Part shown: piece by piece, positions 1 through 60,026 of the stretch
How positions within the stretch are numbered: position 1 is the stretch's first letter
How the letters are laid out: every line of letters starts with the position of its first letter
Source of the DNA: Candidatus Heimdallarchaeota archaeon
GTDB taxonomy: Archaea; Asgardarchaeota; Heimdallarchaeia; Heimdallarchaeales; Heimdallarchaeaceae
NCBI GenBank assembly: GCA_030607575.1
Contig: JAUWJS010000003.1
Span: 1-60,026 of the forward strand
Direction: 5' to 3'
DNA: 60,026 nucleotides
Translations under genes and position numbers: made by a program
Notes under the pieces: generated by a model
The model's input: only the letters and a program-made list of their open reading frames with translations
What the model was told of the DNA's origin: nothing
Database searches by the model: none

Positions 1-716
1 AATTCGATGACTTTGGAAAAGGAATCTGTTGCTTGTACAAAATCTTGTTTTGCTTCTAGAGTCTTCCCTAGTTGAAACCAAGCTTGTAAGTTTTCTTCAT
101 TGATTTTAGTTGCTGATCGAAAATAATCTTCAGCTCGATCATAATTGTCTAGATCTAAAAAAGTATCACCAATTTGCATGAGAACTTTTTCATTTTTTGG
201 GTCGAGTTGCTCAGCTTTCATTAGATTGTTCCAGCTCTCAATTTCATTTCCCATCTTTTTGTAAATAGTTGACAAAATACTATAAACAGTAATATTTTCT
301 TCATATTCAAGGAAATTTGTAAATGCCTTAGTTGCATCAAAATATTCCCCTATTTCATAATATAAATCTCCAATTTTATTCCAGAGAAGGTATCTTTTAG
401 GATCTAATTCACATACTTTCTTCCATGAGATGAGAGCTTGATTCCAGTTCTTCAAACTATAATAGACATCTCCAAGAAGTTCTAATGTTTTTAGATTCTC
501 AGGATTGATTTCAATTGATCGATTAAGATAATTGAAAGCAAGTTGTGAATTACCAGCTAGATGATAGATCTTTGCAATGAAATTAAGAAATGAAACTTCA
601 TTTTCATAAGAAGAAACTTGTTTTTCCAAGAGCTCGATAGCTTCCGCAATCTTATCTTTTTCAATCAATCTTTCAGCTTCATCAAAGATAACGGTTAAAT
701 CATTTTCTTCGAACAT
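1..716 (-). CDS. TPR-repeat protein, C-terminus truncated by window edge
   Basis: Open minus-strand frame starting with ATG at 716 (MFEENDLTVIFDEAERLIEKDKIAEAIELLEK...); repeated 34-aa TPR-like units (e.g. LKTLELLGDVYYSLKNWNQALISWKKVCELDPK). Not in the supplied ORF list because it runs off the edge. Confidence 0.85.
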   Translation of the reverse strand, partial: MFEENDLTVIFDEAERLIEKDKIAEAIELLEKQVSSYENEVSFLNFIAKIYHLAGNSQLAFNYLNRSIEINPENLKTLELLGDVYYSLKNWNQALISWKKVCELDPKRYLLWNKIGDLYYEIGEYFDATKAFTNFLEYEENITVYSILSTIYKKMGNEIESWNNLMKAEQLDPKNEKVLMQIGDTFLDLDNYDRAEDYFRSATKINEENLQAWFQLGKTLEAKQDFVQATDSFSKVIE

Positions 717-821
717 CAATATTTAAACAGAAATCTTCCCTTAAGAATATTGCGAAATAATGTTTTCTTTAGAAGAGAAGTACAGAAAATTTTAAGTTCA
801 ACATAGGATTTAGTATTATAG

Positions 822-1718
822 ATGTTTCAGGTTATTGCTAAAAGGGATGATGAAAAAGGATATCAGATTTCAATTTCAGATTTACCTGCAGAAATATCAA
901 AGGATTCTATCGTTTTCATGCCTGAATTGTCTACAAAACAACAGCAACACACAAAATATGTTTCAAAATATACTCATACAACAGGTAATGTGATTGTGAA
1001 ACTTGTTAGAAGTGATGGTTTTGATCCTTTCGGAAGACCAAAGTCATTATCTCACAGTTTGGTTATTCCTTCTGAGGAATATAATACCCATTCTTTACTT
1101 TATTACACTTCTCCCCTTTATCTCACACAGTTCTTCGATGATATTAATCGAGAGGATAAAATTATTTCTCCAGACACATTCAAAAATACGGAAAATAGAA
1201 TTCTAGAAAAAATAGACTTAACCTTGCTGAGAGAAATAGTTGCAGCAGTTATGATCGAGCCAAGAGTTACACTTTTGCCTGATTTAGATTCAATGGGTGT
1301 TCTTGAGCTCTCAAGCTTAATAGACAAAGTCATACCTTTCGAAGCTTCTTATGACTTCTCACTGATAACCTATTCAGACAAAAGCTGCAATAAATTCCTT
1401 GTTCATAATGTCATATATTTCTTCAGCAAGGATCAGAAGATAAAGGGAGGAATCAGCTTAAGAAATGTGAGTTCTAAAGTCAGGAAAATAGCTAAAGAAG
1501 AATCTAATTATCTTAACAATTTAATTGAAATGATTATCAAAGAAGAGTATGAACAAATCTTGGAAGAACATGCTAAATGGGTAATTGGAAAGTATTATAA
1601 TGACCATAAAGATTTACAGAAGTTATTTACCAAAAGATATCAACTAGATATCCCCTTCTCAAGGAGAAATAAGTTTCATGCTCGACTTGTTAAATCTCTA
1701 GCTTCTTTTTATGGTTGA
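822..1718 (+). CDS. Uncharacterised protein; weak resemblance to GTPase-associated GAP1-N type domains
   Basis: 298-aa ORF; N-terminal segment SKYTHTTGNVIVKLVRSDGFDPFGRPKSLSHSLVIPSEEY is the only recognisable motif; function uncertain. Confidence 0.7.
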   Translation: MFQVIAKRDDEKGYQISISDLPAEISKDSIVFMPELSTKQQQHTKYVSKYTHTTGNVIVKLVRSDGFDPFGRPKSLSHSLVIPSEEYNTHSLLYYTSPLYLTQFFDDINREDKIISPDTFKNTENRILEKIDLTLLREIVAAVMIEPRVTLLPDLDSMGVLELSSLIDKVIPFEASYDFSLITYSDKSCNKFLVHNVIYFFSKDQKIKGGISLRNVSSKVRKIAKEESNYLNNLIEMIIKEEYEQILEEHAKWVIGKYYNDHKDLQKLFTKRYQLDIPFSRRNKFHARLVKSLASFYG

Positions 1719-1844
1719 GTATAATTATTGTCATCTAGCTATGCTGTTATTTCAGTATTCTTTTTTTTGAAAAAAGATAAAAAATCCTTACTGAAAAAGC
1801 AAAGGATTTAAGGATCTGTTCCTGAAGTAGATATTTTTTTAGTC

Positions 1845-2264
1845 CTATTTGGAAGAGTATTTTGAACGAATTTCTTCAAAAGCTTCTTTACATTTTTCCT
1901 CAGTTAGATTAGAAATTGCATATTTCATGTTTTGACTTATTCTGTTTATTAGCTCCAGTAATTTTGTTTTAAGCTCTTCAACAGACATGCTAGAGTAAAG
2001 ATATTTGAAACCTCCTCTATCTAGGTTTATCTTCGTCTTTCTAACAACACCGATACCCATCAATCTCTGTATAGATCTTGAGATTGTTGCCCTGTCTTTT
2101 GGGATGATTTCAGTAATCCCCTTTATATCAACAGGTTGGATGTTCTTTATACACATCATAATCTCTAATTCATTTTCCGACAATGCGTATGCGGCTTTGA
2201 TAATTTCAAAACATGTAATTTCTTTAGAATCAAAAGAAGAAAGAGGGAAGGTCATTCTAATCAA
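1845..2264 (-). CDS. Winged-helix HTH transcriptional regulator (MarR/TrmB-like)
   Basis: 139 aa; ...ALSENELEIMMCIKNIQPVDIKGITEIIPKDRATISRSIQRLMGIGVVRKTKI... typical wHTH; last gene of the sulfur operon. Confidence 0.75.
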   Translation of the reverse strand: MIRMTFPLSSFDSKEITCFEIIKAAYALSENELEIMMCIKNIQPVDIKGITEIIPKDRATISRSIQRLMGIGVVRKTKINLDRGGFKYLYSSMSVEELKTKLLELINRISQNMKYAISNLTEEKCKEAFEEIRSKYSSK

Positions 2265-2265
2265 C

Positions 2266-2646
2266 TCAGAAAGTATATGTTACATCTGCTTCCAAAGATT
2301 CTGTAACTAAGTACATTCCACCAACAATATCATCGACTTCATCAATCAAATCTTCGCGAGTAAGATTGTACATATCTAAGACTGGACTGCAGACATATAT
2401 CTGAACTCCAGCTTCTTTTGCTTCTTGAATGGTTTCAAGCAAAGTATTTTCTTTACCGATTGCTTTTAGCTTATCAGGTACTCCTTTCTTCATAAGTAAA
2501 CCTGCTGACATAGTATAGATCATCTTAACTTCAGCTTCAAGTAAAGATGCTAGGGTTGCTAAATGAAGAGGGGGTTCCAATCTGTCTTTGAACTCTTCTC
2601 CATGAGTCACTAAAAAAATAATTTTTTGAGTTGACAAGATTAACAC
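2266..2646 (-). CDS. DsrE-family sulfur relay protein
   Basis: 126 aa; DsrE-like fold pattern with conserved Cys in IQEAKEAGVQIYVCSPVLDMYNL; adjacent to another DsrE-like protein and TusA. Confidence 0.75.
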   Translation of the reverse strand: MLILSTQKIIFLVTHGEEFKDRLEPPLHLATLASLLEAEVKMIYTMSAGLLMKKGVPDKLKAIGKENTLLETIQEAKEAGVQIYVCSPVLDMYNLTREDLIDEVDDIVGGMYLVTESLEADVTYTF

Positions 2647-3120
2647 CTACATATACAATGTAATATCAGCTTCAGAAGCGAACTCTAAGAATGCTGCAGC
2701 GCCACCAACTTCACATTCATTAATAAGTTGTTTTCGCTTGATCTTCATGACATCCATGGTCATTTGACATGCAATTAATTTGGCACCTGCTTCAACAGTT
2801 AGATCCATGAGCTCTTGAAGTTTAGCAACATTTGCACCTTTCATCCAGCTTTTCATCATCATTGTAGCCATACCTGTCATACCTGGTAATATACCAACAA
2901 TTTGTGGTATCGGCATTGGCATTGCTGTTTCACCAGCTGGAGTTACTTTCAATTTATTCAATTTATTCTTCTTTAACATATTCAAACCAAAGAAAGTAAA
3001 GAAGATACCTACTTCATAATCCATTGCAGCTGCAGTTGTAGCCAATATAAGTGGAGGATAAGCTCCAGGAATATCAGCTTTTGAAGCTATAATGGCCAAT
3101 CTTTTCTTTTTTTCAGACAT
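2647..3120 (-). CDS. DsrE/DsrF-like (DsrE3-type) sulfur carrier/peroxiredoxin-like protein
   Basis: 157 aa; KRLAIIASKADIPGAYPPLILATTAAAMDYEVGIFFTFFGLNMLKK ... GAKLIACQMTMDVMKIKRKQL. Confidence 0.85.
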   Translation of the reverse strand: MSEKKKRLAIIASKADIPGAYPPLILATTAAAMDYEVGIFFTFFGLNMLKKNKLNKLKVTPAGETAMPMPIPQIVGILPGMTGMATMMMKSWMKGANVAKLQELMDLTVEAGAKLIACQMTMDVMKIKRKQLINECEVGGAAAFLEFASEADITLYM

Positions 3121-3133
3121 ATTTAATTCCTCA

Positions 3134-3373
3134 TTATTTTGTTTTTTTGATTATATAGCGAAAAATCCCGTTTTCTGTAGATTGATCTGCTAATTCATGT
3201 CCAGTAGAATTGGTCCAAGCTTTGAAGTCTGCAACTGATCCAGGATCTGTAGATAGAACTTCCAAAAACTCTCCAATTTCAATATCTGCTATTGCTTTTT
3301 TTGTTTTCAGAATTGGCAGAGGACAACTAAGATTCTTTGCATCTAGTGTTTTTGCGATTTTTATTTCAGACAT
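3134..3373 (-). CDS. TusA family sulfurtransferase
   Basis: 79 aa; AKTLDAKNLSCPLPILKTKKAIADIEIGEFLEVLSTDPGSVADF (CPxP motif). Confidence 0.92.
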   Translation of the reverse strand: MSEIKIAKTLDAKNLSCPLPILKTKKAIADIEIGEFLEVLSTDPGSVADFKAWTNSTGHELADQSTENGIFRYIIKKTK

Positions 3374-3385
3374 TTTTTTTTCACC

Positions 3386-4528
3386 TTACAAATAGCCTTT
3401 GATTAAGGCTTTAAAATATACAATTTTGAATGATCTTTTGAATAATCCATATAGTAATAGATTGTGTAAACCAATTTTTATTGGTGGATGTTTATAGTTG
3501 AATACTAACAATAATGATCGACGGAAAGAGGTTACGACAAAACAAACAGTAAAGCCATTATATTTCTTGGTTGGTTCCTTACCGTCTATTTCAAGTAAAA
3601 GATTTTTTATTAATGCAGATGATGCAAAATGAGCAGCTGCTCCTGATTTGGAGATTGGTATATCTGTGCAATCACCAATAGCATACATATTATCTTGATT
3701 TTTTACTTTGAGTGTAAATCTATCTGCAGGAACAAAACCTTCTCTATCTCCTAAACCAGATTCAATAATTACTTTGTTACCTTTATGCGGTGGAATAAGT
3801 ACTAAAAGATCGTAATCAATCTCTTCTCCTTCAAGAGAAATAATTTTTTGATTGTTTTTATCAACAGTCTCATAATTAAAAAATTCACCAAATTCAATTC
3901 CTCGTTCATCAAAGTACTTTTGAATCTTTTTAGATACTCGGGGTTCAGGATATGGACGCATAAGTGGATACAAATATTTTATCGTTGTTTTATCTCGTAG
4001 ATTCTTTTGTCTAAGAAATTTATCTAGTACGAAGGTAAATTCGGCGGGGGCAGGAGGGCACTTATATGGTACTGTAGTAGGAGATATTACAATTGTACCT
4101 CCTTTGAAGTTTTTTAGAGCTTCTTGGAGCTTTTTTGTAGCATCTAACAAGTAGAAATGATGTATATTGTCTTCATCATAGGCATTAACGGTCTCTATAT
4201 CCATTTTAGCTCCTGTAGCTAAAACAACATAATCATAATGAAGAGTATCTTTGTTAGCTAAAGCGATAGTTCTCTTTTCTGAATCAATTTTTAGTGCTGT
4301 TGTACGTAACCAATTTACTTTGCCACTTAAAACCTTATTAACAGGTTTAATGAATTTTTTTTGTGGAGTGTTTTTAAATCCCCAAAAAACGAATTGAGGT
4401 TCATAAATATTGATTTCTTTAGGTTCAATTAAAATTACTTGGGCATCCTTTCTGCGCAACTTCTTTACTAATTTATTAGCAACGGAAATTCCAGCAAAAC
4501 CGCCTCCAACAACCACGATGTTTTTCAT
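3386..4528 (-). CDS. Sulfide:quinone oxidoreductase-like FAD-dependent oxidoreductase
   Basis: N-terminal VVVGGGFAGISVANKL dinucleotide-binding motif; YKCPPAPAEF Cys motif typical of SQR; MYAIGDCTDI FAD motif; a second Cys in FTVCFVVTSF. Confidence 0.85.
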   Translation of the reverse strand: MKNIVVVGGGFAGISVANKLVKKLRRKDAQVILIEPKEINIYEPQFVFWGFKNTPQKKFIKPVNKVLSGKVNWLRTTALKIDSEKRTIALANKDTLHYDYVVLATGAKMDIETVNAYDEDNIHHFYLLDATKKLQEALKNFKGGTIVISPTTVPYKCPPAPAEFTFVLDKFLRQKNLRDKTTIKYLYPLMRPYPEPRVSKKIQKYFDERGIEFGEFFNYETVDKNNQKIISLEGEEIDYDLLVLIPPHKGNKVIIESGLGDREGFVPADRFTLKVKNQDNMYAIGDCTDIPISKSGAAAHFASSALIKNLLLEIDGKEPTKKYNGFTVCFVVTSFRRSLLLVFNYKHPPIKIGLHNLLLYGLFKRSFKIVYFKALIKGYL

Positions 4529-4539
4529 TGATTATTCCT

Positions 4540-4779
4540 CTAGTGTAGTTTCTTAACGATATATTTGTCGTGATCTTCTAGGTTGATAATTTCAACTAAT
4601 TCATGTTTTGCTTTCTTAAGCCATGCAGGAACATCAGTACGGGTTCCCTCATCAGAACTAAGAAGAGCTATATGCTCGCCTACTTCAGCTTGACGAATCA
4701 TTTTAATCAATTCCATCATTGGGCCAGGGCAGAAGGATCCCCGCGCATCTACTTCTATTGCTATTTCATATTCGGTCAT
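4540..4779 (-). CDS. TusA family sulfurtransferase
   Basis: 79 aa; EIAIEVDARGSFCPGPMMELIKMIRQAEVGEHIALLSSDEGTRTDVPAW (CPGP motif). Confidence 0.92.
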   Translation of the reverse strand: MTEYEIAIEVDARGSFCPGPMMELIKMIRQAEVGEHIALLSSDEGTRTDVPAWLKKAKHELVEIINLEDHDKYIVKKLH

Positions 4780-4934
4780 GCACTCACCGTTGTTTTCGAT
4801 TATGACACGTCAATGCACATCCGCTTTTAAGCATTTGCTTTTGTATACAATGTTGTTCTGTATATTTCTCATGAATGATACTCAGGACCTATTCGTGAAT
4901 AGAGAAATTAATAAAGTCTAAAGCTCATCTCAAA

Positions 4935-6632
4935 ATGATGAACAATAGAGTTAAAGCCTATTCATTTTTCATTATATTTTTGATTCTCAACTCACAAAGC
5001 CTTACACAAATGATCTCTTCAGCGTCTGTTTTTCATAGAGTAAAAGGCGATGATTCTGTTGTTTATAGATGGATATGGGAGGAGCTAGAAGGTGCTCCTG
5101 GAGCAATTAACGGTGATGATGTTGTTTTTTGGGGAGATGGATTAGGTCCTTATCATAATTATACAGAGATATCTTCAAAATTGATTAACCTTAATTCAAC
5201 ATTTCCAGAATTCATTGATTTATTTTCAATTGGTCAAACCTGGCATGGGAGAGAAATTTGGTGTGTTAAGCTTACTAATGAAACAGTTACTACTTCTAAA
5301 ACAGAATATTACATTGTGGGTGAACATCATGCTCGTGAGCTAATTTCAGTTGAGAACTGCTTGTATTTTATCGATAAAATCATCTATGAAACAGGTTTTG
5401 GTCTGTATGAAACTCTTCTTTCTTCTACTGAAATTTATGTTATTCCTATGCTCAATCCAGATGGTCTATCAATCATGCATTTTTATCCAGAACAAAGAAA
5501 GAACCTTAGACCTATTGATGATGATGGAGATAATGTTACTGATGCTAATTTAGATGGCTTTCTTGATGATGAACTGGAACGAATATATTTCTGGAATGAT
5601 ACTACAAATATATCAGAAATATTGCTAGAAGACCTAGATGGTGATTTATCAATAGCAGAGGATTTACCGGGGGGAGTAGATTTAAATCGAAATTATGGTG
5701 CATATTGGAATGGATCTGGTTCTTCTCCTGATGAAATTGATCCGCTATATAGAGGACCAGAATCCTTCAGTGAAAATGAAACTCAAGCTCTTCGTGGTTT
5801 TATGCAGCAACACTATTTCAATTTTGCTTTAAGCCTTCATAGTGGTATTAGAGCTATAATCCCACCTTGGGGCTACAATGGTTCTCTACCTTCAAAAGAT
5901 GAAGCAGAATTTAATGCTCTACTGTTTCAGCTTAAATCCTTAACACTTTTTCCGTATTGGAATGAAACTGCAGGTTATCTAGCAAATGGTGCATGGGAGG
6001 ATTATAGTTATCTTTATCATGATATTATTTGTTTCACTTTGGAAGTTTATGAAGCCATCTGGAATGGTTATTACTTTGATTACTTCAATCCCTCAGGAGA
6101 TGGAATTCTCAGTAACTGTGAAAATGTATTTAATGCTCTAGTTTTCATGGCGGAAGGTCCTCAATTAACATATTCAAACAGCTTACCATCAATCACGGTT
6201 ACAAATCCTCTAAGTCCCAACCAAGTATTCGAAAATTATACTATTAGTTGGTCAATGTCAGATGAAGATGATGACAGTTTGAATTGTTCTGTAATGGTAT
6301 CCCCTGATGGATATGATTGGACTGTATTGGCAAGCAATCTTTTTAACGAAACAAGTTTCCTCTGGGATGTTCATGATTTTCAACCCGGATCTTACTATCT
6401 CAAAGTTGCAGTTTCTGATGGACAAAATTGGATAACAGATACTAGTGAAATAAGATTAAATGTTAACAAAGAAGCTGAAAGATCCCAATTTGGTTTCTGG
6501 TTATTAGCAATTCTGTTTGGAGGGTTAGCTACAATCTTCATATTCTTCAATATCCGTAAACAAAAAGGTGTTAGTAAAGTATGGGGAGGGGAGCTTTACG
6601 AAGATGAACCAGTAAAAGAAGGTGAAAAATAG
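4935..6632 (+). CDS. Secreted/membrane-anchored M14 family zinc carboxypeptidase
   Basis: Signal-like N-terminus; GEHHARELISVENC (HxxE), MLNPDGL, VDLNRNYG, SLHSG, TLEVYEA; C-terminal TM (FGFWLLAILFGGLATIFIFF). Confidence 0.92.
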   Translation: MMNNRVKAYSFFIIFLILNSQSLTQMISSASVFHRVKGDDSVVYRWIWEELEGAPGAINGDDVVFWGDGLGPYHNYTEISSKLINLNSTFPEFIDLFSIGQTWHGREIWCVKLTNETVTTSKTEYYIVGEHHARELISVENCLYFIDKIIYETGFGLYETLLSSTEIYVIPMLNPDGLSIMHFYPEQRKNLRPIDDDGDNVTDANLDGFLDDELERIYFWNDTTNISEILLEDLDGDLSIAEDLPGGVDLNRNYGAYWNGSGSSPDEIDPLYRGPESFSENETQALRGFMQQHYFNFALSLHSGIRAIIPPWGYNGSLPSKDEAEFNALLFQLKSLTLFPYWNETAGYLANGAWEDYSYLYHDIICFTLEVYEAIWNGYYFDYFNPSGDGILSNCENVFNALVFMAEGPQLTYSNSLPSITVTNPLSPNQVFENYTISWSMSDEDDDSLNCSVMVSPDGYDWTVLASNLFNETSFLWDVHDFQPGSYYLKVAVSDGQNWITDTSEIRLNVNKEAERSQFGFWLLAILFGGLATIFIFFNIRKQKGVSKVWGGELYEDEPVKEGEK

Positions 6633-6713
6633 TTTTTTAGTATGTGTAGCTAGCAAATTTTTTAAATTAAGTAAATAAGATATATTAGAGGAAAGGGTCA
6701 AAGGGGTTTCAAA

Positions 6714-7856
6714 ATGCATGATCCATTGTATGTATCACTGAAGTATGTAGTGGCAGCAGCTCTATTCTTAGGCTTTTTAGTTGCTATTTTCTTTGGGCGA
6801 AAAAGACAAAATCCCTTCTATATTCCTTGGTCTGTTTTTCTGCTTACTTTTGGTTTATTTCAAGTCATGGACGCACTAAATAATCAATTTGGAGTGTTTC
6901 AGAGAATCGAGGATGGATTACCTCCAGTAGGTAATGATACCTTGCTCTTTCGCATTCTTAACATTACTCAAGCCCTAGCAATGATATTTCTTCTTGCAGC
7001 AAGTTTAGAACAATCAATGATTGTACCACCAAGAGCAAGTAGAATTATTGCAGCAAGTTTAACTATTTTAGTTCTGTATTTCATTGTTATACCTTTGGAA
7101 GACACTCTTTTCAGCTTTGGAACTCTCACAATTTTAATATATAATAAATTAACTACGGAATTCTATGGTTTCATTTTTGGATTCATTGTTATATGTAGTG
7201 CTTTGTTATTGGTTCCAGTTTTTATTAGATATGTCAAACTATCAGTAATTTCAAAGAATAGAAGGATAAGATGGAAAGCTTACATTACTCTACTAGTGTT
7301 TTTGATGTTGATCGGGTTAGCCTTTCTAATGACTGTCCGAAGAAAAGTGAGTGAAAATGGGTTGAATGAAAATACTTTTGATCTTTTTGAGATAATTTAC
7401 TCATTTGTTGTAGTATTACTTATAGTAATTTATCAGAGCCAATCCGTTTCCCATGGTATTGAAACAATTCTAGTCGTTGATAAAGAAGGCAATCCTCTCC
7501 TAGGTTATTCTCCCTTTAGAAGGAGTAGAATCTCTTTTGAGGAGAAAATCATTGCCGCCTCCGGATATCTTTCTGGTCTTTTTCATTTCATCCAAAATTA
7601 TGTGGCAACTACAGAAAAAGAAGAATTCAAAGAAATTAAAACTACTTCGTCAACTCTCTCATTTTATGCTGGAGAGAAAATCTTTATGATTATTCAAACA
7701 AAAATCTCTGGCAACCGACTAGATAAATCAGCTAATATAACTCTCGCAGAATTAGACAAGTTCTTAGCTGATTTTGAAGCAAACAAATTACCAACAGAAA
7801 AACAAGTTGATGAGATGATTAATCTGTTAGAGAAAAACTTCTATTTGATTGCTTAA
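6714..7856 (+). CDS. Polytopic membrane protein with C-terminal longin/roadblock-like cytosolic domain
   Basis: Several hydrophobic helices in residues ~10-240, followed by a soluble TILVVDKEGNPLLGYSPF...FEEKIIAASGYLSGLFHFIQNY...KTTSSTLSFYAGEKIFMIIQTKI domain. Confidence 0.75.
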   Translation: MHDPLYVSLKYVVAAALFLGFLVAIFFGRKRQNPFYIPWSVFLLTFGLFQVMDALNNQFGVFQRIEDGLPPVGNDTLLFRILNITQALAMIFLLAASLEQSMIVPPRASRIIAASLTILVLYFIVIPLEDTLFSFGTLTILIYNKLTTEFYGFIFGFIVICSALLLVPVFIRYVKLSVISKNRRIRWKAYITLLVFLMLIGLAFLMTVRRKVSENGLNENTFDLFEIIYSFVVVLLIVIYQSQSVSHGIETILVVDKEGNPLLGYSPFRRSRISFEEKIIAASGYLSGLFHFIQNYVATTEKEEFKEIKTTSSTLSFYAGEKIFMIIQTKISGNRLDKSANITLAELDKFLADFEANKLPTEKQVDEMINLLEKNFYLIA

Positions 7857-7900
7857 TTCACGCACTAAAACTTATATCCTAAAAATCATATACTTCATTA

Positions 7901-9217
7901 ATGTTATCCATTGCTTTTGTTCTAGGGACTAGACCAGAAATAATCAAATTAGCGCCAGTTATCCTAGAAGTTGAAAAAAGAAAGATTAAGCATACTATTA
8001 TCCATACCGGACAACATTATGATAAGAATCTATCGGATGAGATGTTTGATTCATTAGATATTCGCAAACCTGATATCAATTTAGACGTTAGAACAAAAAT
8101 TCCACATAAACAACTTAGTGAGATAATAGCAAAAATCGGAGAAACTATTTTGGAATTGAATCCCTCTATTGTACTGTCTGTAGGAGACACCGTAAGTGTA
8201 CTAGCTAGTAGCTTGGCTTGCATTCAAAATGAAATTCCCTTTGGTCATATTGAAGCTGGTTTACGGTCATATGATTTTACAATGCCTGAGGAAATAAACA
8301 GAAGATTGGTTGATCATATGTCTTCGATACTGTTTGCTCCATCAGAAAGAGCAGTCCTTAATTTAAATTATGAGGGAATAGATCCTAAAAAAATTTATCA
8401 TACAGGAAACACAGTTATTGATTCCATAAGAATATTTAATGAGTTAATTCATGAGAAAAAGACAGATTCAGCTGATAATATATTAGAAGAAATCAAAGAA
8501 CCTTATATTTTAACAACAATTCACAGAATAGCAAATGTTGAAAACAAAACCAATCTTGAAGAAATTGTAAAAACATTAGTTAGTTATAATGAACACTCAA
8601 TTGTCCTCCTCATTCATCCAAGAACAAGGAAGAAACTGGAAGAATATGATCTTTTACAACAGTTGAGTCAAAATAGAAAAGTTCATCTTTACTCTCCTGT
8701 TGAATATCTTTCACTATTAAAACTGTTGAAACATGAAAGATGTTTGTTTGTGCTGACTGATTCAGGTGGATTACAGGAAGAAGCTTCGTTGTTAAGAAAA
8801 CCATGTATCACTATTCGTCCTAATACGGAAAGACCAGAAACTGTTGAACATGAGATTAACTTCTTGGTAAAAACGGCATCTTCCCAAATAATAAAAAAAA
8901 TAAAACAGGTTCTTTCTGAGGATTTTGAACATAGATTTAATTCATTTGGTTCTCCATACGGAAAGGGATATGCTAGTCAGAAAATAATCGATTTAATAGA
9001 AGCAAATTATAAGATTCTTTCCCATAAATCACCAGAAAATTATAGATCTGGTTCAAAATCATTTTACATTTTAGAATTAGGCACATCTATGGAAAAGGAG
9101 GCTATTGAAGAACAATTTCAGTGCCAATTAATTTCTACGTTTGATGAAAATGGTTATCCTAAATTGATTAAGGATAAACTGAAAAAAGGGGATAGAGTTA
9201 GGATTTTGAGGGATTAA
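7901..9217 (+). CDS. wecB: UDP-N-acetylglucosamine 2-epimerase (non-hydrolysing)
   Basis: AFVLGTRPEIIKLAPVI, HTGQHYDKNLSDEMF, VSVGDTVSVLA, HIEAGLRSYDFTMPEEINRRLVDHMS, TTIHRIANVENK, LTDSGGLQEEA. Has a ~70 aa C-terminal extension beyond the usual end. Confidence 0.92.
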   Translation: MLSIAFVLGTRPEIIKLAPVILEVEKRKIKHTIIHTGQHYDKNLSDEMFDSLDIRKPDINLDVRTKIPHKQLSEIIAKIGETILELNPSIVLSVGDTVSVLASSLACIQNEIPFGHIEAGLRSYDFTMPEEINRRLVDHMSSILFAPSERAVLNLNYEGIDPKKIYHTGNTVIDSIRIFNELIHEKKTDSADNILEEIKEPYILTTIHRIANVENKTNLEEIVKTLVSYNEHSIVLLIHPRTRKKLEEYDLLQQLSQNRKVHLYSPVEYLSLLKLLKHERCLFVLTDSGGLQEEASLLRKPCITIRPNTERPETVEHEINFLVKTASSQIIKKIKQVLSEDFEHRFNSFGSPYGKGYASQKIIDLIEANYKILSHKSPENYRSGSKSFYILELGTSMEKEAIEEQFQCQLISTFDENGYPKLIKDKLKKGDRVRILRD

Positions 9218-9218
9218 C

Positions 9219-10208
9219 CTACCATTCTATTGTATCCAATGCCTTTAGTAGAACTCTCAAAGCTGCGAATGTGGCTAGTGTCCAGAATCCTGCAAGAATT
9301 ATTTCTGATTTAATTTTGTGAAGGAATCTAGGGACTATATTTGCTGTAATGATAGCTCCTGCTGCCATTAGAAAAACAATATCCCATTGAATAGACGCAG
9401 CAGCGAATGTATCGGGTCCAAATATATCGAATGACCTAATGAGAACTGCAAAAGGAGTAACAAACAGAATTACAAATGTTGATGTAGCTGTTGCAATTCC
9501 AGCTGGAATACCTATAGCCATAGTGAGTATTGGGACGTAAATTACTCCACCACCGAGTCCAAGAGTTGCTCCAACAAACCCTCCTACAATAGCAATGAAG
9601 ATTCCTGGGATAAGCTTTGCTCTATAATTGAACTTAACTCCCCTTTTATCTTCAAAATTTCTATAAAAAACTGTCTTTTTCCACCAAGGTCTTTGCATTT
9701 GTTCTTTGTCACAATCTTCCTCTAAACAATCCTCAATATTCTTTACTAACCCTTTTCGCTTCTTATTCCAGGATATGAAAATTGTCACCATTTTATATAG
9801 AGCTATTGTAATCATTGTTGCTCCAAAAATAATCTGAAAAACATCCTTATTAACATCTTGAGATGCTAGCCATTGTGAAAATAATGCACCTGAAATAGCT
9901 CCAGGTAATGCAAAAATCATAAATCTAAAAGCTAAACTATAGTCTATTCTCTTTTCTCTAACATAGGAAAAGGAGCCACTAAGTGCAGTGAAAATAATTA
10001 CTCCCAAAGAAGTAGCTGTAACAGTAGCTCCAAGAAGATCTTCATCAAAGCCTATTTTAGGTAATAACAGCCATTTAAAGGCAATTAGCAATATTGGTAC
10101 ATTCAATAATCCTCCCCCTATACCAAATGTTGGGGAAACAGCACCACTTAGGAGTCCTGCGGCAAAAAGTGCAAGATACACCCACCAAGGAAAAAATTCG
10201 AACAACAA
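9219..10208 (-). CDS. TauE/SafE family anion (sulfite/organosulfonate) transporter
   Basis: Two-repeat membrane protein with GAVSPTFGIGGGLLNVPILL and GGFVGATLGLGGGVIYVPIL motifs. Confidence 0.9.
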   Translation of the reverse strand: MLFEFFPWWVYLALFAAGLLSGAVSPTFGIGGGLLNVPILLIAFKWLLLPKIGFDEDLLGATVTATSLGVIIFTALSGSFSYVREKRIDYSLAFRFMIFALPGAISGALFSQWLASQDVNKDVFQIIFGATMITIALYKMVTIFISWNKKRKGLVKNIEDCLEEDCDKEQMQRPWWKKTVFYRNFEDKRGVKFNYRAKLIPGIFIAIVGGFVGATLGLGGGVIYVPILTMAIGIPAGIATATSTFVILFVTPFAVLIRSFDIFGPDTFAAASIQWDIVFLMAAGAIITANIVPRFLHKIKSEIILAGFWTLATFAALRVLLKALDTIEW

Positions 10209-10312
10209 ATATTAGCACCTTCTTATTTGAAACTCAAATAGAAGAGTTATTTAAAACTTTAATGCAAGAACAAATTTAGTTAGTAGCAGAAATGATTTTA
10301 AACTACTAGGAT

Positions 10313-11185
10313 ATGCATGAAACAATGAGTTTAGACGATGAATCCTCTTTAGCTGAGCATTTTCTTTCACTTATAGAAAAGAAAACTATCTGGGAATTAG
10401 ATATGATTTGTTCAATACTAAATATTAATGTTGAAGACTTCATAGGATTTATAAACAAATTTCCAATGGCTTATGGATTATCAGTACAAGGTAAGAAGCT
10501 CTATATTACTCCAGAACTAGTGAATGATGCAATAGAGGAGGTTAAACAATCATTTGTAGACTGGTATCAACGAATTGCTCCAGATGGATTTTCTCAAGTT
10601 GTTCAAGCATCAATTCAAAAAAGAAGTGAAGCTGTTCTAAGTGATACTCCCGAGAGGGTCTCATCTAAAATCAAAATTTCTGTATATGGAAACAATCATG
10701 TTGTAGAACATGTGTTAAATGAATTTCTTTCAAGATTGGGATTACAACCTTCTTTCGACTATACTGGAGGATATGAGCCTATTGATTTTCAGAAAATTAT
10801 TGGAAATGATATTTATAATTGTCAGTTTATGCTGATAAACTACAATAGAGATATGCTCTCCTTGGCTGATCTCTTATTTGAGATGCCTGAAGCGTTTTTA
10901 TTCATCTTTAACCCTCTAGATAAATTACAAATTGACAGATTAGTGAAAATGATTAAGAATTTAATCTCAAAGCGAAAAAAAGACCTCTTTATCACTTTTC
11001 TTGCAAGTGTCAAATCAGATGTTTCTAAAGAATCTTTAAGTGATGTTGCAAAAACTCTCTCATACTTAGTTGAGTATCTAGAAGAAAAACCTCATTTCAA
11101 AGTATCTTTTGCTATTTTATCATCTACTAATCAAATTGAGAGAAAAATTTCTGATCTAATACAATCTGCTAGAATGTTATTTTGA
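10313..11185 (+). CDS. Uncharacterised protein: N-terminal helical/wHTH-like region plus GTPase-like domain lacking a P-loop (tentative)
   Basis: 290-aa ORF; domain from KIKISVYGNNHVVEHVLNEFL through EAFLFIFNPLDKLQIDRLVKMIKNL and FITFLASVKSD follows small-GTPase secondary structure order but has no GxxxxGK[ST]. Confidence 0.6.
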   Translation: MHETMSLDDESSLAEHFLSLIEKKTIWELDMICSILNINVEDFIGFINKFPMAYGLSVQGKKLYITPELVNDAIEEVKQSFVDWYQRIAPDGFSQVVQASIQKRSEAVLSDTPERVSSKIKISVYGNNHVVEHVLNEFLSRLGLQPSFDYTGGYEPIDFQKIIGNDIYNCQFMLINYNRDMLSLADLLFEMPEAFLFIFNPLDKLQIDRLVKMIKNLISKRKKDLFITFLASVKSDVSKESLSDVAKTLSYLVEYLEEKPHFKVSFAILSSTNQIERKISDLIQSARMLF

Positions 11186-11905
11186 TTTTAATTTTGTTTT
11201 AGGTTTAGGTTTAGGTTCAGGTTTTGAGAGATATTTTTCTTCAAGATGATCTGCAAGTTTAGGATAATTTCTGAATGCAGGAAATAATTGATAAAAACCT
11301 GCGGCAAGAAATAAAAGAAACATGCCTGAAAAAGCCATACCTATGTAATTTAGGACTTGAATAATAACTAAACTTAATGAAAAAAACGTAACAATAAAAC
11401 TAGTTACATATAGAATGTATGCAACTGCTTGAATGAGAAATGCGATGGAAATCAATGGAAGAGGATTTCGTGGCATAAGTTTTCTGATAAACGCTGTGAC
11501 AAGATCTTTGTAGAAAAAATAAAAACCTGTAGCTAGAGTTATACAAGATAAGATTAAGATGGCATTACCTATGTAAACCATAACTAAACTTGTTATCCAT
11601 CGAGTAAGAATCAAAACCAACTGAGCTATGAATAAAGCAGCACTACCACCAATTATTGTAAATGCCGCGATTTTCCCTTTTTCCCATTTAACTACTGGGT
11701 CATATGTCAAGTTATAAATCCCCCAGCTCATTCCAACGAAGCCTAGAACAATTGGAATATAGAGAAGATGTGAGTCCATCCATCCAGGTAGGATCGTATC
11801 TAGAAACAATGCTGTAAGCGCAGCAAGAAGACCATAAAACAAAAACACCATTACTGAGCTATTTAGAATGAATTTTGAATGCTGTTGACGATTTATTTTA
11901 CTCAC
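11177..11905 (-). CDS. Multi-TM membrane protein (paralogue 1 of 3 in tandem)
   Basis: Hydrophobic helices; short KPEPKPKPKTKLKSK tail. Confidence 0.75.
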   Translation of the reverse strand: MSKINRQQHSKFILNSSVMVFLFYGLLAALTALFLDTILPGWMDSHLLYIPIVLGFVGMSWGIYNLTYDPVVKWEKGKIAAFTIIGGSAALFIAQLVLILTRWITSLVMVYIGNAILILSCITLATGFYFFYKDLVTAFIRKLMPRNPLPLISIAFLIQAVAYILYVTSFIVTFFSLSLVIIQVLNYIGMAFSGMFLLFLAAGFYQLFPAFRNYPKLADHLEEKYLSKPEPKPKPKTKLKSK

Positions 11906-12617
11906 CTTTTATTTTGCTTTTTGGTTCAATAGTTTTCTCAGTTTCTATTGCGTTTTCTTGTTCTTCATGTTGATCTTCAACTACATATCCCCCCACCTGT
12001 ATCATGTTCGTAATCGATGCTAAACCAAAAAAACCTAATATTATTAGAAATGCTGCTAACAAGAAAAGTGATAATGAGAGGTTTAGGATCCATAAGTCTA
12101 GTGACGAAGGATAAATTAGGATATTATACCAGTTAATAATAGAAGGAGCTAACAGAATACTCATTCCAAATGGAATATACCATTGCCCCTTTCTAGGGAT
12201 ATAATCATTTTTGTAAAGGGAGTCCAAAGTAAATTTGAGAAAGATAAACCCAACAGTAATTACTAGATAATAAGTTACTAGAAAAACTAAATTGAAGTAT
12301 ATGAAGGGTTTTGTATTCCAAACAACCTTAATGCTTACATATGACAAAATTATTCCAACAATTTCAATAACTGATGATATTATTAGAAAAATGCTTGCTA
12401 GTTTCCATTTTTCTACTTTCATCAATGATTTTCCAAGTCTAATCAAACCTATTGAGAAAAGTATTAGTGTAAAATCAAAAGCAGCATCTATAATTACTAC
12501 AATAATAAGATTAAATTCTGCAAATAATAAATTACTTGCTACTCGCAACATCTGTATTATTGTTAATAACCAAGCACTATAGACTAAATGTTTGGCTATA
12601 TCGATTCTATCACTCAA
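11898..12617 (-). CDS. Multi-TM membrane protein (paralogue 2 of 3 in tandem)
   Basis: Hydrophobic helices; overlaps next gene by 8 nt; shared motif with neighbours around DSLYKNDYIPRKGQWYIPFG. Confidence 0.75.
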   Translation of the reverse strand: MSDRIDIAKHLVYSAWLLTIIQMLRVASNLLFAEFNLIIVVIIDAAFDFTLILFSIGLIRLGKSLMKVEKWKLASIFLIISSVIEIVGIILSYVSIKVVWNTKPFIYFNLVFLVTYYLVITVGFIFLKFTLDSLYKNDYIPRKGQWYIPFGMSILLAPSIINWYNILIYPSSLDLWILNLSLSLFLLAAFLIILGFFGLASITNMIQVGGYVVEDQHEEQENAIETEKTIEPKSKIKGE

Positions 12618-12621
12618 TTTA

Positions 12622-13611
12622 CTAACCCTTCTTCAGATATGGATTAGTTTCTCCGCAATCACCGCAGAAAGTTGCATCATCATCTAGCTCTAGACCACAT
12701 TTAACACAAAACATCTTCTTTGGCAAAGTAGGATCTTCAATTAATATCTCTTCAATTGGTTCTTGTGTTTGAGAAATTGGTTTAGCTGGGGGTGGTGGAG
12801 CAAGTCCTCCGAATAATCCTCCCCTTCTACCTAGCATTCCTCTTCCTTGTTGTCTGGCTTCAGCCCGTTGAGCTTTAGCTTCTTCTATTCTTTGAAATAG
12901 CTCTTCAGGGATTTTATCCAAAGTTGCAAAAGCTCTTCGTAAATACCAGAAACCTAGCACAATCATGACAAGATTCCCCATACTAAAGAAGTATTGAACC
13001 CAGAGAAGAATTTGGTATCCTTCTACAATTAAAAGCTCTTCACCTACATAATACGCATAGGTTTCTTGAGGAATAATAGTCTCCACAGTTAAATAAATGA
13101 ATAATAGAGCAAAACCTATAGGAAGTGAAAGTTGGCCTTTATAGATATTTCTTCTTTGAATCGCATAACTATCAACAGCTTTTTTGAGTTGATAGAACCC
13201 AAAGGTGAAAGCTCCTGCTGAAACAATGAATGTGATATTTACAGGTAGTTGTCTAAGGGGATCTGGACTAACCAAAACTCCTAGTGAATAAAAAATAGCT
13301 AATATCTTTGATACAAGAAGAACTATAGCTGCTAAACCAACTATTAAACTTGTAAAGAATATGATTTTGTTTTCTTCTTCCTTATGGAATAAAAATAAAC
13401 CATATGCTAACCATATCAATGCTAGGCTTTGTAACAAATTAAGCGCAATGTCGATATAAACGATTGCAGGTCCACTACCTAGTAAATAAATAAACATACT
13501 TACCATCATTGTTAAAACATAAATCAAAGATGAATTTGTAATATGTTTTCTGGTTGTATTTTTTATACCTGTTTCTGGTTGTAGTTCTATTTCACCCATC
13601 ATCCTAATCAT
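12622..13611 (-). CDS. Multi-TM membrane protein with C-terminal zinc ribbon (paralogue 3 of 3)
   Basis: TM helices, then MFCVKCGLELDDDATFCGDCG zinc ribbon; motif DSYAIQRRNIYKGQLSLPIG similar to neighbour. Confidence 0.8.
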   Translation of the reverse strand: MIRMMGEIELQPETGIKNTTRKHITNSSLIYVLTMMVSMFIYLLGSGPAIVYIDIALNLLQSLALIWLAYGLFLFHKEEENKIIFFTSLIVGLAAIVLLVSKILAIFYSLGVLVSPDPLRQLPVNITFIVSAGAFTFGFYQLKKAVDSYAIQRRNIYKGQLSLPIGFALLFIYLTVETIIPQETYAYYVGEELLIVEGYQILLWVQYFFSMGNLVMIVLGFWYLRRAFATLDKIPEELFQRIEEAKAQRAEARQQGRGMLGRRGGLFGGLAPPPPAKPISQTQEPIEEILIEDPTLPKKMFCVKCGLELDDDATFCGDCGETNPYLKKG

Positions 13612-13706
13612 ACCTTATAAGTACATTATTTAAATTTGTGGAGTTATGATATTTTTGATTCGAGGAAAAAGGAAAGTATATAAGTACTCCCAAATACTCT
13701 TTTTTG

Positions 13707-14273
13707 ATGAGACTTTCATCCTCTTTATCACTGGTAGCATGCTTGACGGCGTTCTTAAGTTTATTAACACCAGTTTTCTTTGATAAACAAGGATATGCTC
13801 TTACTTGGATTGATATTCAAGAATCTCCTCCTCTATGGATTTTTATTATTGCTACTTTCATAGTAGCTGCTCATGATATCAAATGGTTTGAAGGGATGAA
13901 ATTTATTCGTAACTCAGATTTCAGATTATTTAGACTTCTTTTGGTTATTATTGGCTTTTTGATGGCTTTTGCAATGGAATTGTCTGTTAATGTTCGATTA
14001 ACTCCTTACGTTTTCTGGCAGCAGAGTCTTTTCTTCCAATTACCTTACAGATCAACAGTTATGCTTCAATATAATATTCTGTATTATGGTTTTCAGAAAG
14101 CAATTGTAGAGACTGTAATATACAGAGCCAGTATAGGGTATCATTTAATTCGTCTCTGTCGATTAATTTTGATTTTTGTATTCATCTTTACTATTCTGGA
14201 AAAAAGTCCCCGAAAATCAAGGATAAAGACAGAACAAGTTTATAGGGATTATCTGGAAAAGTCTCAGCCTTGA
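13707..14273 (+). CDS. Membrane protein of unknown function
   Basis: ORF with several TM helices; first ATG at 13707 (track start 13704 is TTG). Confidence 0.7.
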   Translation: MRLSSSLSLVACLTAFLSLLTPVFFDKQGYALTWIDIQESPPLWIFIIATFIVAAHDIKWFEGMKFIRNSDFRLFRLLLVIIGFLMAFAMELSVNVRLTPYVFWQQSLFFQLPYRSTVMLQYNILYYGFQKAIVETVIYRASIGYHLIRLCRLILIFVFIFTILEKSPRKSRIKTEQVYRDYLEKSQP

Positions 14274-14334
14274 TGCAAATAGTTTTTATTTCAGTTAATT
14301 TCTTGATAAATAAGCAAAAAACAATTTGATAAGC

Positions 14335-15396
14335 ATGTCCTCTCCTTTATTTGTACCATATATAGCATTATTAGTCCTAGATGAGACTGGAATGACTCTA
14401 AGATGCACAAACCCTATTCCTGATATCTCTAATGAAGAAATAATAGGTATTGGAAACTTCTACAGTCCTGTAGTTTCAGCATCATCTCCTCATCTAGAAA
14501 TCTATGGTCCCTTACCTATTCCACATCATGAGAAATATCACTTGTTAATAGTTACTTTCAGAAAATATGATTCATTAGTTCAAGACCCACGAACCAAAGA
14601 TAAAAATGTACTATCTTTTTGTCAAATACTTATTTTTTATAAAAAAGAATGTGATGAAAAGGTAAAATTTGGCCACAGTCAAATTTTTACAACTGTAGAT
14701 ATTTTTCTTCAAGAATATCAAGATGTTGCTGAGGTGAGAGATGAAGAGCTGCTCAAATTGAGTGAAGTGTTAATTGAAAATGTTATTCTTGATGATCAGA
14801 TAAAATCTAAAAGCATTGAGGACATTGTAAGAGATATCGCTTCACGGTTTAATACAATACAACAAATATCTCATCTTTTAAACCGTAGAACAAAAATTGG
14901 AATAATTTCCTCTGATACATTATCATATAATTTGATTATTCAATCACTTTTCCACTATCAGAATATAGATTTTATCTATCAGCTGGATAGAAACGAATTC
15001 ATTACAAGAATTGATACTTACTTTATGAGGATAGTTTTAACTTTGCTTTTTGATTTAGAAATGATTGAAGGTATTGATTTCTTTAGAGAAATGGACTATT
15101 ATGTATACATAGCTTCTTGTGAAGAAGAGGGAAGTTGTCAAAAGCATATAGATAACATAGACACCATGTTTAAACAAGACAGAGATGCAAAAATCTTTCT
15201 TGTGACTAAAGAAAGAGCGGAGCAACTATCTTTAGAAAAGAAAAAGTACTTATTTCATGAATGTGAAAATAGGAAGAATCTTAAACTGATGATTTCAGTC
15301 GGAGATGTATTTAGAACACTTGATAATGCAATATATCTGATTCTAAGTGATATTCTGGAACTGAGAAAAATCATCTTGAGCCAGAACAAAGGATAG
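14335..15396 (+). CDS. Longin-like N-terminal domain fused to a P-loop-less GTPase-like domain (tentative)
   Basis: First ATG at 14335 (track start 14326 is TTG). N-term FVPYIALLVLDETGMTLRC...YHLLIVTFRKY... resembles a longin/roadblock sheet; C-term from RRTKIGIISSDTLSYNLIIQSLF to LKLMISVGDVFRTLDNAIYLILSDIL follows the order of a small GTPase. Confidence 0.6.
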   Translation: MSSPLFVPYIALLVLDETGMTLRCTNPIPDISNEEIIGIGNFYSPVVSASSPHLEIYGPLPIPHHEKYHLLIVTFRKYDSLVQDPRTKDKNVLSFCQILIFYKKECDEKVKFGHSQIFTTVDIFLQEYQDVAEVRDEELLKLSEVLIENVILDDQIKSKSIEDIVRDIASRFNTIQQISHLLNRRTKIGIISSDTLSYNLIIQSLFHYQNIDFIYQLDRNEFITRIDTYFMRIVLTLLFDLEMIEGIDFFREMDYYVYIASCEEEGSCQKHIDNIDTMFKQDRDAKIFLVTKERAEQLSLEKKKYLFHECENRKNLKLMISVGDVFRTLDNAIYLILSDILELRKIILSQNKG

Positions 15397-15582
15397 TATT
15401 TTCTAATCTGGAATTATAACAATTAACTGTGCATTTAACCAAACTCTGCTTCCAACAGGAGATTATGTTGTAATTCTAATATTTTTAGCAAACTTTTCCA
15501 AAATTTTGCAATTTCCTCAATCAATAAACCACAAACAAAAGGTTCAGAATTGTTTATTAATAGATGTTAAAATTCCAATGTA

Positions 15583-16414
15583 ATGGATGATAACTACCTT
15601 TTGGTTTCAAGCAACCCCTATGTCCAACTTAGACATCAGTATCTTCCTGCTCTAAACCAAGAAAATGGAGACAAAACTATACTTGTGATACCTGGTTGGC
15701 TAGATAATATAGATGCACGAATGCCGCTTTTACAATCCTTTCAGAAAATCTCTAATGTAATAATGTACGAACCGATAGGTTTTGGAAAATCATCAGCTCC
15801 TAAAAGACGAGGACAATACAAAGTAAATAATATGGTTGATGAATTAGCAAAAATAATTTCTCATTATAAACTGGAAGGAAAAGAATTTTATCTATGGGGG
15901 AGTTGTGTAGGTGCTGCTATAGGTTATCAGTATTATATCGATAAAAAGGGACCAAAACCAAGAGCATTTTTAGTAGCTAGTCCTGAATTAAAATTCAAAA
16001 CACAATGGTGGTTTAATATTCTCAATCTTCTTCCATATCCTCTATTGTGGTTTTATTATAAAGTAGTCATTTTTATCTTAAAAGCCTACTTAAAACGGAA
16101 GAGTCCTGAAGAAGTAAAAAATTTGGAATATTCACTAGGAAGATTTAATGAAACAAGCTTGTTTGTACAAATGAGAATCTTAGTAGAACTTATCCACCGC
16201 TTTGATATTCGTGGAAGAGAGAAAGAACTTGACATACCCCAACTAATTTTAATTGCAGAAAAAGATTGGCTTACTGATCCACAAAACTCTAGGAAACTAG
16301 CCAACTTTCATCCAAAATCAGAAGTAGTTAGTTTTAGGTGATGCTCATCGAATTATTGTGGGAAACGAAGATAACGTCGCTGAAAATATTGAACGCTTCA
16401 TCAAGGCAATTTAG
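15583..16414 (+). pseudogene. Alpha/beta hydrolase, C-terminus interrupted by an apparent frameshift at ~16336
   Basis: ORF 15583-16341 (VIPGWLDNIDARMPLLQSF, YEPIGFGKSSAPKRRG, LWGSCVGAAIGYQY, LILIAEKDWLTDP) stops just after EVVSFR*. Another frame continues GDAHRIIVGNEDNVAENIERFIKAI* to 16414, collinear with the C-terminus of paralogue 19200-20039 (FHRIQMGNEEIMAKKFNEFLQ). Confidence 0.75.
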
Positions 16415-16450
16415 AATCTCTAATAGCCTTCTTATTTAACGAAACGAATT

Positions 16451-17185
16451 CTAATTCCTGTTAGCTCTGTTTTTCATCCATTCTTCTATTTCTTCAAAGA
16501 GCTGATATCGTCCTGCATCTTTGGGAATGACATGACCACCTTTGTTTATCCAAACTAGAGTTTTATCTGTTGATTTAACCATCTCGAAGATGTATTCTGC
16601 ATGGTTAGAAGGAACCCCTGTATCTTTCTTACTCTGGATTACAAGTATGGGTACCTCGATTTTAGGAACCGATCTTTTCACTTCTTTAAGAAGTTTGAAA
16701 AGCTGTTTAATACTTCTTAAGGGGTAGTACCCATAGCTTTTGTGAGTTGAGAGTGATTCCAGATTTACCCATCCCTTTTCTTTTGTTTTATGCTTTGGAT
16801 AAATTGAGCTTAGAAAAGGGATTGCAACAATAAAATACATTCTCCAATCTGGAGACTTATAAGGTGCAGCCATTGGTATTATACCTGCCAAATCACTATT
16901 TCTTGCTCCCAATACTAAAGTAATAGCTGCACCCATTGAGAGGCCGCAGATATATACCTTATCAAATACTGCTTTAAGTTCATTTAACTTTGCTTGTGCA
17001 TAGTCTATCCATTCAGTCCAATTGGTTTTATTGAGATCATCAAGTGATGTTTCATGACCAGGCAGAGTGATATTTTCTATTGCATAACCTTGTTTTCCAA
17101 GGAATTTAGCTAAAGGTTCCATTTCAAAATGCGTTCCAGTAAAACCATGTATTAAAAGAAAGCTGATTGTAGAAATATCACTCAT
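16451..17185 (-). CDS. Alpha/beta hydrolase (carboxylesterase / monoacylglycerol lipase-like)
   Basis: FLLIHGFTGTHFEMEPLAKFL, ICGLSMGAAITLVLG (GxSxG), VIQSKKDTGVPSNHAEYIF, WINKGGHVIPKD. Confidence 0.92.
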   Translation of the reverse strand: MSDISTISFLLIHGFTGTHFEMEPLAKFLGKQGYAIENITLPGHETSLDDLNKTNWTEWIDYAQAKLNELKAVFDKVYICGLSMGAAITLVLGARNSDLAGIIPMAAPYKSPDWRMYFIVAIPFLSSIYPKHKTKEKGWVNLESLSTHKSYGYYPLRSIKQLFKLLKEVKRSVPKIEVPILVIQSKKDTGVPSNHAEYIFEMVKSTDKTLVWINKGGHVIPKDAGRYQLFEEIEEWMKNRANRN

Positions 17186-17288
17186 AAAGAAACGAATAGT
17201 AACTGATTAATAAAAATTATTGCTAAAATTGAATTTTTAGTTATTAGAGAGTAGAAAAACTCAAAAACAAAGAAGAAAATTAACTATT

Positions 17289-17903
17289 GTGATAGACCCT
17301 AGAATTTTCTGGACTTTAATAGGTATACTTTCCTTTCTAGTTTTCATAAGAGCAGTTATTACTATATCTCGTGGAATAAGATACGAATATTTACAAGTTT
17401 CAGGTTTTGCTTTACTTATATTATCCTTAACTCTAACTGGCTCATATTCTTATATCTACCATGTAGGAAATGAAGAAATCGTCTACTTATCACTGAGTTT
17501 AACCTTAGCTCTTCTTTCAATGATCTTAATTTTTGCGGGTACTCTATCTTCTGGTCGACGATGGATTAGACGAAGAGGGACAGAAAATCTGAATAGGTTC
17601 ACCAATCTCCTTATCTTCGCTTACATCAGACATCCAGTATCTTTAGGCATGATGCTTATTTCAATGTCCCTGATATTCTATATACATTCACTGTTATCGA
17701 ATTTACTAGCAGGTATTGCTTTGTTGGTTTTCATGTTTTCATCGTTAGAAAAAGACACTTTTTTCAAAGAGCTGTATGGATATCCATACAAAGTATATTC
17801 TAAAACAGTTCCAAGATTCAACTTTGTTCATGGATTGATTAAAGCGATTATTGTGAACAAAAAAGCTCAAGATGAAGATAGAGGTAACCTCTTAGATTTG
17901 TGA
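17289..17903 (+). CDS. Isoprenylcysteine carboxyl methyltransferase (ICMT)-like membrane methyltransferase
   Basis: TM helices and C-terminal FAYIRHPVSLGMMLISMSLIFYI...LEKDTFFKELYGYPYKVYSKTVPRF, matching the ICMT/PEMT signature. Confidence 0.75.
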   Translation: MIDPRIFWTLIGILSFLVFIRAVITISRGIRYEYLQVSGFALLILSLTLTGSYSYIYHVGNEEIVYLSLSLTLALLSMILIFAGTLSSGRRWIRRRGTENLNRFTNLLIFAYIRHPVSLGMMLISMSLIFYIHSLLSNLLAGIALLVFMFSSLEKDTFFKELYGYPYKVYSKTVPRFNFVHGLIKAIIVNKKAQDEDRGNLLDL

Positions 17904-17930
17904 GAAGAGGTTACTTGTGTTTTTCTTGAT

Positions 17931-18383
17931 CTACTTAATTATATCTGTAAGTATGGCCGGGCATATGTCAGTTATACCATCAATTGTTTCTACTTTGGAC
18001 ATAAAAGAAGCTAATTCATCATCATCTTCAAACCAGCATTCTAGCATGATCATGTGATCTCCATTTGAGGAATAAATTCTTAAGATATCTGTATCTCGTT
18101 TTAGTTTTTGGATAATGGATATATACCTTTGTGGCGTTGTATCAATACCTATTATGGCCTTAATTCCATATCCAAGCTTTCTAGGATTTATTTTAACTGT
18201 GTAACCCTCTATAATACCTTCATTTTCCATACGTTTAACACGTTTTCGTATAGCAGTTTCAGTAACCTCTAAATCTTTAGCAATTTCAACAAAAGTTCTA
18301 CGTCCATCGACCATAAGAATCTTGATAATATCTGCATCTGCAATCTTATTTTTAAGATTTGAGCGGTTTGATAATCGAACCAT
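17931..18383 (-). CDS. Lrp/AsnC family transcriptional regulator
   Basis: [73 protein letters not shown] + RAM domain. Likely start is the internal ATG at 18383; upstream ATG at 18431 would abut the divergent gene. Confidence 0.9.
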
Positions 18384-18443
18384 TATGTTTTGATATTCAG
18401 AAATCTTTATAAGAATATATTCCTTCAACAAAATGGTGATAAA

Positions 18444-19112
18444 ATGTCTCTTAAAGAGTATGAAGAAACTGGAAAAATCCCACTAATTAATACAAGATTT
18501 CCCAAAATGGTTGTAAACACAACTCATGGTATGAAGAAATTACCTGGTGATTATGAAGGTAAATGGCTTGTTCTTTTCAGTCATCCAGCTGATTACACAC
18601 CTGTTTGTACCACAGAATTTGTTTCTTTCCAGAATCATTTTGATGAATTTCAAGCAATGAATGTTGAACTATTAGGTTTAAGTATTGATCAAGTATATAG
18701 TCACATTAAATGGGTAGATTGGATTAAAGAAAATCTGGATGTAGAAATTAAATTCCCAATAATTGCAGATCATGGGGAAGTAGCAAGACAATTAGGAATG
18801 TTACATGCAAAAGGTAGTAGTACAGTACGTGCTGTTTTCATTATAGACCCTAAGATGATTATTAGAGCAATACTTTACTATCCTTCAGAACTTGGACGAA
18901 ATATGAAAGAAATAGTTCGTATGATTAAAGGATTAAAAGTTGCATCTAAGCATAATGTAGCTCTTCCTGCTAACTGGCCTCATAACGAACTTTTTGGGGA
19001 TGATGTTATTGTTCCTCCAGCTGGTGATGTAGAAACAGCTAAGAAAAGATTGGAAGATAATTCTATAACTTGTCTTGATTGGTGGCTCTGCCACAAAAAG
19101 AATCCTGAATAG
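18444..19112 (+). CDS. Peroxiredoxin (AhpC/Prx6-like)
   Basis: [59 protein letters not shown] at 18444 preferred over track start 18390. Confidence 0.95.
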
Positions 19113-19199
19113 ACAATCTATTCTTTTTTTCTTCTTTTTTAAGAAGATACTAATTTTTCTTAAGGAAATGCATATAATCCCCTAGTATATTTCACACTC

Positions 19200-20039
19200 A
19201 TGACTGAAATAGAATACATTCAAACCAAAGATGATCCGAAGATTGAAGTGCGAGTGGCTAAATTCTATACAAAAAATGAGAAATATAAATCTCGTCATAT
19301 AATAATTATTCCAGGTTGGTTAAGCACAATTGATGAATTTAATAAATTGGCCATAAATCTTTCAAATTATGGTAATATTTATTTCTATGAACCAAGAGGT
19401 TTTGGGAAATCTAAAACACCTCATAAAAAGGGATTTTTCACTCCTGATGCATATAATGAAGAGCTAGGGAACATAATTAAATCTCTTAAATTAAATGAGA
19501 AAGAGTTTATTCTTTTTGGAAGCTGTTCAGGAGCTTCTCAAGTATTTAATTACTATATTAATAGTGATGGTTTAAAGCCAGATTTAATTGCTGCAATTAG
19601 CCCTCAGGATAAGTATAAAACTCCTTTCTGGTTACCTGCTTTAGGTAGGTTACCCTCCTTTATTATGGGTTTTTTCCAAAAAATGATTATTTTCTTTCTG
19701 AATTTAATGCTGAAATTCAAAAAACCAGAAGAAACACAAAATGTGAGATGGGCTGCAAAGCAGTTGAAAGAGAATGATGCATGGTGTCTTCGAAGATTTG
19801 TATTTGAGTTTGTAATCAACTATTCTGTTCAAGGAAGACTAAATGAAATAGAAATTCCTATGTTAATGTTTGTGGGAGAAGATGATTATTTCGTTGATCC
19901 TGAAACTTCTAAGAAATTCCTAAATAATGAGAACTCAAAAATTGTTGAATTTAAAGCTAATTTCCATAGAATACAAATGGGTAATGAAGAGATAATGGCA
20001 AAGAAATTTAATGAATTTCTCCAAGAACTAGGTAGATAG
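19200..20039 (+). CDS. Alpha/beta hydrolase (intact paralogue of 15583-16414)
   Basis: IIIPGWLSTIDEFNKLA, YEPRGFGKSKTPHKKG, LFGSCSGASQVFNYY, MFVGEDDYFVDPETSKKF, FHRIQMGNEE. Confidence 0.9.
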   Translation: MTEIEYIQTKDDPKIEVRVAKFYTKNEKYKSRHIIIIPGWLSTIDEFNKLAINLSNYGNIYFYEPRGFGKSKTPHKKGFFTPDAYNEELGNIIKSLKLNEKEFILFGSCSGASQVFNYYINSDGLKPDLIAAISPQDKYKTPFWLPALGRLPSFIMGFFQKMIIFFLNLMLKFKKPEETQNVRWAAKQLKENDAWCLRRFVFEFVINYSVQGRLNEIEIPMLMFVGEDDYFVDPETSKKFLNNENSKIVEFKANFHRIQMGNEEIMAKKFNEFLQELGR

Positions 20040-20055
20040 AATATTTTTCAAAAAC

Positions 20056-20928
20056 TTATTCTAAAGAAGGAAGTAAGGAAACAATAATTGTACCCATTCC
20101 AGTGTTACTTCCTATAATGGGCGATGCAAAAGTTATGAAGTCTCTATTAATTTTTCTAGCTTTCTTTAGTTTTTCTGAGATAAATTGCGCTCCTTTATAA
20201 TTCTCAACATGAGAGATCACCAAATCATACTTGATGTTCTCGTCTGTTCCCTTTATAGCAAGTTTCAGTAATTTCCTCAGCATGCCTTTCTTACTGAAAA
20301 ATGCAGGTGTTGTTGATACTAGTTTTCCTGGTCTCTCCATTTGAGCAATGGGTTTAATACCTATCATTTTAGTTAAATAAAGAATTGATTTTGATTTAAT
20401 CCTTCCTGATTTATAGACATTATCTAAGGTGTGAAACCCAACGTTGAGATAATATTTATTCTTTAAGTTCTCGATAAATTCAATTATTTCTTCGATATTC
20501 TTTCCCTTTTGAGCTAATTCGGAGATATAAAGAGCCATTAAACCTTGAACGCCAGAAGCTGCTTCTGTATTGATAACAGTTGTTTTATCTTCAAACTTTT
20601 TAGTTGCAAGTCTATATGCAGAAAATGTCGAACTGCTGAGCTCCTGTGCAACCGAAACACAGAAGACATGATCATAATTCTTCTTTGTAAGACTCTCTTC
20701 AATTAAGTTTAGAAAATCTGCTGCTTCTGGATTAGCGGAAGATGGAAAGAATTTAGAATCTTTCAGACGCAAATAAAACTCTTCTATTGATATATCAACA
20801 CCAAGTTTCCATGGTTTTTCTTCGAAGAATACTACATGTGGAACAGATGATATCTGATATCTAACCTTTAACTCATTTGGCAAATCTGCTGCGGAATCTG
20901 TTAATACTTTTATTTTCAATAGGCTCAT
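20056..20928 (-). CDS. DegV family (fatty-acid-binding) protein
   Basis: VLTDSAADLPNELKVRYQISSVPHVVFFEE, FFPSSANPEAADFLNLIEE, INTEAASGVQGLMALYISELAQKGK. Confidence 0.92.
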   Translation of the reverse strand: MSLLKIKVLTDSAADLPNELKVRYQISSVPHVVFFEEKPWKLGVDISIEEFYLRLKDSKFFPSSANPEAADFLNLIEESLTKKNYDHVFCVSVAQELSSSTFSAYRLATKKFEDKTTVINTEAASGVQGLMALYISELAQKGKNIEEIIEFIENLKNKYYLNVGFHTLDNVYKSGRIKSKSILYLTKMIGIKPIAQMERPGKLVSTTPAFFSKKGMLRKLLKLAIKGTDENIKYDLVISHVENYKGAQFISEKLKKARKINRDFITFASPIIGSNTGMGTIIVSLLPSLE

Positions 20929-21030
20929 TTCAAAATTAAATACTAGTGTAAAAAACCTTTTGGGGAAGTTAAATCTATAATTTGATAGATAGAATTCTGA
21001 AAATTTATAATGTAGGAGGAGAAATAACTG

Positions 21031-22797
21031 ATGTTCGCGATGAAAACTAAGGAAATTATTGATAGTGCTATGGCCAGAATAAAAGCCGATATTATCTTAC
21101 GTGGAGGGAAATATGTTAATGTGTTCACTAGAGAACTTTTGGAAGGAGATATTGTTGTTACAAGAGGGAAAATTGTTCATATAGGTCTTCAAACTGATGA
21201 ATTTGAGGATGAGAATACAAATGTTGTAGATGTAAATGGGAAAATTATATGTCCCGGTTTGATAGAATCACACATACATATAGAATCTTCTATGCTAACT
21301 TTATCTGAATTTACTAAACTAGTAATAACTCATGGAACAACAGCTGCTGTCATAGATCCTCATGAAATAGCAAATGTTACAGGACTAGAAGGAATAAATG
21401 TTTTGCTGGATGAAGTTAAACAGCAGAAAATCAGGTATTTTGTTGAAGCTCCTTCTTGTGTGCCATCTCTTCCTGGATTTGAAACTTCTGGTAGTGAGAT
21501 AACCGCAAAGGATATTGAAGAATTGATGAATAGAGATGAAATTTTTGCTTTGGCTGAAATGATGAATTATCCTGGAGTTTATCTTGGTTTTGATGAAGTT
21601 ATTAATAAAATTGAAGCAGCTAAAAAAACCAATAAAATGATAGAAGGTCACGCTCCTCTACTTTCAGGAAAGGAACTTCAAGCTTACATAGCATCTGGAA
21701 TATGTTCAGATCATGAAGCATCATCAATCGATGAAGCTTTAGAAAAACTTCGTTTGGGAATGAAACTTCAAATAAGAGAGGGTTCATTTGCCAAAGATTT
21801 GGTTAATATAATTTCTGAATTAAAAGATTATGAAATCGATACTCGAAATATCCTGATTTCATCTGATGATAGAAATCCAATAGATTTATTACAAAAAGGC
21901 CATCTTGATTATACTTATCGTCTTCTCATTACTACAGGAGTTGACCCTCTGGAAGCTATTCAGATGCTAACAATAAATCCTGCTAGTCATCTTAAAGTAG
22001 ATGATGAAATTGGTAGTTTGGGACCTGGAAAGAATGCAGACCTGATTGTTGTAGATAATTTGCAAGAATTCAATGTTGAACTAGTGTTAATTGCTGGGAA
22101 AATTGTGGCAGAAGATGGAAGAATTAATTATGATCTTAAAAAACCCAGTTACCCAAATTTCATTCTAGACACACTAACAAAACTTCAAGTTCCAGAAATT
22201 GACGATTTAAAACTAAAAATAGCTGATGTAGAAACTGTTAATGTGAAAGTAATTTCTTTAAATGAACACTCCCTAATAACAGACCATACAAAGCACACTT
22301 TGAAAGTTGAAAATGGTGTAATTCTTCCCGACTTAGAAAATGACATTTTACCAATCGTTGTTATAAACAGACACTCTGTTGAGCAAAAAATAGGTAAAGG
22401 TTATGTTAAAGGATTGGGAATTAAAGGAGGTGCTATAGCTAGTACTGTTGCACATGATTGTCATCAATTAATATGTGTGGGAACAGACTATCCTTCTATG
22501 TTGAGAGCTATTGAAGCTATTAAAGAATCAAAGGGTGGTCAAGTGGTTGTCTTTAAGGAGAAAATTACTGTTCTTCCTCTAGAATTTGCTGGAATAATGA
22601 GTACCAAGCCTTTTGATGAAGTTGTTTCACAGACTCAACTATTGCACGAATCTTTAAAGGATTTGAAAACAACTATTTCTGAGCCATTTATGGCACTTGC
22701 ATTCGTATCTTTACCAGTAATTCCACACTTAAAAATTACTGATCATGGATTGATAGATGTAGACACAATGACCAAAGTTTCAGTAAATGAAGATTAA
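21031..22797 (+). CDS. ade: Adenine deaminase
   Basis: ADIILRGGKYVNVFTRELLEGDIVVTRGKI, CPGLIESHIHIESSML, IEGHAPLLSGKELQAYIASGICSDHEA, GIKGGAIASTVAHDCHQLICVGTD. Confidence 0.95.
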   Translation: MFAMKTKEIIDSAMARIKADIILRGGKYVNVFTRELLEGDIVVTRGKIVHIGLQTDEFEDENTNVVDVNGKIICPGLIESHIHIESSMLTLSEFTKLVITHGTTAAVIDPHEIANVTGLEGINVLLDEVKQQKIRYFVEAPSCVPSLPGFETSGSEITAKDIEELMNRDEIFALAEMMNYPGVYLGFDEVINKIEAAKKTNKMIEGHAPLLSGKELQAYIASGICSDHEASSIDEALEKLRLGMKLQIREGSFAKDLVNIISELKDYEIDTRNILISSDDRNPIDLLQKGHLDYTYRLLITTGVDPLEAIQMLTINPASHLKVDDEIGSLGPGKNADLIVVDNLQEFNVELVLIAGKIVAEDGRINYDLKKPSYPNFILDTLTKLQVPEIDDLKLKIADVETVNVKVISLNEHSLITDHTKHTLKVENGVILPDLENDILPIVVINRHSVEQKIGKGYVKGLGIKGGAIASTVAHDCHQLICVGTDYPSMLRAIEAIKESKGGQVVVFKEKITVLPLEFAGIMSTKPFDEVVSQTQLLHESLKDLKTTISEPFMALAFVSLPVIPHLKITDHGLIDVDTMTKVSVNED

Positions 22798-22851
22798 ATC
22801 TTTAAATTTCCATTCACAACATTTTTAATTTCTCTGAATTTTGATTGATTC

Positions 22852-23571
22852 ATGACAGAATTACTTTTCCAAAAAGATTCTTATCTAAAAGAATTTGAAG
22901 CAAAAATTGTTGAAATCATCGAGGATTCAATAATATTAGATAAAACAGCCTTTGCTCCGAAAGGAGGGGGTTTGACTTCAGATCTTGGAACTATATTATT
23001 TAATGATGGAGAGCAACTGGATGTTGTTGAAGTTACTTCAAAAGGTGGGAAGATTTATCACAAACTTTCATCAAATCCAGATAGCAAATATAGCGGAACA
23101 TCGGTAAAGGGCATTTTAGATTGGGAGAGAAGATACAAACAGATGAGGTTACATACCGTCTTACACTCAATTTCTAGCATTCTGTACAAAAAATATGGTA
23201 CTACAGTTACAGGAGGTAATATTACTCCTGAGAAGAGTAGAGTAGATTTTGACATTGATCATTTAAGACAAGAACGAGTTCAAGAAATAGAAACTACTGT
23301 GAAGAAGATAATAGATGGTGATCATAAAGTATCTGTATCATTCTTAGAAAGAGAAGAAGCTCTGAAAGACCCAGATTTAATTAGAACAAAAGTTAATCTA
23401 ATTCCGGAGAATGTGAAGATTTTGCGAATAGTTGATATAGAAAATATTGATCGCCAAGCTGATGGAGGAGTTCATGTGAAAAGTACAAAGGAAATAGGTT
23501 CATTTGTTCCTTTGAAAACTGAAAATAGAGGTAAGGACAAGAAGCGATTATACTTCACAGTTAAACCCTGA
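22852..23571 (+). CDS. alaX: AlaX-type alanyl-tRNA editing protein
   Basis: DKTAFAPKGGGLTSDLGTI, MRLHTVLHSISSILYKKYG, SRVDFDID, RQADGGVHVKSTKEIGSF. Confidence 0.92.
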   Translation: MTELLFQKDSYLKEFEAKIVEIIEDSIILDKTAFAPKGGGLTSDLGTILFNDGEQLDVVEVTSKGGKIYHKLSSNPDSKYSGTSVKGILDWERRYKQMRLHTVLHSISSILYKKYGTTVTGGNITPEKSRVDFDIDHLRQERVQEIETTVKKIIDGDHKVSVSFLEREEALKDPDLIRTKVNLIPENVKILRIVDIENIDRQADGGVHVKSTKEIGSFVPLKTENRGKDKKRLYFTVKP

Positions 23572-23671
23572 TTATTTTCTCTAATGGTTTTTTCTGCAGG
23601 ATTAACCAATAAAGTTAATAATGTGTCCTATTCACGATAAAACAAATATACTAGTAAATTAAGTGATATTT

Positions 23672-24637
23672 ATGAAATTGAGCAGACTCGTAGGTTTATT
23701 CGCTGTTCTCGTAATTCTAAGTTCTTCTTCAATCAATATGTGGACTGCTTCAGCTCTCTATGACCATATTCAGAATAACGAATATGAATTGAAGGATGAC
23801 ATTACACATTCGATTAAAGCTCCAGGCGTTGTTAATATGTCACAATTATATCAGTATGAATATCATGAAGATATTAAAGGTGACAGGAGATTCAAATGGA
23901 AAGTTGAAACATTAGAAAGAACAGATAATTTCCATCTTGCAGAAGGTGATAAAAATATAAAGCAAGGGGATAATATTATCCTCCTTATTGGTACAGATCC
24001 ATCTTTACAATTAGATCAACCACATTTATGGGCCCTGATATATATTAACGATGTAATGGCAAGATTTAGTAATGATGCTACACATGGTCGAGCTATTTTC
24101 AAGTTTGTTCAACCTATTGGGATTGATTACTGGGATAACTTTACTGATGATTATTATAATTCACCAGCATTTTTAGACTACTATGAAGCTAATTACAATT
24201 ATACTGATTTCGCAGTAACCCATTATGGTCAAACATTCTTCTATAATGAAACAAGTTTCGCTGATTATTTGGATAGATCACCTTACATTAATCCAGCAAT
24301 ATGGTCTGTACTAGATGATACAGTAGTATATACTAACACAATTATCACCGAGACAAATAATGTAACTCAAATCGAGATTACTTATGACAAAGAGACAGGT
24401 TTGGCTAATACAATGATTTACAGTGCTTCATTCATAAATGGTACTGGACACTTTGCTGGTGTTAACATGACTTTAATTCGACTTCATGGATGGGGGCTGC
24501 CGTATACTATTACAACTTGGGTAGTATGGATTCCCATACTTTTGGTTACAGTTGGATTAATTGTAGCAATCAGGTTACGTGCTTTCCAAAGATTCAAACT
24601 CTATTTGGAAGCAAGAAAGATAGCTCAAAGGAAATAA
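23672..24637 (+). CDS. Secreted protein with C-terminal TM anchor, unknown function
   Basis: Signal-like N-terminus, N-x-S/T sequons, C-terminal TM and basic tail (WVVWIPILLVTVGLIVAIRLRAFQRFKLY). ATG at 23672 (track start 23663 is GTG). Confidence 0.75.
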   Translation: MKLSRLVGLFAVLVILSSSSINMWTASALYDHIQNNEYELKDDITHSIKAPGVVNMSQLYQYEYHEDIKGDRRFKWKVETLERTDNFHLAEGDKNIKQGDNIILLIGTDPSLQLDQPHLWALIYINDVMARFSNDATHGRAIFKFVQPIGIDYWDNFTDDYYNSPAFLDYYEANYNYTDFAVTHYGQTFFYNETSFADYLDRSPYINPAIWSVLDDTVVYTNTIITETNNVTQIEITYDKETGLANTMIYSASFINGTGHFAGVNMTLIRLHGWGLPYTITTWVVWIPILLVTVGLIVAIRLRAFQRFKLYLEARKIAQRK

Positions 24638-24797
24638 GTTTCCTTTCTTTTCTTTTAATTTGTTTTTTTAGATTGTTATAGAGCATTTTTGTCTAATTTT
24701 ACCCGATAACGAAAATGTTATATGTTTCTTTAACAGTTTTTTTCTTCCGAAAGAAAAATAATGGAATTTAATGTAAAATAACCATGAGTTGATTTTA

Positions 24798-26324
24798 ATG
24801 ACTACATTAAAAACTAAAATAGTTGATTTAAAAGTAGAGAGAGATTTTGCTCTCCTAAATGCAGAAACACTTAGTGATTTAAAAATAAAGCATTCTGCAA
24901 ATGTTAAAGTTAAAAGTGATAGCGGAGAAATTATGTGCGAAGTGATTGCCACTGAAGAACTGATTGAACCAGGTTTTGTTGGAATAAAAAGTGAAACACT
25001 TGAGCAGTTAAATATAGGACCAAACAAGAAAGTGAATGTTTTTGTTCGCCGAAGACCTGCATCTATTGAACATGTTAAGAATAAGACGCAGGGAAGCATC
25101 TGGAAAGAGGGAGAAATACGTTCAATTGTTAATGATATATGTAGTGGGAATTATACTGACTTAGAAATATCCATGTTTACCCTCGCTCAATATTATCTCG
25201 GTTTGAATATGGATGAGATTCAATATCTTACAACCTTTATGGCTGAATTCGGAACTACACTTAATTTTGAAGAACCAGTTTATGATAAACATTCAATTGG
25301 TGGTATTCCTGGAAATAAAGTGAGTCTTATAATTGTACCAACTGTAGCTGCAGCAGGTTTACTTATTCCTAAAACAAGTTCCAGAGCAATAACAAGCCCT
25401 TCTGGAACCGCAGATACAATGGAAGTACTTTGTGATGTAAACTTTTCAGCAGATGAGATCTTAGAAATTGCACCTAAAACAAGAGGAATGTTAGTTTGGG
25501 GTGGAACACTAGATTTGTCACCTTTAGATGAAATTGTAATTCATAAAGTCGAACAGCCATTAGGGATAGATCCTCACAGTCAGATGCTTGCAAGTATTTT
25601 TAGTAAAAAAGTTTCTACTGGTGTAGATCATATGGTTTTAGATATACCTACAGGTATAGGCACCAAAATGCCTACCAAAGAAGATGCAATCGATTATGCC
25701 CATGAAGCTACAGAGTTAGGCAGAAGACTTGGAATTAATATTGAAGCAGCTTTAAGCTATGGAGAACAACCTCTTGGAAAAGCTGTAGGTCCAGCTCTTG
25801 AAGCGAGAGAAGCTCTTGATGTAATTATGGGTAAAGGACCAACAAGTGTATTTGAAAAAAGCAGTGAGCTTGCAGGAATTCTCTTTGAATTAGCGGGTAT
25901 TGCTCAACCTGGTCAAGGTGCTGCACTAGCAGCTGATTATATTGTGAAAGGCAAAACTAAAGCAAAAATGGAAGAGATTATAGGTGTTCAAGGGGGAAAT
26001 GCAACAGTTACAGGAGAAGATGTAGTTGTTGGTGAATTTACTTCTGATATATTAGCTCCTAAAGATGGATACATTGTAAAACTATCAAATTTTGCTGTAA
26101 AAAGAATAGCTAAGGCTGCTGGAGCACCAAGTCATAAAGAAGCTGGAGTGTATCTTCATAAGAAGATTGGTGATTTTTGTAAACAAGATGAGAAACTGAT
26201 GACTATCTACTCAACTAGTGAAGGCAGATTAACTGAAGCTCTCAACTTAGGAATGAATCTTAATCCTTACTTACTAGAAGGTATGATTATAAAGAGAATT
26301 TCTTCTGGTCCTAAAAAACAATAA
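24798..26324 (+). CDS. AMP phosphorylase (archaeal NMP phosphorylase / thymidine phosphorylase family)
   Basis: ~509 aa with N-terminal extension; KHSIGGIPGNKVSLIIVPTVAAAGLLIPKTSSRAITSPSGTADTMEVLCDVNF and PLDEIVIHKVEQPLGIDPHSQMLASIFSKK. Confidence 0.93.
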   Translation: MTTLKTKIVDLKVERDFALLNAETLSDLKIKHSANVKVKSDSGEIMCEVIATEELIEPGFVGIKSETLEQLNIGPNKKVNVFVRRRPASIEHVKNKTQGSIWKEGEIRSIVNDICSGNYTDLEISMFTLAQYYLGLNMDEIQYLTTFMAEFGTTLNFEEPVYDKHSIGGIPGNKVSLIIVPTVAAAGLLIPKTSSRAITSPSGTADTMEVLCDVNFSADEILEIAPKTRGMLVWGGTLDLSPLDEIVIHKVEQPLGIDPHSQMLASIFSKKVSTGVDHMVLDIPTGIGTKMPTKEDAIDYAHEATELGRRLGINIEAALSYGEQPLGKAVGPALEAREALDVIMGKGPTSVFEKSSELAGILFELAGIAQPGQGAALAADYIVKGKTKAKMEEIIGVQGGNATVTGEDVVVGEFTSDILAPKDGYIVKLSNFAVKRIAKAAGAPSHKEAGVYLHKKIGDFCKQDEKLMTIYSTSEGRLTEALNLGMNLNPYLLEGMIIKRISSGPKKQ

Positions 26325-26330
26325 GAGAAC

Positions 26331-26774
26331 TTAATTCTCTTTTTCTTCCTTTTTCAGAACCATTTTATTCATATAGAGTGATTGATCGAAAAACGTAATT
26401 TCGAATCCTACTTTTGACCAAAATGGTTCTACAAAAGGTGAGCAACAAAGCTGGATTGTATCTTCTTCTATGACATTATTTATCAGTTCTTGAGCACATT
26501 TGTAACCCATACCTTTTCTTCTCATGTCCTCTCTTACTTCAAAAACATAGATTATTGGACATCCTACAGATGCAAAACCACCTTCATAACCAGGTTCATC
26601 AGGAATAACAGCTGCTACGGCAACTAACTCAGCTTCAACGAAAAAACCATAGCATTTAATTTGCTCATCAAAGAACATTCTATAGGACACAAAGAAGGGA
26701 AATTGATGACTTGGAACATCATCATAATCAATTATGTGAACTTTTACATCAAATTGCTCTTGATGTTCTTCCAT
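26331..26774 (-). CDS. GNAT family N-acetyltransferase
   Basis: CPIIYVFEVREDMRRKGMGYKCAQELINNVI motif A; 147 aa. Confidence 0.8.
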   Translation of the reverse strand: MEEHQEQFDVKVHIIDYDDVPSHQFPFFVSYRMFFDEQIKCYGFFVEAELVAVAAVIPDEPGYEGGFASVGCPIIYVFEVREDMRRKGMGYKCAQELINNVIEEDTIQLCCSPFVEPFWSKVGFEITFFDQSLYMNKMVLKKEEKEN

Positions 26775-26902
26775 TTAAGTCACCCTTTAACCAATTCTAA
26801 ACTAAGTTTCTTCTTCTAATAAAACTATATATGGTACTAGTCTCTTCTAAGCGGAAGATTTTTTATTGCAGCTACAAAGTATACCTCTGTTGAGGAGAAA
26901 TT

Positions 26903-28105
26903 ATGTCTGGCTTTGATTATGTAGAAGAAGCAATGTTTGGGAAATCCATTTTCAAAAATGAATCTACTCTCTATCCAGAGTATATTCCACCAGAGCTTCC
27001 ACGAAGAGAAGAAGAAATTAAGAGACTAGCAAGAAATTTTCGATCGCTTCTAGGACGAGAAGGCTCATTTTCGGTTAATGTTGCAATTGTGGGAAATGCT
27101 GGAATTGGAAAAACCAATTTGTGTAAATATACTATGAAAAGGTTTGAAAGTACAGCAAATTCAAGACACATAAATGTAAAATTCTTATATTATAATTGTC
27201 ATTCTTTCAGAAGTAAAACAGCTATTTTACGTAATGTCTTATCTGAACACTTCCACATTCAATCTCGAGGTTTTAGTGATGAAGAAATTCTAGATATGCT
27301 AGTAAAAAGATTAACAAAAGAAGATATTCGATTAATAATTGCTCTTGATGAAGCTAATATGTTGAATTCCGAAGACATCCTCAGTATTTTTCATGCTGGT
27401 GAGTACTTCGGTTCAGAGCAAAGCATGATCTCAACAATAATAATTTCCAGACCTACTGAATGGAAATCTCTTCTAAATGTACCTCTGTCTGGACACATTC
27501 ATGATCAATTAGATGTTCCTGGTTATTCAAGGGACCAATTACTGGAAATTCTTGAATATAGAGCTAGTATGGCACTCTATCCAACTTCTTACTCTGATGA
27601 AACATTGAATTTTATTGCAGATATTTGTGCTTCTTCTCAGAATGCAAGACATGGGCTCGAAATTCTTTATAGATCCGGAAAACTGACAGATTTAAAACAA
27701 GAGAATTTTATTGTTCCGGATTATATCAGGGCCGCAAAAGCTGATGTCTATCCAGAACTAAGAAGAGATGTTCTATCTGAGCTTAGAGACCATGAGTTAT
27801 TAACTGCCTTAGGTGTAGCGAAAAAACTTTCGCTAAAAGGTGTTACATCGACAACAGTGGATGAAGGTTATGAAAGCTACCTTTTAGTCTGTGAAGAATA
27901 TGAAGAAGATTCAAGAGGAAAATCGACTTTTAGATCTGCTATAGAAACCTTAGATAAAGTAGGTGTTATTGGTAAAAGTGTAGGACCAATTCAAGAAGGA
28001 AAAAGAGGAAGACGAGCTAAAATAACCACTTTCGATATTCCTGCAACTGTTCTTGTAGAGCGAATTGAGAATATACTGTCAAAATCAAGAGATTCGAGAG
28101 ACTAG
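26903..28105 (+). CDS. cdc6: Orc1/Cdc6-type AAA+ replication initiator-like ATPase
   Basis: PPELPRREEEIKRLARNFRSLL, Walker A VGNAGIGKTNLCKY, Walker B RLIIALDEANML, SQNARHGLEILYRSGKL sensor-2-like region, C-terminal wHTH-like KRGRRAKITTFDIP. Confidence 0.85.
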   Translation: MSGFDYVEEAMFGKSIFKNESTLYPEYIPPELPRREEEIKRLARNFRSLLGREGSFSVNVAIVGNAGIGKTNLCKYTMKRFESTANSRHINVKFLYYNCHSFRSKTAILRNVLSEHFHIQSRGFSDEEILDMLVKRLTKEDIRLIIALDEANMLNSEDILSIFHAGEYFGSEQSMISTIIISRPTEWKSLLNVPLSGHIHDQLDVPGYSRDQLLEILEYRASMALYPTSYSDETLNFIADICASSQNARHGLEILYRSGKLTDLKQENFIVPDYIRAAKADVYPELRRDVLSELRDHELLTALGVAKKLSLKGVTSTTVDEGYESYLLVCEEYEEDSRGKSTFRSAIETLDKVGVIGKSVGPIQEGKRGRRAKITTFDIPATVLVERIENILSKSRDSRD

Positions 28106-28108
28106 AGA

Positions 28109-28384
28109 TTAATTGACACAAATCATTGTCATTGAATTCTTTACTCCTTCTAGAATTATATTGTGGTTCAAAACTTGATTTTTCAATTCGTCCATTGTTT
28201 CGAATTCAATCTTTACAATTAAATCATAGATACCATACACTGCGTAAACTTCAGTAACTTCCACAATGTGTTTGAGACCTTCTTGAACTTTTTCTAACAT
28301 ACCTGATTGGACGTTTAGAAGGATATAAGCTGCTTGTGTCATTTTAAGAGTAGACTCCTTTTTACTTGTTACTTCTGAAAGCAT
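28109..28384 (-). CDS. Stand-alone Lrp/AsnC ligand-binding (RAM) domain protein
   Basis: 91 aa; QAAYILLNVQSGMLEKVQEGLKHIVEVTEVYAVYGIYDLIVKIEFETMDELKNQVL. Confidence 0.88.
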   Translation of the reverse strand: MLSEVTSKKESTLKMTQAAYILLNVQSGMLEKVQEGLKHIVEVTEVYAVYGIYDLIVKIEFETMDELKNQVLNHNIILEGVKNSMTMICVN

Positions 28385-28455
28385 TTAAAAAAACTAACAT
28401 TGGGACATGTCACCAAATGAATATGAAACATATTTCTTTAAATAGAGAAAAAAAA

Positions 28456-29736
28456 TTATTCTTTTTGAATCTTTAATCTTGCTTTACAAGCTGGGCAAGT
28501 TCCATTTCCAACAACCCATTGATATAGATGATTTTTATGAAAAGCTATATCACAAGAAGGGCATCGTATGATGGTCTCTTTCTTCGAAATAGTTTGTAAA
28601 CATATGGAACAAGTTACAGTGATAGCTTCTTTTGTAACTAAATTATATTTGATGTCTTTTTTCTGGAAATCAACATCATATACAGGCTTAGGTGAATATT
28701 CAACCTTATTCTTGTTCAAATTAGAATCTGTTACTCTATTCTTTTTTCTTCGTATGAAGAGTTTGAAAGAAATGAAAACACCAGCAAAGTATAATACAGC
28801 GAATAATACATATATTGGATCAGCTGTAATAAATGGTGGTGTATTAGCGTCGATAGAATCATTGATGATTTTCCACTGAAAAGCTAAGTCAGAATATTTT
28901 CTATCAAATGGAATCTCGTCAAGATTTTTTGCTCCTGTATTAATAAATAATCTTGCGATATTTTCGGTTTGAATATGATCATAAAACAAACTAATTAAGA
29001 TATCATTGTCAACATTATAATCGTTAAAATTAAAGATTATTTCGTACCAAACCCCTTCAAAAATCCCTCCTTCTATCTCTATATTTAACTCTGACACATC
29101 TCTTATTGCGAAATTATCAGATTCTGATTTGATTGTTGTCTGATTTCCATCAAGAAGATTAAGAGTATAGTTAGTTGTTTCAAGGTATCTACTATATAAA
29201 ATAGTAACTAATTTGTTAATACTTTGGTAATAATCTGCAAATCTCTCTATTCCAAAGAAAAAGTGGTGTTCTAAATTAAGATTCATGGAATAGGTCCAAA
29301 TAGGATAAACATCTGATACAGTGAAGTTAAATAGACATTCTTCAACATAAAGCGAACTTACTCTAACTCTAATAATCTCGTAAATTTCCATGCCAGTTGT
29401 AAAATAATGTATTCCTGTATCTCCATGATTAATTAACCAACTATCATGAATGGTTTCATTCTGGTCTAAGACCAATTGTATCATTAGACCATTGTAGGGC
29501 CCTTGTATAACACTTCCCCATTCCTGAACAGAGATGCTAAATTCGAATACAGCTCCTTCGATGAGAATGAAATACTCACTGTTGTTGAAAGTAGAACTAA
29601 CTTTAAGCCTGTAACTCTTATCTATAGATTCTGTTGCTATGTCATCAGTTACATCCAATCCATTAGTATGATTTATTGATGTTATAGTTAATGAAAGAAT
29701 AATAAAAAAAAGAATGAGAGTTTTTGATTTGCTCAT
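28456..29736 (-). CDS. Type-I membrane protein: signal peptide, ectodomain, one TM, cytosolic RING-like zinc finger
   Basis: Signal-like MSKSKTLILFFIILSLTITSINHTNG; TM DPIYVLFAVLYFAGVFISFKLFIRRKK; C-terminal TCSICLQTISKKETIIRCPSCDIAFHKNHLYQWVVGNGTCPACKARLK (C-x2-C-x12-C-x2-C-x4-H-x2-H-x10-C-x2-C). Confidence 0.8.
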   Translation of the reverse strand: MSKSKTLILFFIILSLTITSINHTNGLDVTDDIATESIDKSYRLKVSSTFNNSEYFILIEGAVFEFSISVQEWGSVIQGPYNGLMIQLVLDQNETIHDSWLINHGDTGIHYFTTGMEIYEIIRVRVSSLYVEECLFNFTVSDVYPIWTYSMNLNLEHHFFFGIERFADYYQSINKLVTILYSRYLETTNYTLNLLDGNQTTIKSESDNFAIRDVSELNIEIEGGIFEGVWYEIIFNFNDYNVDNDILISLFYDHIQTENIARLFINTGAKNLDEIPFDRKYSDLAFQWKIINDSIDANTPPFITADPIYVLFAVLYFAGVFISFKLFIRRKKNRVTDSNLNKNKVEYSPKPVYDVDFQKKDIKYNLVTKEAITVTCSICLQTISKKETIIRCPSCDIAFHKNHLYQWVVGNGTCPACKARLKIQKE

Positions 29737-29740
29737 TTAA

Positions 29741-31819
29741 TCACCTCTTCTTACGCTTTAAGAATCCAAGTAAAGCTGCTAATCCAAGTATGGTTACAAA
29801 GATTGACCAAGAAGCTGCTCCAGTATAATAGTGATCATGTGTGTCATAATCATTCTCATCAACAAAACCTATGTCAATCTCCCCAGTATGATAATCTGCA
29901 ACAACTAGCATTAAGAATTCATCTTCTGTAAGATAAACTTCACTGCTTTGTTTGAATAGGAAGTCCATATTACTTGCATTGAAAACATAAATACCTGTTT
30001 GAACCGCATAAGAATCAGCATAAAATTTGTGATATTCTGTAGTTACTAGTCTATTATCTAACTCAAATAGATACGCGTCTTCAGCACCTATATCAACACT
30101 TAGCTTGTCTCCCAGTTCAAGTCTCTGGGGTATTGCATTTGCTATAGTCACTTCTACAATTTCAGAAGAAACTAAAGAAATTTTTATGGTATGACCAGCT
30201 GGGATTACAATCACATCATAGTTGGATCCGAATTTATCTAGAACAATTGAAGAATAAGTTACATCTACGGCTAAGAGGTCATATGTATCATAGGTATCAC
30301 CAATAATCATTCCATAGGAATCATTAAATGGATGTCCTGTTAAGCGATAAATAACTCTCTGATTTGGATATAAAACTATCTCTTTTTTCTTGTTGAAAGG
30401 TATTAATGAATACTCATAGATGTTAGAAAAATCGATAGTTTGCAACTCACTATAAATTTCATTACCAAGCCAATCCTCAGTATAGATCTTGTATTGCAAG
30501 AACTCTGTTTGTTCAGTAAATAGTAAAGAAAGACAGTATGAGTCGTTGAATAATAATGTGGCATTAGCAACAGTCCAAAACAAAGCTCTGTCGAATTTAT
30601 AGTAAATCTCAGCAAATGAAACTCCTGTAACGTCTTTTATTTCACTCATAATATTTACATACTTTTCATCAGTTAGAAAATCTTCACTAAAATAAACCCA
30701 CGTATCAATTTCAGGAGGTAAATCATCTAATAGGACAACAAATGTTTTTTCGATGCTACTTCTTTCATCTTGATCATTCAGTAGTGACAAATGAATGGTT
30801 ATTTTGAAATCCAATTCAACTGCATAGAGTACTATTAATTCTCCGATGATATCTGGAATGTCTGTTGTCTGAGGATATTCAAAACCAATTTCAATATAAG
30901 TACCTCCTGTTATTTCCGCTCCAGGACGTAGCTGGTCAAAAACCTGAGTATTCGAACCAGTAGCTGCAATAGTACACAGTATAAACCCTTCAGTTGCATA
31001 CTGTTGATAGATCTCGTTTAGCTGAGAAGTTGTTTTGATGACAGTTCCACCATTATTTACCTCATCTGTAATTAACACTACTAATTTAACTGCTTCAGGA
31101 CGCCAGTCAAGATTTACCTTGGTTGCATATAATGCGTCACCCCACGGTTCTGTACCTCCGTTAGCTGCAGTTTTAGCTAGTATATTAACAATATCTACAA
31201 CATCGAAGGTAAGAGGGAAAATCAAGCTTTCTTCAAGATATGGATTATACTCTGGATTACCTCCAAAGAGGACTAAACCTACTCGGAGATCAGGGACTTC
31301 TAAATCAATTTCATCAATAACTCTGATTAGTTCGCTAGTTAAAGCTCCAATTTCATCACCCATAGAACCAGACTGATCAAGAACGATAGCCAAATCTAAA
31401 GCAGAAGAAACTCCGGCTGTGGATTCTGTAAGGATTGAGTGTTCGTTAGTAATCCATGATTCTCCTATTTCAAGATAATCTCTAGTAGAATCAGACGGAT
31501 TCTGTATTGTCCCAAAGTCGTTTGTTTCTGCATAAAATTCCAGAAGATTAAGATTTTGATCCGAATTATTTGTTACATTAAAACAAACATCAAAAGAATC
31601 TCCAGGTAGAGTACTTGGAATGTTATCCGAACGGTAGGAAATTAAGTCTGTAATCATCTCAATTGAGACATTATCTAAGGGACTTGTTATTTCAAGGCTT
31701 GATGGATCTATAACTGGTGAAAAACTCTCAGTTTTACTAATTACATGCATGATAGGTATGAATAAACCTACCAGCACAATCGTGCAAAAAACTATTCCTT
31801 TTATTTTCATGTGTATCAA
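29741..31819 (-). CDS. Secreted von Willebrand factor A (VWA) domain protein with C-terminal TM anchor
   Basis: ALDLAIVLDQSGSMGDEIGALTSELIRVID (MIDAS DxSGS), VVLITDEVNNGG; C-term WSIFVTILGLAALLGFLKRKKR. Confidence 0.9.
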   Translation of the reverse strand: MIHMKIKGIVFCTIVLVGLFIPIMHVISKTESFSPVIDPSSLEITSPLDNVSIEMITDLISYRSDNIPSTLPGDSFDVCFNVTNNSDQNLNLLEFYAETNDFGTIQNPSDSTRDYLEIGESWITNEHSILTESTAGVSSALDLAIVLDQSGSMGDEIGALTSELIRVIDEIDLEVPDLRVGLVLFGGNPEYNPYLEESLIFPLTFDVVDIVNILAKTAANGGTEPWGDALYATKVNLDWRPEAVKLVVLITDEVNNGGTVIKTTSQLNEIYQQYATEGFILCTIAATGSNTQVFDQLRPGAEITGGTYIEIGFEYPQTTDIPDIIGELIVLYAVELDFKITIHLSLLNDQDERSSIEKTFVVLLDDLPPEIDTWVYFSEDFLTDEKYVNIMSEIKDVTGVSFAEIYYKFDRALFWTVANATLLFNDSYCLSLLFTEQTEFLQYKIYTEDWLGNEIYSELQTIDFSNIYEYSLIPFNKKKEIVLYPNQRVIYRLTGHPFNDSYGMIIGDTYDTYDLLAVDVTYSSIVLDKFGSNYDVIVIPAGHTIKISLVSSEIVEVTIANAIPQRLELGDKLSVDIGAEDAYLFELDNRLVTTEYHKFYADSYAVQTGIYVFNASNMDFLFKQSSEVYLTEDEFLMLVVADYHTGEIDIGFVDENDYDTHDHYYTGAASWSIFVTILGLAALLGFLKRKKR

Positions 31820-31917
31820 GATATCATATTTGTGAGATATAATATAAGTCTTTTCCTCACGGCCGTTCTTGCCCGTTGTAACTATACTCTAGCTAAGGTA
31901 TCAAAATTCCGATATGT

Positions 31918-31929
31918 TTATATATATGT
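31918..31929 (+). promoter_or_regulatory. Putative archaeal TATA box for the HTH gene at 31947/31950
   Basis: tttatatatatg located ~20-30 nt upstream of the start codon in a divergent intergenic region. Confidence 0.4.
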
Positions 31930-31946
31930 TTTAGGTTATTGTATTC

Positions 31947-32345
31947 TTGATGTCAGAAAAACACTTCGAAAAAATGATTAGCTTACTTGAAGATATAAGT
32001 GGCAGACTTAAGAAAATAGAGGGTAAACTAAACATAGAAGAAACAGCAGTAAAAACAGGTGTATCTGCATTAGATATACTTTCAAAATCTGCTTATGATC
32101 CTGAAATCAGAATAAATAAGTCTCACATTAAAACCTATTTTACAGTTCAAAAACTAGGAAAAGCTACTTGTAAAGAAGTAGCAGCTGTTACAGGGAGAGC
32201 ATTCAATCTTGAGTCTAGATATTTAGTAGCTCTGCACAAAGAAGGGTTCCTAGATAGAGAGAGAGGTGCTATTGATAAACCAAGTAAAGATAATCCTGAA
32301 AGTCGTGGCACAGAAGTGAGATATTTCATTAAGGAGAGAAAATAA
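31947..32345 (+). CDS. Small coiled-coil/winged-helix-like protein, first gene of an HTH / ParA-MinD / TM operon
   Basis: N-terminal FEKMISLLEDISGRLKKIEGKL coil, then IKTYFTVQKLGKATCKEVAAVTGRAFNLESRYLVALHKEGFLDRER wHTH-like. Confidence 0.7.
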   Translation: MMSEKHFEKMISLLEDISGRLKKIEGKLNIEETAVKTGVSALDILSKSAYDPEIRINKSHIKTYFTVQKLGKATCKEVAAVTGRAFNLESRYLVALHKEGFLDRERGAIDKPSKDNPESRGTEVRYFIKERK

Positions 32346-33104
32346 ATGAAAACAATAAGTGTACATAGTTATAAAGGTGGAACTGGTAAAACAACTTTCT
32401 TGTTAAATATAGCCGGATCTTTAGCTAATGAGGGAAGAAAAGCTTTGGCATTAGATTATGACCTTAGAGCCCCATCATTTCAATCATACTTTAAAGTAGA
32501 AAATCCTTTATTTTTATCTGATTATCTACTCGAAGGTGCTTCACTTTCTAGAATTATTTTTCCATGTACTGCAGATAACGGAACAAAGCTTGATTTGATT
32601 TTCTCCTCAATGGAGTTTCTTAAACAACATTCAAAACAGAGAGATAAACTCTCTAGAGATGATTCTAAATATCTTTCAAAATTATATGAGTTGCAACATA
32701 CAATCTCAGAAAAATATGATTATTTGCTGATTGATACAATTCCTGGATTTTTTTACAGATCTATTGATTCGATGATGGTTTCAGATGTAATAATTGTAAT
32801 AGCAACTCCAAGCACATCTAATGTTCTTGGACTGAAAGAGTTAACAGGCAATATTTATGCTATGTTAAAAGAAGATACTAGAATGATTTTATTAATAAAC
32901 AAAATTGATGAAGAGGGAATTGAAGCTGATAAAGAAGATTTCGAGAAAAACTTATCAGAGCTTAAGAGAATAGGTGAAGAGAAATTCTCAGCTGTACTGG
33001 AAATCCCATATTTCAACATCTTGAGTGAGAAGATATACGCATTTGAGGAAGAAGTACCTGAGGAATTTATGAAGTCAATAAAAGAGATAATGGAACTAAT
33101 ATAA
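32346..33104 (+). CDS. ParA/MinD-like P-loop ATPase
   Basis: KTISVHSYKGGTGKTTFLLNIAGSLANEGRKALALDYDLRAPSF deviant Walker A (KGGTGKT), YDYLLIDTIPGF, ILLINKIDEEG. Confidence 0.92.
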   Translation: MKTISVHSYKGGTGKTTFLLNIAGSLANEGRKALALDYDLRAPSFQSYFKVENPLFLSDYLLEGASLSRIIFPCTADNGTKLDLIFSSMEFLKQHSKQRDKLSRDDSKYLSKLYELQHTISEKYDYLLIDTIPGFFYRSIDSMMVSDVIIVIATPSTSNVLGLKELTGNIYAMLKEDTRMILLINKIDEEGIEADKEDFEKNLSELKRIGEEKFSAVLEIPYFNILSEKIYAFEEEVPEEFMKSIKEIMELI

Positions 33105-33112
33105 GGATTAAA

Positions 33113-34474
33113 ATGATTAGCAGCAAAGAAACAAAGACAGAAGGAGAAATGGAAAAAGTTCGTGATTATCTTATAGATTCAAAAAAGAACATAGAACGGT
33201 TGAAAAAAGGTAAAAAACCGAGAAGAAAACTTCGGTTCTTAATAGAAGAACACAAATTCCTTTTCACAGTAATTTCTATTCTTGTAATAGTGTCTCCTTT
33301 CATCCCTCTTATGCTCCCTAGTAGGTCTCCTCTGATTACTCCTCCTAACTTTGAAACAGTAGAAGTAACTGTAGACCTGATTGATGCTAATTTTACTGAT
33401 CAGAATGGGTACCCTGTCTATGAAAAAGCTGTAGCTAACACATCTTCTGAATTAATCATTCTTTCCTCTTTAACAAATTCTTTGCTTCTTCAAGCGGGAT
33501 ATTTACCTAGTAGTGAAGAGGTACTTGATAAAATTTCTATAATTCTTGAAATACTTAGTAACGGATCATTTCGAAAAATAGAAAATCTTCAAGAAAATCT
33601 AACTCTAACATCTCAGATAATTGGCATTTATGCATTAATTCAAGCATATTATGCCCTTAAAGATACAAATGGCACCTTTAGTTTCAATGTAATCGAAGAA
33701 GTTTATTCAACCTTAATCAATCATTATTATTCTCTTCAGTACCATATGTTCATTCAACCTTATAGTAACAGCTGTTATCTAATAGATCAAGCACTAGTAT
33801 TATGGTTACTTACAACTTATCAACTTCTTTTTCAACAAGATTATTGTGGTTATATGTGCGCTTCTGATTATGTACAACCCCTTCTAAATTCTATTGATAT
33901 CCATTTTGTAAATTCTTCAACAAATGAAATTTATTCTGAATTTAATATCACTTCAGGTGAGGAATCACGAACTGCTAATTCTTTAGATTTAATCTATCTA
34001 GCGGTTGGACTTTCAAGAGCTGAAAAGCTTAGATATGATTATTACTACTTCGTTTATAGTAGCTATTATATGCATCAAAGGGTGATTTCAAATTTCATAG
34101 ACGAAGAATGGCTAGTACATGAAACAGATAGAACTGATGATCTTTTTATTCTAAAGAATCAAGCTTACTTTTCACTAATTTCGTATTTAATGAACCTAGA
34201 AAATGTTGGCTCAGAAGTAGTAAATGCAACTGCTTTGAATTACCTCTTTGGAGATGGTTTTTATGAAAATTTGACAGATAAGGAAATAACCATAGAATCA
34301 TGTCTATATGGTTTAATTATATTTTCAAGTCAAGAGTGGGCACCGATTGAGAATCTGCGTGAATTTGTTGAAGAAACTATTCATTCTTCATTTGCTGGAC
34401 TTATATGGAGCATACTGGCAACAGTTTTTCTAGTATATACAGTAAATCGTAGAACCAAAAGGAAGAAAATATAA
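33113..34474 (+). CDS. Membrane protein with N- and C-terminal TM helices flanking a large helical extracytoplasmic domain
   Basis: N-terminal basic region plus LFTVISILVIVSPFIPLML; C-term FAGLIWSILATVFLVYTVNRRTKRKK; many N-x-S/T sequons in between. Confidence 0.75.
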   Translation: MISSKETKTEGEMEKVRDYLIDSKKNIERLKKGKKPRRKLRFLIEEHKFLFTVISILVIVSPFIPLMLPSRSPLITPPNFETVEVTVDLIDANFTDQNGYPVYEKAVANTSSELIILSSLTNSLLLQAGYLPSSEEVLDKISIILEILSNGSFRKIENLQENLTLTSQIIGIYALIQAYYALKDTNGTFSFNVIEEVYSTLINHYYSLQYHMFIQPYSNSCYLIDQALVLWLLTTYQLLFQQDYCGYMCASDYVQPLLNSIDIHFVNSSTNEIYSEFNITSGEESRTANSLDLIYLAVGLSRAEKLRYDYYYFVYSSYYMHQRVISNFIDEEWLVHETDRTDDLFILKNQAYFSLISYLMNLENVGSEVVNATALNYLFGDGFYENLTDKEITIESCLYGLIIFSSQEWAPIENLREFVEETIHSSFAGLIWSILATVFLVYTVNRRTKRKKI

Positions 34475-34581
34475 TGGTGACCAGGAGGGGATTTGAACCC
34501 CCGATCACATCCATGATAGCTTGAGGGAAACATCCTTTCAAGTCCCCAAGGATGTATCATACCAAGCTTGACTACCTGGTC
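34475..34581 (-). tRNA. tRNA-Pro(GGG) with 30-nt intron at canonical 37/38 position; encoded CCA
   Basis: Minus strand GACCAGG-TA-GTCAAGCTTGGTATGAT-A-CATCC-TTGGGG[intron ACTTGAAAGGATGTTTCCCTCAAGCTATCA]T-GGATG-TGATC-GGGGGTTCAAATCCCCT-CCTGGTC-A-CCA. All four stems pair; junction forms a near-canonical BHB (intron stem CTTGA/TCAAG, bulges GG^A and CA^T). Confidence 0.85.
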
Positions 34582-34663
34582 GTGATTATCTGTTACATCT
34601 TGTTTCCAACGAATTGAATTTTAAGCTTTTCTATTTAAAAACAAAAGCCTATTTCGATTGTTC

Positions 34664-35191
34664 TTAATGTTTTAAGGCTATCAAACAAGCCACAACTTTA
34701 AGGGCTTTTAAATCTTCATTATTCCAAATTTTTTCCTTTTTAATTGTCTCATATCCAATAAAACCGATTGTATTTTCTTCTTTTATGATTGGAACAGCAA
34801 GTATGCTTTTTAATCCTTGAAGACTCATTAATTCAATCATTGATTGAGCATCATCTGTAAGGTCATTAATACTATTAATTCTAGCAATCTCTTTGTTCTC
34901 AAATAGAACTTGTTTGAAATATGGGAAAAGATCTATTGGTATGTTTTGTTGTTCATCCTTCATAGAATGGATTTTCTTTCTGCACCATTCATGGGTGTTA
35001 TTCGCAATTACATAGTCATTTACATCCTTTTCAAAGAAATAAATGTAGACTCTGTCTGGAGTACTAAAATTTCCAAGTTGATCAATCCAGAGGTCTATTT
35101 TTTGATTCAAATTTAGTTTCATTAAGTTTATATCTTGAAGTTTATCGGATAGATTGTCAAACTTCCTTGTATTTTTTGAGGACACAATCAT
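34664..35191 (-). CDS. GAF-domain protein
   Basis: DLFPYFKQVLFENKEIARINSINDLTDDAQSMIELMSLQGLKSILAVPIIKEENTIGFIGYETIKKEKIWNNEDLKALKVVACLIA. Confidence 0.88.
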   Translation of the reverse strand: MIVSSKNTRKFDNLSDKLQDINLMKLNLNQKIDLWIDQLGNFSTPDRVYIYFFEKDVNDYVIANNTHEWCRKKIHSMKDEQQNIPIDLFPYFKQVLFENKEIARINSINDLTDDAQSMIELMSLQGLKSILAVPIIKEENTIGFIGYETIKKEKIWNNEDLKALKVVACLIALKH

Positions 35192-35306
35192 TAGTACTCA
35201 AAAATATAATGTGTTAATCAAATTTTTAAATCTTTAGTGATGAAAATTCAATATTTTGGTAATTATTGGTTAAAAGATTTTTAAATTAGAAACAAAACGT
35301 AAGTTT

Positions 35307-36059
35307 ATGGAATCTGATAGATATTTATTGCATGAAATGACTTGGCAAGATATTTCTAAAATCGATAGCAAAAAGTCAGTTTTTATTTTACCAATTGGTA
35401 GCACCGAGCAACATGGTCCACAGAACCCAATAGGAACAGATTTTCTAATTGCTGAACATATTGCCCGAAAAACTGCTGAGAAATCTCCTTTTGCTTTCTG
35501 TTTACCTACAATTCCTGTTGGAGTTGCTTCACATCATCGTAATTTTCCAGGAACCTTATGGGTTTCACACAAAATATTCGAAGAATACGTCACAGATGTG
35601 CTTAAGTCTTTACATCATCATGGTTTTGACAAAGTAATAGCAGTAAATGGTCATGGAGGTAACACATCTTCAATATTGAATGCAATTTCATACTGTAATG
35701 ATGATCTAAAAATGACATGTATGCTCTTTGAATGGTGGAAGCACCCTACTCTTGTTACTTCTGTATTTGAGGGACAATCTTGTGGGCATGCTGATGCTGT
35801 AGAAACTTCTGTTATACTTGCTGCAAAACCAGAACTAGTACATGAGGACAGATTTGAAAATCTTACATCATCATCTAAATGGGGGAGAGAAATAGGGGCA
35901 TTATATTTACCTTCTAGAACAGACCAATTTTCTTCTTCAGGAATTGCTGGATCATTAGAAGGTATTTCTTTAGAAAAAGGACAAAAACTGCTGGAAACAG
36001 CTGTTTCAGTACTAAAACAATCAATTGAGGAGATTTCAGCTTATTCAAGTGTAGAGTAA
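35307..36059 (+). CDS. Creatininase (creatinine amidohydrolase) family protein
   Basis: FILPIGSTEQHGPQNPIGTDFLIAEHIARK, VASHHRNFPGTLWVS, VNGHGGNTSSI, GHADAVETSVILA. Confidence 0.93.
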   Translation: MESDRYLLHEMTWQDISKIDSKKSVFILPIGSTEQHGPQNPIGTDFLIAEHIARKTAEKSPFAFCLPTIPVGVASHHRNFPGTLWVSHKIFEEYVTDVLKSLHHHGFDKVIAVNGHGGNTSSILNAISYCNDDLKMTCMLFEWWKHPTLVTSVFEGQSCGHADAVETSVILAAKPELVHEDRFENLTSSSKWGREIGALYLPSRTDQFSSSGIAGSLEGISLEKGQKLLETAVSVLKQSIEEISAYSSVE

Positions 36060-36110
36060 TAAATGTAACTCGGCAGAGAAAATATTATAAACACTTAAAC
36101 TATGAAGTGA

Positions 36111-37814
36111 TTGTTTATAATGTCAAATTCGGATTCAACTAAAGCTAGCCTTATTTTACAAAGACAAAGATATGATGCCTTGGGAGCTTCTTTAAATAAA
36201 TCTTCAAGCATGAAAAGTGTGTTTAAGGTTCTTTTTGCAACAACACTTATTTTCGGGCTTCCTACAGTAATTCTTCTTTCTAATCCTCAGAAAGACACTG
36301 TTACTATAATATATCAAATGATAATTTTTGGCTTTAGAATTCTTATTATCGCAATGTGCCTTCTGCTTTTTTCACGCATTACATCTGAAGTTTATACAGC
36401 AAAAAATGATTCTGATAAGAAGCTAGCAGAGATAGGTTACAAAGATGCAAAAACAAATACTAAGGAAGAAAGAGTTTTATTAACCAGAACTTCAATGTAT
36501 TCTATTCTAAAACTACTGATATTCTGTGCAACATTTTTCGGTCTATTTCTGTTTAGTTCAAGAGATAATTATGGATACATAATTGGACAACAAGTTATCT
36601 ATATTATTGTTCTGTTTTTGCTACTATTGAGTGCATCCTTTTGGACATCAAGAAAACCTGATTATTCTCCAAGGCTTGGAGGAAGATTGATAATGTTGGT
36701 TTTTGTACCAGCACTATTCTTCTGGGGTATGGAAGTTATTCTGGGATTCTTCAATGTTATCAGTGATTCAAGATTTCACTATAATACTCTACAAGTTTCC
36801 TATGGGTTGATTTATCCCTTTGCTTTCATCTTTCTATTGGTGGCTGTGATTTACACATCAAGGAAGACAATAAGAGAAAAAAGAGCTATTCAAGAAGCTA
36901 GAGTCGCAGATTTTGACAGAAGATCTGGATTCATTGGTGAAAAGAACCCCTTCAGTCGAATGATATATCATATTCAATTGTTTTTTAATAAGATGGGAAG
37001 AACTATTACAGGAAAAGAACAAAGAGAGAAAGATATCGATAAAAAACCCAACAAGCTTATCGTTAACAGTATTTGGATTTCAATTTTTATTACTTTCTTT
37101 GCATTTGCATTTATACTTCCATGGAATTTGTTTCCACATGATGGGATCCTATTAGCTGGAGCCGCTATAATAGCTTATCAGTATTCAATGATTAAATATG
37201 AGAGAGATGAAATAAACGTTATAGCAGTACCTGATAAGGATGAATCAATTGAACCACCTGAAATAAGAACTAAAGAGTTGTCAACCTTAACTTTAAGATT
37301 TATCATGTTACCCACTCTGATTTTCATTGTTGTTCAATTTATCATAAATGGGGTTATAACAGGAGGAGAGTTTACTACTTCAAATATCCAACTTATCTTA
37401 AGCTTTACTTGGGTCATAGCATTAATTGTAATACCATTGTCTATTCACATTGTTTACAAAATAGTTCAAAATATCAAAGAAGATAGAACAATGGACAATA
37501 TCAGGATGTACTTCAATGGGTTATTCTTTATTTTATTATTTGAGATAGTACTTTTTGTTATGACAGTGGTAGCACTTTTTGGAGCCTTTTATGGATTTGG
37601 ATATGAATTGATTCATTTAGTAACACTAGCGTTGCAAGCAACATTTGTAGTAGTGCTTGTTATATTACCAATAGTATATCAATTTATAGCAATTAAAGTC
37701 AATGAAAAAGGATTTAAAATTCTAACAATATCAACCTATGTTCTAGTAGGTCTTATTAACGTAGGAATCTTTACTGCGTTCATTATTCATATTCTAGCGC
37801 TATTCTTTGGATAG
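36111..37814 (+). CDS. Large polytopic membrane protein of unknown function
   Basis: 567-aa ORF, about 12 hydrophobic segments; no recognised motif. Confidence 0.75.
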   Translation: MFIMSNSDSTKASLILQRQRYDALGASLNKSSSMKSVFKVLFATTLIFGLPTVILLSNPQKDTVTIIYQMIIFGFRILIIAMCLLLFSRITSEVYTAKNDSDKKLAEIGYKDAKTNTKEERVLLTRTSMYSILKLLIFCATFFGLFLFSSRDNYGYIIGQQVIYIIVLFLLLLSASFWTSRKPDYSPRLGGRLIMLVFVPALFFWGMEVILGFFNVISDSRFHYNTLQVSYGLIYPFAFIFLLVAVIYTSRKTIREKRAIQEARVADFDRRSGFIGEKNPFSRMIYHIQLFFNKMGRTITGKEQREKDIDKKPNKLIVNSIWISIFITFFAFAFILPWNLFPHDGILLAGAAIIAYQYSMIKYERDEINVIAVPDKDESIEPPEIRTKELSTLTLRFIMLPTLIFIVVQFIINGVITGGEFTTSNIQLILSFTWVIALIVIPLSIHIVYKIVQNIKEDRTMDNIRMYFNGLFFILLFEIVLFVMTVVALFGAFYGFGYELIHLVTLALQATFVVVLVILPIVYQFIAIKVNEKGFKILTISTYVLVGLINVGIFTAFIIHILALFFG

Positions 37815-37838
37815 ATTCACTTCTATCTTCTTTCTTCT

Positions 37839-38810
37839 TTATTGAATTTTTAGAAAAACACTTTGTCTTTTTTCGGGTTCTTCCATAGATGAATCTGCAT
37901 AATAATGGAATAAACCATCCTTATTGGTAAATGCTACACATTGACCAGATTTACCCATAGATATAATGTGTAAGACTCCTTCTTCTTTGAGCTGTTTGAG
38001 TTCCAAAATTCCCATCTTTGTAGCCTTATCAATAGCAATATCTCGATGAACCCTATCAACAACCAAACGAGTAGTTGACAATCGAATTGCTAATTCACCA
38101 GTTCCAGTACATGCAGAACCAACTTTGTCAGAACAATAAATTCCTGCACCAAAAATAGGTGAATCTCCAACTCTGCCTGGAAATTTCATAGCTAATCCTG
38201 AAGTTGAAACGCCTACTGCAAGATTACCTTCATTATCTAAAGCAATTACATTTGTTGTTCCATGCTTGTCAAAACTTAATTTTCTGTACCATTCCTTGAT
38301 CGAATAATTTTCCATTACTTCCTTGAGATGAACATCAAATCTCATAAAAAGCTCTCTAACCAACTCTTGGGCTTCAAGAGGCATTTCAAGGCTTTTCCCA
38401 TCCATGATGTTATGATAGTTTTGAATGCCTAGTTCATCAATAATTTCTTCTTCTTGATACCCCAATGCTTTTGCGAACCTTTCTGCGCCTTCCCCAACTA
38501 GCATCACATGAGGACTGATCTCCATAACCTTTCTAGCGATTGAGATTGGATGACGAAAATTCTTCACAGCTGCAACAGCACCAGCATTTCGTGTCTTACC
38601 TTCCATAATTGAAGCATCAAGTTCAACAATCCCAAGAAGATTGGGAAAACCATTGAAACCAACAGTGATATCATACGGATTGTTTTCTATTAATTTGATG
38701 CTTTCTTCAACAGCATCCAAAGCGGTACCACCTTCTCTAAGAATTTTCAAACCAGTTGGTAAACCTATGTTAGAATTACGAGTACCGCAAATGGCATAAT
38801 CAATAGTCAT
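37839..38810 (-). CDS. Glycosylasparaginase / isoaspartyl peptidase family (Ntn-hydrolase)
   Basis: GGTALDAVEESIKLIENNP, autocleavage-site-like KHGTTNVIALDNEGNLAVGVSTSGLAMKFPGRVGDSPIFGAGIY, CTGTGELAIR. Confidence 0.92.
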   Translation of the reverse strand: MTIDYAICGTRNSNIGLPTGLKILREGGTALDAVEESIKLIENNPYDITVGFNGFPNLLGIVELDASIMEGKTRNAGAVAAVKNFRHPISIARKVMEISPHVMLVGEGAERFAKALGYQEEEIIDELGIQNYHNIMDGKSLEMPLEAQELVRELFMRFDVHLKEVMENYSIKEWYRKLSFDKHGTTNVIALDNEGNLAVGVSTSGLAMKFPGRVGDSPIFGAGIYCSDKVGSACTGTGELAIRLSTTRLVVDRVHRDIAIDKATKMGILELKQLKEEGVLHIISMGKSGQCVAFTNKDGLFHYYADSSMEEPEKRQSVFLKIQ

Positions 38811-38913
38811 TGTGATATGGAAATTGGAGAGTTTAAAAAATATACTCTTTAATGCTGATGAGAAATTTTAAGATAGAAATAGTTTTAAAAATACTGTTGG
38901 TTTATTCATTCTA

Positions 38914-39693
38914 ATGTCAGATTTAATGGTTGAAACACAACAACTATCTAAACAATTCAAATTGCTACTAGCAGTAGATGGAGTGAATCTGAAAATACCA
39001 AAAGGGAAGATATATGCGCTTCTAGGACCAAATGGGGCTGGCAAAACCACTTCAATTAGAATGTTGCTGGGGTTACTAAAACCAACTTTTGGAAGAGTTA
39101 TTGTTAACGATATCGATGTAACTTTGAATCCTAAAGCAATTAGAGGAAAAGTTGGTTTGTTACCACAAGTTTCTGCAGCATATTATGATCTGACTCCTAT
39201 GCAAAATATCAAATTTATTCTGGAATTGAATGATGTTTCTTATGAGAAAGTTAGTCAAACTTTAGCTAATTATTTTCAAACCCTAGAAATAACTCATGAG
39301 ATGTTGAACAAACCATTTTCGAAACTTTCTGGGGGAGAACAAAGATCAATTAGTTTTATTATGGCTGTAATAACAAACAAAGAATTTCTTGTGCTAGACG
39401 AGCCCACATCTGGTTTGGATATAGCTAGGGCTAAATATATTAGATCAATTATTAAGAACTTGGTTGAAGAAGAAGGAAGAACTATTTTGCTTTCTTCTCA
39501 CATTGTTTCTGATTTAGAGGAATTAGCTGACTATTGTGGAATTCTTAAGCAAGGAAAATTGGTTTTTCAAGGGAAAAAGGAGGAAATTATCAATACTTAT
39601 GCCCCTGATACACAAGAATTCGAAGATGCAATTATTGCAGCTTTTGAAACACCAATAAAGAGTTCAATTCCTGGAAAGGAGGGATCACAATGA
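38914..39693 (+). CDS. ABC transporter ATP-binding protein
   Basis: Walker A LLGPNGAGKTTSIRMLLG, LSGGEQRSISFIMA signature, LVLDEPTSGLD Walker B, LSSHIVSDLEEL. Confidence 0.96.
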   Translation: MSDLMVETQQLSKQFKLLLAVDGVNLKIPKGKIYALLGPNGAGKTTSIRMLLGLLKPTFGRVIVNDIDVTLNPKAIRGKVGLLPQVSAAYYDLTPMQNIKFILELNDVSYEKVSQTLANYFQTLEITHEMLNKPFSKLSGGEQRSISFIMAVITNKEFLVLDEPTSGLDIARAKYIRSIIKNLVEEEGRTILLSSHIVSDLEELADYCGILKQGKLVFQGKKEEIINTYAPDTQEFEDAIIAAFETPIKSSIPGKEGSQ

Positions 39694-40889
39694 GTAAAAA
39701 GAAAGGAGCAAGTCAGCTCAAGACTTTATTAAAAAAAGATCTGAGACTTTTATTCAGAAAGAAAGTTGCTATTTTTGTGTTCGGTGGTCCTTTTATTATG
39801 ATGTTCTTACTAATTGGTCTGCCTTCTTTATTCAGTTCACAACAAACATCTTCATTATTAATTTGCTCTGATGATTTGGGGTATACTGGTGCAAATATAG
39901 GCGATTCTATTTTAGGAAATCTCACCTATTATTTCTTGAGTGATTCTACAATTGAAGTAGAGGTTGTAGCAAATTTATCCGCTGTAACTTATACAGATGA
40001 ATTTGGTTTGTATATCCCATCTAACTTCTCTGAACTAGCATTTTTAGGAGTACCAACTTATTATATTGTAGATGCTACTCAATCACTTTTCTCTGAAAGT
40101 ATTTTTGCAACCATCAGAAGTATTGCGAACAGTGTAATTGCGACAACTCTAGCAAATAGGACAATTCCTCCAGTTAATCAAGATGAAGTTGCCCCTGCAT
40201 CTATACCTGAAGAATTACTTTTAGGACCTAAAGCAGCAGCTCTAGCTATGCCTTTAAGTTATATGATATTTCTACTTATAGCCCTTAACTCTGGCTCTTA
40301 TTCCAGTATCGGTTTTGCTAGAGAGAAAAGAATGAGAACAATGGAAATTCTTTTAGCTTATTCTCATCGTCATAGTGATTTAGTAATCTCGAAAGCAATA
40401 ACTGGTTTAGTTGCATCCTTGGGTTCGACACTATCATATGTTTTAGGAATTATTGCTGCAACTCAAATTTCTGGAGCAAGCTTTAGTGGTATATTTGAAA
40501 TCTTTGGTTTGAATCTAGGAGTTCTAAATGCTGGAGACATCATAGTTACGATTTTATTTGCAGTTCTAGCGTTACTTATATCGCTACTCCTCACTATGGC
40601 AATTGATAGCAACTTAGCTAGAGAAGCATCAGAAAGGATTTCTCCACTGGTTTCTATTGGATTAGCTATGTTTTTCTATTTCGGAGCTGTATCAAATCCA
40701 CTTAGCTCATCAACAGCATCCATGATTAATCCTTTTTACTGGTGTTATAGAGTGAGTTTGTTGTTGATATCTGGAAAATTCAGCATTGAAATTGTGATTT
40801 ATATTTCTTTGATAATTGCACTCTTAGGACTGTTAATCTTCTTTTCTACACGAGGAATACAAAAGGAGAAGACCCTTTATCTAGAATAG
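39690..40889 (+). CDS. ABC-2 type transporter permease
   Basis: Start overlaps the ATPase stop (ATGA); TM helices; REKRMRTMEILLAYSHRHSDLVISKAITGLVAS. Confidence 0.9.
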   Translation: MSKKKGASQLKTLLKKDLRLLFRKKVAIFVFGGPFIMMFLLIGLPSLFSSQQTSSLLICSDDLGYTGANIGDSILGNLTYYFLSDSTIEVEVVANLSAVTYTDEFGLYIPSNFSELAFLGVPTYYIVDATQSLFSESIFATIRSIANSVIATTLANRTIPPVNQDEVAPASIPEELLLGPKAAALAMPLSYMIFLLIALNSGSYSSIGFAREKRMRTMEILLAYSHRHSDLVISKAITGLVASLGSTLSYVLGIIAATQISGASFSGIFEIFGLNLGVLNAGDIIVTILFAVLALLISLLLTMAIDSNLAREASERISPLVSIGLAMFFYFGAVSNPLSSSTASMINPFYWCYRVSLLLISGKFSIEIVIYISLIIALLGLLIFFSTRGIQKEKTLYLE

Positions 40890-40934
40890 AATAATATCTC
40901 GTTTATTCAATTTTTTTTACGAACTCAGTAGTAT

Positions 40935-41417
40935 CTAAGTAATTTTCGCTATGCCTAACCAAATAAAGACTATAAGTATATCTAGAATGATTGCTATCAC
41001 AAAACCACACAAAGTATAAAGAAAAGCATATAGCGTTTGTTTTCTAAACGATTTCAATATTTCTAGAGAATTATCATTGGTTTGAGGAATTACTTTTAGT
41101 TTACGATACCGCATCCCATAAACTGTGAAAACTCCAGTCATTATAACATTGAAAATAATTACAAATATATCTACAGGTCTTATTTGATCTAAAGTGGATG
41201 TCCAAAAACCATAAATTGCAGACATAGCAAAAAAAGGCATACCTACAAAATATGGTAAAATATATTTATTATTCAATTCCTCCCAAAATGAAACTACGTC
41301 AGTACCACATCTAGGACACTTTTTGTTTTGTTCTATTGTTTTTTTGTTTACTAACTGAGGATAAAATGCTTTTTTGTTGCACTTATTACAATAATTAGTC
41401 CTATGAACGAATTTCAT
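40935..41417 (-). CDS. Small zinc-ribbon membrane protein
   Basis: NYCNKCNKKAFYPQ...KKCPRCGTDVV followed by two or three TM helices. Confidence 0.75.
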   Translation of the reverse strand: MKFVHRTNYCNKCNKKAFYPQLVNKKTIEQNKKCPRCGTDVVSFWEELNNKYILPYFVGMPFFAMSAIYGFWTSTLDQIRPVDIFVIIFNVIMTGVFTVYGMRYRKLKVIPQTNDNSLEILKSFRKQTLYAFLYTLCGFVIAIILDILIVFIWLGIAKIT

Positions 41418-41440
41418 AACTTTAATTTTGTGAGAGGATT

Positions 41441-42787
41441 TTAACTGTTTCGCAGAGGATTAAATTTAGCCTTGTTTCTTTCTTTTAAAGCTAGAACAAG
41501 TATAGGAATGGCAGCTAGTAATCTTAAACAAGTAATTATGATAAGGAAATTCCTGAGAAAGAGTCCAAAACTATCTAAAGAGGAATCTAAAAACTTCGAA
41601 AAAACACCTGTTGAAAAATCTAACCAAACTGATTTAGAAATTAAAGAAACACTGGATTTTGTGAAGAATTCGAAAATTAGTCCTGAAATAAAAGAACCTG
41701 TAAAAGTTAAAATACCTAGAAAAACATTATATGTTCCACTATATGTTCCCTTGATTTCTGGATCGGCAAGATTGAGAATTTCTGTACTGATTGATACATT
41801 AATTAAACCATTTCCTAGTCCGCCAAAGAAATTTGTAATGATAATTAGAGCCCAGTGAGTACTAAAAGCCAAAGTTATAGGCACTAAACAGAGTGAAATG
41901 AACCCAATAAATATCATAAATTTTCTGCCGATTCTATCACCAATTTTAAACGTAATTATGAAACCAATGGCCATACTTGCTGAAAAAACTGCTGAAAGAA
42001 TAGCTACTGCAGTTGTACTAGGTTCCAATCTGCTAAGAACGAAAGGAGATAAAGGCCATAATAAACTCATCATCAGCCACCATGTCATTGTAGTTCCGCT
42101 GAAAATTACAAATGATTTGTTCTTCAGTAGAGTCTTAATTGGAACAGCTTTCCTTACTGTTTTTATTTTGTTAGTTTCTGATAGGGTTAAGATTACGATA
42201 GCTGCTAGAGCAAAGAACAAGGCTCCCACTAAAACCATAACTCTGTATTTTGTTTCTAATTCTGTATTCTTGAATGGTATTAAATCAATGATAAACCCTA
42301 ATAGAAGTAGCAATCCTGAGGATATGAGAGTTCCTACCATGCTTAGTTGACTTATTACTTTTGTTCTAGTTTTTTCTGTGGTAATGTCTCCCATTAAAGC
42401 ATTCCAGGAAGGAATAACCATGCTTATTCCTAAAGAATAGATTCCAATAACAACCATAAAAATAACGGGAGATGTAAGGAAGGCTAAATTAACTGTAGTT
42501 ATAGTAGCAATAATGAACCCAAATAATAAGATTAACTTTCTACCCAATCTATCTGATAAGCGACCAAAAAAACCTTGTAGAAGAGACGACCCTAAATTTT
42601 GAATAGCAGTAATGAAGGACATCTGTAAGGGGGTTGCGCCAATGCCCACAGCAATCAAAGTAGCATAGTCAAAGTAAAACTGCTGACCACCACTATTAGC
42701 TGCGGCAATTGCATAAGTTTTAATTTTATCTTTCTTGATTGCTTTTTCTTGAGGTATATCTTCTTCAGTATGAATCAAGTTGGTCAA
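41441..42787 (-). CDS. Major facilitator superfamily transporter
   Basis: 12-TM pattern; LLQGFFGRLSDRLGRKLILLFGFI and TFKIGDRIGRKFMIFIGFISL MFS loop motifs. Confidence 0.93.
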   Translation of the reverse strand: MTNLIHTEEDIPQEKAIKKDKIKTYAIAAANSGGQQFYFDYATLIAVGIGATPLQMSFITAIQNLGSSLLQGFFGRLSDRLGRKLILLFGFIIATITTVNLAFLTSPVIFMVVIGIYSLGISMVIPSWNALMGDITTEKTRTKVISQLSMVGTLISSGLLLLLGFIIDLIPFKNTELETKYRVMVLVGALFFALAAIVILTLSETNKIKTVRKAVPIKTLLKNKSFVIFSGTTMTWWLMMSLLWPLSPFVLSRLEPSTTAVAILSAVFSASMAIGFIITFKIGDRIGRKFMIFIGFISLCLVPITLAFSTHWALIIITNFFGGLGNGLINVSISTEILNLADPEIKGTYSGTYNVFLGILTFTGSFISGLIFEFFTKSSVSLISKSVWLDFSTGVFSKFLDSSLDSFGLFLRNFLIIITCLRLLAAIPILVLALKERNKAKFNPLRNS

Positions 42788-42902
42788 GTATGTGCTAACC
42801 GTCGTTTAAAAAATATTTTTATGAAGCACTAATGGACGAAATATATTTAAAAAAGCGTTTAATTCAATTAATAAAGCCTATTACTAATAATGACGTGATT
42901 AA

Positions 42903-43832
42903 ATGCCAAGAAGACCAGATGCAGAACTAATAAAAACAACAAAGTTTCATGAATTCGAATTTCTTATTATGCGTAATAAAAATGAAAGCGAGATTCATTA
43001 TAAAACCCAAGTAGATCTCACCAAAACCCACAAATTTTTAGAAGCATTTAATAAAGGTAAAGAAGACAAAGAAAAATTGACTTTGTTCCAAATTTACCTT
43101 ACAGCTGCCGTAAGAACAATATCTTTGCGTCCTAAAATCAATCGATTTGTATCAGGAAAAAGGTTATGGCAAAGAAATAAGATTATCATTTCATTTGTAG
43201 TTAAAAAAGAAAAAACTGAGGATGGAGACGAAATAAACGCTATGATTGAATTTGACCCCTTTGATACTCTCGAAACAGTTCAGAAAATAGTTAACAAGGA
43301 ACTTTATGAAGCAAGATATGGGGAAAATCCGAATGAAAAAGATGTCAAATTTTGGGGTGCCTTTCCCAGATGGGTAATTCGTTTTATTTTCTGGATGTTA
43401 CGCTGGACAGATGAACGTAATATGCCAATATATGCTTTTACTAAGGACATTCCAATGTGGTCAACAGTATTTCTAGCTCATTTAGGGTCGATAAATGTAG
43501 ATGCTGTTTATCACCACCTCTTTAGTCTTGGAACAACGGGAGTGCTAGTAACTTTTGGAAAAATGTATAAAGCTCAGATTCTAGATCAAGAAACAGAAAA
43601 AGTTGATATACGAAATATTATGGATGTTAAAATTTGCATAGATGATCGAATCACACCAGGAAGTTACAGTGGACCAACTGTTAATTTGTTAAAAGAGCTA
43701 ATTGAACATCCTGAACCTCTGATAAATCCTCCTGATTTAACTGATGAACAGCTGGATAAACTTATGTTGAAGAAATATAAGAAAGATAGAAAAGAAAGAG
43801 AAAAAAGAAGGCGGAAGGAAAAAAAATCCTGA
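42903..43832 (+). CDS. 2-oxoacid dehydrogenase E2 catalytic-domain-like (CAT-fold) acyltransferase, no lipoyl domain
   Basis: KTHKFLEAFNKGKEDKEKLTLFQIYLTAAVRTISLRPKINRFVSGKRLWQRNKIIISFVVKKE... and VKICIDDRITPGSYSGPTVNLLKELIEHPE at the position of E2 DHRxxDG. Confidence 0.75.
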   Translation: MPRRPDAELIKTTKFHEFEFLIMRNKNESEIHYKTQVDLTKTHKFLEAFNKGKEDKEKLTLFQIYLTAAVRTISLRPKINRFVSGKRLWQRNKIIISFVVKKEKTEDGDEINAMIEFDPFDTLETVQKIVNKELYEARYGENPNEKDVKFWGAFPRWVIRFIFWMLRWTDERNMPIYAFTKDIPMWSTVFLAHLGSINVDAVYHHLFSLGTTGVLVTFGKMYKAQILDQETEKVDIRNIMDVKICIDDRITPGSYSGPTVNLLKELIEHPEPLINPPDLTDEQLDKLMLKKYKKDRKEREKRRRKEKKS

Positions 43833-44040
43833 TCAAAAGAAAGTAGATTGTAGTGATTAAATCCGATTGATTTTAAATAGAATTTTATCTTCTTTATTCT
43901 CTAAAAAATACAAATTGAGAGTTCAGAGAGTTAACTTCTTTTCATGTTAGTAATTTAGAAATCACAGTTCTTACAGAAACTTTAAAAATGTGCATTCATC
44001 ACGATTGATTAAATTAAGATTAACACTCGAGGTTAATTAG

Positions 44041-46725
44041 ATGAAGGTTTCTAAGAAAATACTAACTCTATTTGCAGTTACACTTATTATCGGGTTGTTA
44101 ACTGTTGGTACTGTCTCTAAAGCAACCAACAGTTTCATCAAATTTCAACCACCAACAGAAGGAGAATGGATTATTACAGGTTTGGAAATAATATCAAACG
44201 ATGTAATAATCAATGGTTCAATTACAATTGAAGAAGGAGGAGAGTTGAGGATTATTAACTCAACTGTAGATTTCTTGGCAAATCAAACTTTCTCATGTAC
44301 AGTAGAATTGAAAGATGGTGCCACTCTTTATGTTGAAAACAGCATTCTACAACCAACAGATAGTATGTATAATTTTACAATTAAAGCGACTCATCTTAGC
44401 ACCAATCTTAGTGTAGTATCATCTGTAACTTTTAAAGAAAGTTTTGTATGGTTTGCATTAATTGATGTTAGGAATGCTGCTGATTTTACTATAGATACAA
44501 CAGATTTTACTGGTTGTTCTTTTCATATCAGTAATAGCCAAAATATTTTGATCGAAAATAGTGATTTTGTTACTGCTGAAATAGGATTGGAACTAGATGA
44601 TAGTGGATCTATTGAAATCAATTATTGTGTATTTGATGACGTTAATTACGGGCTAGTAGTTGATGATGCAGATGCTCTTATTCTTGATAATAATGAATTT
44701 GGCATTATAGTTGAAATTGGTTTGCAATTAGATGATATCATTTCTGTGGAAATTACAAATAATTATTTCCATAATGCTAAGCTAGCTGCTCACCTTGAGG
44801 ATTCAAGAATAACAATGACTGATAACTTTTTCTGGAATCTTGAAAATGGTATCATACTAGATAATGCGGATTTTTCAACAATCAGCAACAATAACTTCAC
44901 TGAAGTTTCAGATGTTTGTATAGAGGCAGAAGGCACAAGAGCATCTTTAATAACTGAAAATAGATTCATTGATAGTACTCAAGCTGTTGATTTTTTCATG
45001 TCACCAAACTGGATAATAAATAATTACTTTGATAATCTTGAGTCTGGTGTATATGTACTAGATTCTGACGGAATTGAAGTATCAAACAACGAATTCTATA
45101 ACATATCAGAAACGTCTGTTGAAACAGCAGATACAAGAGATGTTACAATATCTTTCAATGTATTTTATAATGTTACAACAGGAATCAATCTTCTAGGTGG
45201 TAGAAATAATGAAATTGAATCTAATATTTTAACCTATGTAAGGGAAGGAATAAGCGTAGTCTCCTCAAGAGAAGTAATAATTCTTGGTAATATTATTAAT
45301 AATACAATAACTGGTATCTATGTTGAACAAACTAAGGATGTAGTTATAACTGCTAACGGAGCGATTAATGCAGAATACGGAATAACACTCTGGTCAACTA
45401 GTATCGGTATTTTAGCTAGTAACGGTATATTTGACTCTGTTTATGGGATCAGTATCTGGTTCTCAGACTATATCAGACTTATAGGGAATGACGTAAACAC
45501 TTCAGACATTGGAATTGTTGCCCGAAATACACTATATTTGCAAATTCGTGATGGAACCTATAAGGCGTTAGATACAGGTATACAAATTATTGGATGTGCA
45601 TCTCCTATTATAATTGGAAATTCATTTGATTCAATTACTGGAGAAGCAATAACCTTCATTGATAGTAATGGTTTCTCTGTATACAATAACAATTTTGGAA
45701 CTGTTGGCCAATATGGTTCAATAACTGATTGTCTAGGTCTTTTCTATAAACAATTTGATAACGTTACTTTTGTTGGTAATTATTATGAAAATGAACCTCC
45801 AGGCGAGGTTTTAATTGATATTGTTACAATTGATTTTGTAGTTCATGAAATTATAGACTTCTATCCTCTCGTAACTAGTTATACAGTTATCCCTTCAATT
45901 GAATATGTAACAAGAGACATCCTTCATCCACAAGACATTGATGAAGTATTTATCGAATCTCAGATATTTGTACCAACTGATACAGAAGACGTTAAGGTCT
46001 ATCTTCAATATCTTCTTAACAATGGTCCAACATGGGTAAGTGTTGAGATAACCTCTTCAGGAACTCCTATAGGTTCAATTGGTGCAATTAACTCATATTC
46101 AGGAACTCTTCCTGCATTTGATTATGATAATCTCATAATCTACCGAATTATGGTCGAATACACTGATGAACTAGTTACAAAACAAGTCTTTTCTGAAAAT
46201 CATGGTTATGTGGTACTTGAATCTGATTCGACACCTGTCTATATCTCAACTCCTGAAATCTCCCTTTTGACCACTGATGAAGATGATCAAGATGTTACTT
46301 TACCAACCAATCTCTTCTATGAAGACGAAAGATATATGATTACAGTTGAGATTACTAACAGAACAGAACTTGAAACCATATCAGGTAGGAATCATGTAAA
46401 CATCACATGGTCAGAATTTGATCCAAACAATAATGTCTCAACAGGATTTACAGCCATAATGAAATTCAATGGAACTGCTTATGTCCCATTTTATTACTTC
46501 GAATTTGGTAAAGGATTTGATGCTAATGCAATTATTGAATTCTTCATTAGTGTTGTTGATATTAATGGTACATTCTATAGAACAGTAAATAATTATACTA
46601 TATACATTGAATCTCCTGTCACTAAAACAGGTTTCGATGCATTAACTTTGCTTTCTATTGGTGCAACTTTGTTGGTAATTCAAGCCATGGTTATATATCG
46701 AAGAAGAAGAAAACAGGAAGAATAA
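44041..46725 (+). CDS. Secreted right-handed parallel beta-helix (NosD/CASH-like) surface protein with C-terminal TM anchor
   Basis: Signal-like N-terminus; many ~22-aa repeats (e.g. ...ILIENSDFVTAEIGLELDDSGSIEINYCVFDDVNYGL...); C-term LLSIGATLLVIQAMVIYRRRRKQEE. Confidence 0.9.
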   Translation: MKVSKKILTLFAVTLIIGLLTVGTVSKATNSFIKFQPPTEGEWIITGLEIISNDVIINGSITIEEGGELRIINSTVDFLANQTFSCTVELKDGATLYVENSILQPTDSMYNFTIKATHLSTNLSVVSSVTFKESFVWFALIDVRNAADFTIDTTDFTGCSFHISNSQNILIENSDFVTAEIGLELDDSGSIEINYCVFDDVNYGLVVDDADALILDNNEFGIIVEIGLQLDDIISVEITNNYFHNAKLAAHLEDSRITMTDNFFWNLENGIILDNADFSTISNNNFTEVSDVCIEAEGTRASLITENRFIDSTQAVDFFMSPNWIINNYFDNLESGVYVLDSDGIEVSNNEFYNISETSVETADTRDVTISFNVFYNVTTGINLLGGRNNEIESNILTYVREGISVVSSREVIILGNIINNTITGIYVEQTKDVVITANGAINAEYGITLWSTSIGILASNGIFDSVYGISIWFSDYIRLIGNDVNTSDIGIVARNTLYLQIRDGTYKALDTGIQIIGCASPIIIGNSFDSITGEAITFIDSNGFSVYNNNFGTVGQYGSITDCLGLFYKQFDNVTFVGNYYENEPPGEVLIDIVTIDFVVHEIIDFYPLVTSYTVIPSIEYVTRDILHPQDIDEVFIESQIFVPTDTEDVKVYLQYLLNNGPTWVSVEITSSGTPIGSIGAINSYSGTLPAFDYDNLIIYRIMVEYTDELVTKQVFSENHGYVVLESDSTPVYISTPEISLLTTDEDDQDVTLPTNLFYEDERYMITVEITNRTELETISGRNHVNITWSEFDPNNNVSTGFTAIMKFNGTAYVPFYYFEFGKGFDANAIIEFFISVVDINGTFYRTVNNYTIYIESPVTKTGFDALTLLSIGATLLVIQAMVIYRRRRKQEE

Positions 46726-46816
46726 AACTCTTCTCTATCTTTTTTATTTTTATTAATTTAATTTTAGTACTATTGCTCAAATAGTAAAATAAATAAGTAT
46801 ATGATTTCCATTTGAG

Positions 46817-47560
46817 ATGACATCTATGCATGGTTTACCTAAAGGAAAACGTAAAGTTTTCAAGAAAGAAAATGTTACGCAGCAAGTCATTCTTGCGGGG
46901 GTTATAGTAGCTTGTGTTGTTTATTCATTTATTTTAGATATCAAACTTCTTAAAGTTTTATCAATTCTAGCAATATGTATTGTTGGAACAATGCTCGTTA
47001 CTTATTATATCATAGAGTTCTTCTCTGGAGCAGGCTATAGTGTAGCTAGTGCTATGAATGAACTTGTTTATTTAGTTCTTGGGCTGCCAATTCTAGTTAT
47101 TTCTGCAGGATTTCTGCCAGTGAGTATTTTACTTGCATTCTATCAGCCACCAGGAGAAACAGTTAAAATTATTATTTATGTTATTTTAGGTGTACTTGAA
47201 TTTGGAGCTATTATGTTCTTAATCAACCGTTATCTGAAAGACAGAAAGTTGAATATATTTCAATATATTAAGTATGTTTTCAATTTTGAGGCTAGAGCCA
47301 AAGAAGCCAGAAAATTCAGGGATAGAACCGATCAAATAGATGGATTTTATGATGCTCTTCACAAAGTTGAAGACAAAATTGCACAAAGAATGGAAGAAAA
47401 ATCTACTGGTTTTGATCAATTTGATTGGAAAGAAAAAGCTGCCAGTATATCTGGGAAGAGAAGTTCAACTACTGTAAAATGTTGGAACTGTGATACCAGA
47501 AATGAAATGGATGCTTATTTCTGTACAAGTTGCAGTGCCCCCTTAAAAAAGGATGAATAG
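46817..47560 (+). CDS. Membrane protein with C-terminal zinc ribbon
   Basis: Four or five TM helices; VKCWNCDTRNEMDAYFCTSCSAPLKKDE. Confidence 0.78.
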   Translation: MTSMHGLPKGKRKVFKKENVTQQVILAGVIVACVVYSFILDIKLLKVLSILAICIVGTMLVTYYIIEFFSGAGYSVASAMNELVYLVLGLPILVISAGFLPVSILLAFYQPPGETVKIIIYVILGVLEFGAIMFLINRYLKDRKLNIFQYIKYVFNFEARAKEARKFRDRTDQIDGFYDALHKVEDKIAQRMEEKSTGFDQFDWKEKAASISGKRSSTTVKCWNCDTRNEMDAYFCTSCSAPLKKDE

Positions 47561-47603
47561 TCTCATCCCAAACTATTTATTTTGATTCTTTTCTTACGGT
47601 GTA

Positions 47604-48299
47604 ATGGGTTTAAGAAATCAAGAGAAATGTTGTTTAATCATTTTTGACTTTGATGGAGTGTTAGCTGATTCCAAAGAAGCATATGCAATGCAAATGCAAG
47701 AAACTGTAGAACATTTTTCAGGTAAGAAATTATCTGACAAGGTTTTCAAAGAAAGGGTGGGAAATACTGATCAGAAACAGGATTTCATTGAATTTCTAGA
47801 AAATGATAATCCTGAATTATTAGATTTGGCTCTTCAATATTATGTAAACATTACAGATAAATATTCATTTTTACGAAGTCTCTATTCTGGAGTAAGAGAA
47901 ACACTTGAAGAACTTAAAAAAGCAAACTATATTGGATTAGTGTCAAGAAAATCTCAAGAAAGGATGGAAAAATGGTTGCAACACTTTAAAATATCTCATC
48001 TTTTTGACAAACCAATAGGTACTCTTGATAAAACAAAGTCAAAAGCTATTATTCAAATAATGAATGATTTCAATATCTCCAATAGTCGTACATTCATGAT
48101 AGGTGATACAGAATTTGATATACAAAGTGCAAAACAAGCTAGAGTTAATTCAGTTTTAGCCTATTATGGAGCTTCTTCACCTGAAAAAGTGATGGAATTA
48201 AAACCAGATTATAATATACATGATATTTCTGAACTTATCTCTTTGATTGATACCTTCAAGAAATCAGTAAACCTCTCTGCCACAGATTTAAATAGATGA
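47604..48299 (+). CDS. HAD superfamily hydrolase (phosphatase)
   Basis: IFDFDGVLADSKEAYA, GLVSRKSQERM, TFMIGDTEFDIQSAKQARVNSVLAYYG. Confidence 0.93.
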   Translation: MGLRNQEKCCLIIFDFDGVLADSKEAYAMQMQETVEHFSGKKLSDKVFKERVGNTDQKQDFIEFLENDNPELLDLALQYYVNITDKYSFLRSLYSGVRETLEELKKANYIGLVSRKSQERMEKWLQHFKISHLFDKPIGTLDKTKSKAIIQIMNDFNISNSRTFMIGDTEFDIQSAKQARVNSVLAYYGASSPEKVMELKPDYNIHDISELISLIDTFKKSVNLSATDLNR

Positions 48300-49135
48300 A
48301 TAGCAAACGAAAAATGATGAAAGTAGGTTTTCTACAGTTTCAGCCAATTTTAAAAGATGTTGAGGCAAACATTGATTCAATTTCCAAACTTATTGATGAA
48401 ACAAGATCTTTTGATTTATTAGTTATTCCGGAATTAGCAAATTCAGGGTACGTTTTTGTGGAGAAGAACGAACTTGCTAAAGTTTCTGAAGAAATTCCTT
48501 CAGGATATTTTGTTGAGAAATTAATTGAATTAACCAAACAAAAAAATGGGTATATTGTCTGCGGAGTCTGCGAAAAAAGTAGAAGTAAATATTTTAATTC
48601 TTCAGTATTGGTAGGTCCTGAGGGTTTTGTAGCTAAATACAGGAAGGTGCATCTGTTTGATAGGGAAAAACTGTTCTTTGAACCTGGGGATGGACCTTTC
48701 AAATTATATGATATCAGGGGAATGAATCTGGGGATGTTAGTATGTTGGGACTGGATTTTTCCAGAAGCAACTAGAAGCCTTGCTCTCCAAGGTATGGATG
48801 TATTAGCTCATTCGACAAATCTCGTTCTTTCCTTTTGTCAAACTGCAATGATTACAAGGTCCATAGAAAATCAGATATTCACCATTACTTCTAATCGAAT
48901 TGGAATTGAAACAAATGGAGAGTTCAGCCTTCATTTTAAAGGTCATAGTCAAGTGACAACTCCAGATGCGAAAAGACTTGTACAAGCTAGTACTGATAAG
49001 GAAGAAATACACTTTGTTGAAATAGATATCAAAAAAGCAAGAAACAAGTGGTTAAGTGACAACAATCACATCTTCAACGATAGAAGACCAGAGATGTATA
49101 ACACTCTGATTGAAAAAAAGAGTTTTAAGTTATGA
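48296..49135 (+). CDS. Carbon-nitrogen hydrolase (nitrilase superfamily)
   Basis: VIPELANSGYVF (Glu), AKYRKVHLFD (Lys), LGMLVCWDWIFPEATRSLA (Cys); ATGA overlap with HAD gene. Confidence 0.93.
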   Translation: MNSKRKMMKVGFLQFQPILKDVEANIDSISKLIDETRSFDLLVIPELANSGYVFVEKNELAKVSEEIPSGYFVEKLIELTKQKNGYIVCGVCEKSRSKYFNSSVLVGPEGFVAKYRKVHLFDREKLFFEPGDGPFKLYDIRGMNLGMLVCWDWIFPEATRSLALQGMDVLAHSTNLVLSFCQTAMITRSIENQIFTITSNRIGIETNGEFSLHFKGHSQVTTPDAKRLVQASTDKEEIHFVEIDIKKARNKWLSDNNHIFNDRRPEMYNTLIEKKSFKL

Positions 49136-49156
49136 AAAACAACTAGTGATGAGCTT

Positions 49157-50059
49157 ATGAAAACTTCACAAACTAAAGGTGGCAAAAGAACATATATACC
49201 TCATAAAGCTGCTGCTGAATTCAAGCCATCATTTGATTGGACAAAAACAGAAGCATTGAGTTTGTTTAATGATAAATTATTTACCTTTGAAGTTGATAAG
49301 ATTCATTTTAACGATTGTATTACAGGAATGAAAGATCTTCCAACAGAATGTGTTGACCTGATTATAGCCGATCCTCCTTTTGGTTTAAATTTCGGTGACA
49401 TGGAACCACTCTATAATAGAGACAGTAATTATGTCGCAGAAGGATACCAAGATATTCGTATTGAGAATTATATGGAATTCACTGATAAATGGATTAGTGA
49501 ACTCCCTCGTCTTATGAAAGATGATGCTGGTGTTTGGATTTTTAGCGGTTGGACAAATCTAGTGGATATTTTGAACGCATTAAGAGATAATAACTTGACG
49601 CTGATCAACCATATTATCTGGAAATATCAATTTGGTGTTTTTACCAGAAGGAAATTTGTTACCAGCCACTATCACGTTCTATTTGCTGTTAAAAACGAAA
49701 AAAGCTACTTCTTCAATAAAGTTGAGCACTATCCAGAAGATGTTTGGAATTTCAAAAGAGAGTATGAAAGAGGAACAAGGAAGAACGCTACTAAACTTCC
49801 TCTAGAGGTTGTTTTAAGATGTATAGATTTTGGAAGCAAACCTGGTGATTTGGTTCTAGATCCGTTTATAGGTAATGGTACAGCAGCTGTTGCAGCAAAA
49901 GGTTCTTTCAGACATTTCCTTGGTTTCGAAGTTAATCAAGCACTAAGTGATATAATTGAAAAAAGTATAAACAAAACATCAATAGGAGAGTTCTATATAC
50001 CTTACAGTGAAAAACCAGATGAGTTGGTAAGAAAAGCTAGAAAGAAATTTAAAAAATAG
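49157..50059 (+). CDS. DNA methyltransferase, beta-class (N6-adenine or N4-cytosine), apparently solitary
   Basis: LIIADPPFGLNFGD (motif IV DPPF) early, VLDPFIGNGTAAVAAKGSFRHFLGFEVN (motif I) late. Confidence 0.92.
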   Translation: MKTSQTKGGKRTYIPHKAAAEFKPSFDWTKTEALSLFNDKLFTFEVDKIHFNDCITGMKDLPTECVDLIIADPPFGLNFGDMEPLYNRDSNYVAEGYQDIRIENYMEFTDKWISELPRLMKDDAGVWIFSGWTNLVDILNALRDNNLTLINHIIWKYQFGVFTRRKFVTSHYHVLFAVKNEKSYFFNKVEHYPEDVWNFKREYERGTRKNATKLPLEVVLRCIDFGSKPGDLVLDPFIGNGTAAVAAKGSFRHFLGFEVNQALSDIIEKSINKTSIGEFYIPYSEKPDELVRKARKKFKK

Positions 50060-50086
50060 CGTATTTTTAATTAAATCTTCCACAGC

Positions 50087-50302
50087 TTATTCTTTTTGAT
50101 ACTTGAAACTTAACTTAACCTTGGCTCGATATGCAACAATCATACCATCATTAATTCTAGCATCTAATTTCATTACTTCAACAACTCGAAGGTCTCTAAG
50201 TGATTTTGAAGCTTGTGCAACAGCTGCTTGAACTGCCTCTTCCCAATTATTGGGAGAGGAACCAACCAATTCGATTATTTTGTAAACTTTATCTTCATCC
50301 AT
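50087..50302 (-). CDS. Dodecin family protein
   Basis: 71 aa; VYKIIELVGSSPNNWEEAVQAAVAQASKSLRDLRVVEVMKLDARINDGMIVAYRAKVKLSFKY. Confidence 0.95.
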   Translation of the reverse strand: MDEDKVYKIIELVGSSPNNWEEAVQAAVAQASKSLRDLRVVEVMKLDARINDGMIVAYRAKVKLSFKYQKE

Positions 50303-50431
50303 ACTCTTTCCTCCTATTTTCTTTAATTATCTCATATTGTCTCTAGATTTATTTAAAGATTTGTTGGAAAAATGAAATTTTAGCTTTATTAGAAGGTAAA
50401 GTTAAAATTATATTCTTTCTTTCTATTCAAG

Positions 50432-51187
50432 GTGAAAAAAATCCCATTTACGGAAAAAGATGTCAATGACATTGTCCAAATGATCAAAGGATCTAACTAC
50501 GTAGTAGTTTTTACTGGTGCTGGAATAAGTACTGAATCTGGGTTAGCTGATTTCAGAGGTAAAGATGGTATCTGGACAAGAAAAGAAAAGGGACTACCAC
50601 CTATAAGAGGAAAACATTTTGATGAAGTTAAACCGAATGCTGGACATCTTGCTCTAGTTGCTTTGCAGGACATGGGGGTCATCAAATTCTTAATATCTCA
50701 GAATGTGGATAATCTACATCTTAAATCAGGGATTAAACCTGAATTGATAGCTGAACTTCACGGGAACTATATGTTTATGAAATGTATAGAATGCGATACT
50801 CGATATAAGCGGGAAGAAATTGGTTGGGATCGAGAAATTCATGGAAGAGGTTTTAGAGCAGAGAAACAACTCGATCATCAACCAGTATGTCCAAATTGCA
50901 ATGGTAGAATAATTTCTTCTGTTGTTAATTTTAATGACCCTATGCCTGAAAAAGAAATGGCAATATCAAAGAAACACACTCAGAAGTGTGATCTACTGTT
51001 AGTAGTAGGCTCAAGTTTATCTGTTTTTCCTGCTGCAGGATTGCCTAGAAAAGCACAAAAGAATGGAGTAAAATTAATTATTATTAATATAGACTCTACA
51101 CCTTTGGATGAAAAAGCTGATATCAAGCTTGAGGTTAGTGCTGGAGAAATTTTATCAAAAGTAGTAGCAAAACTAAAAGAAAACTAG
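50432..51187 (+). CDS. Sir2-family NAD-dependent protein deacylase (sirtuin)
   Basis: VVFTGAGISTESGLADFRGKDGIW, ISQNVDNLHLKSG, ELHGNYMFMKCIECDTRY...CPNCNGRIISSVVNFNDPMPEKE; GTG start. Confidence 0.95.
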   Translation: MKKIPFTEKDVNDIVQMIKGSNYVVVFTGAGISTESGLADFRGKDGIWTRKEKGLPPIRGKHFDEVKPNAGHLALVALQDMGVIKFLISQNVDNLHLKSGIKPELIAELHGNYMFMKCIECDTRYKREEIGWDREIHGRGFRAEKQLDHQPVCPNCNGRIISSVVNFNDPMPEKEMAISKKHTQKCDLLLVVGSSLSVFPAAGLPRKAQKNGVKLIIINIDSTPLDEKADIKLEVSAGEILSKVVAKLKEN

Positions 51188-51246
51188 TTAAACAGATATA
51201 TTAAGGCTGATTAGTTTTTTAAACAAGCTAAAAAAAGTAAATCTTT

Positions 51247-53262
51247 ATGACAAGTATTAGAGATACAATAAAGAAATTCTATTCTGAGTTAATTATGTTT
51301 ACAGTCTTGTTCTTATTCTTCTTTCAAGCTCTCTCTGATTTAGTAGAAACAATTTATGGTTTTGCTCTCTTAAACCTAGAACCTGATGAGAACATTCTGG
51401 GATTAGTGTTTCTTATTACTCCTGTTGTGCTTTTATTCTTCCGTAAAAGGCTGCCAGATAAGATATTAGTTATACTTGGAGAATTAATGATTTTATCTAG
51501 ATTACTAGATCCATTACTAAAGAGACAAGGACTTTTGGTTACTTCAGGTTTAGCAGTTGGATGTTTCTTAGTTTTCTTTCCAATTTATCTAACAAGGATG
51601 AAAAATGAAGAGAAAAGAACGAGTACAACTCTTGGTCTATCACTTGCAATTGCTGTTGCATTATCCATTTTGCTTAGATCTTTAAATTCCTCTCTTGACA
51701 TTTCGATGTATAGTTGGTATCAAGTGATAGGTTGGATTTTCGGTATAATTGCAGGAATTATGCTATTTGGGATGAAATTCAAAAGTGAAGGACAGAAGGA
51801 AATTCAAGAAAATATCAAAGAATCTTCAAAAGGAAGTGGTTTTGGTAAAATCCTTGCTTTGACTTCTGGACTTGTAAGCGTTTTCATTATTATTTGGTTT
51901 ACTTTTGCTAGTCCTACGGTTATTTCTAGATGGACTGAAGGGAATTATATTGGAATAACTCTAGGCATACTTGGAGTCTTATCTTTGTTTGTAATAGGAC
52001 AAATGCTTAAACCAGATCTGTTAAGCAAATTGAAAACATGGATGCTTTGGGTTTGGAATGGTGTTTTTGCTATGTCACTTTTCTTAACTGTTCTTGTTCA
52101 TCAACTTGGCTTTCCCGATGATTCAGCTTTATATCCTATAGTTGCTCCACAAACTGCCTGGTACTATCACATACCGCTAGCTATAATGATTCTTCTATCA
52201 CCAATAATCTATGTTAATTTTATGCTCCTAACAAGAGAAATAATCAAGATAAAACCCTCCACTAGGAAAATGGGTGGTAGTTTCGCATTAGCAGGTAGTC
52301 TATACCTTATCGTGATGATTTTTGTTCAAATATTGCCTAATATTTGGGGTTACCTTGAACCGATTAGTACAGGATTTAGAGATAAGTATTGGCTAGCTTT
52401 CTTCTTACCTGGCCTAGTATTGACTTTATCCATATTACTAGTTAAGAAAAGCTCGTTTGATTTAGGTAAACTATACACTAATAAAAGAAGAAATATCAGT
52501 GTAATAGTACTGCTCAGTACAATTTTCCTAGGAACATTAGTAGGTACCCTTGTAACTAAACCTTATCCAAACTATACACCAGATGGAGATTTGGTTATAA
52601 TGACATTCAATATTCAACAAGGAAGAAATGTTTCAGGAGATAGGAATTTTGATGGCCAAATTGCACTAATAAAACAAGTTGATCCTGATATACTTGGGTT
52701 ACAAGAATGTGACCCTACAAGAATTTCTGGAGGTAATCTAGATGTCGTTAGGTATTTCGCAGAAAAACTCAATATGTATTCATATTATGGCCCCAATACT
52801 GCTACTAACACGTATGGATGCGCAATCCTTTCTAAATTCCCCATATCGAATGCAATGTCATTCTTTATGTTCAGTGATGAAGAACAAATTGGATCAGCTC
52901 AAGCTGAAGTAACGTTAGATTCAACCGTTTACAATGTTTTTGTTAATCATCCCTCTGGTGCAACAAGTACAAAGATTTTACAACAAGAAGAGATGTTGAC
53001 CAGAGTAACTGGATTAAATGACGTCATTTTCATGGGTGATTTTAACTTCAGAAAAGATTCTGTTCAGTATAGTTTAACAACTGCTGTCTTAAATGATAGT
53101 TGGTATATTAGATGGCCTTCTGGTTTAGATACTTATGGATTCAATAGTACAGAAGAAATTGATCATATCTTTGTTAGTCCAGGGACAATTGTTTTAGATG
53201 CACGCTATATAATAACAGAACAATCAGACCACCCTGCATATTGGATTAGAATCGAAATCTAA
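51247..53262 (+). CDS. Multi-TM protein with C-terminal endonuclease/exonuclease/phosphatase (EEP) domain; CWH43/PGAP2IP-like architecture
   Basis: About 12 TM helices then MTFNIQQGRNVSGDRNFDGQIALIKQVDPDILGLQECDPTRISGGNLDVVRYFAEKLNMYSYYGPNTATNTYGCAILSKFPI...FMGDFNF...EEIDHIFVSPG...EQSDHPAYW. Confidence 0.88.
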   Translation: MTSIRDTIKKFYSELIMFTVLFLFFFQALSDLVETIYGFALLNLEPDENILGLVFLITPVVLLFFRKRLPDKILVILGELMILSRLLDPLLKRQGLLVTSGLAVGCFLVFFPIYLTRMKNEEKRTSTTLGLSLAIAVALSILLRSLNSSLDISMYSWYQVIGWIFGIIAGIMLFGMKFKSEGQKEIQENIKESSKGSGFGKILALTSGLVSVFIIIWFTFASPTVISRWTEGNYIGITLGILGVLSLFVIGQMLKPDLLSKLKTWMLWVWNGVFAMSLFLTVLVHQLGFPDDSALYPIVAPQTAWYYHIPLAIMILLSPIIYVNFMLLTREIIKIKPSTRKMGGSFALAGSLYLIVMIFVQILPNIWGYLEPISTGFRDKYWLAFFLPGLVLTLSILLVKKSSFDLGKLYTNKRRNISVIVLLSTIFLGTLVGTLVTKPYPNYTPDGDLVIMTFNIQQGRNVSGDRNFDGQIALIKQVDPDILGLQECDPTRISGGNLDVVRYFAEKLNMYSYYGPNTATNTYGCAILSKFPISNAMSFFMFSDEEQIGSAQAEVTLDSTVYNVFVNHPSGATSTKILQQEEMLTRVTGLNDVIFMGDFNFRKDSVQYSLTTAVLNDSWYIRWPSGLDTYGFNSTEEIDHIFVSPGTIVLDARYIITEQSDHPAYWIRIEI

Positions 53263-53399
53263 TCCCTTTTTTCAACTCAAACCTTCAAGTTTTTTTAATT
53301 AGTTAACTTAGGTTAGAAGAATTATTTCTGGTTTAGGATTCGAATTAGAAAGAAAAGCAGATTCAATTTTCGTTTTGTGAATCTCCATTTTAAGAATGA

Positions 53400-53756
53400 T
53401 TAGTACTCTTCCCCAACATCATCAGTAATTTTGTTATTTTCATGATCGTCAATATCTAAATGATTAATTCCTAATTTCCTCATTGCTTGAATAAGTTCAG
53501 CCTCAGTTAAATCTTCTGCTGGTCTTCCATAATAGTTTTCAATACGAGCTACATCCTCTTGATGAAACTTGTAATTATGTCTGCTATTTGCAAGAGCGAG
53601 AATTATCATAGAACCGAAAATGAATCTTCTTGTTCTTCTAATCATTCTTCTTTGACGTCTAAATATTCTTCTTTGACGTCGAATCATCCCTCGTCTAATT
53701 GCCCTTCTCATTGGACCTCTTAATGGTCTTCTCATTTGTCTTCTTCTTCGAGCCAT
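53400..53756 (-). CDS. Small protein with extremely Arg-rich N-terminus, hydrophobic segment and SHOCT-like C-terminus
   Basis: MARRRRQMRRPLRGPMRRAIRRGMIRRQRRIFRRQRRMIRRTRRFIFGSMIILALANS...DLTEAELIQAMRKLGI. Confidence 0.65.
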   Translation of the reverse strand: MARRRRQMRRPLRGPMRRAIRRGMIRRQRRIFRRQRRMIRRTRRFIFGSMIILALANSRHNYKFHQEDVARIENYYGRPAEDLTEAELIQAMRKLGINHLDIDDHENNKITDDVGEEY

Positions 53757-53864
53757 AGTATTTTCACAAAGAAATATGGCGATTTCTTATATAAAAACAC
53801 TGGGAAATCAAAATCATATTTAGTTGGGAGTTTATTTAATACTCACCAACAAAACTTTTTATGA

Positions 53865-55454
53865 ATGATTCAATATAATAATTTAATGATTCCAATACCT
53901 GCAAATTTAAACCTCAAAGGTGGTAAATTTGTTCTCAGCAAAAATACAAAAATTCACTCAGCTGAATCAGTTGCGAATCTAAAACACTATTTCATTTCAT
54001 ATTTCTCAGAGAATTTTGGAGTGACAATAGAATCAACCAAAGAGTATTTGATAGAGAATTCAATCAACTTTAAGCTTGATGACACTCTAGTTAAACTAGG
54101 ACCAGAAGGATATGAACTTACAATAACCGGTGAACACATAGATGTTCGTTCATCTGGAGAAGCAGGTATTTTTTATGGAATTCAAACAATAAAACAATTA
54201 TTGCTTCGGGATGTTGATAAATCTGCCTTAAATCAAGAATATAGTAAGGCAATTCCATGTTTAATCATTGAGGATTTTCCGCGCTTCAATTGGCGAGGAT
54301 TTATGTTTGATGTTGGAAGGCATTTTCACAGCATAGACACAATTAAACGGGCCTTAGATTTAATTTCCTTATTAAAAATAAATGTGTTTCATTGGCATTT
54401 AACAGAAGATCAAGGATGGAGAATTGAAATCAAGAAATACCCCCAACTAACAGAAATAGGTTCAAAAAGAAAGGATTCAAAAATTGGTGGTTGGACAAGT
54501 AAGAAATACCGTGGAAAACCACATGAAGGGTTCTATTCTCAAGAACAAATTAAAGAGATAGTTCAATATGCAAAAGAGCGATTCATAACTATTGTTCCTG
54601 AAATAGAAATTCCTGGCCATTCTTCAGCTGCAATTGCTTCCTATCCTGAAGTAAGCTGCAAAAACGAGAATATAGATGTACCAATAAAGTTTGGTATTTT
54701 TTCAGATGTGTTTTGTCCAGGAAAAGAGATTACTTTTGAGTTTTTAACAAATATTCTAGATGAAGTAATAGATCTGTTTCCTTCAAAGATTATACACATA
54801 GGCGGAGATGAGGTTCCGAAGAAAAACTGGAAAAGTTGTTTTGACTGTAAAGGGAGAATGGAAGAAGAAGGTTTAGAAAAGCACAAGGAGCTACACTCCT
54901 ATTTTACCGAAAGAATCAGTGATTATCTAAAATCTAAAGGAAGGAGAACAATTGGGTGGAACGAGATTTTGGATGAAAAAACAGATGTTGGTGTAATTGG
55001 ACAATTTTGGGCTCCAACAGGTAAGAAACAAGTGCTTAAACATATCAGAAAAGGTGGAGAAATTGTTGTCTCGAATTTCTTTCGCTATTATCTCGATTAT
55101 AATTACTTCGTAACTCCTCTTAGAAAAACGTACAACTTTGATCCTATTCCTAAAGGATTGAATAAGGAATATTATAATCAAATTATGGGGATCGAAGCAC
55201 CTATCTGGACTGAGTGGGTTCCCAATACTGATAGACTAGATTGGCAGGTTTTTCCAAGACTAGCTGCCGTAGCTGAAACAGCTTGGTCTTTAGAACAGAA
55301 TAAGAATTATCGCTCTTTTGTCAAAAGATTAGGTAAATTCAATCAAATTCTAGATTATATGAATGTTAAATATGCTTCACTAGATGAAGTAAACCCAAAA
55401 GGTATAAAACGATTCATTAACCTAAGAAGAGCTCTTAAGTGGCCTGAAGTTTAA
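53865..55454 (+). CDS. GH20 beta-N-acetylhexosaminidase
   Basis: FNWRGFMFDVGRHFHSIDTIKRALDLISLLKINVFHWHLTEDQGWRIEIKKYPQLTEIG, IVPEIEIPGHSSAAIASYPE, IIHIGGDEVPKKNW (catalytic D-E), IMGIEAPIWTEWV. Confidence 0.96.
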   Translation: MIQYNNLMIPIPANLNLKGGKFVLSKNTKIHSAESVANLKHYFISYFSENFGVTIESTKEYLIENSINFKLDDTLVKLGPEGYELTITGEHIDVRSSGEAGIFYGIQTIKQLLLRDVDKSALNQEYSKAIPCLIIEDFPRFNWRGFMFDVGRHFHSIDTIKRALDLISLLKINVFHWHLTEDQGWRIEIKKYPQLTEIGSKRKDSKIGGWTSKKYRGKPHEGFYSQEQIKEIVQYAKERFITIVPEIEIPGHSSAAIASYPEVSCKNENIDVPIKFGIFSDVFCPGKEITFEFLTNILDEVIDLFPSKIIHIGGDEVPKKNWKSCFDCKGRMEEEGLEKHKELHSYFTERISDYLKSKGRRTIGWNEILDEKTDVGVIGQFWAPTGKKQVLKHIRKGGEIVVSNFFRYYLDYNYFVTPLRKTYNFDPIPKGLNKEYYNQIMGIEAPIWTEWVPNTDRLDWQVFPRLAAVAETAWSLEQNKNYRSFVKRLGKFNQILDYMNVKYASLDEVNPKGIKRFINLRRALKWPEV

Positions 55455-56101
55455 TTATATTTTTTCTTATTCTCATTCCACCAATCTAGCCATCCTTGCC
55501 GTAATTCATCTCTTTGAACCTCTGAAACTCCTCCCACAAATTCCCAAAAAGGATTATTAAACATTCTTCTTAATAGAACGATTTGGCCTGTATGTCCCAT
55601 TATATGTAAGGAAATTCTGTGAATCAAATCTGATAACTTCTCACTAGCATCCTCATGTGGTTTTTTGTCAAACTCCTTGGCTGAAAGTTTCTCAAGTATT
55701 TGAAAATAACTTGAAGATATTTTTATATAGTTATCCAACAATTTCTGAAAAGAAAAAGGGTATTCTACAATATGCTCTTTAGATACTCCATATGCATAGT
55801 ACTCTCTTTCTTCCAGAGACAGAATTCTTTCACCAGTATGATATGCCAAATAATAGTCCATGTGTGTAGCACAATGTCCTACAATCCATGCAATATGATT
55901 TGTATCCTTTTGTATTTGCTTGATAATGATACTTGCATCTACATCCTTTAGTGACATCAGAAAATTTATGTCAACAATTTTTAATTCTTTAATTAGAGAA
56001 TCAATAGGTTTCACATTTATCATCCTTAAGAAAGCAAGAATCTTAATTAATTTTTTTGTTTGTTTTCCATAATATCCTTTGCTAGTTCTATCAGTGCACA
56101 T
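55451..56101 (-). CDS. DinB-like family protein
   Basis: TNHIAWIVGHCATHMDYYLAYHTGE, LIHRISLHIMGHTGQIVLLRRMF: DinB-type metal-binding His pattern. Confidence 0.8.
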   Translation of the reverse strand: MCTDRTSKGYYGKQTKKLIKILAFLRMINVKPIDSLIKELKIVDINFLMSLKDVDASIIIKQIQKDTNHIAWIVGHCATHMDYYLAYHTGERILSLEEREYYAYGVSKEHIVEYPFSFQKLLDNYIKISSSYFQILEKLSAKEFDKKPHEDASEKLSDLIHRISLHIMGHTGQIVLLRRMFNNPFWEFVGGVSEVQRDELRQGWLDWWNENKKKYN

Positions 56102-56124
56102 CTTCAGGAATTAACTAGTTTTAA

Positions 56125-57219
56125 TCATCTCCAATCAAAATAGAATGATTCAACTTCTTCAGGAATTGGTACATTATTCATATTGAAGAGGTCTAAGTTG
56201 ATTTTTTTACCGAAGAAGAAGAATTTTGCTTTTTTCAAAGGTTTCATATCAAAATAAGGTATATATGGCGTCTGCAATCCTCCCCATCCACGTTCCTTGG
56301 ATGTTTGACTCAAATAATTTGCTAAATTACTAGCTTCTTTGGTGTTCAACCGATGTATATGGATCATATCTAACCAGCCAAAAGGAATTTTATTTCTGAA
56401 ACCAGCAAGATAAAATTCCCAAGCAAGCATAAATCCTTTGATTTTGCCTTCATTATCTTCGTGAACAACACAATTAACATTGGGATTCTTGAGCATCCAT
56501 TTGAAATCCTCCAGCTCAGGTACTATTGCTAACTGATTTCGCTTCACTTGCTCTTGAATGATTTCAAACATATCCAAAGTATCTTTCTCCTGATATTGTC
56601 TGATTTGGTCGGAGTTGATAGTTTTGATTTTCTCATAAAATTTGAACACTAGCTTCTCGTACCATCTTAGTTTAACCACTGTAGCAACTTTATCTACATC
56701 AAATGCTTTGATTACAAATTTGGTTAGAGTAACTACTCTTTGTAAAGGAATATTTTTATCCCTGGAAACAGCAGAAGAAACATCTATTCCATGTTGTTCA
56801 GGTTCATGAAGAGAAAATCCGCCATCATATCCCTTGGCTAAACCGATTTCAAATAACTTCTTTCCCATACCTTTAGCTAAACCTTTTTTCTGGTGTTGAG
56901 AATGAACACATAACCATGAAGGTATTGCAAATTTGTAAACTTTACCTTCAATTGAAAGATTTCGAGGAATTGAACCTAAGAATCCTACCATGTCTCCTGT
57001 TTGTTTGTGGATAGCTCTGATGAAAAGATCCTTATCAATAGATGGAGCTCCATACACTATGTTAAAAGTTTCTTCTGAAAATGCTATAGATGCACCTTCT
57101 ATCAATGCGCTTTCATCATTTATGAAAACTTGAGTGATGAGTTTCGAAAACTCATTAAATTTCTCTCTTTCAATTGTGAATTGTTCAATTACGTATTCTT
57201 CATGATTTGTGTTTTTCAA
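56125..57219 (-). CDS. Tandem-GNAT acyltransferase with N-myristoyltransferase-like features (tentative)
   Basis: GNAT 1: MVGFLGSIPRNLSIEGKVYKFAIPSWLCVHSQHQKKGLAKGMGKKLFEIG; GNAT 2: YQEKDTLDMFEIIQEQV...VNCVVHEDNEGKIKGFMLAWEFYL...GLQTPYIPYFDMKPLKKAKFFF. Confidence 0.8.
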   Translation of the reverse strand: MKNTNHEEYVIEQFTIEREKFNEFSKLITQVFINDESALIEGASIAFSEETFNIVYGAPSIDKDLFIRAIHKQTGDMVGFLGSIPRNLSIEGKVYKFAIPSWLCVHSQHQKKGLAKGMGKKLFEIGLAKGYDGGFSLHEPEQHGIDVSSAVSRDKNIPLQRVVTLTKFVIKAFDVDKVATVVKLRWYEKLVFKFYEKIKTINSDQIRQYQEKDTLDMFEIIQEQVKRNQLAIVPELEDFKWMLKNPNVNCVVHEDNEGKIKGFMLAWEFYLAGFRNKIPFGWLDMIHIHRLNTKEASNLANYLSQTSKERGWGGLQTPYIPYFDMKPLKKAKFFFFGKKINLDLFNMNNVPIPEEVESFYFDWR

Positions 57220-57450
57220 AAGACTAGCTCCATTACGTGATTATTGAACAATTTCCTCTTAACTTCTAGAAATATATAAAGATTCCATCGAAAAAACAAT
57301 CTAAGAAGAAATAAAGATGGTTCTGTTGTCAATTATATTGATTAGCAACAGCATCTAGAAGAAGAACTAGTATGTGAATGTTCCCCAATAAATTAGGATT
57401 CATTTTTTTCTTTACAAAAGTTAATAATAAATTCTTCTTCTTAATAAATT

Positions 57451-58605
57451 ATGAAATTTAAATCCAAGAAGATTCTTAAAGCTCTATTTATATCAGTTGT
57501 ATTTCTTGGATTGAATTTAGAAGGTTTTATCTCGCAATCTAATATAAAGCTGAGTGGTAATGAGAGTTTGTTTGGAACTTCTGCTGCAAGAACACTCTGT
57601 TTTAATGAAACGACTGCTTTTAATTTTATTGAAACACAATTAAATTTTGGTCCTAGGGTTCCAGGAACTCTATCACACGATGAGTGTGCTGATTGGATAA
57701 GAGACGAGCTTGTTGATATTACAGACAAAATAATGACTCACAACTTCACAATACAAAAATACAGCGAACCAAGTTATCAATGCCAGAACATATTAGGAAA
57801 AATTAACCCAACAAAAGAGAATATTGTTATTTTCGGTGCTCATTGGGATTCAAGAAATGTTGCTGAGAAAGATACTGAAAATCAAAGCTTGCCAATTCCT
57901 GGAGCAAATGATGGTGGATCTGGTGTGGCAGTATTATTGGAATTAGCTAGAGTACTGTATGCTTACAAAGATGAATTAGACTGCCAGATCTGGTTTCTTT
58001 ATATTGATGCTGAAGATCAAGGCTATTCAAGAGGAATGTATGGACTAGAGGGATGGTTTTGGGTAGAAGGTTCCTTAGCTTTTGTTAATGAAATAGACAA
58101 TTTTTATAATTCATCTATAGAAATATTTGAATGTTTCATACTTCTAGACATGGTAGGGGGAACTAACCTTCAGTTCATCAAAGAATCACGATCTCATGAA
58201 GCACTGCATGATAGTATTTTTGATGAAGGGGTGAAGCTTGGATACTATGAAGCATTCCCTAGCAGACCTAAAGTGATGGCTATCACTGATGATCATGTGG
58301 CTTTTGATGCTTTTGGAATACCTGTAATTGATTTAATTATCGATTTTGCAGAAGGTGATTGGACTTATCATCACACTCATTCTGATGACTTGAGCAACAT
58401 CGATAGAGAAAGTTTGTTGATAACTGGGCTAACATTAGAATCTTTTATGAAAACCTATTACACTCTTAATCAAAATAAAGACTGGAGAAATACTGATTTA
58501 CCCACATCAGTTTATCTCTCTATTACTGTTAGTTCTTTATTTTTAGTTGGTCTAATTGTTTATCTTATTTTGAAAAGGAAACTGAGACCAAAAAATACAA
58601 ACTAG
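57451..58605 (+). CDS. Secreted/membrane-anchored M28 family metallopeptidase / glutaminyl cyclase-like
   Basis: IVIFGAHWDSRNVAEKDTENQSLPIPGANDGGSGVAVLLELARVL, FLYIDAEDQGYSRGMYGLEGW, ITDDHVAFDAFGIPVIDLI; signal-like N-term and C-term TM. Confidence 0.93.
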   Translation: MKFKSKKILKALFISVVFLGLNLEGFISQSNIKLSGNESLFGTSAARTLCFNETTAFNFIETQLNFGPRVPGTLSHDECADWIRDELVDITDKIMTHNFTIQKYSEPSYQCQNILGKINPTKENIVIFGAHWDSRNVAEKDTENQSLPIPGANDGGSGVAVLLELARVLYAYKDELDCQIWFLYIDAEDQGYSRGMYGLEGWFWVEGSLAFVNEIDNFYNSSIEIFECFILLDMVGGTNLQFIKESRSHEALHDSIFDEGVKLGYYEAFPSRPKVMAITDDHVAFDAFGIPVIDLIIDFAEGDWTYHHTHSDDLSNIDRESLLITGLTLESFMKTYYTLNQNKDWRNTDLPTSVYLSITVSSLFLVGLIVYLILKRKLRPKNTN

Positions 58606-60026
58606 GAATTTAGATATCTATAGGCTATAAGTAAATACAATTTAGTTACATCTTTTAAAGTACTCAAATCTGTATATTCGTTAGCATCATGAGCATTTCT
58701 TCCTCCAGGACCAAATACAAAGATATCTTTCATTCCAGCTTCCCTCATGTTACCACCATCAGAAAAACCTGTGTTAAAATGAAACAAAGGACTTGTCTCA
58801 TAAACAGCTTCAAATGAGTTCTGAATTATTTTTCCAAATTCTGTATTTGGATCTGTAGCAGAACCTTCACCAATAGTTATTATTGAAAGAGTTACATCAA
58901 TTGGTTCATCCTTGATTTTAGGATTTTCATGTTGAAGATTATTATAACCCTCTGGTAATTCTATACGATATTTTAATTTGGAACAGAATTTAACTATAGA
59001 ATCAAACAGTTCTTGAGTTGTTAATCCTGGCATTGCCCTGAAATCTGCAGAAAGCTCACAAGTATCTGGAATAACGTTTGTTTTAATTCCTGCATTAATT
59101 TCAGTAAAACTGAATGTTGTTCGGTAGAGAATACCTGGATCCCTTTTATCCTTATCCAATGGATTTTTTTCTCCTGTATAGTCTCTAACCTTCTTTAAAT
59201 CGGAAAATTTAACACGCTTTAGCATATACTTTAATTGTTGAATTTTTGTAATTGGAGGTTTTCGTTTTGGAATTTTCAGTTTTCTGTTAGCTTCATAGAT
59301 GAATTTTGTAGCTTTATTTATAGCATTTGATTTTGGTTTGGGCCAGCTTCCGTGACCTGCTACACCATGAAAAGTGAGTTTTATCCAATTTGGACCCTTC
59401 TCCCCCAACCCTATTGATGGACTGCTCATAGGTTTTCTTATACTTGGTTCTCCAACAATTGTAGCATCTGCATTTATAGCATCGAAATGATTTTTAGTCA
59501 TGTATGCTGAACCATAAGCACCATGTGTTTCTTCATCAGGAGTGAGCCAAAGCTGTAGTTTGCCTTTGAATTTTAATCCTGATTCTTTTAGTAATTTCAT
59601 TGCGATCATTTGACATGCTATACCTGCTTTCATGTCGATCGAGCCCCTTCCATACAATTTATTATCCTTTATGACTCCTCCTAAGGGAGGGGTGCTTTCA
59701 TCCCAATTATCTGGATTAAATGGGACTATGTCCAAATGACCGTTAAATTGGAGAGTTTTTCCCTTTTTCCCTCCTTTAAAAGACGATATTAAATTATGAT
59801 AATTTTCATTCTTCTTCTTACCAAGAAAAGGGACTTTGAATAATTCTGTCTTAAACCCCTCTTTTTCCATTAAATCTTTAGTAAACTCAAAAATTTTGTC
59901 GATGTTATGATATTGAAATTCTGAAAAATTTAGTGATTCAATTTGAACTAACCTTTGTAATAAGTCAGTAATTTGTTGCTCATTTTTATCTACAAAAGTG
60001 AGAAGTTTTTTCTCATTTTTATTTAG
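58602..60026 (-). CDS. M20 family peptidase / ArgE-DapE-like deacylase, N-terminus truncated by window edge
   Basis: LQFNGHLDIVPFNPDNW, LYGRGSIDMKAGIACQMIAM, WLTPDEETHGAYGSAYM, VFGPGGRNAHDANEY. Frame stays open upstream of the track Met (LNKNEKKLLTFVDKNEQQITDLLQRLVQIESLNFSEF...) to the window edge, so the ORF-track start at 59870 is probably internal. Confidence 0.93.
   Translation of the reverse strand, partial: LNKNEKKLLTFVDKNEQQITDLLQRLVQIESLNFSEFQYHNIDKIFEFTKDLMEKEGFKTELFKVPFLGKKKNENYHNLISSFKGGKKGKTLQFNGHLDIVPFNPDNWDESTPPLGGVIKDNKLYGRGSIDMKAGIACQMIAMKLLKESGLKFKGKLQLWLTPDEETHGAYGSAYMTKNHFDAINADATIVGEPSIRKPMSSPSIGLGEKGPNWIKLTFHGVAGHGSWPKPKSNAINKATKFIYEANRKLKIPKRKPPITKIQQLKYMLKRVKFSDLKKVRDYTGEKNPLDKDKRDPGILYRTTFSFTEINAGIKTNVIPDTCELSADFRAMPGLTTQELFDSIVKFCSKLKYRIELPEGYNNLQHENPKIKDEPIDVTLSIITIGEGSATDPNTEFGKIIQNSFEAVYETSPLFHFNTGFSDGGNMREAGMKDIFVFGPGGRNAHDANEYTDLSTLKDVTKLYLLIAYRYLNS

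Follow-up and report, generated by a model that had tools for sequence, protein, structure and literature searches.

An Asgard double-GNAT enzyme family whose closest known relatives, by sequence and predicted fold, are eukaryotic N-myristoyltransferases

The locus and its protein

The window, a 60,026-nt stretch of DNA from a Heimdallarchaeota assembly, carries on its minus strand a 364-aa open reading frame (56125-57219) that a preliminary description, made from the sequence alone, had taken for a tandem-GNAT protein resembling N-myristoyltransferase (NMT). The frame is present, and relatives share its start position, some with ATG; no N-terminal extension is thus missing from it. Comparison with close relatives gives dN of ~0.05 against dS of 0.37-0.46 (dN/dS ~0.1), as expected of a real gene under purifying selection, and the gene is conserved across genera. 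On the same strand, a DinB_2 gene begins 23 nt downstream of it; from an M28 peptidase gene it diverges. Elsewhere in the window (53400-53756) is a gene for a small, very basic protein with an Arg-rich N-terminus and no Pfam match, which close relatives have conserved in the same order. The NMT-like gene and its parts are:

56125..57219 (-): NMT-like double-GNAT gene, 364 aa, TTG start, stop at 56125-56127
56869..57171 (-): match to the Pfam NMT N-terminal domain (PF01233), residues 17-117, 38.1 bits (cut-off 25)
56902..56928 (-): beta-4 bulge AIPSWLCVH, residues 98-106, at the NMT oxyanion-hole position by alignment
56875..56895 (-): canonical GNAT acyl-CoA pyrophosphate loop HQKKGLA (Q/R-x-x-G-x-A), residues 109-115
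56758..56817 (-): FSLHEPEQHGIDVSSAVSRD, family motif after beta-5, residues 135-154, from the joint alignment
56185..56607 (-): second, degenerate GNAT half, residues 205-345, aligned to the NMT C-terminal half (HHalign E 1.2e-6)
56128..56184 (-): conserved C-terminal tail ending ...FYFDWR, residues 346-364, terminal Arg in 46/46

Two segments had been singled out as NMT-like, one with LCVH in the first half and a late one with FFF in the second. All segments quoted there occur in the protein. The former, VGFLGSIP...SWLCVHSQHQKKGLAKGMGKKL (residues 78-122), aligns without gaps to NMT VAFISAIP..., and the latter, AKFFFFGKKINLDLFN (residues 331-346), aligns to NMT LKFGPGDGFLNFYLFN. At the beta-4 bulge, F170-L171 of yeast NMT align with W102-L103; among 46 family sequences, V105 is invariant, P100 is found in 45, W102 in 41, and L103 and H106 in 39 each. 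The CoA loop that follows (H109 in 46/46, G113 in 43/46, A115 in 41/46) is of the canonical type, whereas NMT has RSKRLAP. The second half lacks a CoA loop but is strongly conserved in the family and contains conserved W267 and W282. The most conserved family-specific stretches are FxxEPEQHGID after beta-5, GWLDxxH, and, in the second half, GWxGxQTPYxPYF. Unlike NMT, the family has no N-terminal lid (~60-80 aa, ...FWxTQPV...): ~8 residues of the protein precede the first core strand.

How much of the NMT active site is left? In human NMT1, the catalytic map comprises Tyr180, Tyr192, Asn246, the Phe247-Leu248 backbone, Thr282, and the C-terminal carboxylate of Gln496 as base (PMC7048800). The counterparts of Y180/Y192/N246/T282 (Y103, Y115, N169, and T205 in yeast) are F32, F47, S101, and S136; the Y/Y/N/T set of NMT is thus replaced by F/F/S/S, and these positions vary among paralogs (S101 and S136 are each present in 28/46). 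S136, which aligns with the catalytic-platform Thr of NMT (ScT205/HsT282), sits in the motif after beta-5, in which, by contrast, G144 and E/D139 are found in 46/46. In short, the family retains the bulge position and the chain end of NMT but not its catalytic side chains. R364 aligns to the NMT chain terminus, and the chain end is fixed in both length and residue (46/46). A fixed length alone says little because some neighboring families share it, but an invariant last residue is notable; to judge from the alignment, this terminus may correspond to the C-terminal carboxylate of NMT. In a recent survey, NMT-type proteins are described as having an extended C-terminus that enters the active site, and HisAT-type proteins as ending right after the last core strand (PMC12219266); the conserved 19-residue tail that follows this strand in the Asgard family would fit the NMT type rather than the HisAT type.

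Relatives in sequence and fold

Pfam NMT scores above its cut-off (E 1.8e-9), whereas NMT_C (PF02799) stays below, with 13.7 bits against a cut-off of 27.9. Acetyltransf_9 is also above its cut-off (30.8 bits; cut-off 25), which makes the first half intermediate between canonical GNATs and NMT. Across 39 diverse members, at E<=0.1, NMT and Acetyltransf_9 each match 39/39 and NMT_C matches 16/39. When the single protein is searched against PDB with phmmer, NMT ranks first (E 1.5e-5, residues 22-264); when a 39-row family profile is searched against the whole PDB, NMTs make up the 35 top-ranking sequences (E 2e-13 to 5e-5), and the best non-NMT matches are AAC3-I (0.004), NAA30 (0.027), and Eis (0.16). 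With such E-values from Pfam, phmmer, and the profile, the resemblance to NMT is beyond chance. HisAT and archaeal Ta0821 are absent from the PDB matches of this profile up to E 10. In the reverse control, a profile of four NMTs, whose yeast sequence is identical to PDB 2p6e over 455/455 residues, finds no other GNAT in the whole PDB at E<=10. Across 393 genomes, PF01233 is above its cut-off solely in this family and in one 213-aa GNAT frame; in 14 control genomes, it is above in none.

The relationship extends to both halves. HHalign aligns residues 18-357 to residues 89-429 of yeast NMT (probability 98) and, taken by halves, gives E 6e-12 for the two N-terminal halves and E 1.2e-6 for the two C-terminal halves (probability 91; at most 1.4 in 60 column-shuffles of the C-terminal comparison). 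The cross-pairs of halves are weaker (E 0.05 and 0.002). Since the matching halves come in the same order, the tandem arrangement is common to the Asgard family and NMT, and the two GNAT-like halves seen at the outset are both colinear with those of NMT. The two Asgard halves are mutually more alike (probability 17-66) than the two NMT halves (0.1, with an NMT profile that is thin, at four sequences); a less derived state of the Asgard sequences would be compatible with this.

Fold comparison points in the same direction. AlphaFold2 models the 364-aa protein at pLDDT 71 and pTM 0.75, and a member from Candidatus Harpocratesius at pLDDT 67 and pTM 0.61. For both models, the best 50 Foldseek matches listed against PDB are all NMTs, aligned over nearly their full length (E ~1e-16 to 1e-15, TM 0.5-0.65 over 350-410 columns); Eis is not among these 50 for either model. 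In a library of viral models, giant-virus and entomopoxvirus NMTs head the ranking (TM ~0.6, mostly 0.5-0.66), while other GNATs, including ~300-aa phage proteins, appear from E 1e-5 with query TM <=0.4. The rmsd of the fold matches is high (5-10 A), as expected because the models contain low-confidence parts.

By sequence and predicted fold, then, the closest known relatives of this double-GNAT enzyme are the eukaryotic NMTs, and the archaeal NMT relative proposed at first draws support from the profiles, from both halves in order, and from two structure searches that put NMT ahead of Eis, FemX, and other double GNATs. What is common to the family and NMT (EC 2.3.1.97, PF01233 plus PF02799; eukaryotic and giant-virus) is the order of the halves, a catalytic N half with the beta-4 bulge and the LCVH segment, a degenerate C half, and the conserved C-terminal tail. 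What sets them apart, besides the lid, the active-site residues, and the CoA loop, is the shorter chain of the Asgard protein, its NMT_C score, and its identity of ~15% to any NMT. The protein is NMT-like; it is not proven to be an NMT.

To our knowledge, NMT is described as exclusively eukaryotic. The premise that the NMT-type fold is confined to eukaryotes, on which the preliminary description built, had already been broken: in a 2025 survey of AlphaFold DB, double-GNAT structures of the NMT type were reported, unexpectedly for the authors, from archaea as well as bacteria, with a warning against inferring activity from them (PMC12219266). The general kind was therefore already known. By the structural criterion of that paper, the Asgard proteins would likewise be prokaryotic double GNATs of the NMT type; its main text describes neither a sequence family nor a function for the prokaryotic structures. 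Literature searches, with bioRxiv and most subscription journals outside their scope, returned no paper joining Asgard with N-myristoyltransferase. As far as could be checked, there is no earlier description of the Asgard family or of its sequence-level tie to NMT, nor of its paralogs and residue differences. A sequence-level relative confined to Asgard in these searches is a concrete candidate for the origin of NMT, and it is a purifiable protein with which the origin of protein lipidation can be tested.

Predicted activity and acceptor

Family membership and the conserved CoA loop predict an acyl-CoA-dependent amine acyltransferase. We take the gene product, with a probability of roughly 65%, to be an NMT-type N-acyltransferase, soluble and dependent on acyl-CoA, whose Asgard family is related to eukaryotic NMT. 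In such an enzyme, the first half would bind acyl-CoA, and the backbone of W102-L103 would polarize the thioester at the bulge; the second half and the C-terminal tail would build the acceptor site, and, within a ternary complex, the thioester would come under direct attack by the amine. Candidates for the base are the terminal carboxylate of R364 and the conserved E139. Fatty acyl-CoAs are plausible, as the host genome encodes an acyl-CoA dehydrogenase. The evidence against this reading is the loss and variability of the NMT side chains, the missing lid, NMT_C below and Acetyltransf_9 above their cut-offs, the moderate confidence of the models, and the residue found at position 2 of Arf-like GTPases (see below).

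But what does the enzyme acylate? As acceptor, we somewhat favor a peptide or protein amine over a small molecule, and neither glycine specificity nor myristate is claimed. That an NMT-type fold here acylates an amino acid or another small amine, as HisAT/NAT16 does histidine, is nonetheless a serious possibility, if less than an even one. The side chains with which NMT grips the peptide N-terminus are not conserved, and the existence of several diverged paralogs in a genome suggests a range of acceptors. HisAT/NAT16 and archaeal Ta0821 (PDB 3C26) are likewise acyltransferases of double-GNAT build whose N half is active, and human HisAT, according to the 2025 survey, acts with such a fold on free histidine and even accepts myristoyl-CoA (PMC12219266). 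The HisAT type is marked by a beta-7/beta-8 hairpin with a Trp from the second GNAT; the conserved Trp residues in the second half of the Asgard protein are W267 and W282. Yet the PDB profile search that brought up NMT did not bring up HisAT or Ta0821 up to E 10, the layout of the tail looks NMT-type, and the strong conservation of the second half is what would be expected if this half reads a larger acceptor.

Could the family, then, consist of true protein N-myristoyltransferases, which transfer a long-chain acyl group to the N-terminal Gly of Asgard proteins and are ancestral to the eukaryotic enzyme? The specific relationship to NMT in sequence and fold, the invariant C-terminus, and the plausible supply of fatty acyl-CoA speak for this, and the F/F/S/S replacements and the absent lid against it. 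Arf GTPases are the best-known NMT substrates. The amphipathic N-terminus of Heimdall-group Arf-like GTPases (MSFLANLF...) resembles that of Arf1, but position 2 is Ser in 17 of the 20 that were sampled from the Heimdall class (L131-L150); no Gly2 Arf substrate was found among these 20 in genomes that carry the gene, and the sole Met-Gly protein is from a genome without it. The predominance of Ser2 speaks against classical myristoylation of Arf at glycine; other acceptors are conceivable. On balance, we regard true NMT activity as unlikely. Equally doubtful is the wider scenario in which Asgard archaea carry a pre-eukaryotic form of NMT and protein N-acylation with fatty acids already takes place in them, the eukaryotic enzyme being an inheritance from the archaeal host that later gained its lid and Gly specificity; if true, the enzyme behind eukaryotic protein myristoylation came from that host. 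The canonical CoA loop, together with the more similar halves, would fit an older state.

A generic tandem GNAT that merely resembles NMT, the main alternative named in the preliminary description, is very improbable and largely refuted. Eis/Acetyltransf_9 proteins have in common with the Asgard protein the tandem GNAT arrangement, the canonical CoA loop, and the Acetyltransf_9 match found in all 39 members compared, and single phage GNATs can bear the NMT label (A0A8S5MC07); however, the Eis/Acetyltransf_9 matches cover the first GNAT core only, for the C-terminal half the match is to NMT_C rather than to any C-terminal family of tandem GNATs, and Eis trails NMT in the PDB profile search (E 0.16 against 2e-13). 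Best matches to Eis, FemABX, or generic GNATs, the outcome that would have spoken for this alternative, did not occur, and it is rejected on the profile and fold rankings.

Carriers of the family

A search of Asgard genomes, proposed at the outset, finds the family in 39 of 228 genomes of the phylum and 9 of 62 genera, in the Heimdall and Loki groups and often as several paralogs. The host genome itself (2.49 Mb, 185 contigs) has a second copy, 45% identical, on another contig, and Candidatus Harpocratesius repetitus carries a member on a 4.36-Mb contig. All 20 relatives in a contig search are Asgard, labeled Heimdallarchaeota, Asgard group, or Lokiarchaeota. Widening to 393 genomes, of which, by the counts, ~165 would lie outside the phylum, added no members; a family search of IMG/VR and a plasmid tblastn gave no relative, and an IMG/VR search with NMT, aimed at wider NMT sampling, gave no matches. 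In the tree, the members group into a single clade that splits deeply into several paralogous branches and covers two Heimdall families, the Loki family, and another family besides. That a eukaryotic NMT was recently transferred into Asgard archaea or these assemblies, as the patchy distribution might suggest, is rejected as most improbable, given the low identity to any NMT, the single Asgard clade, which has deep internal splits and is separated from fungal NMTs by >5 changes per site, and the location of the genes among archaeal neighbors in many bins and on long contigs.

In the host genus, members of three different paralog clades have two genes in their vicinity, one for a Sir2 deacylase and one for a PGAP2IP/CWH43-like membrane protein that includes an endonuclease/exonuclease/phosphatase domain (50432-51187 and 51247-53262 in the window; L055, L056, and L060). 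The proximity of an acyltransferase to a possible deacylase is suggestive, but it is seen in a single genus, and the shared surroundings may reflect a tandem array with losses.

Several other loci are of separate interest. In one complete Heimdall-group genome, an NMT-like gene (L070:4000-6935; G008:C1:1138298-1141232) is interrupted by a 1.8-kb insert that holds a TnpB-like 500-aa ORF on the opposite strand; the split gene is probably a pseudogene. Near-identical members come from two genomes assigned to different taxonomic families (L032 in G022 and L033 in G063), and cross-contaminated bins are suspected. A more distant 365-aa relative (L071:2983-4077, G161), with 22% identity and weak NMT and Acetyltransf_1 matches, possibly links the family to other GNATs. 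Finally, two members stand in direct tandem at L063:2989-5303 (G055), pointing to local duplication.
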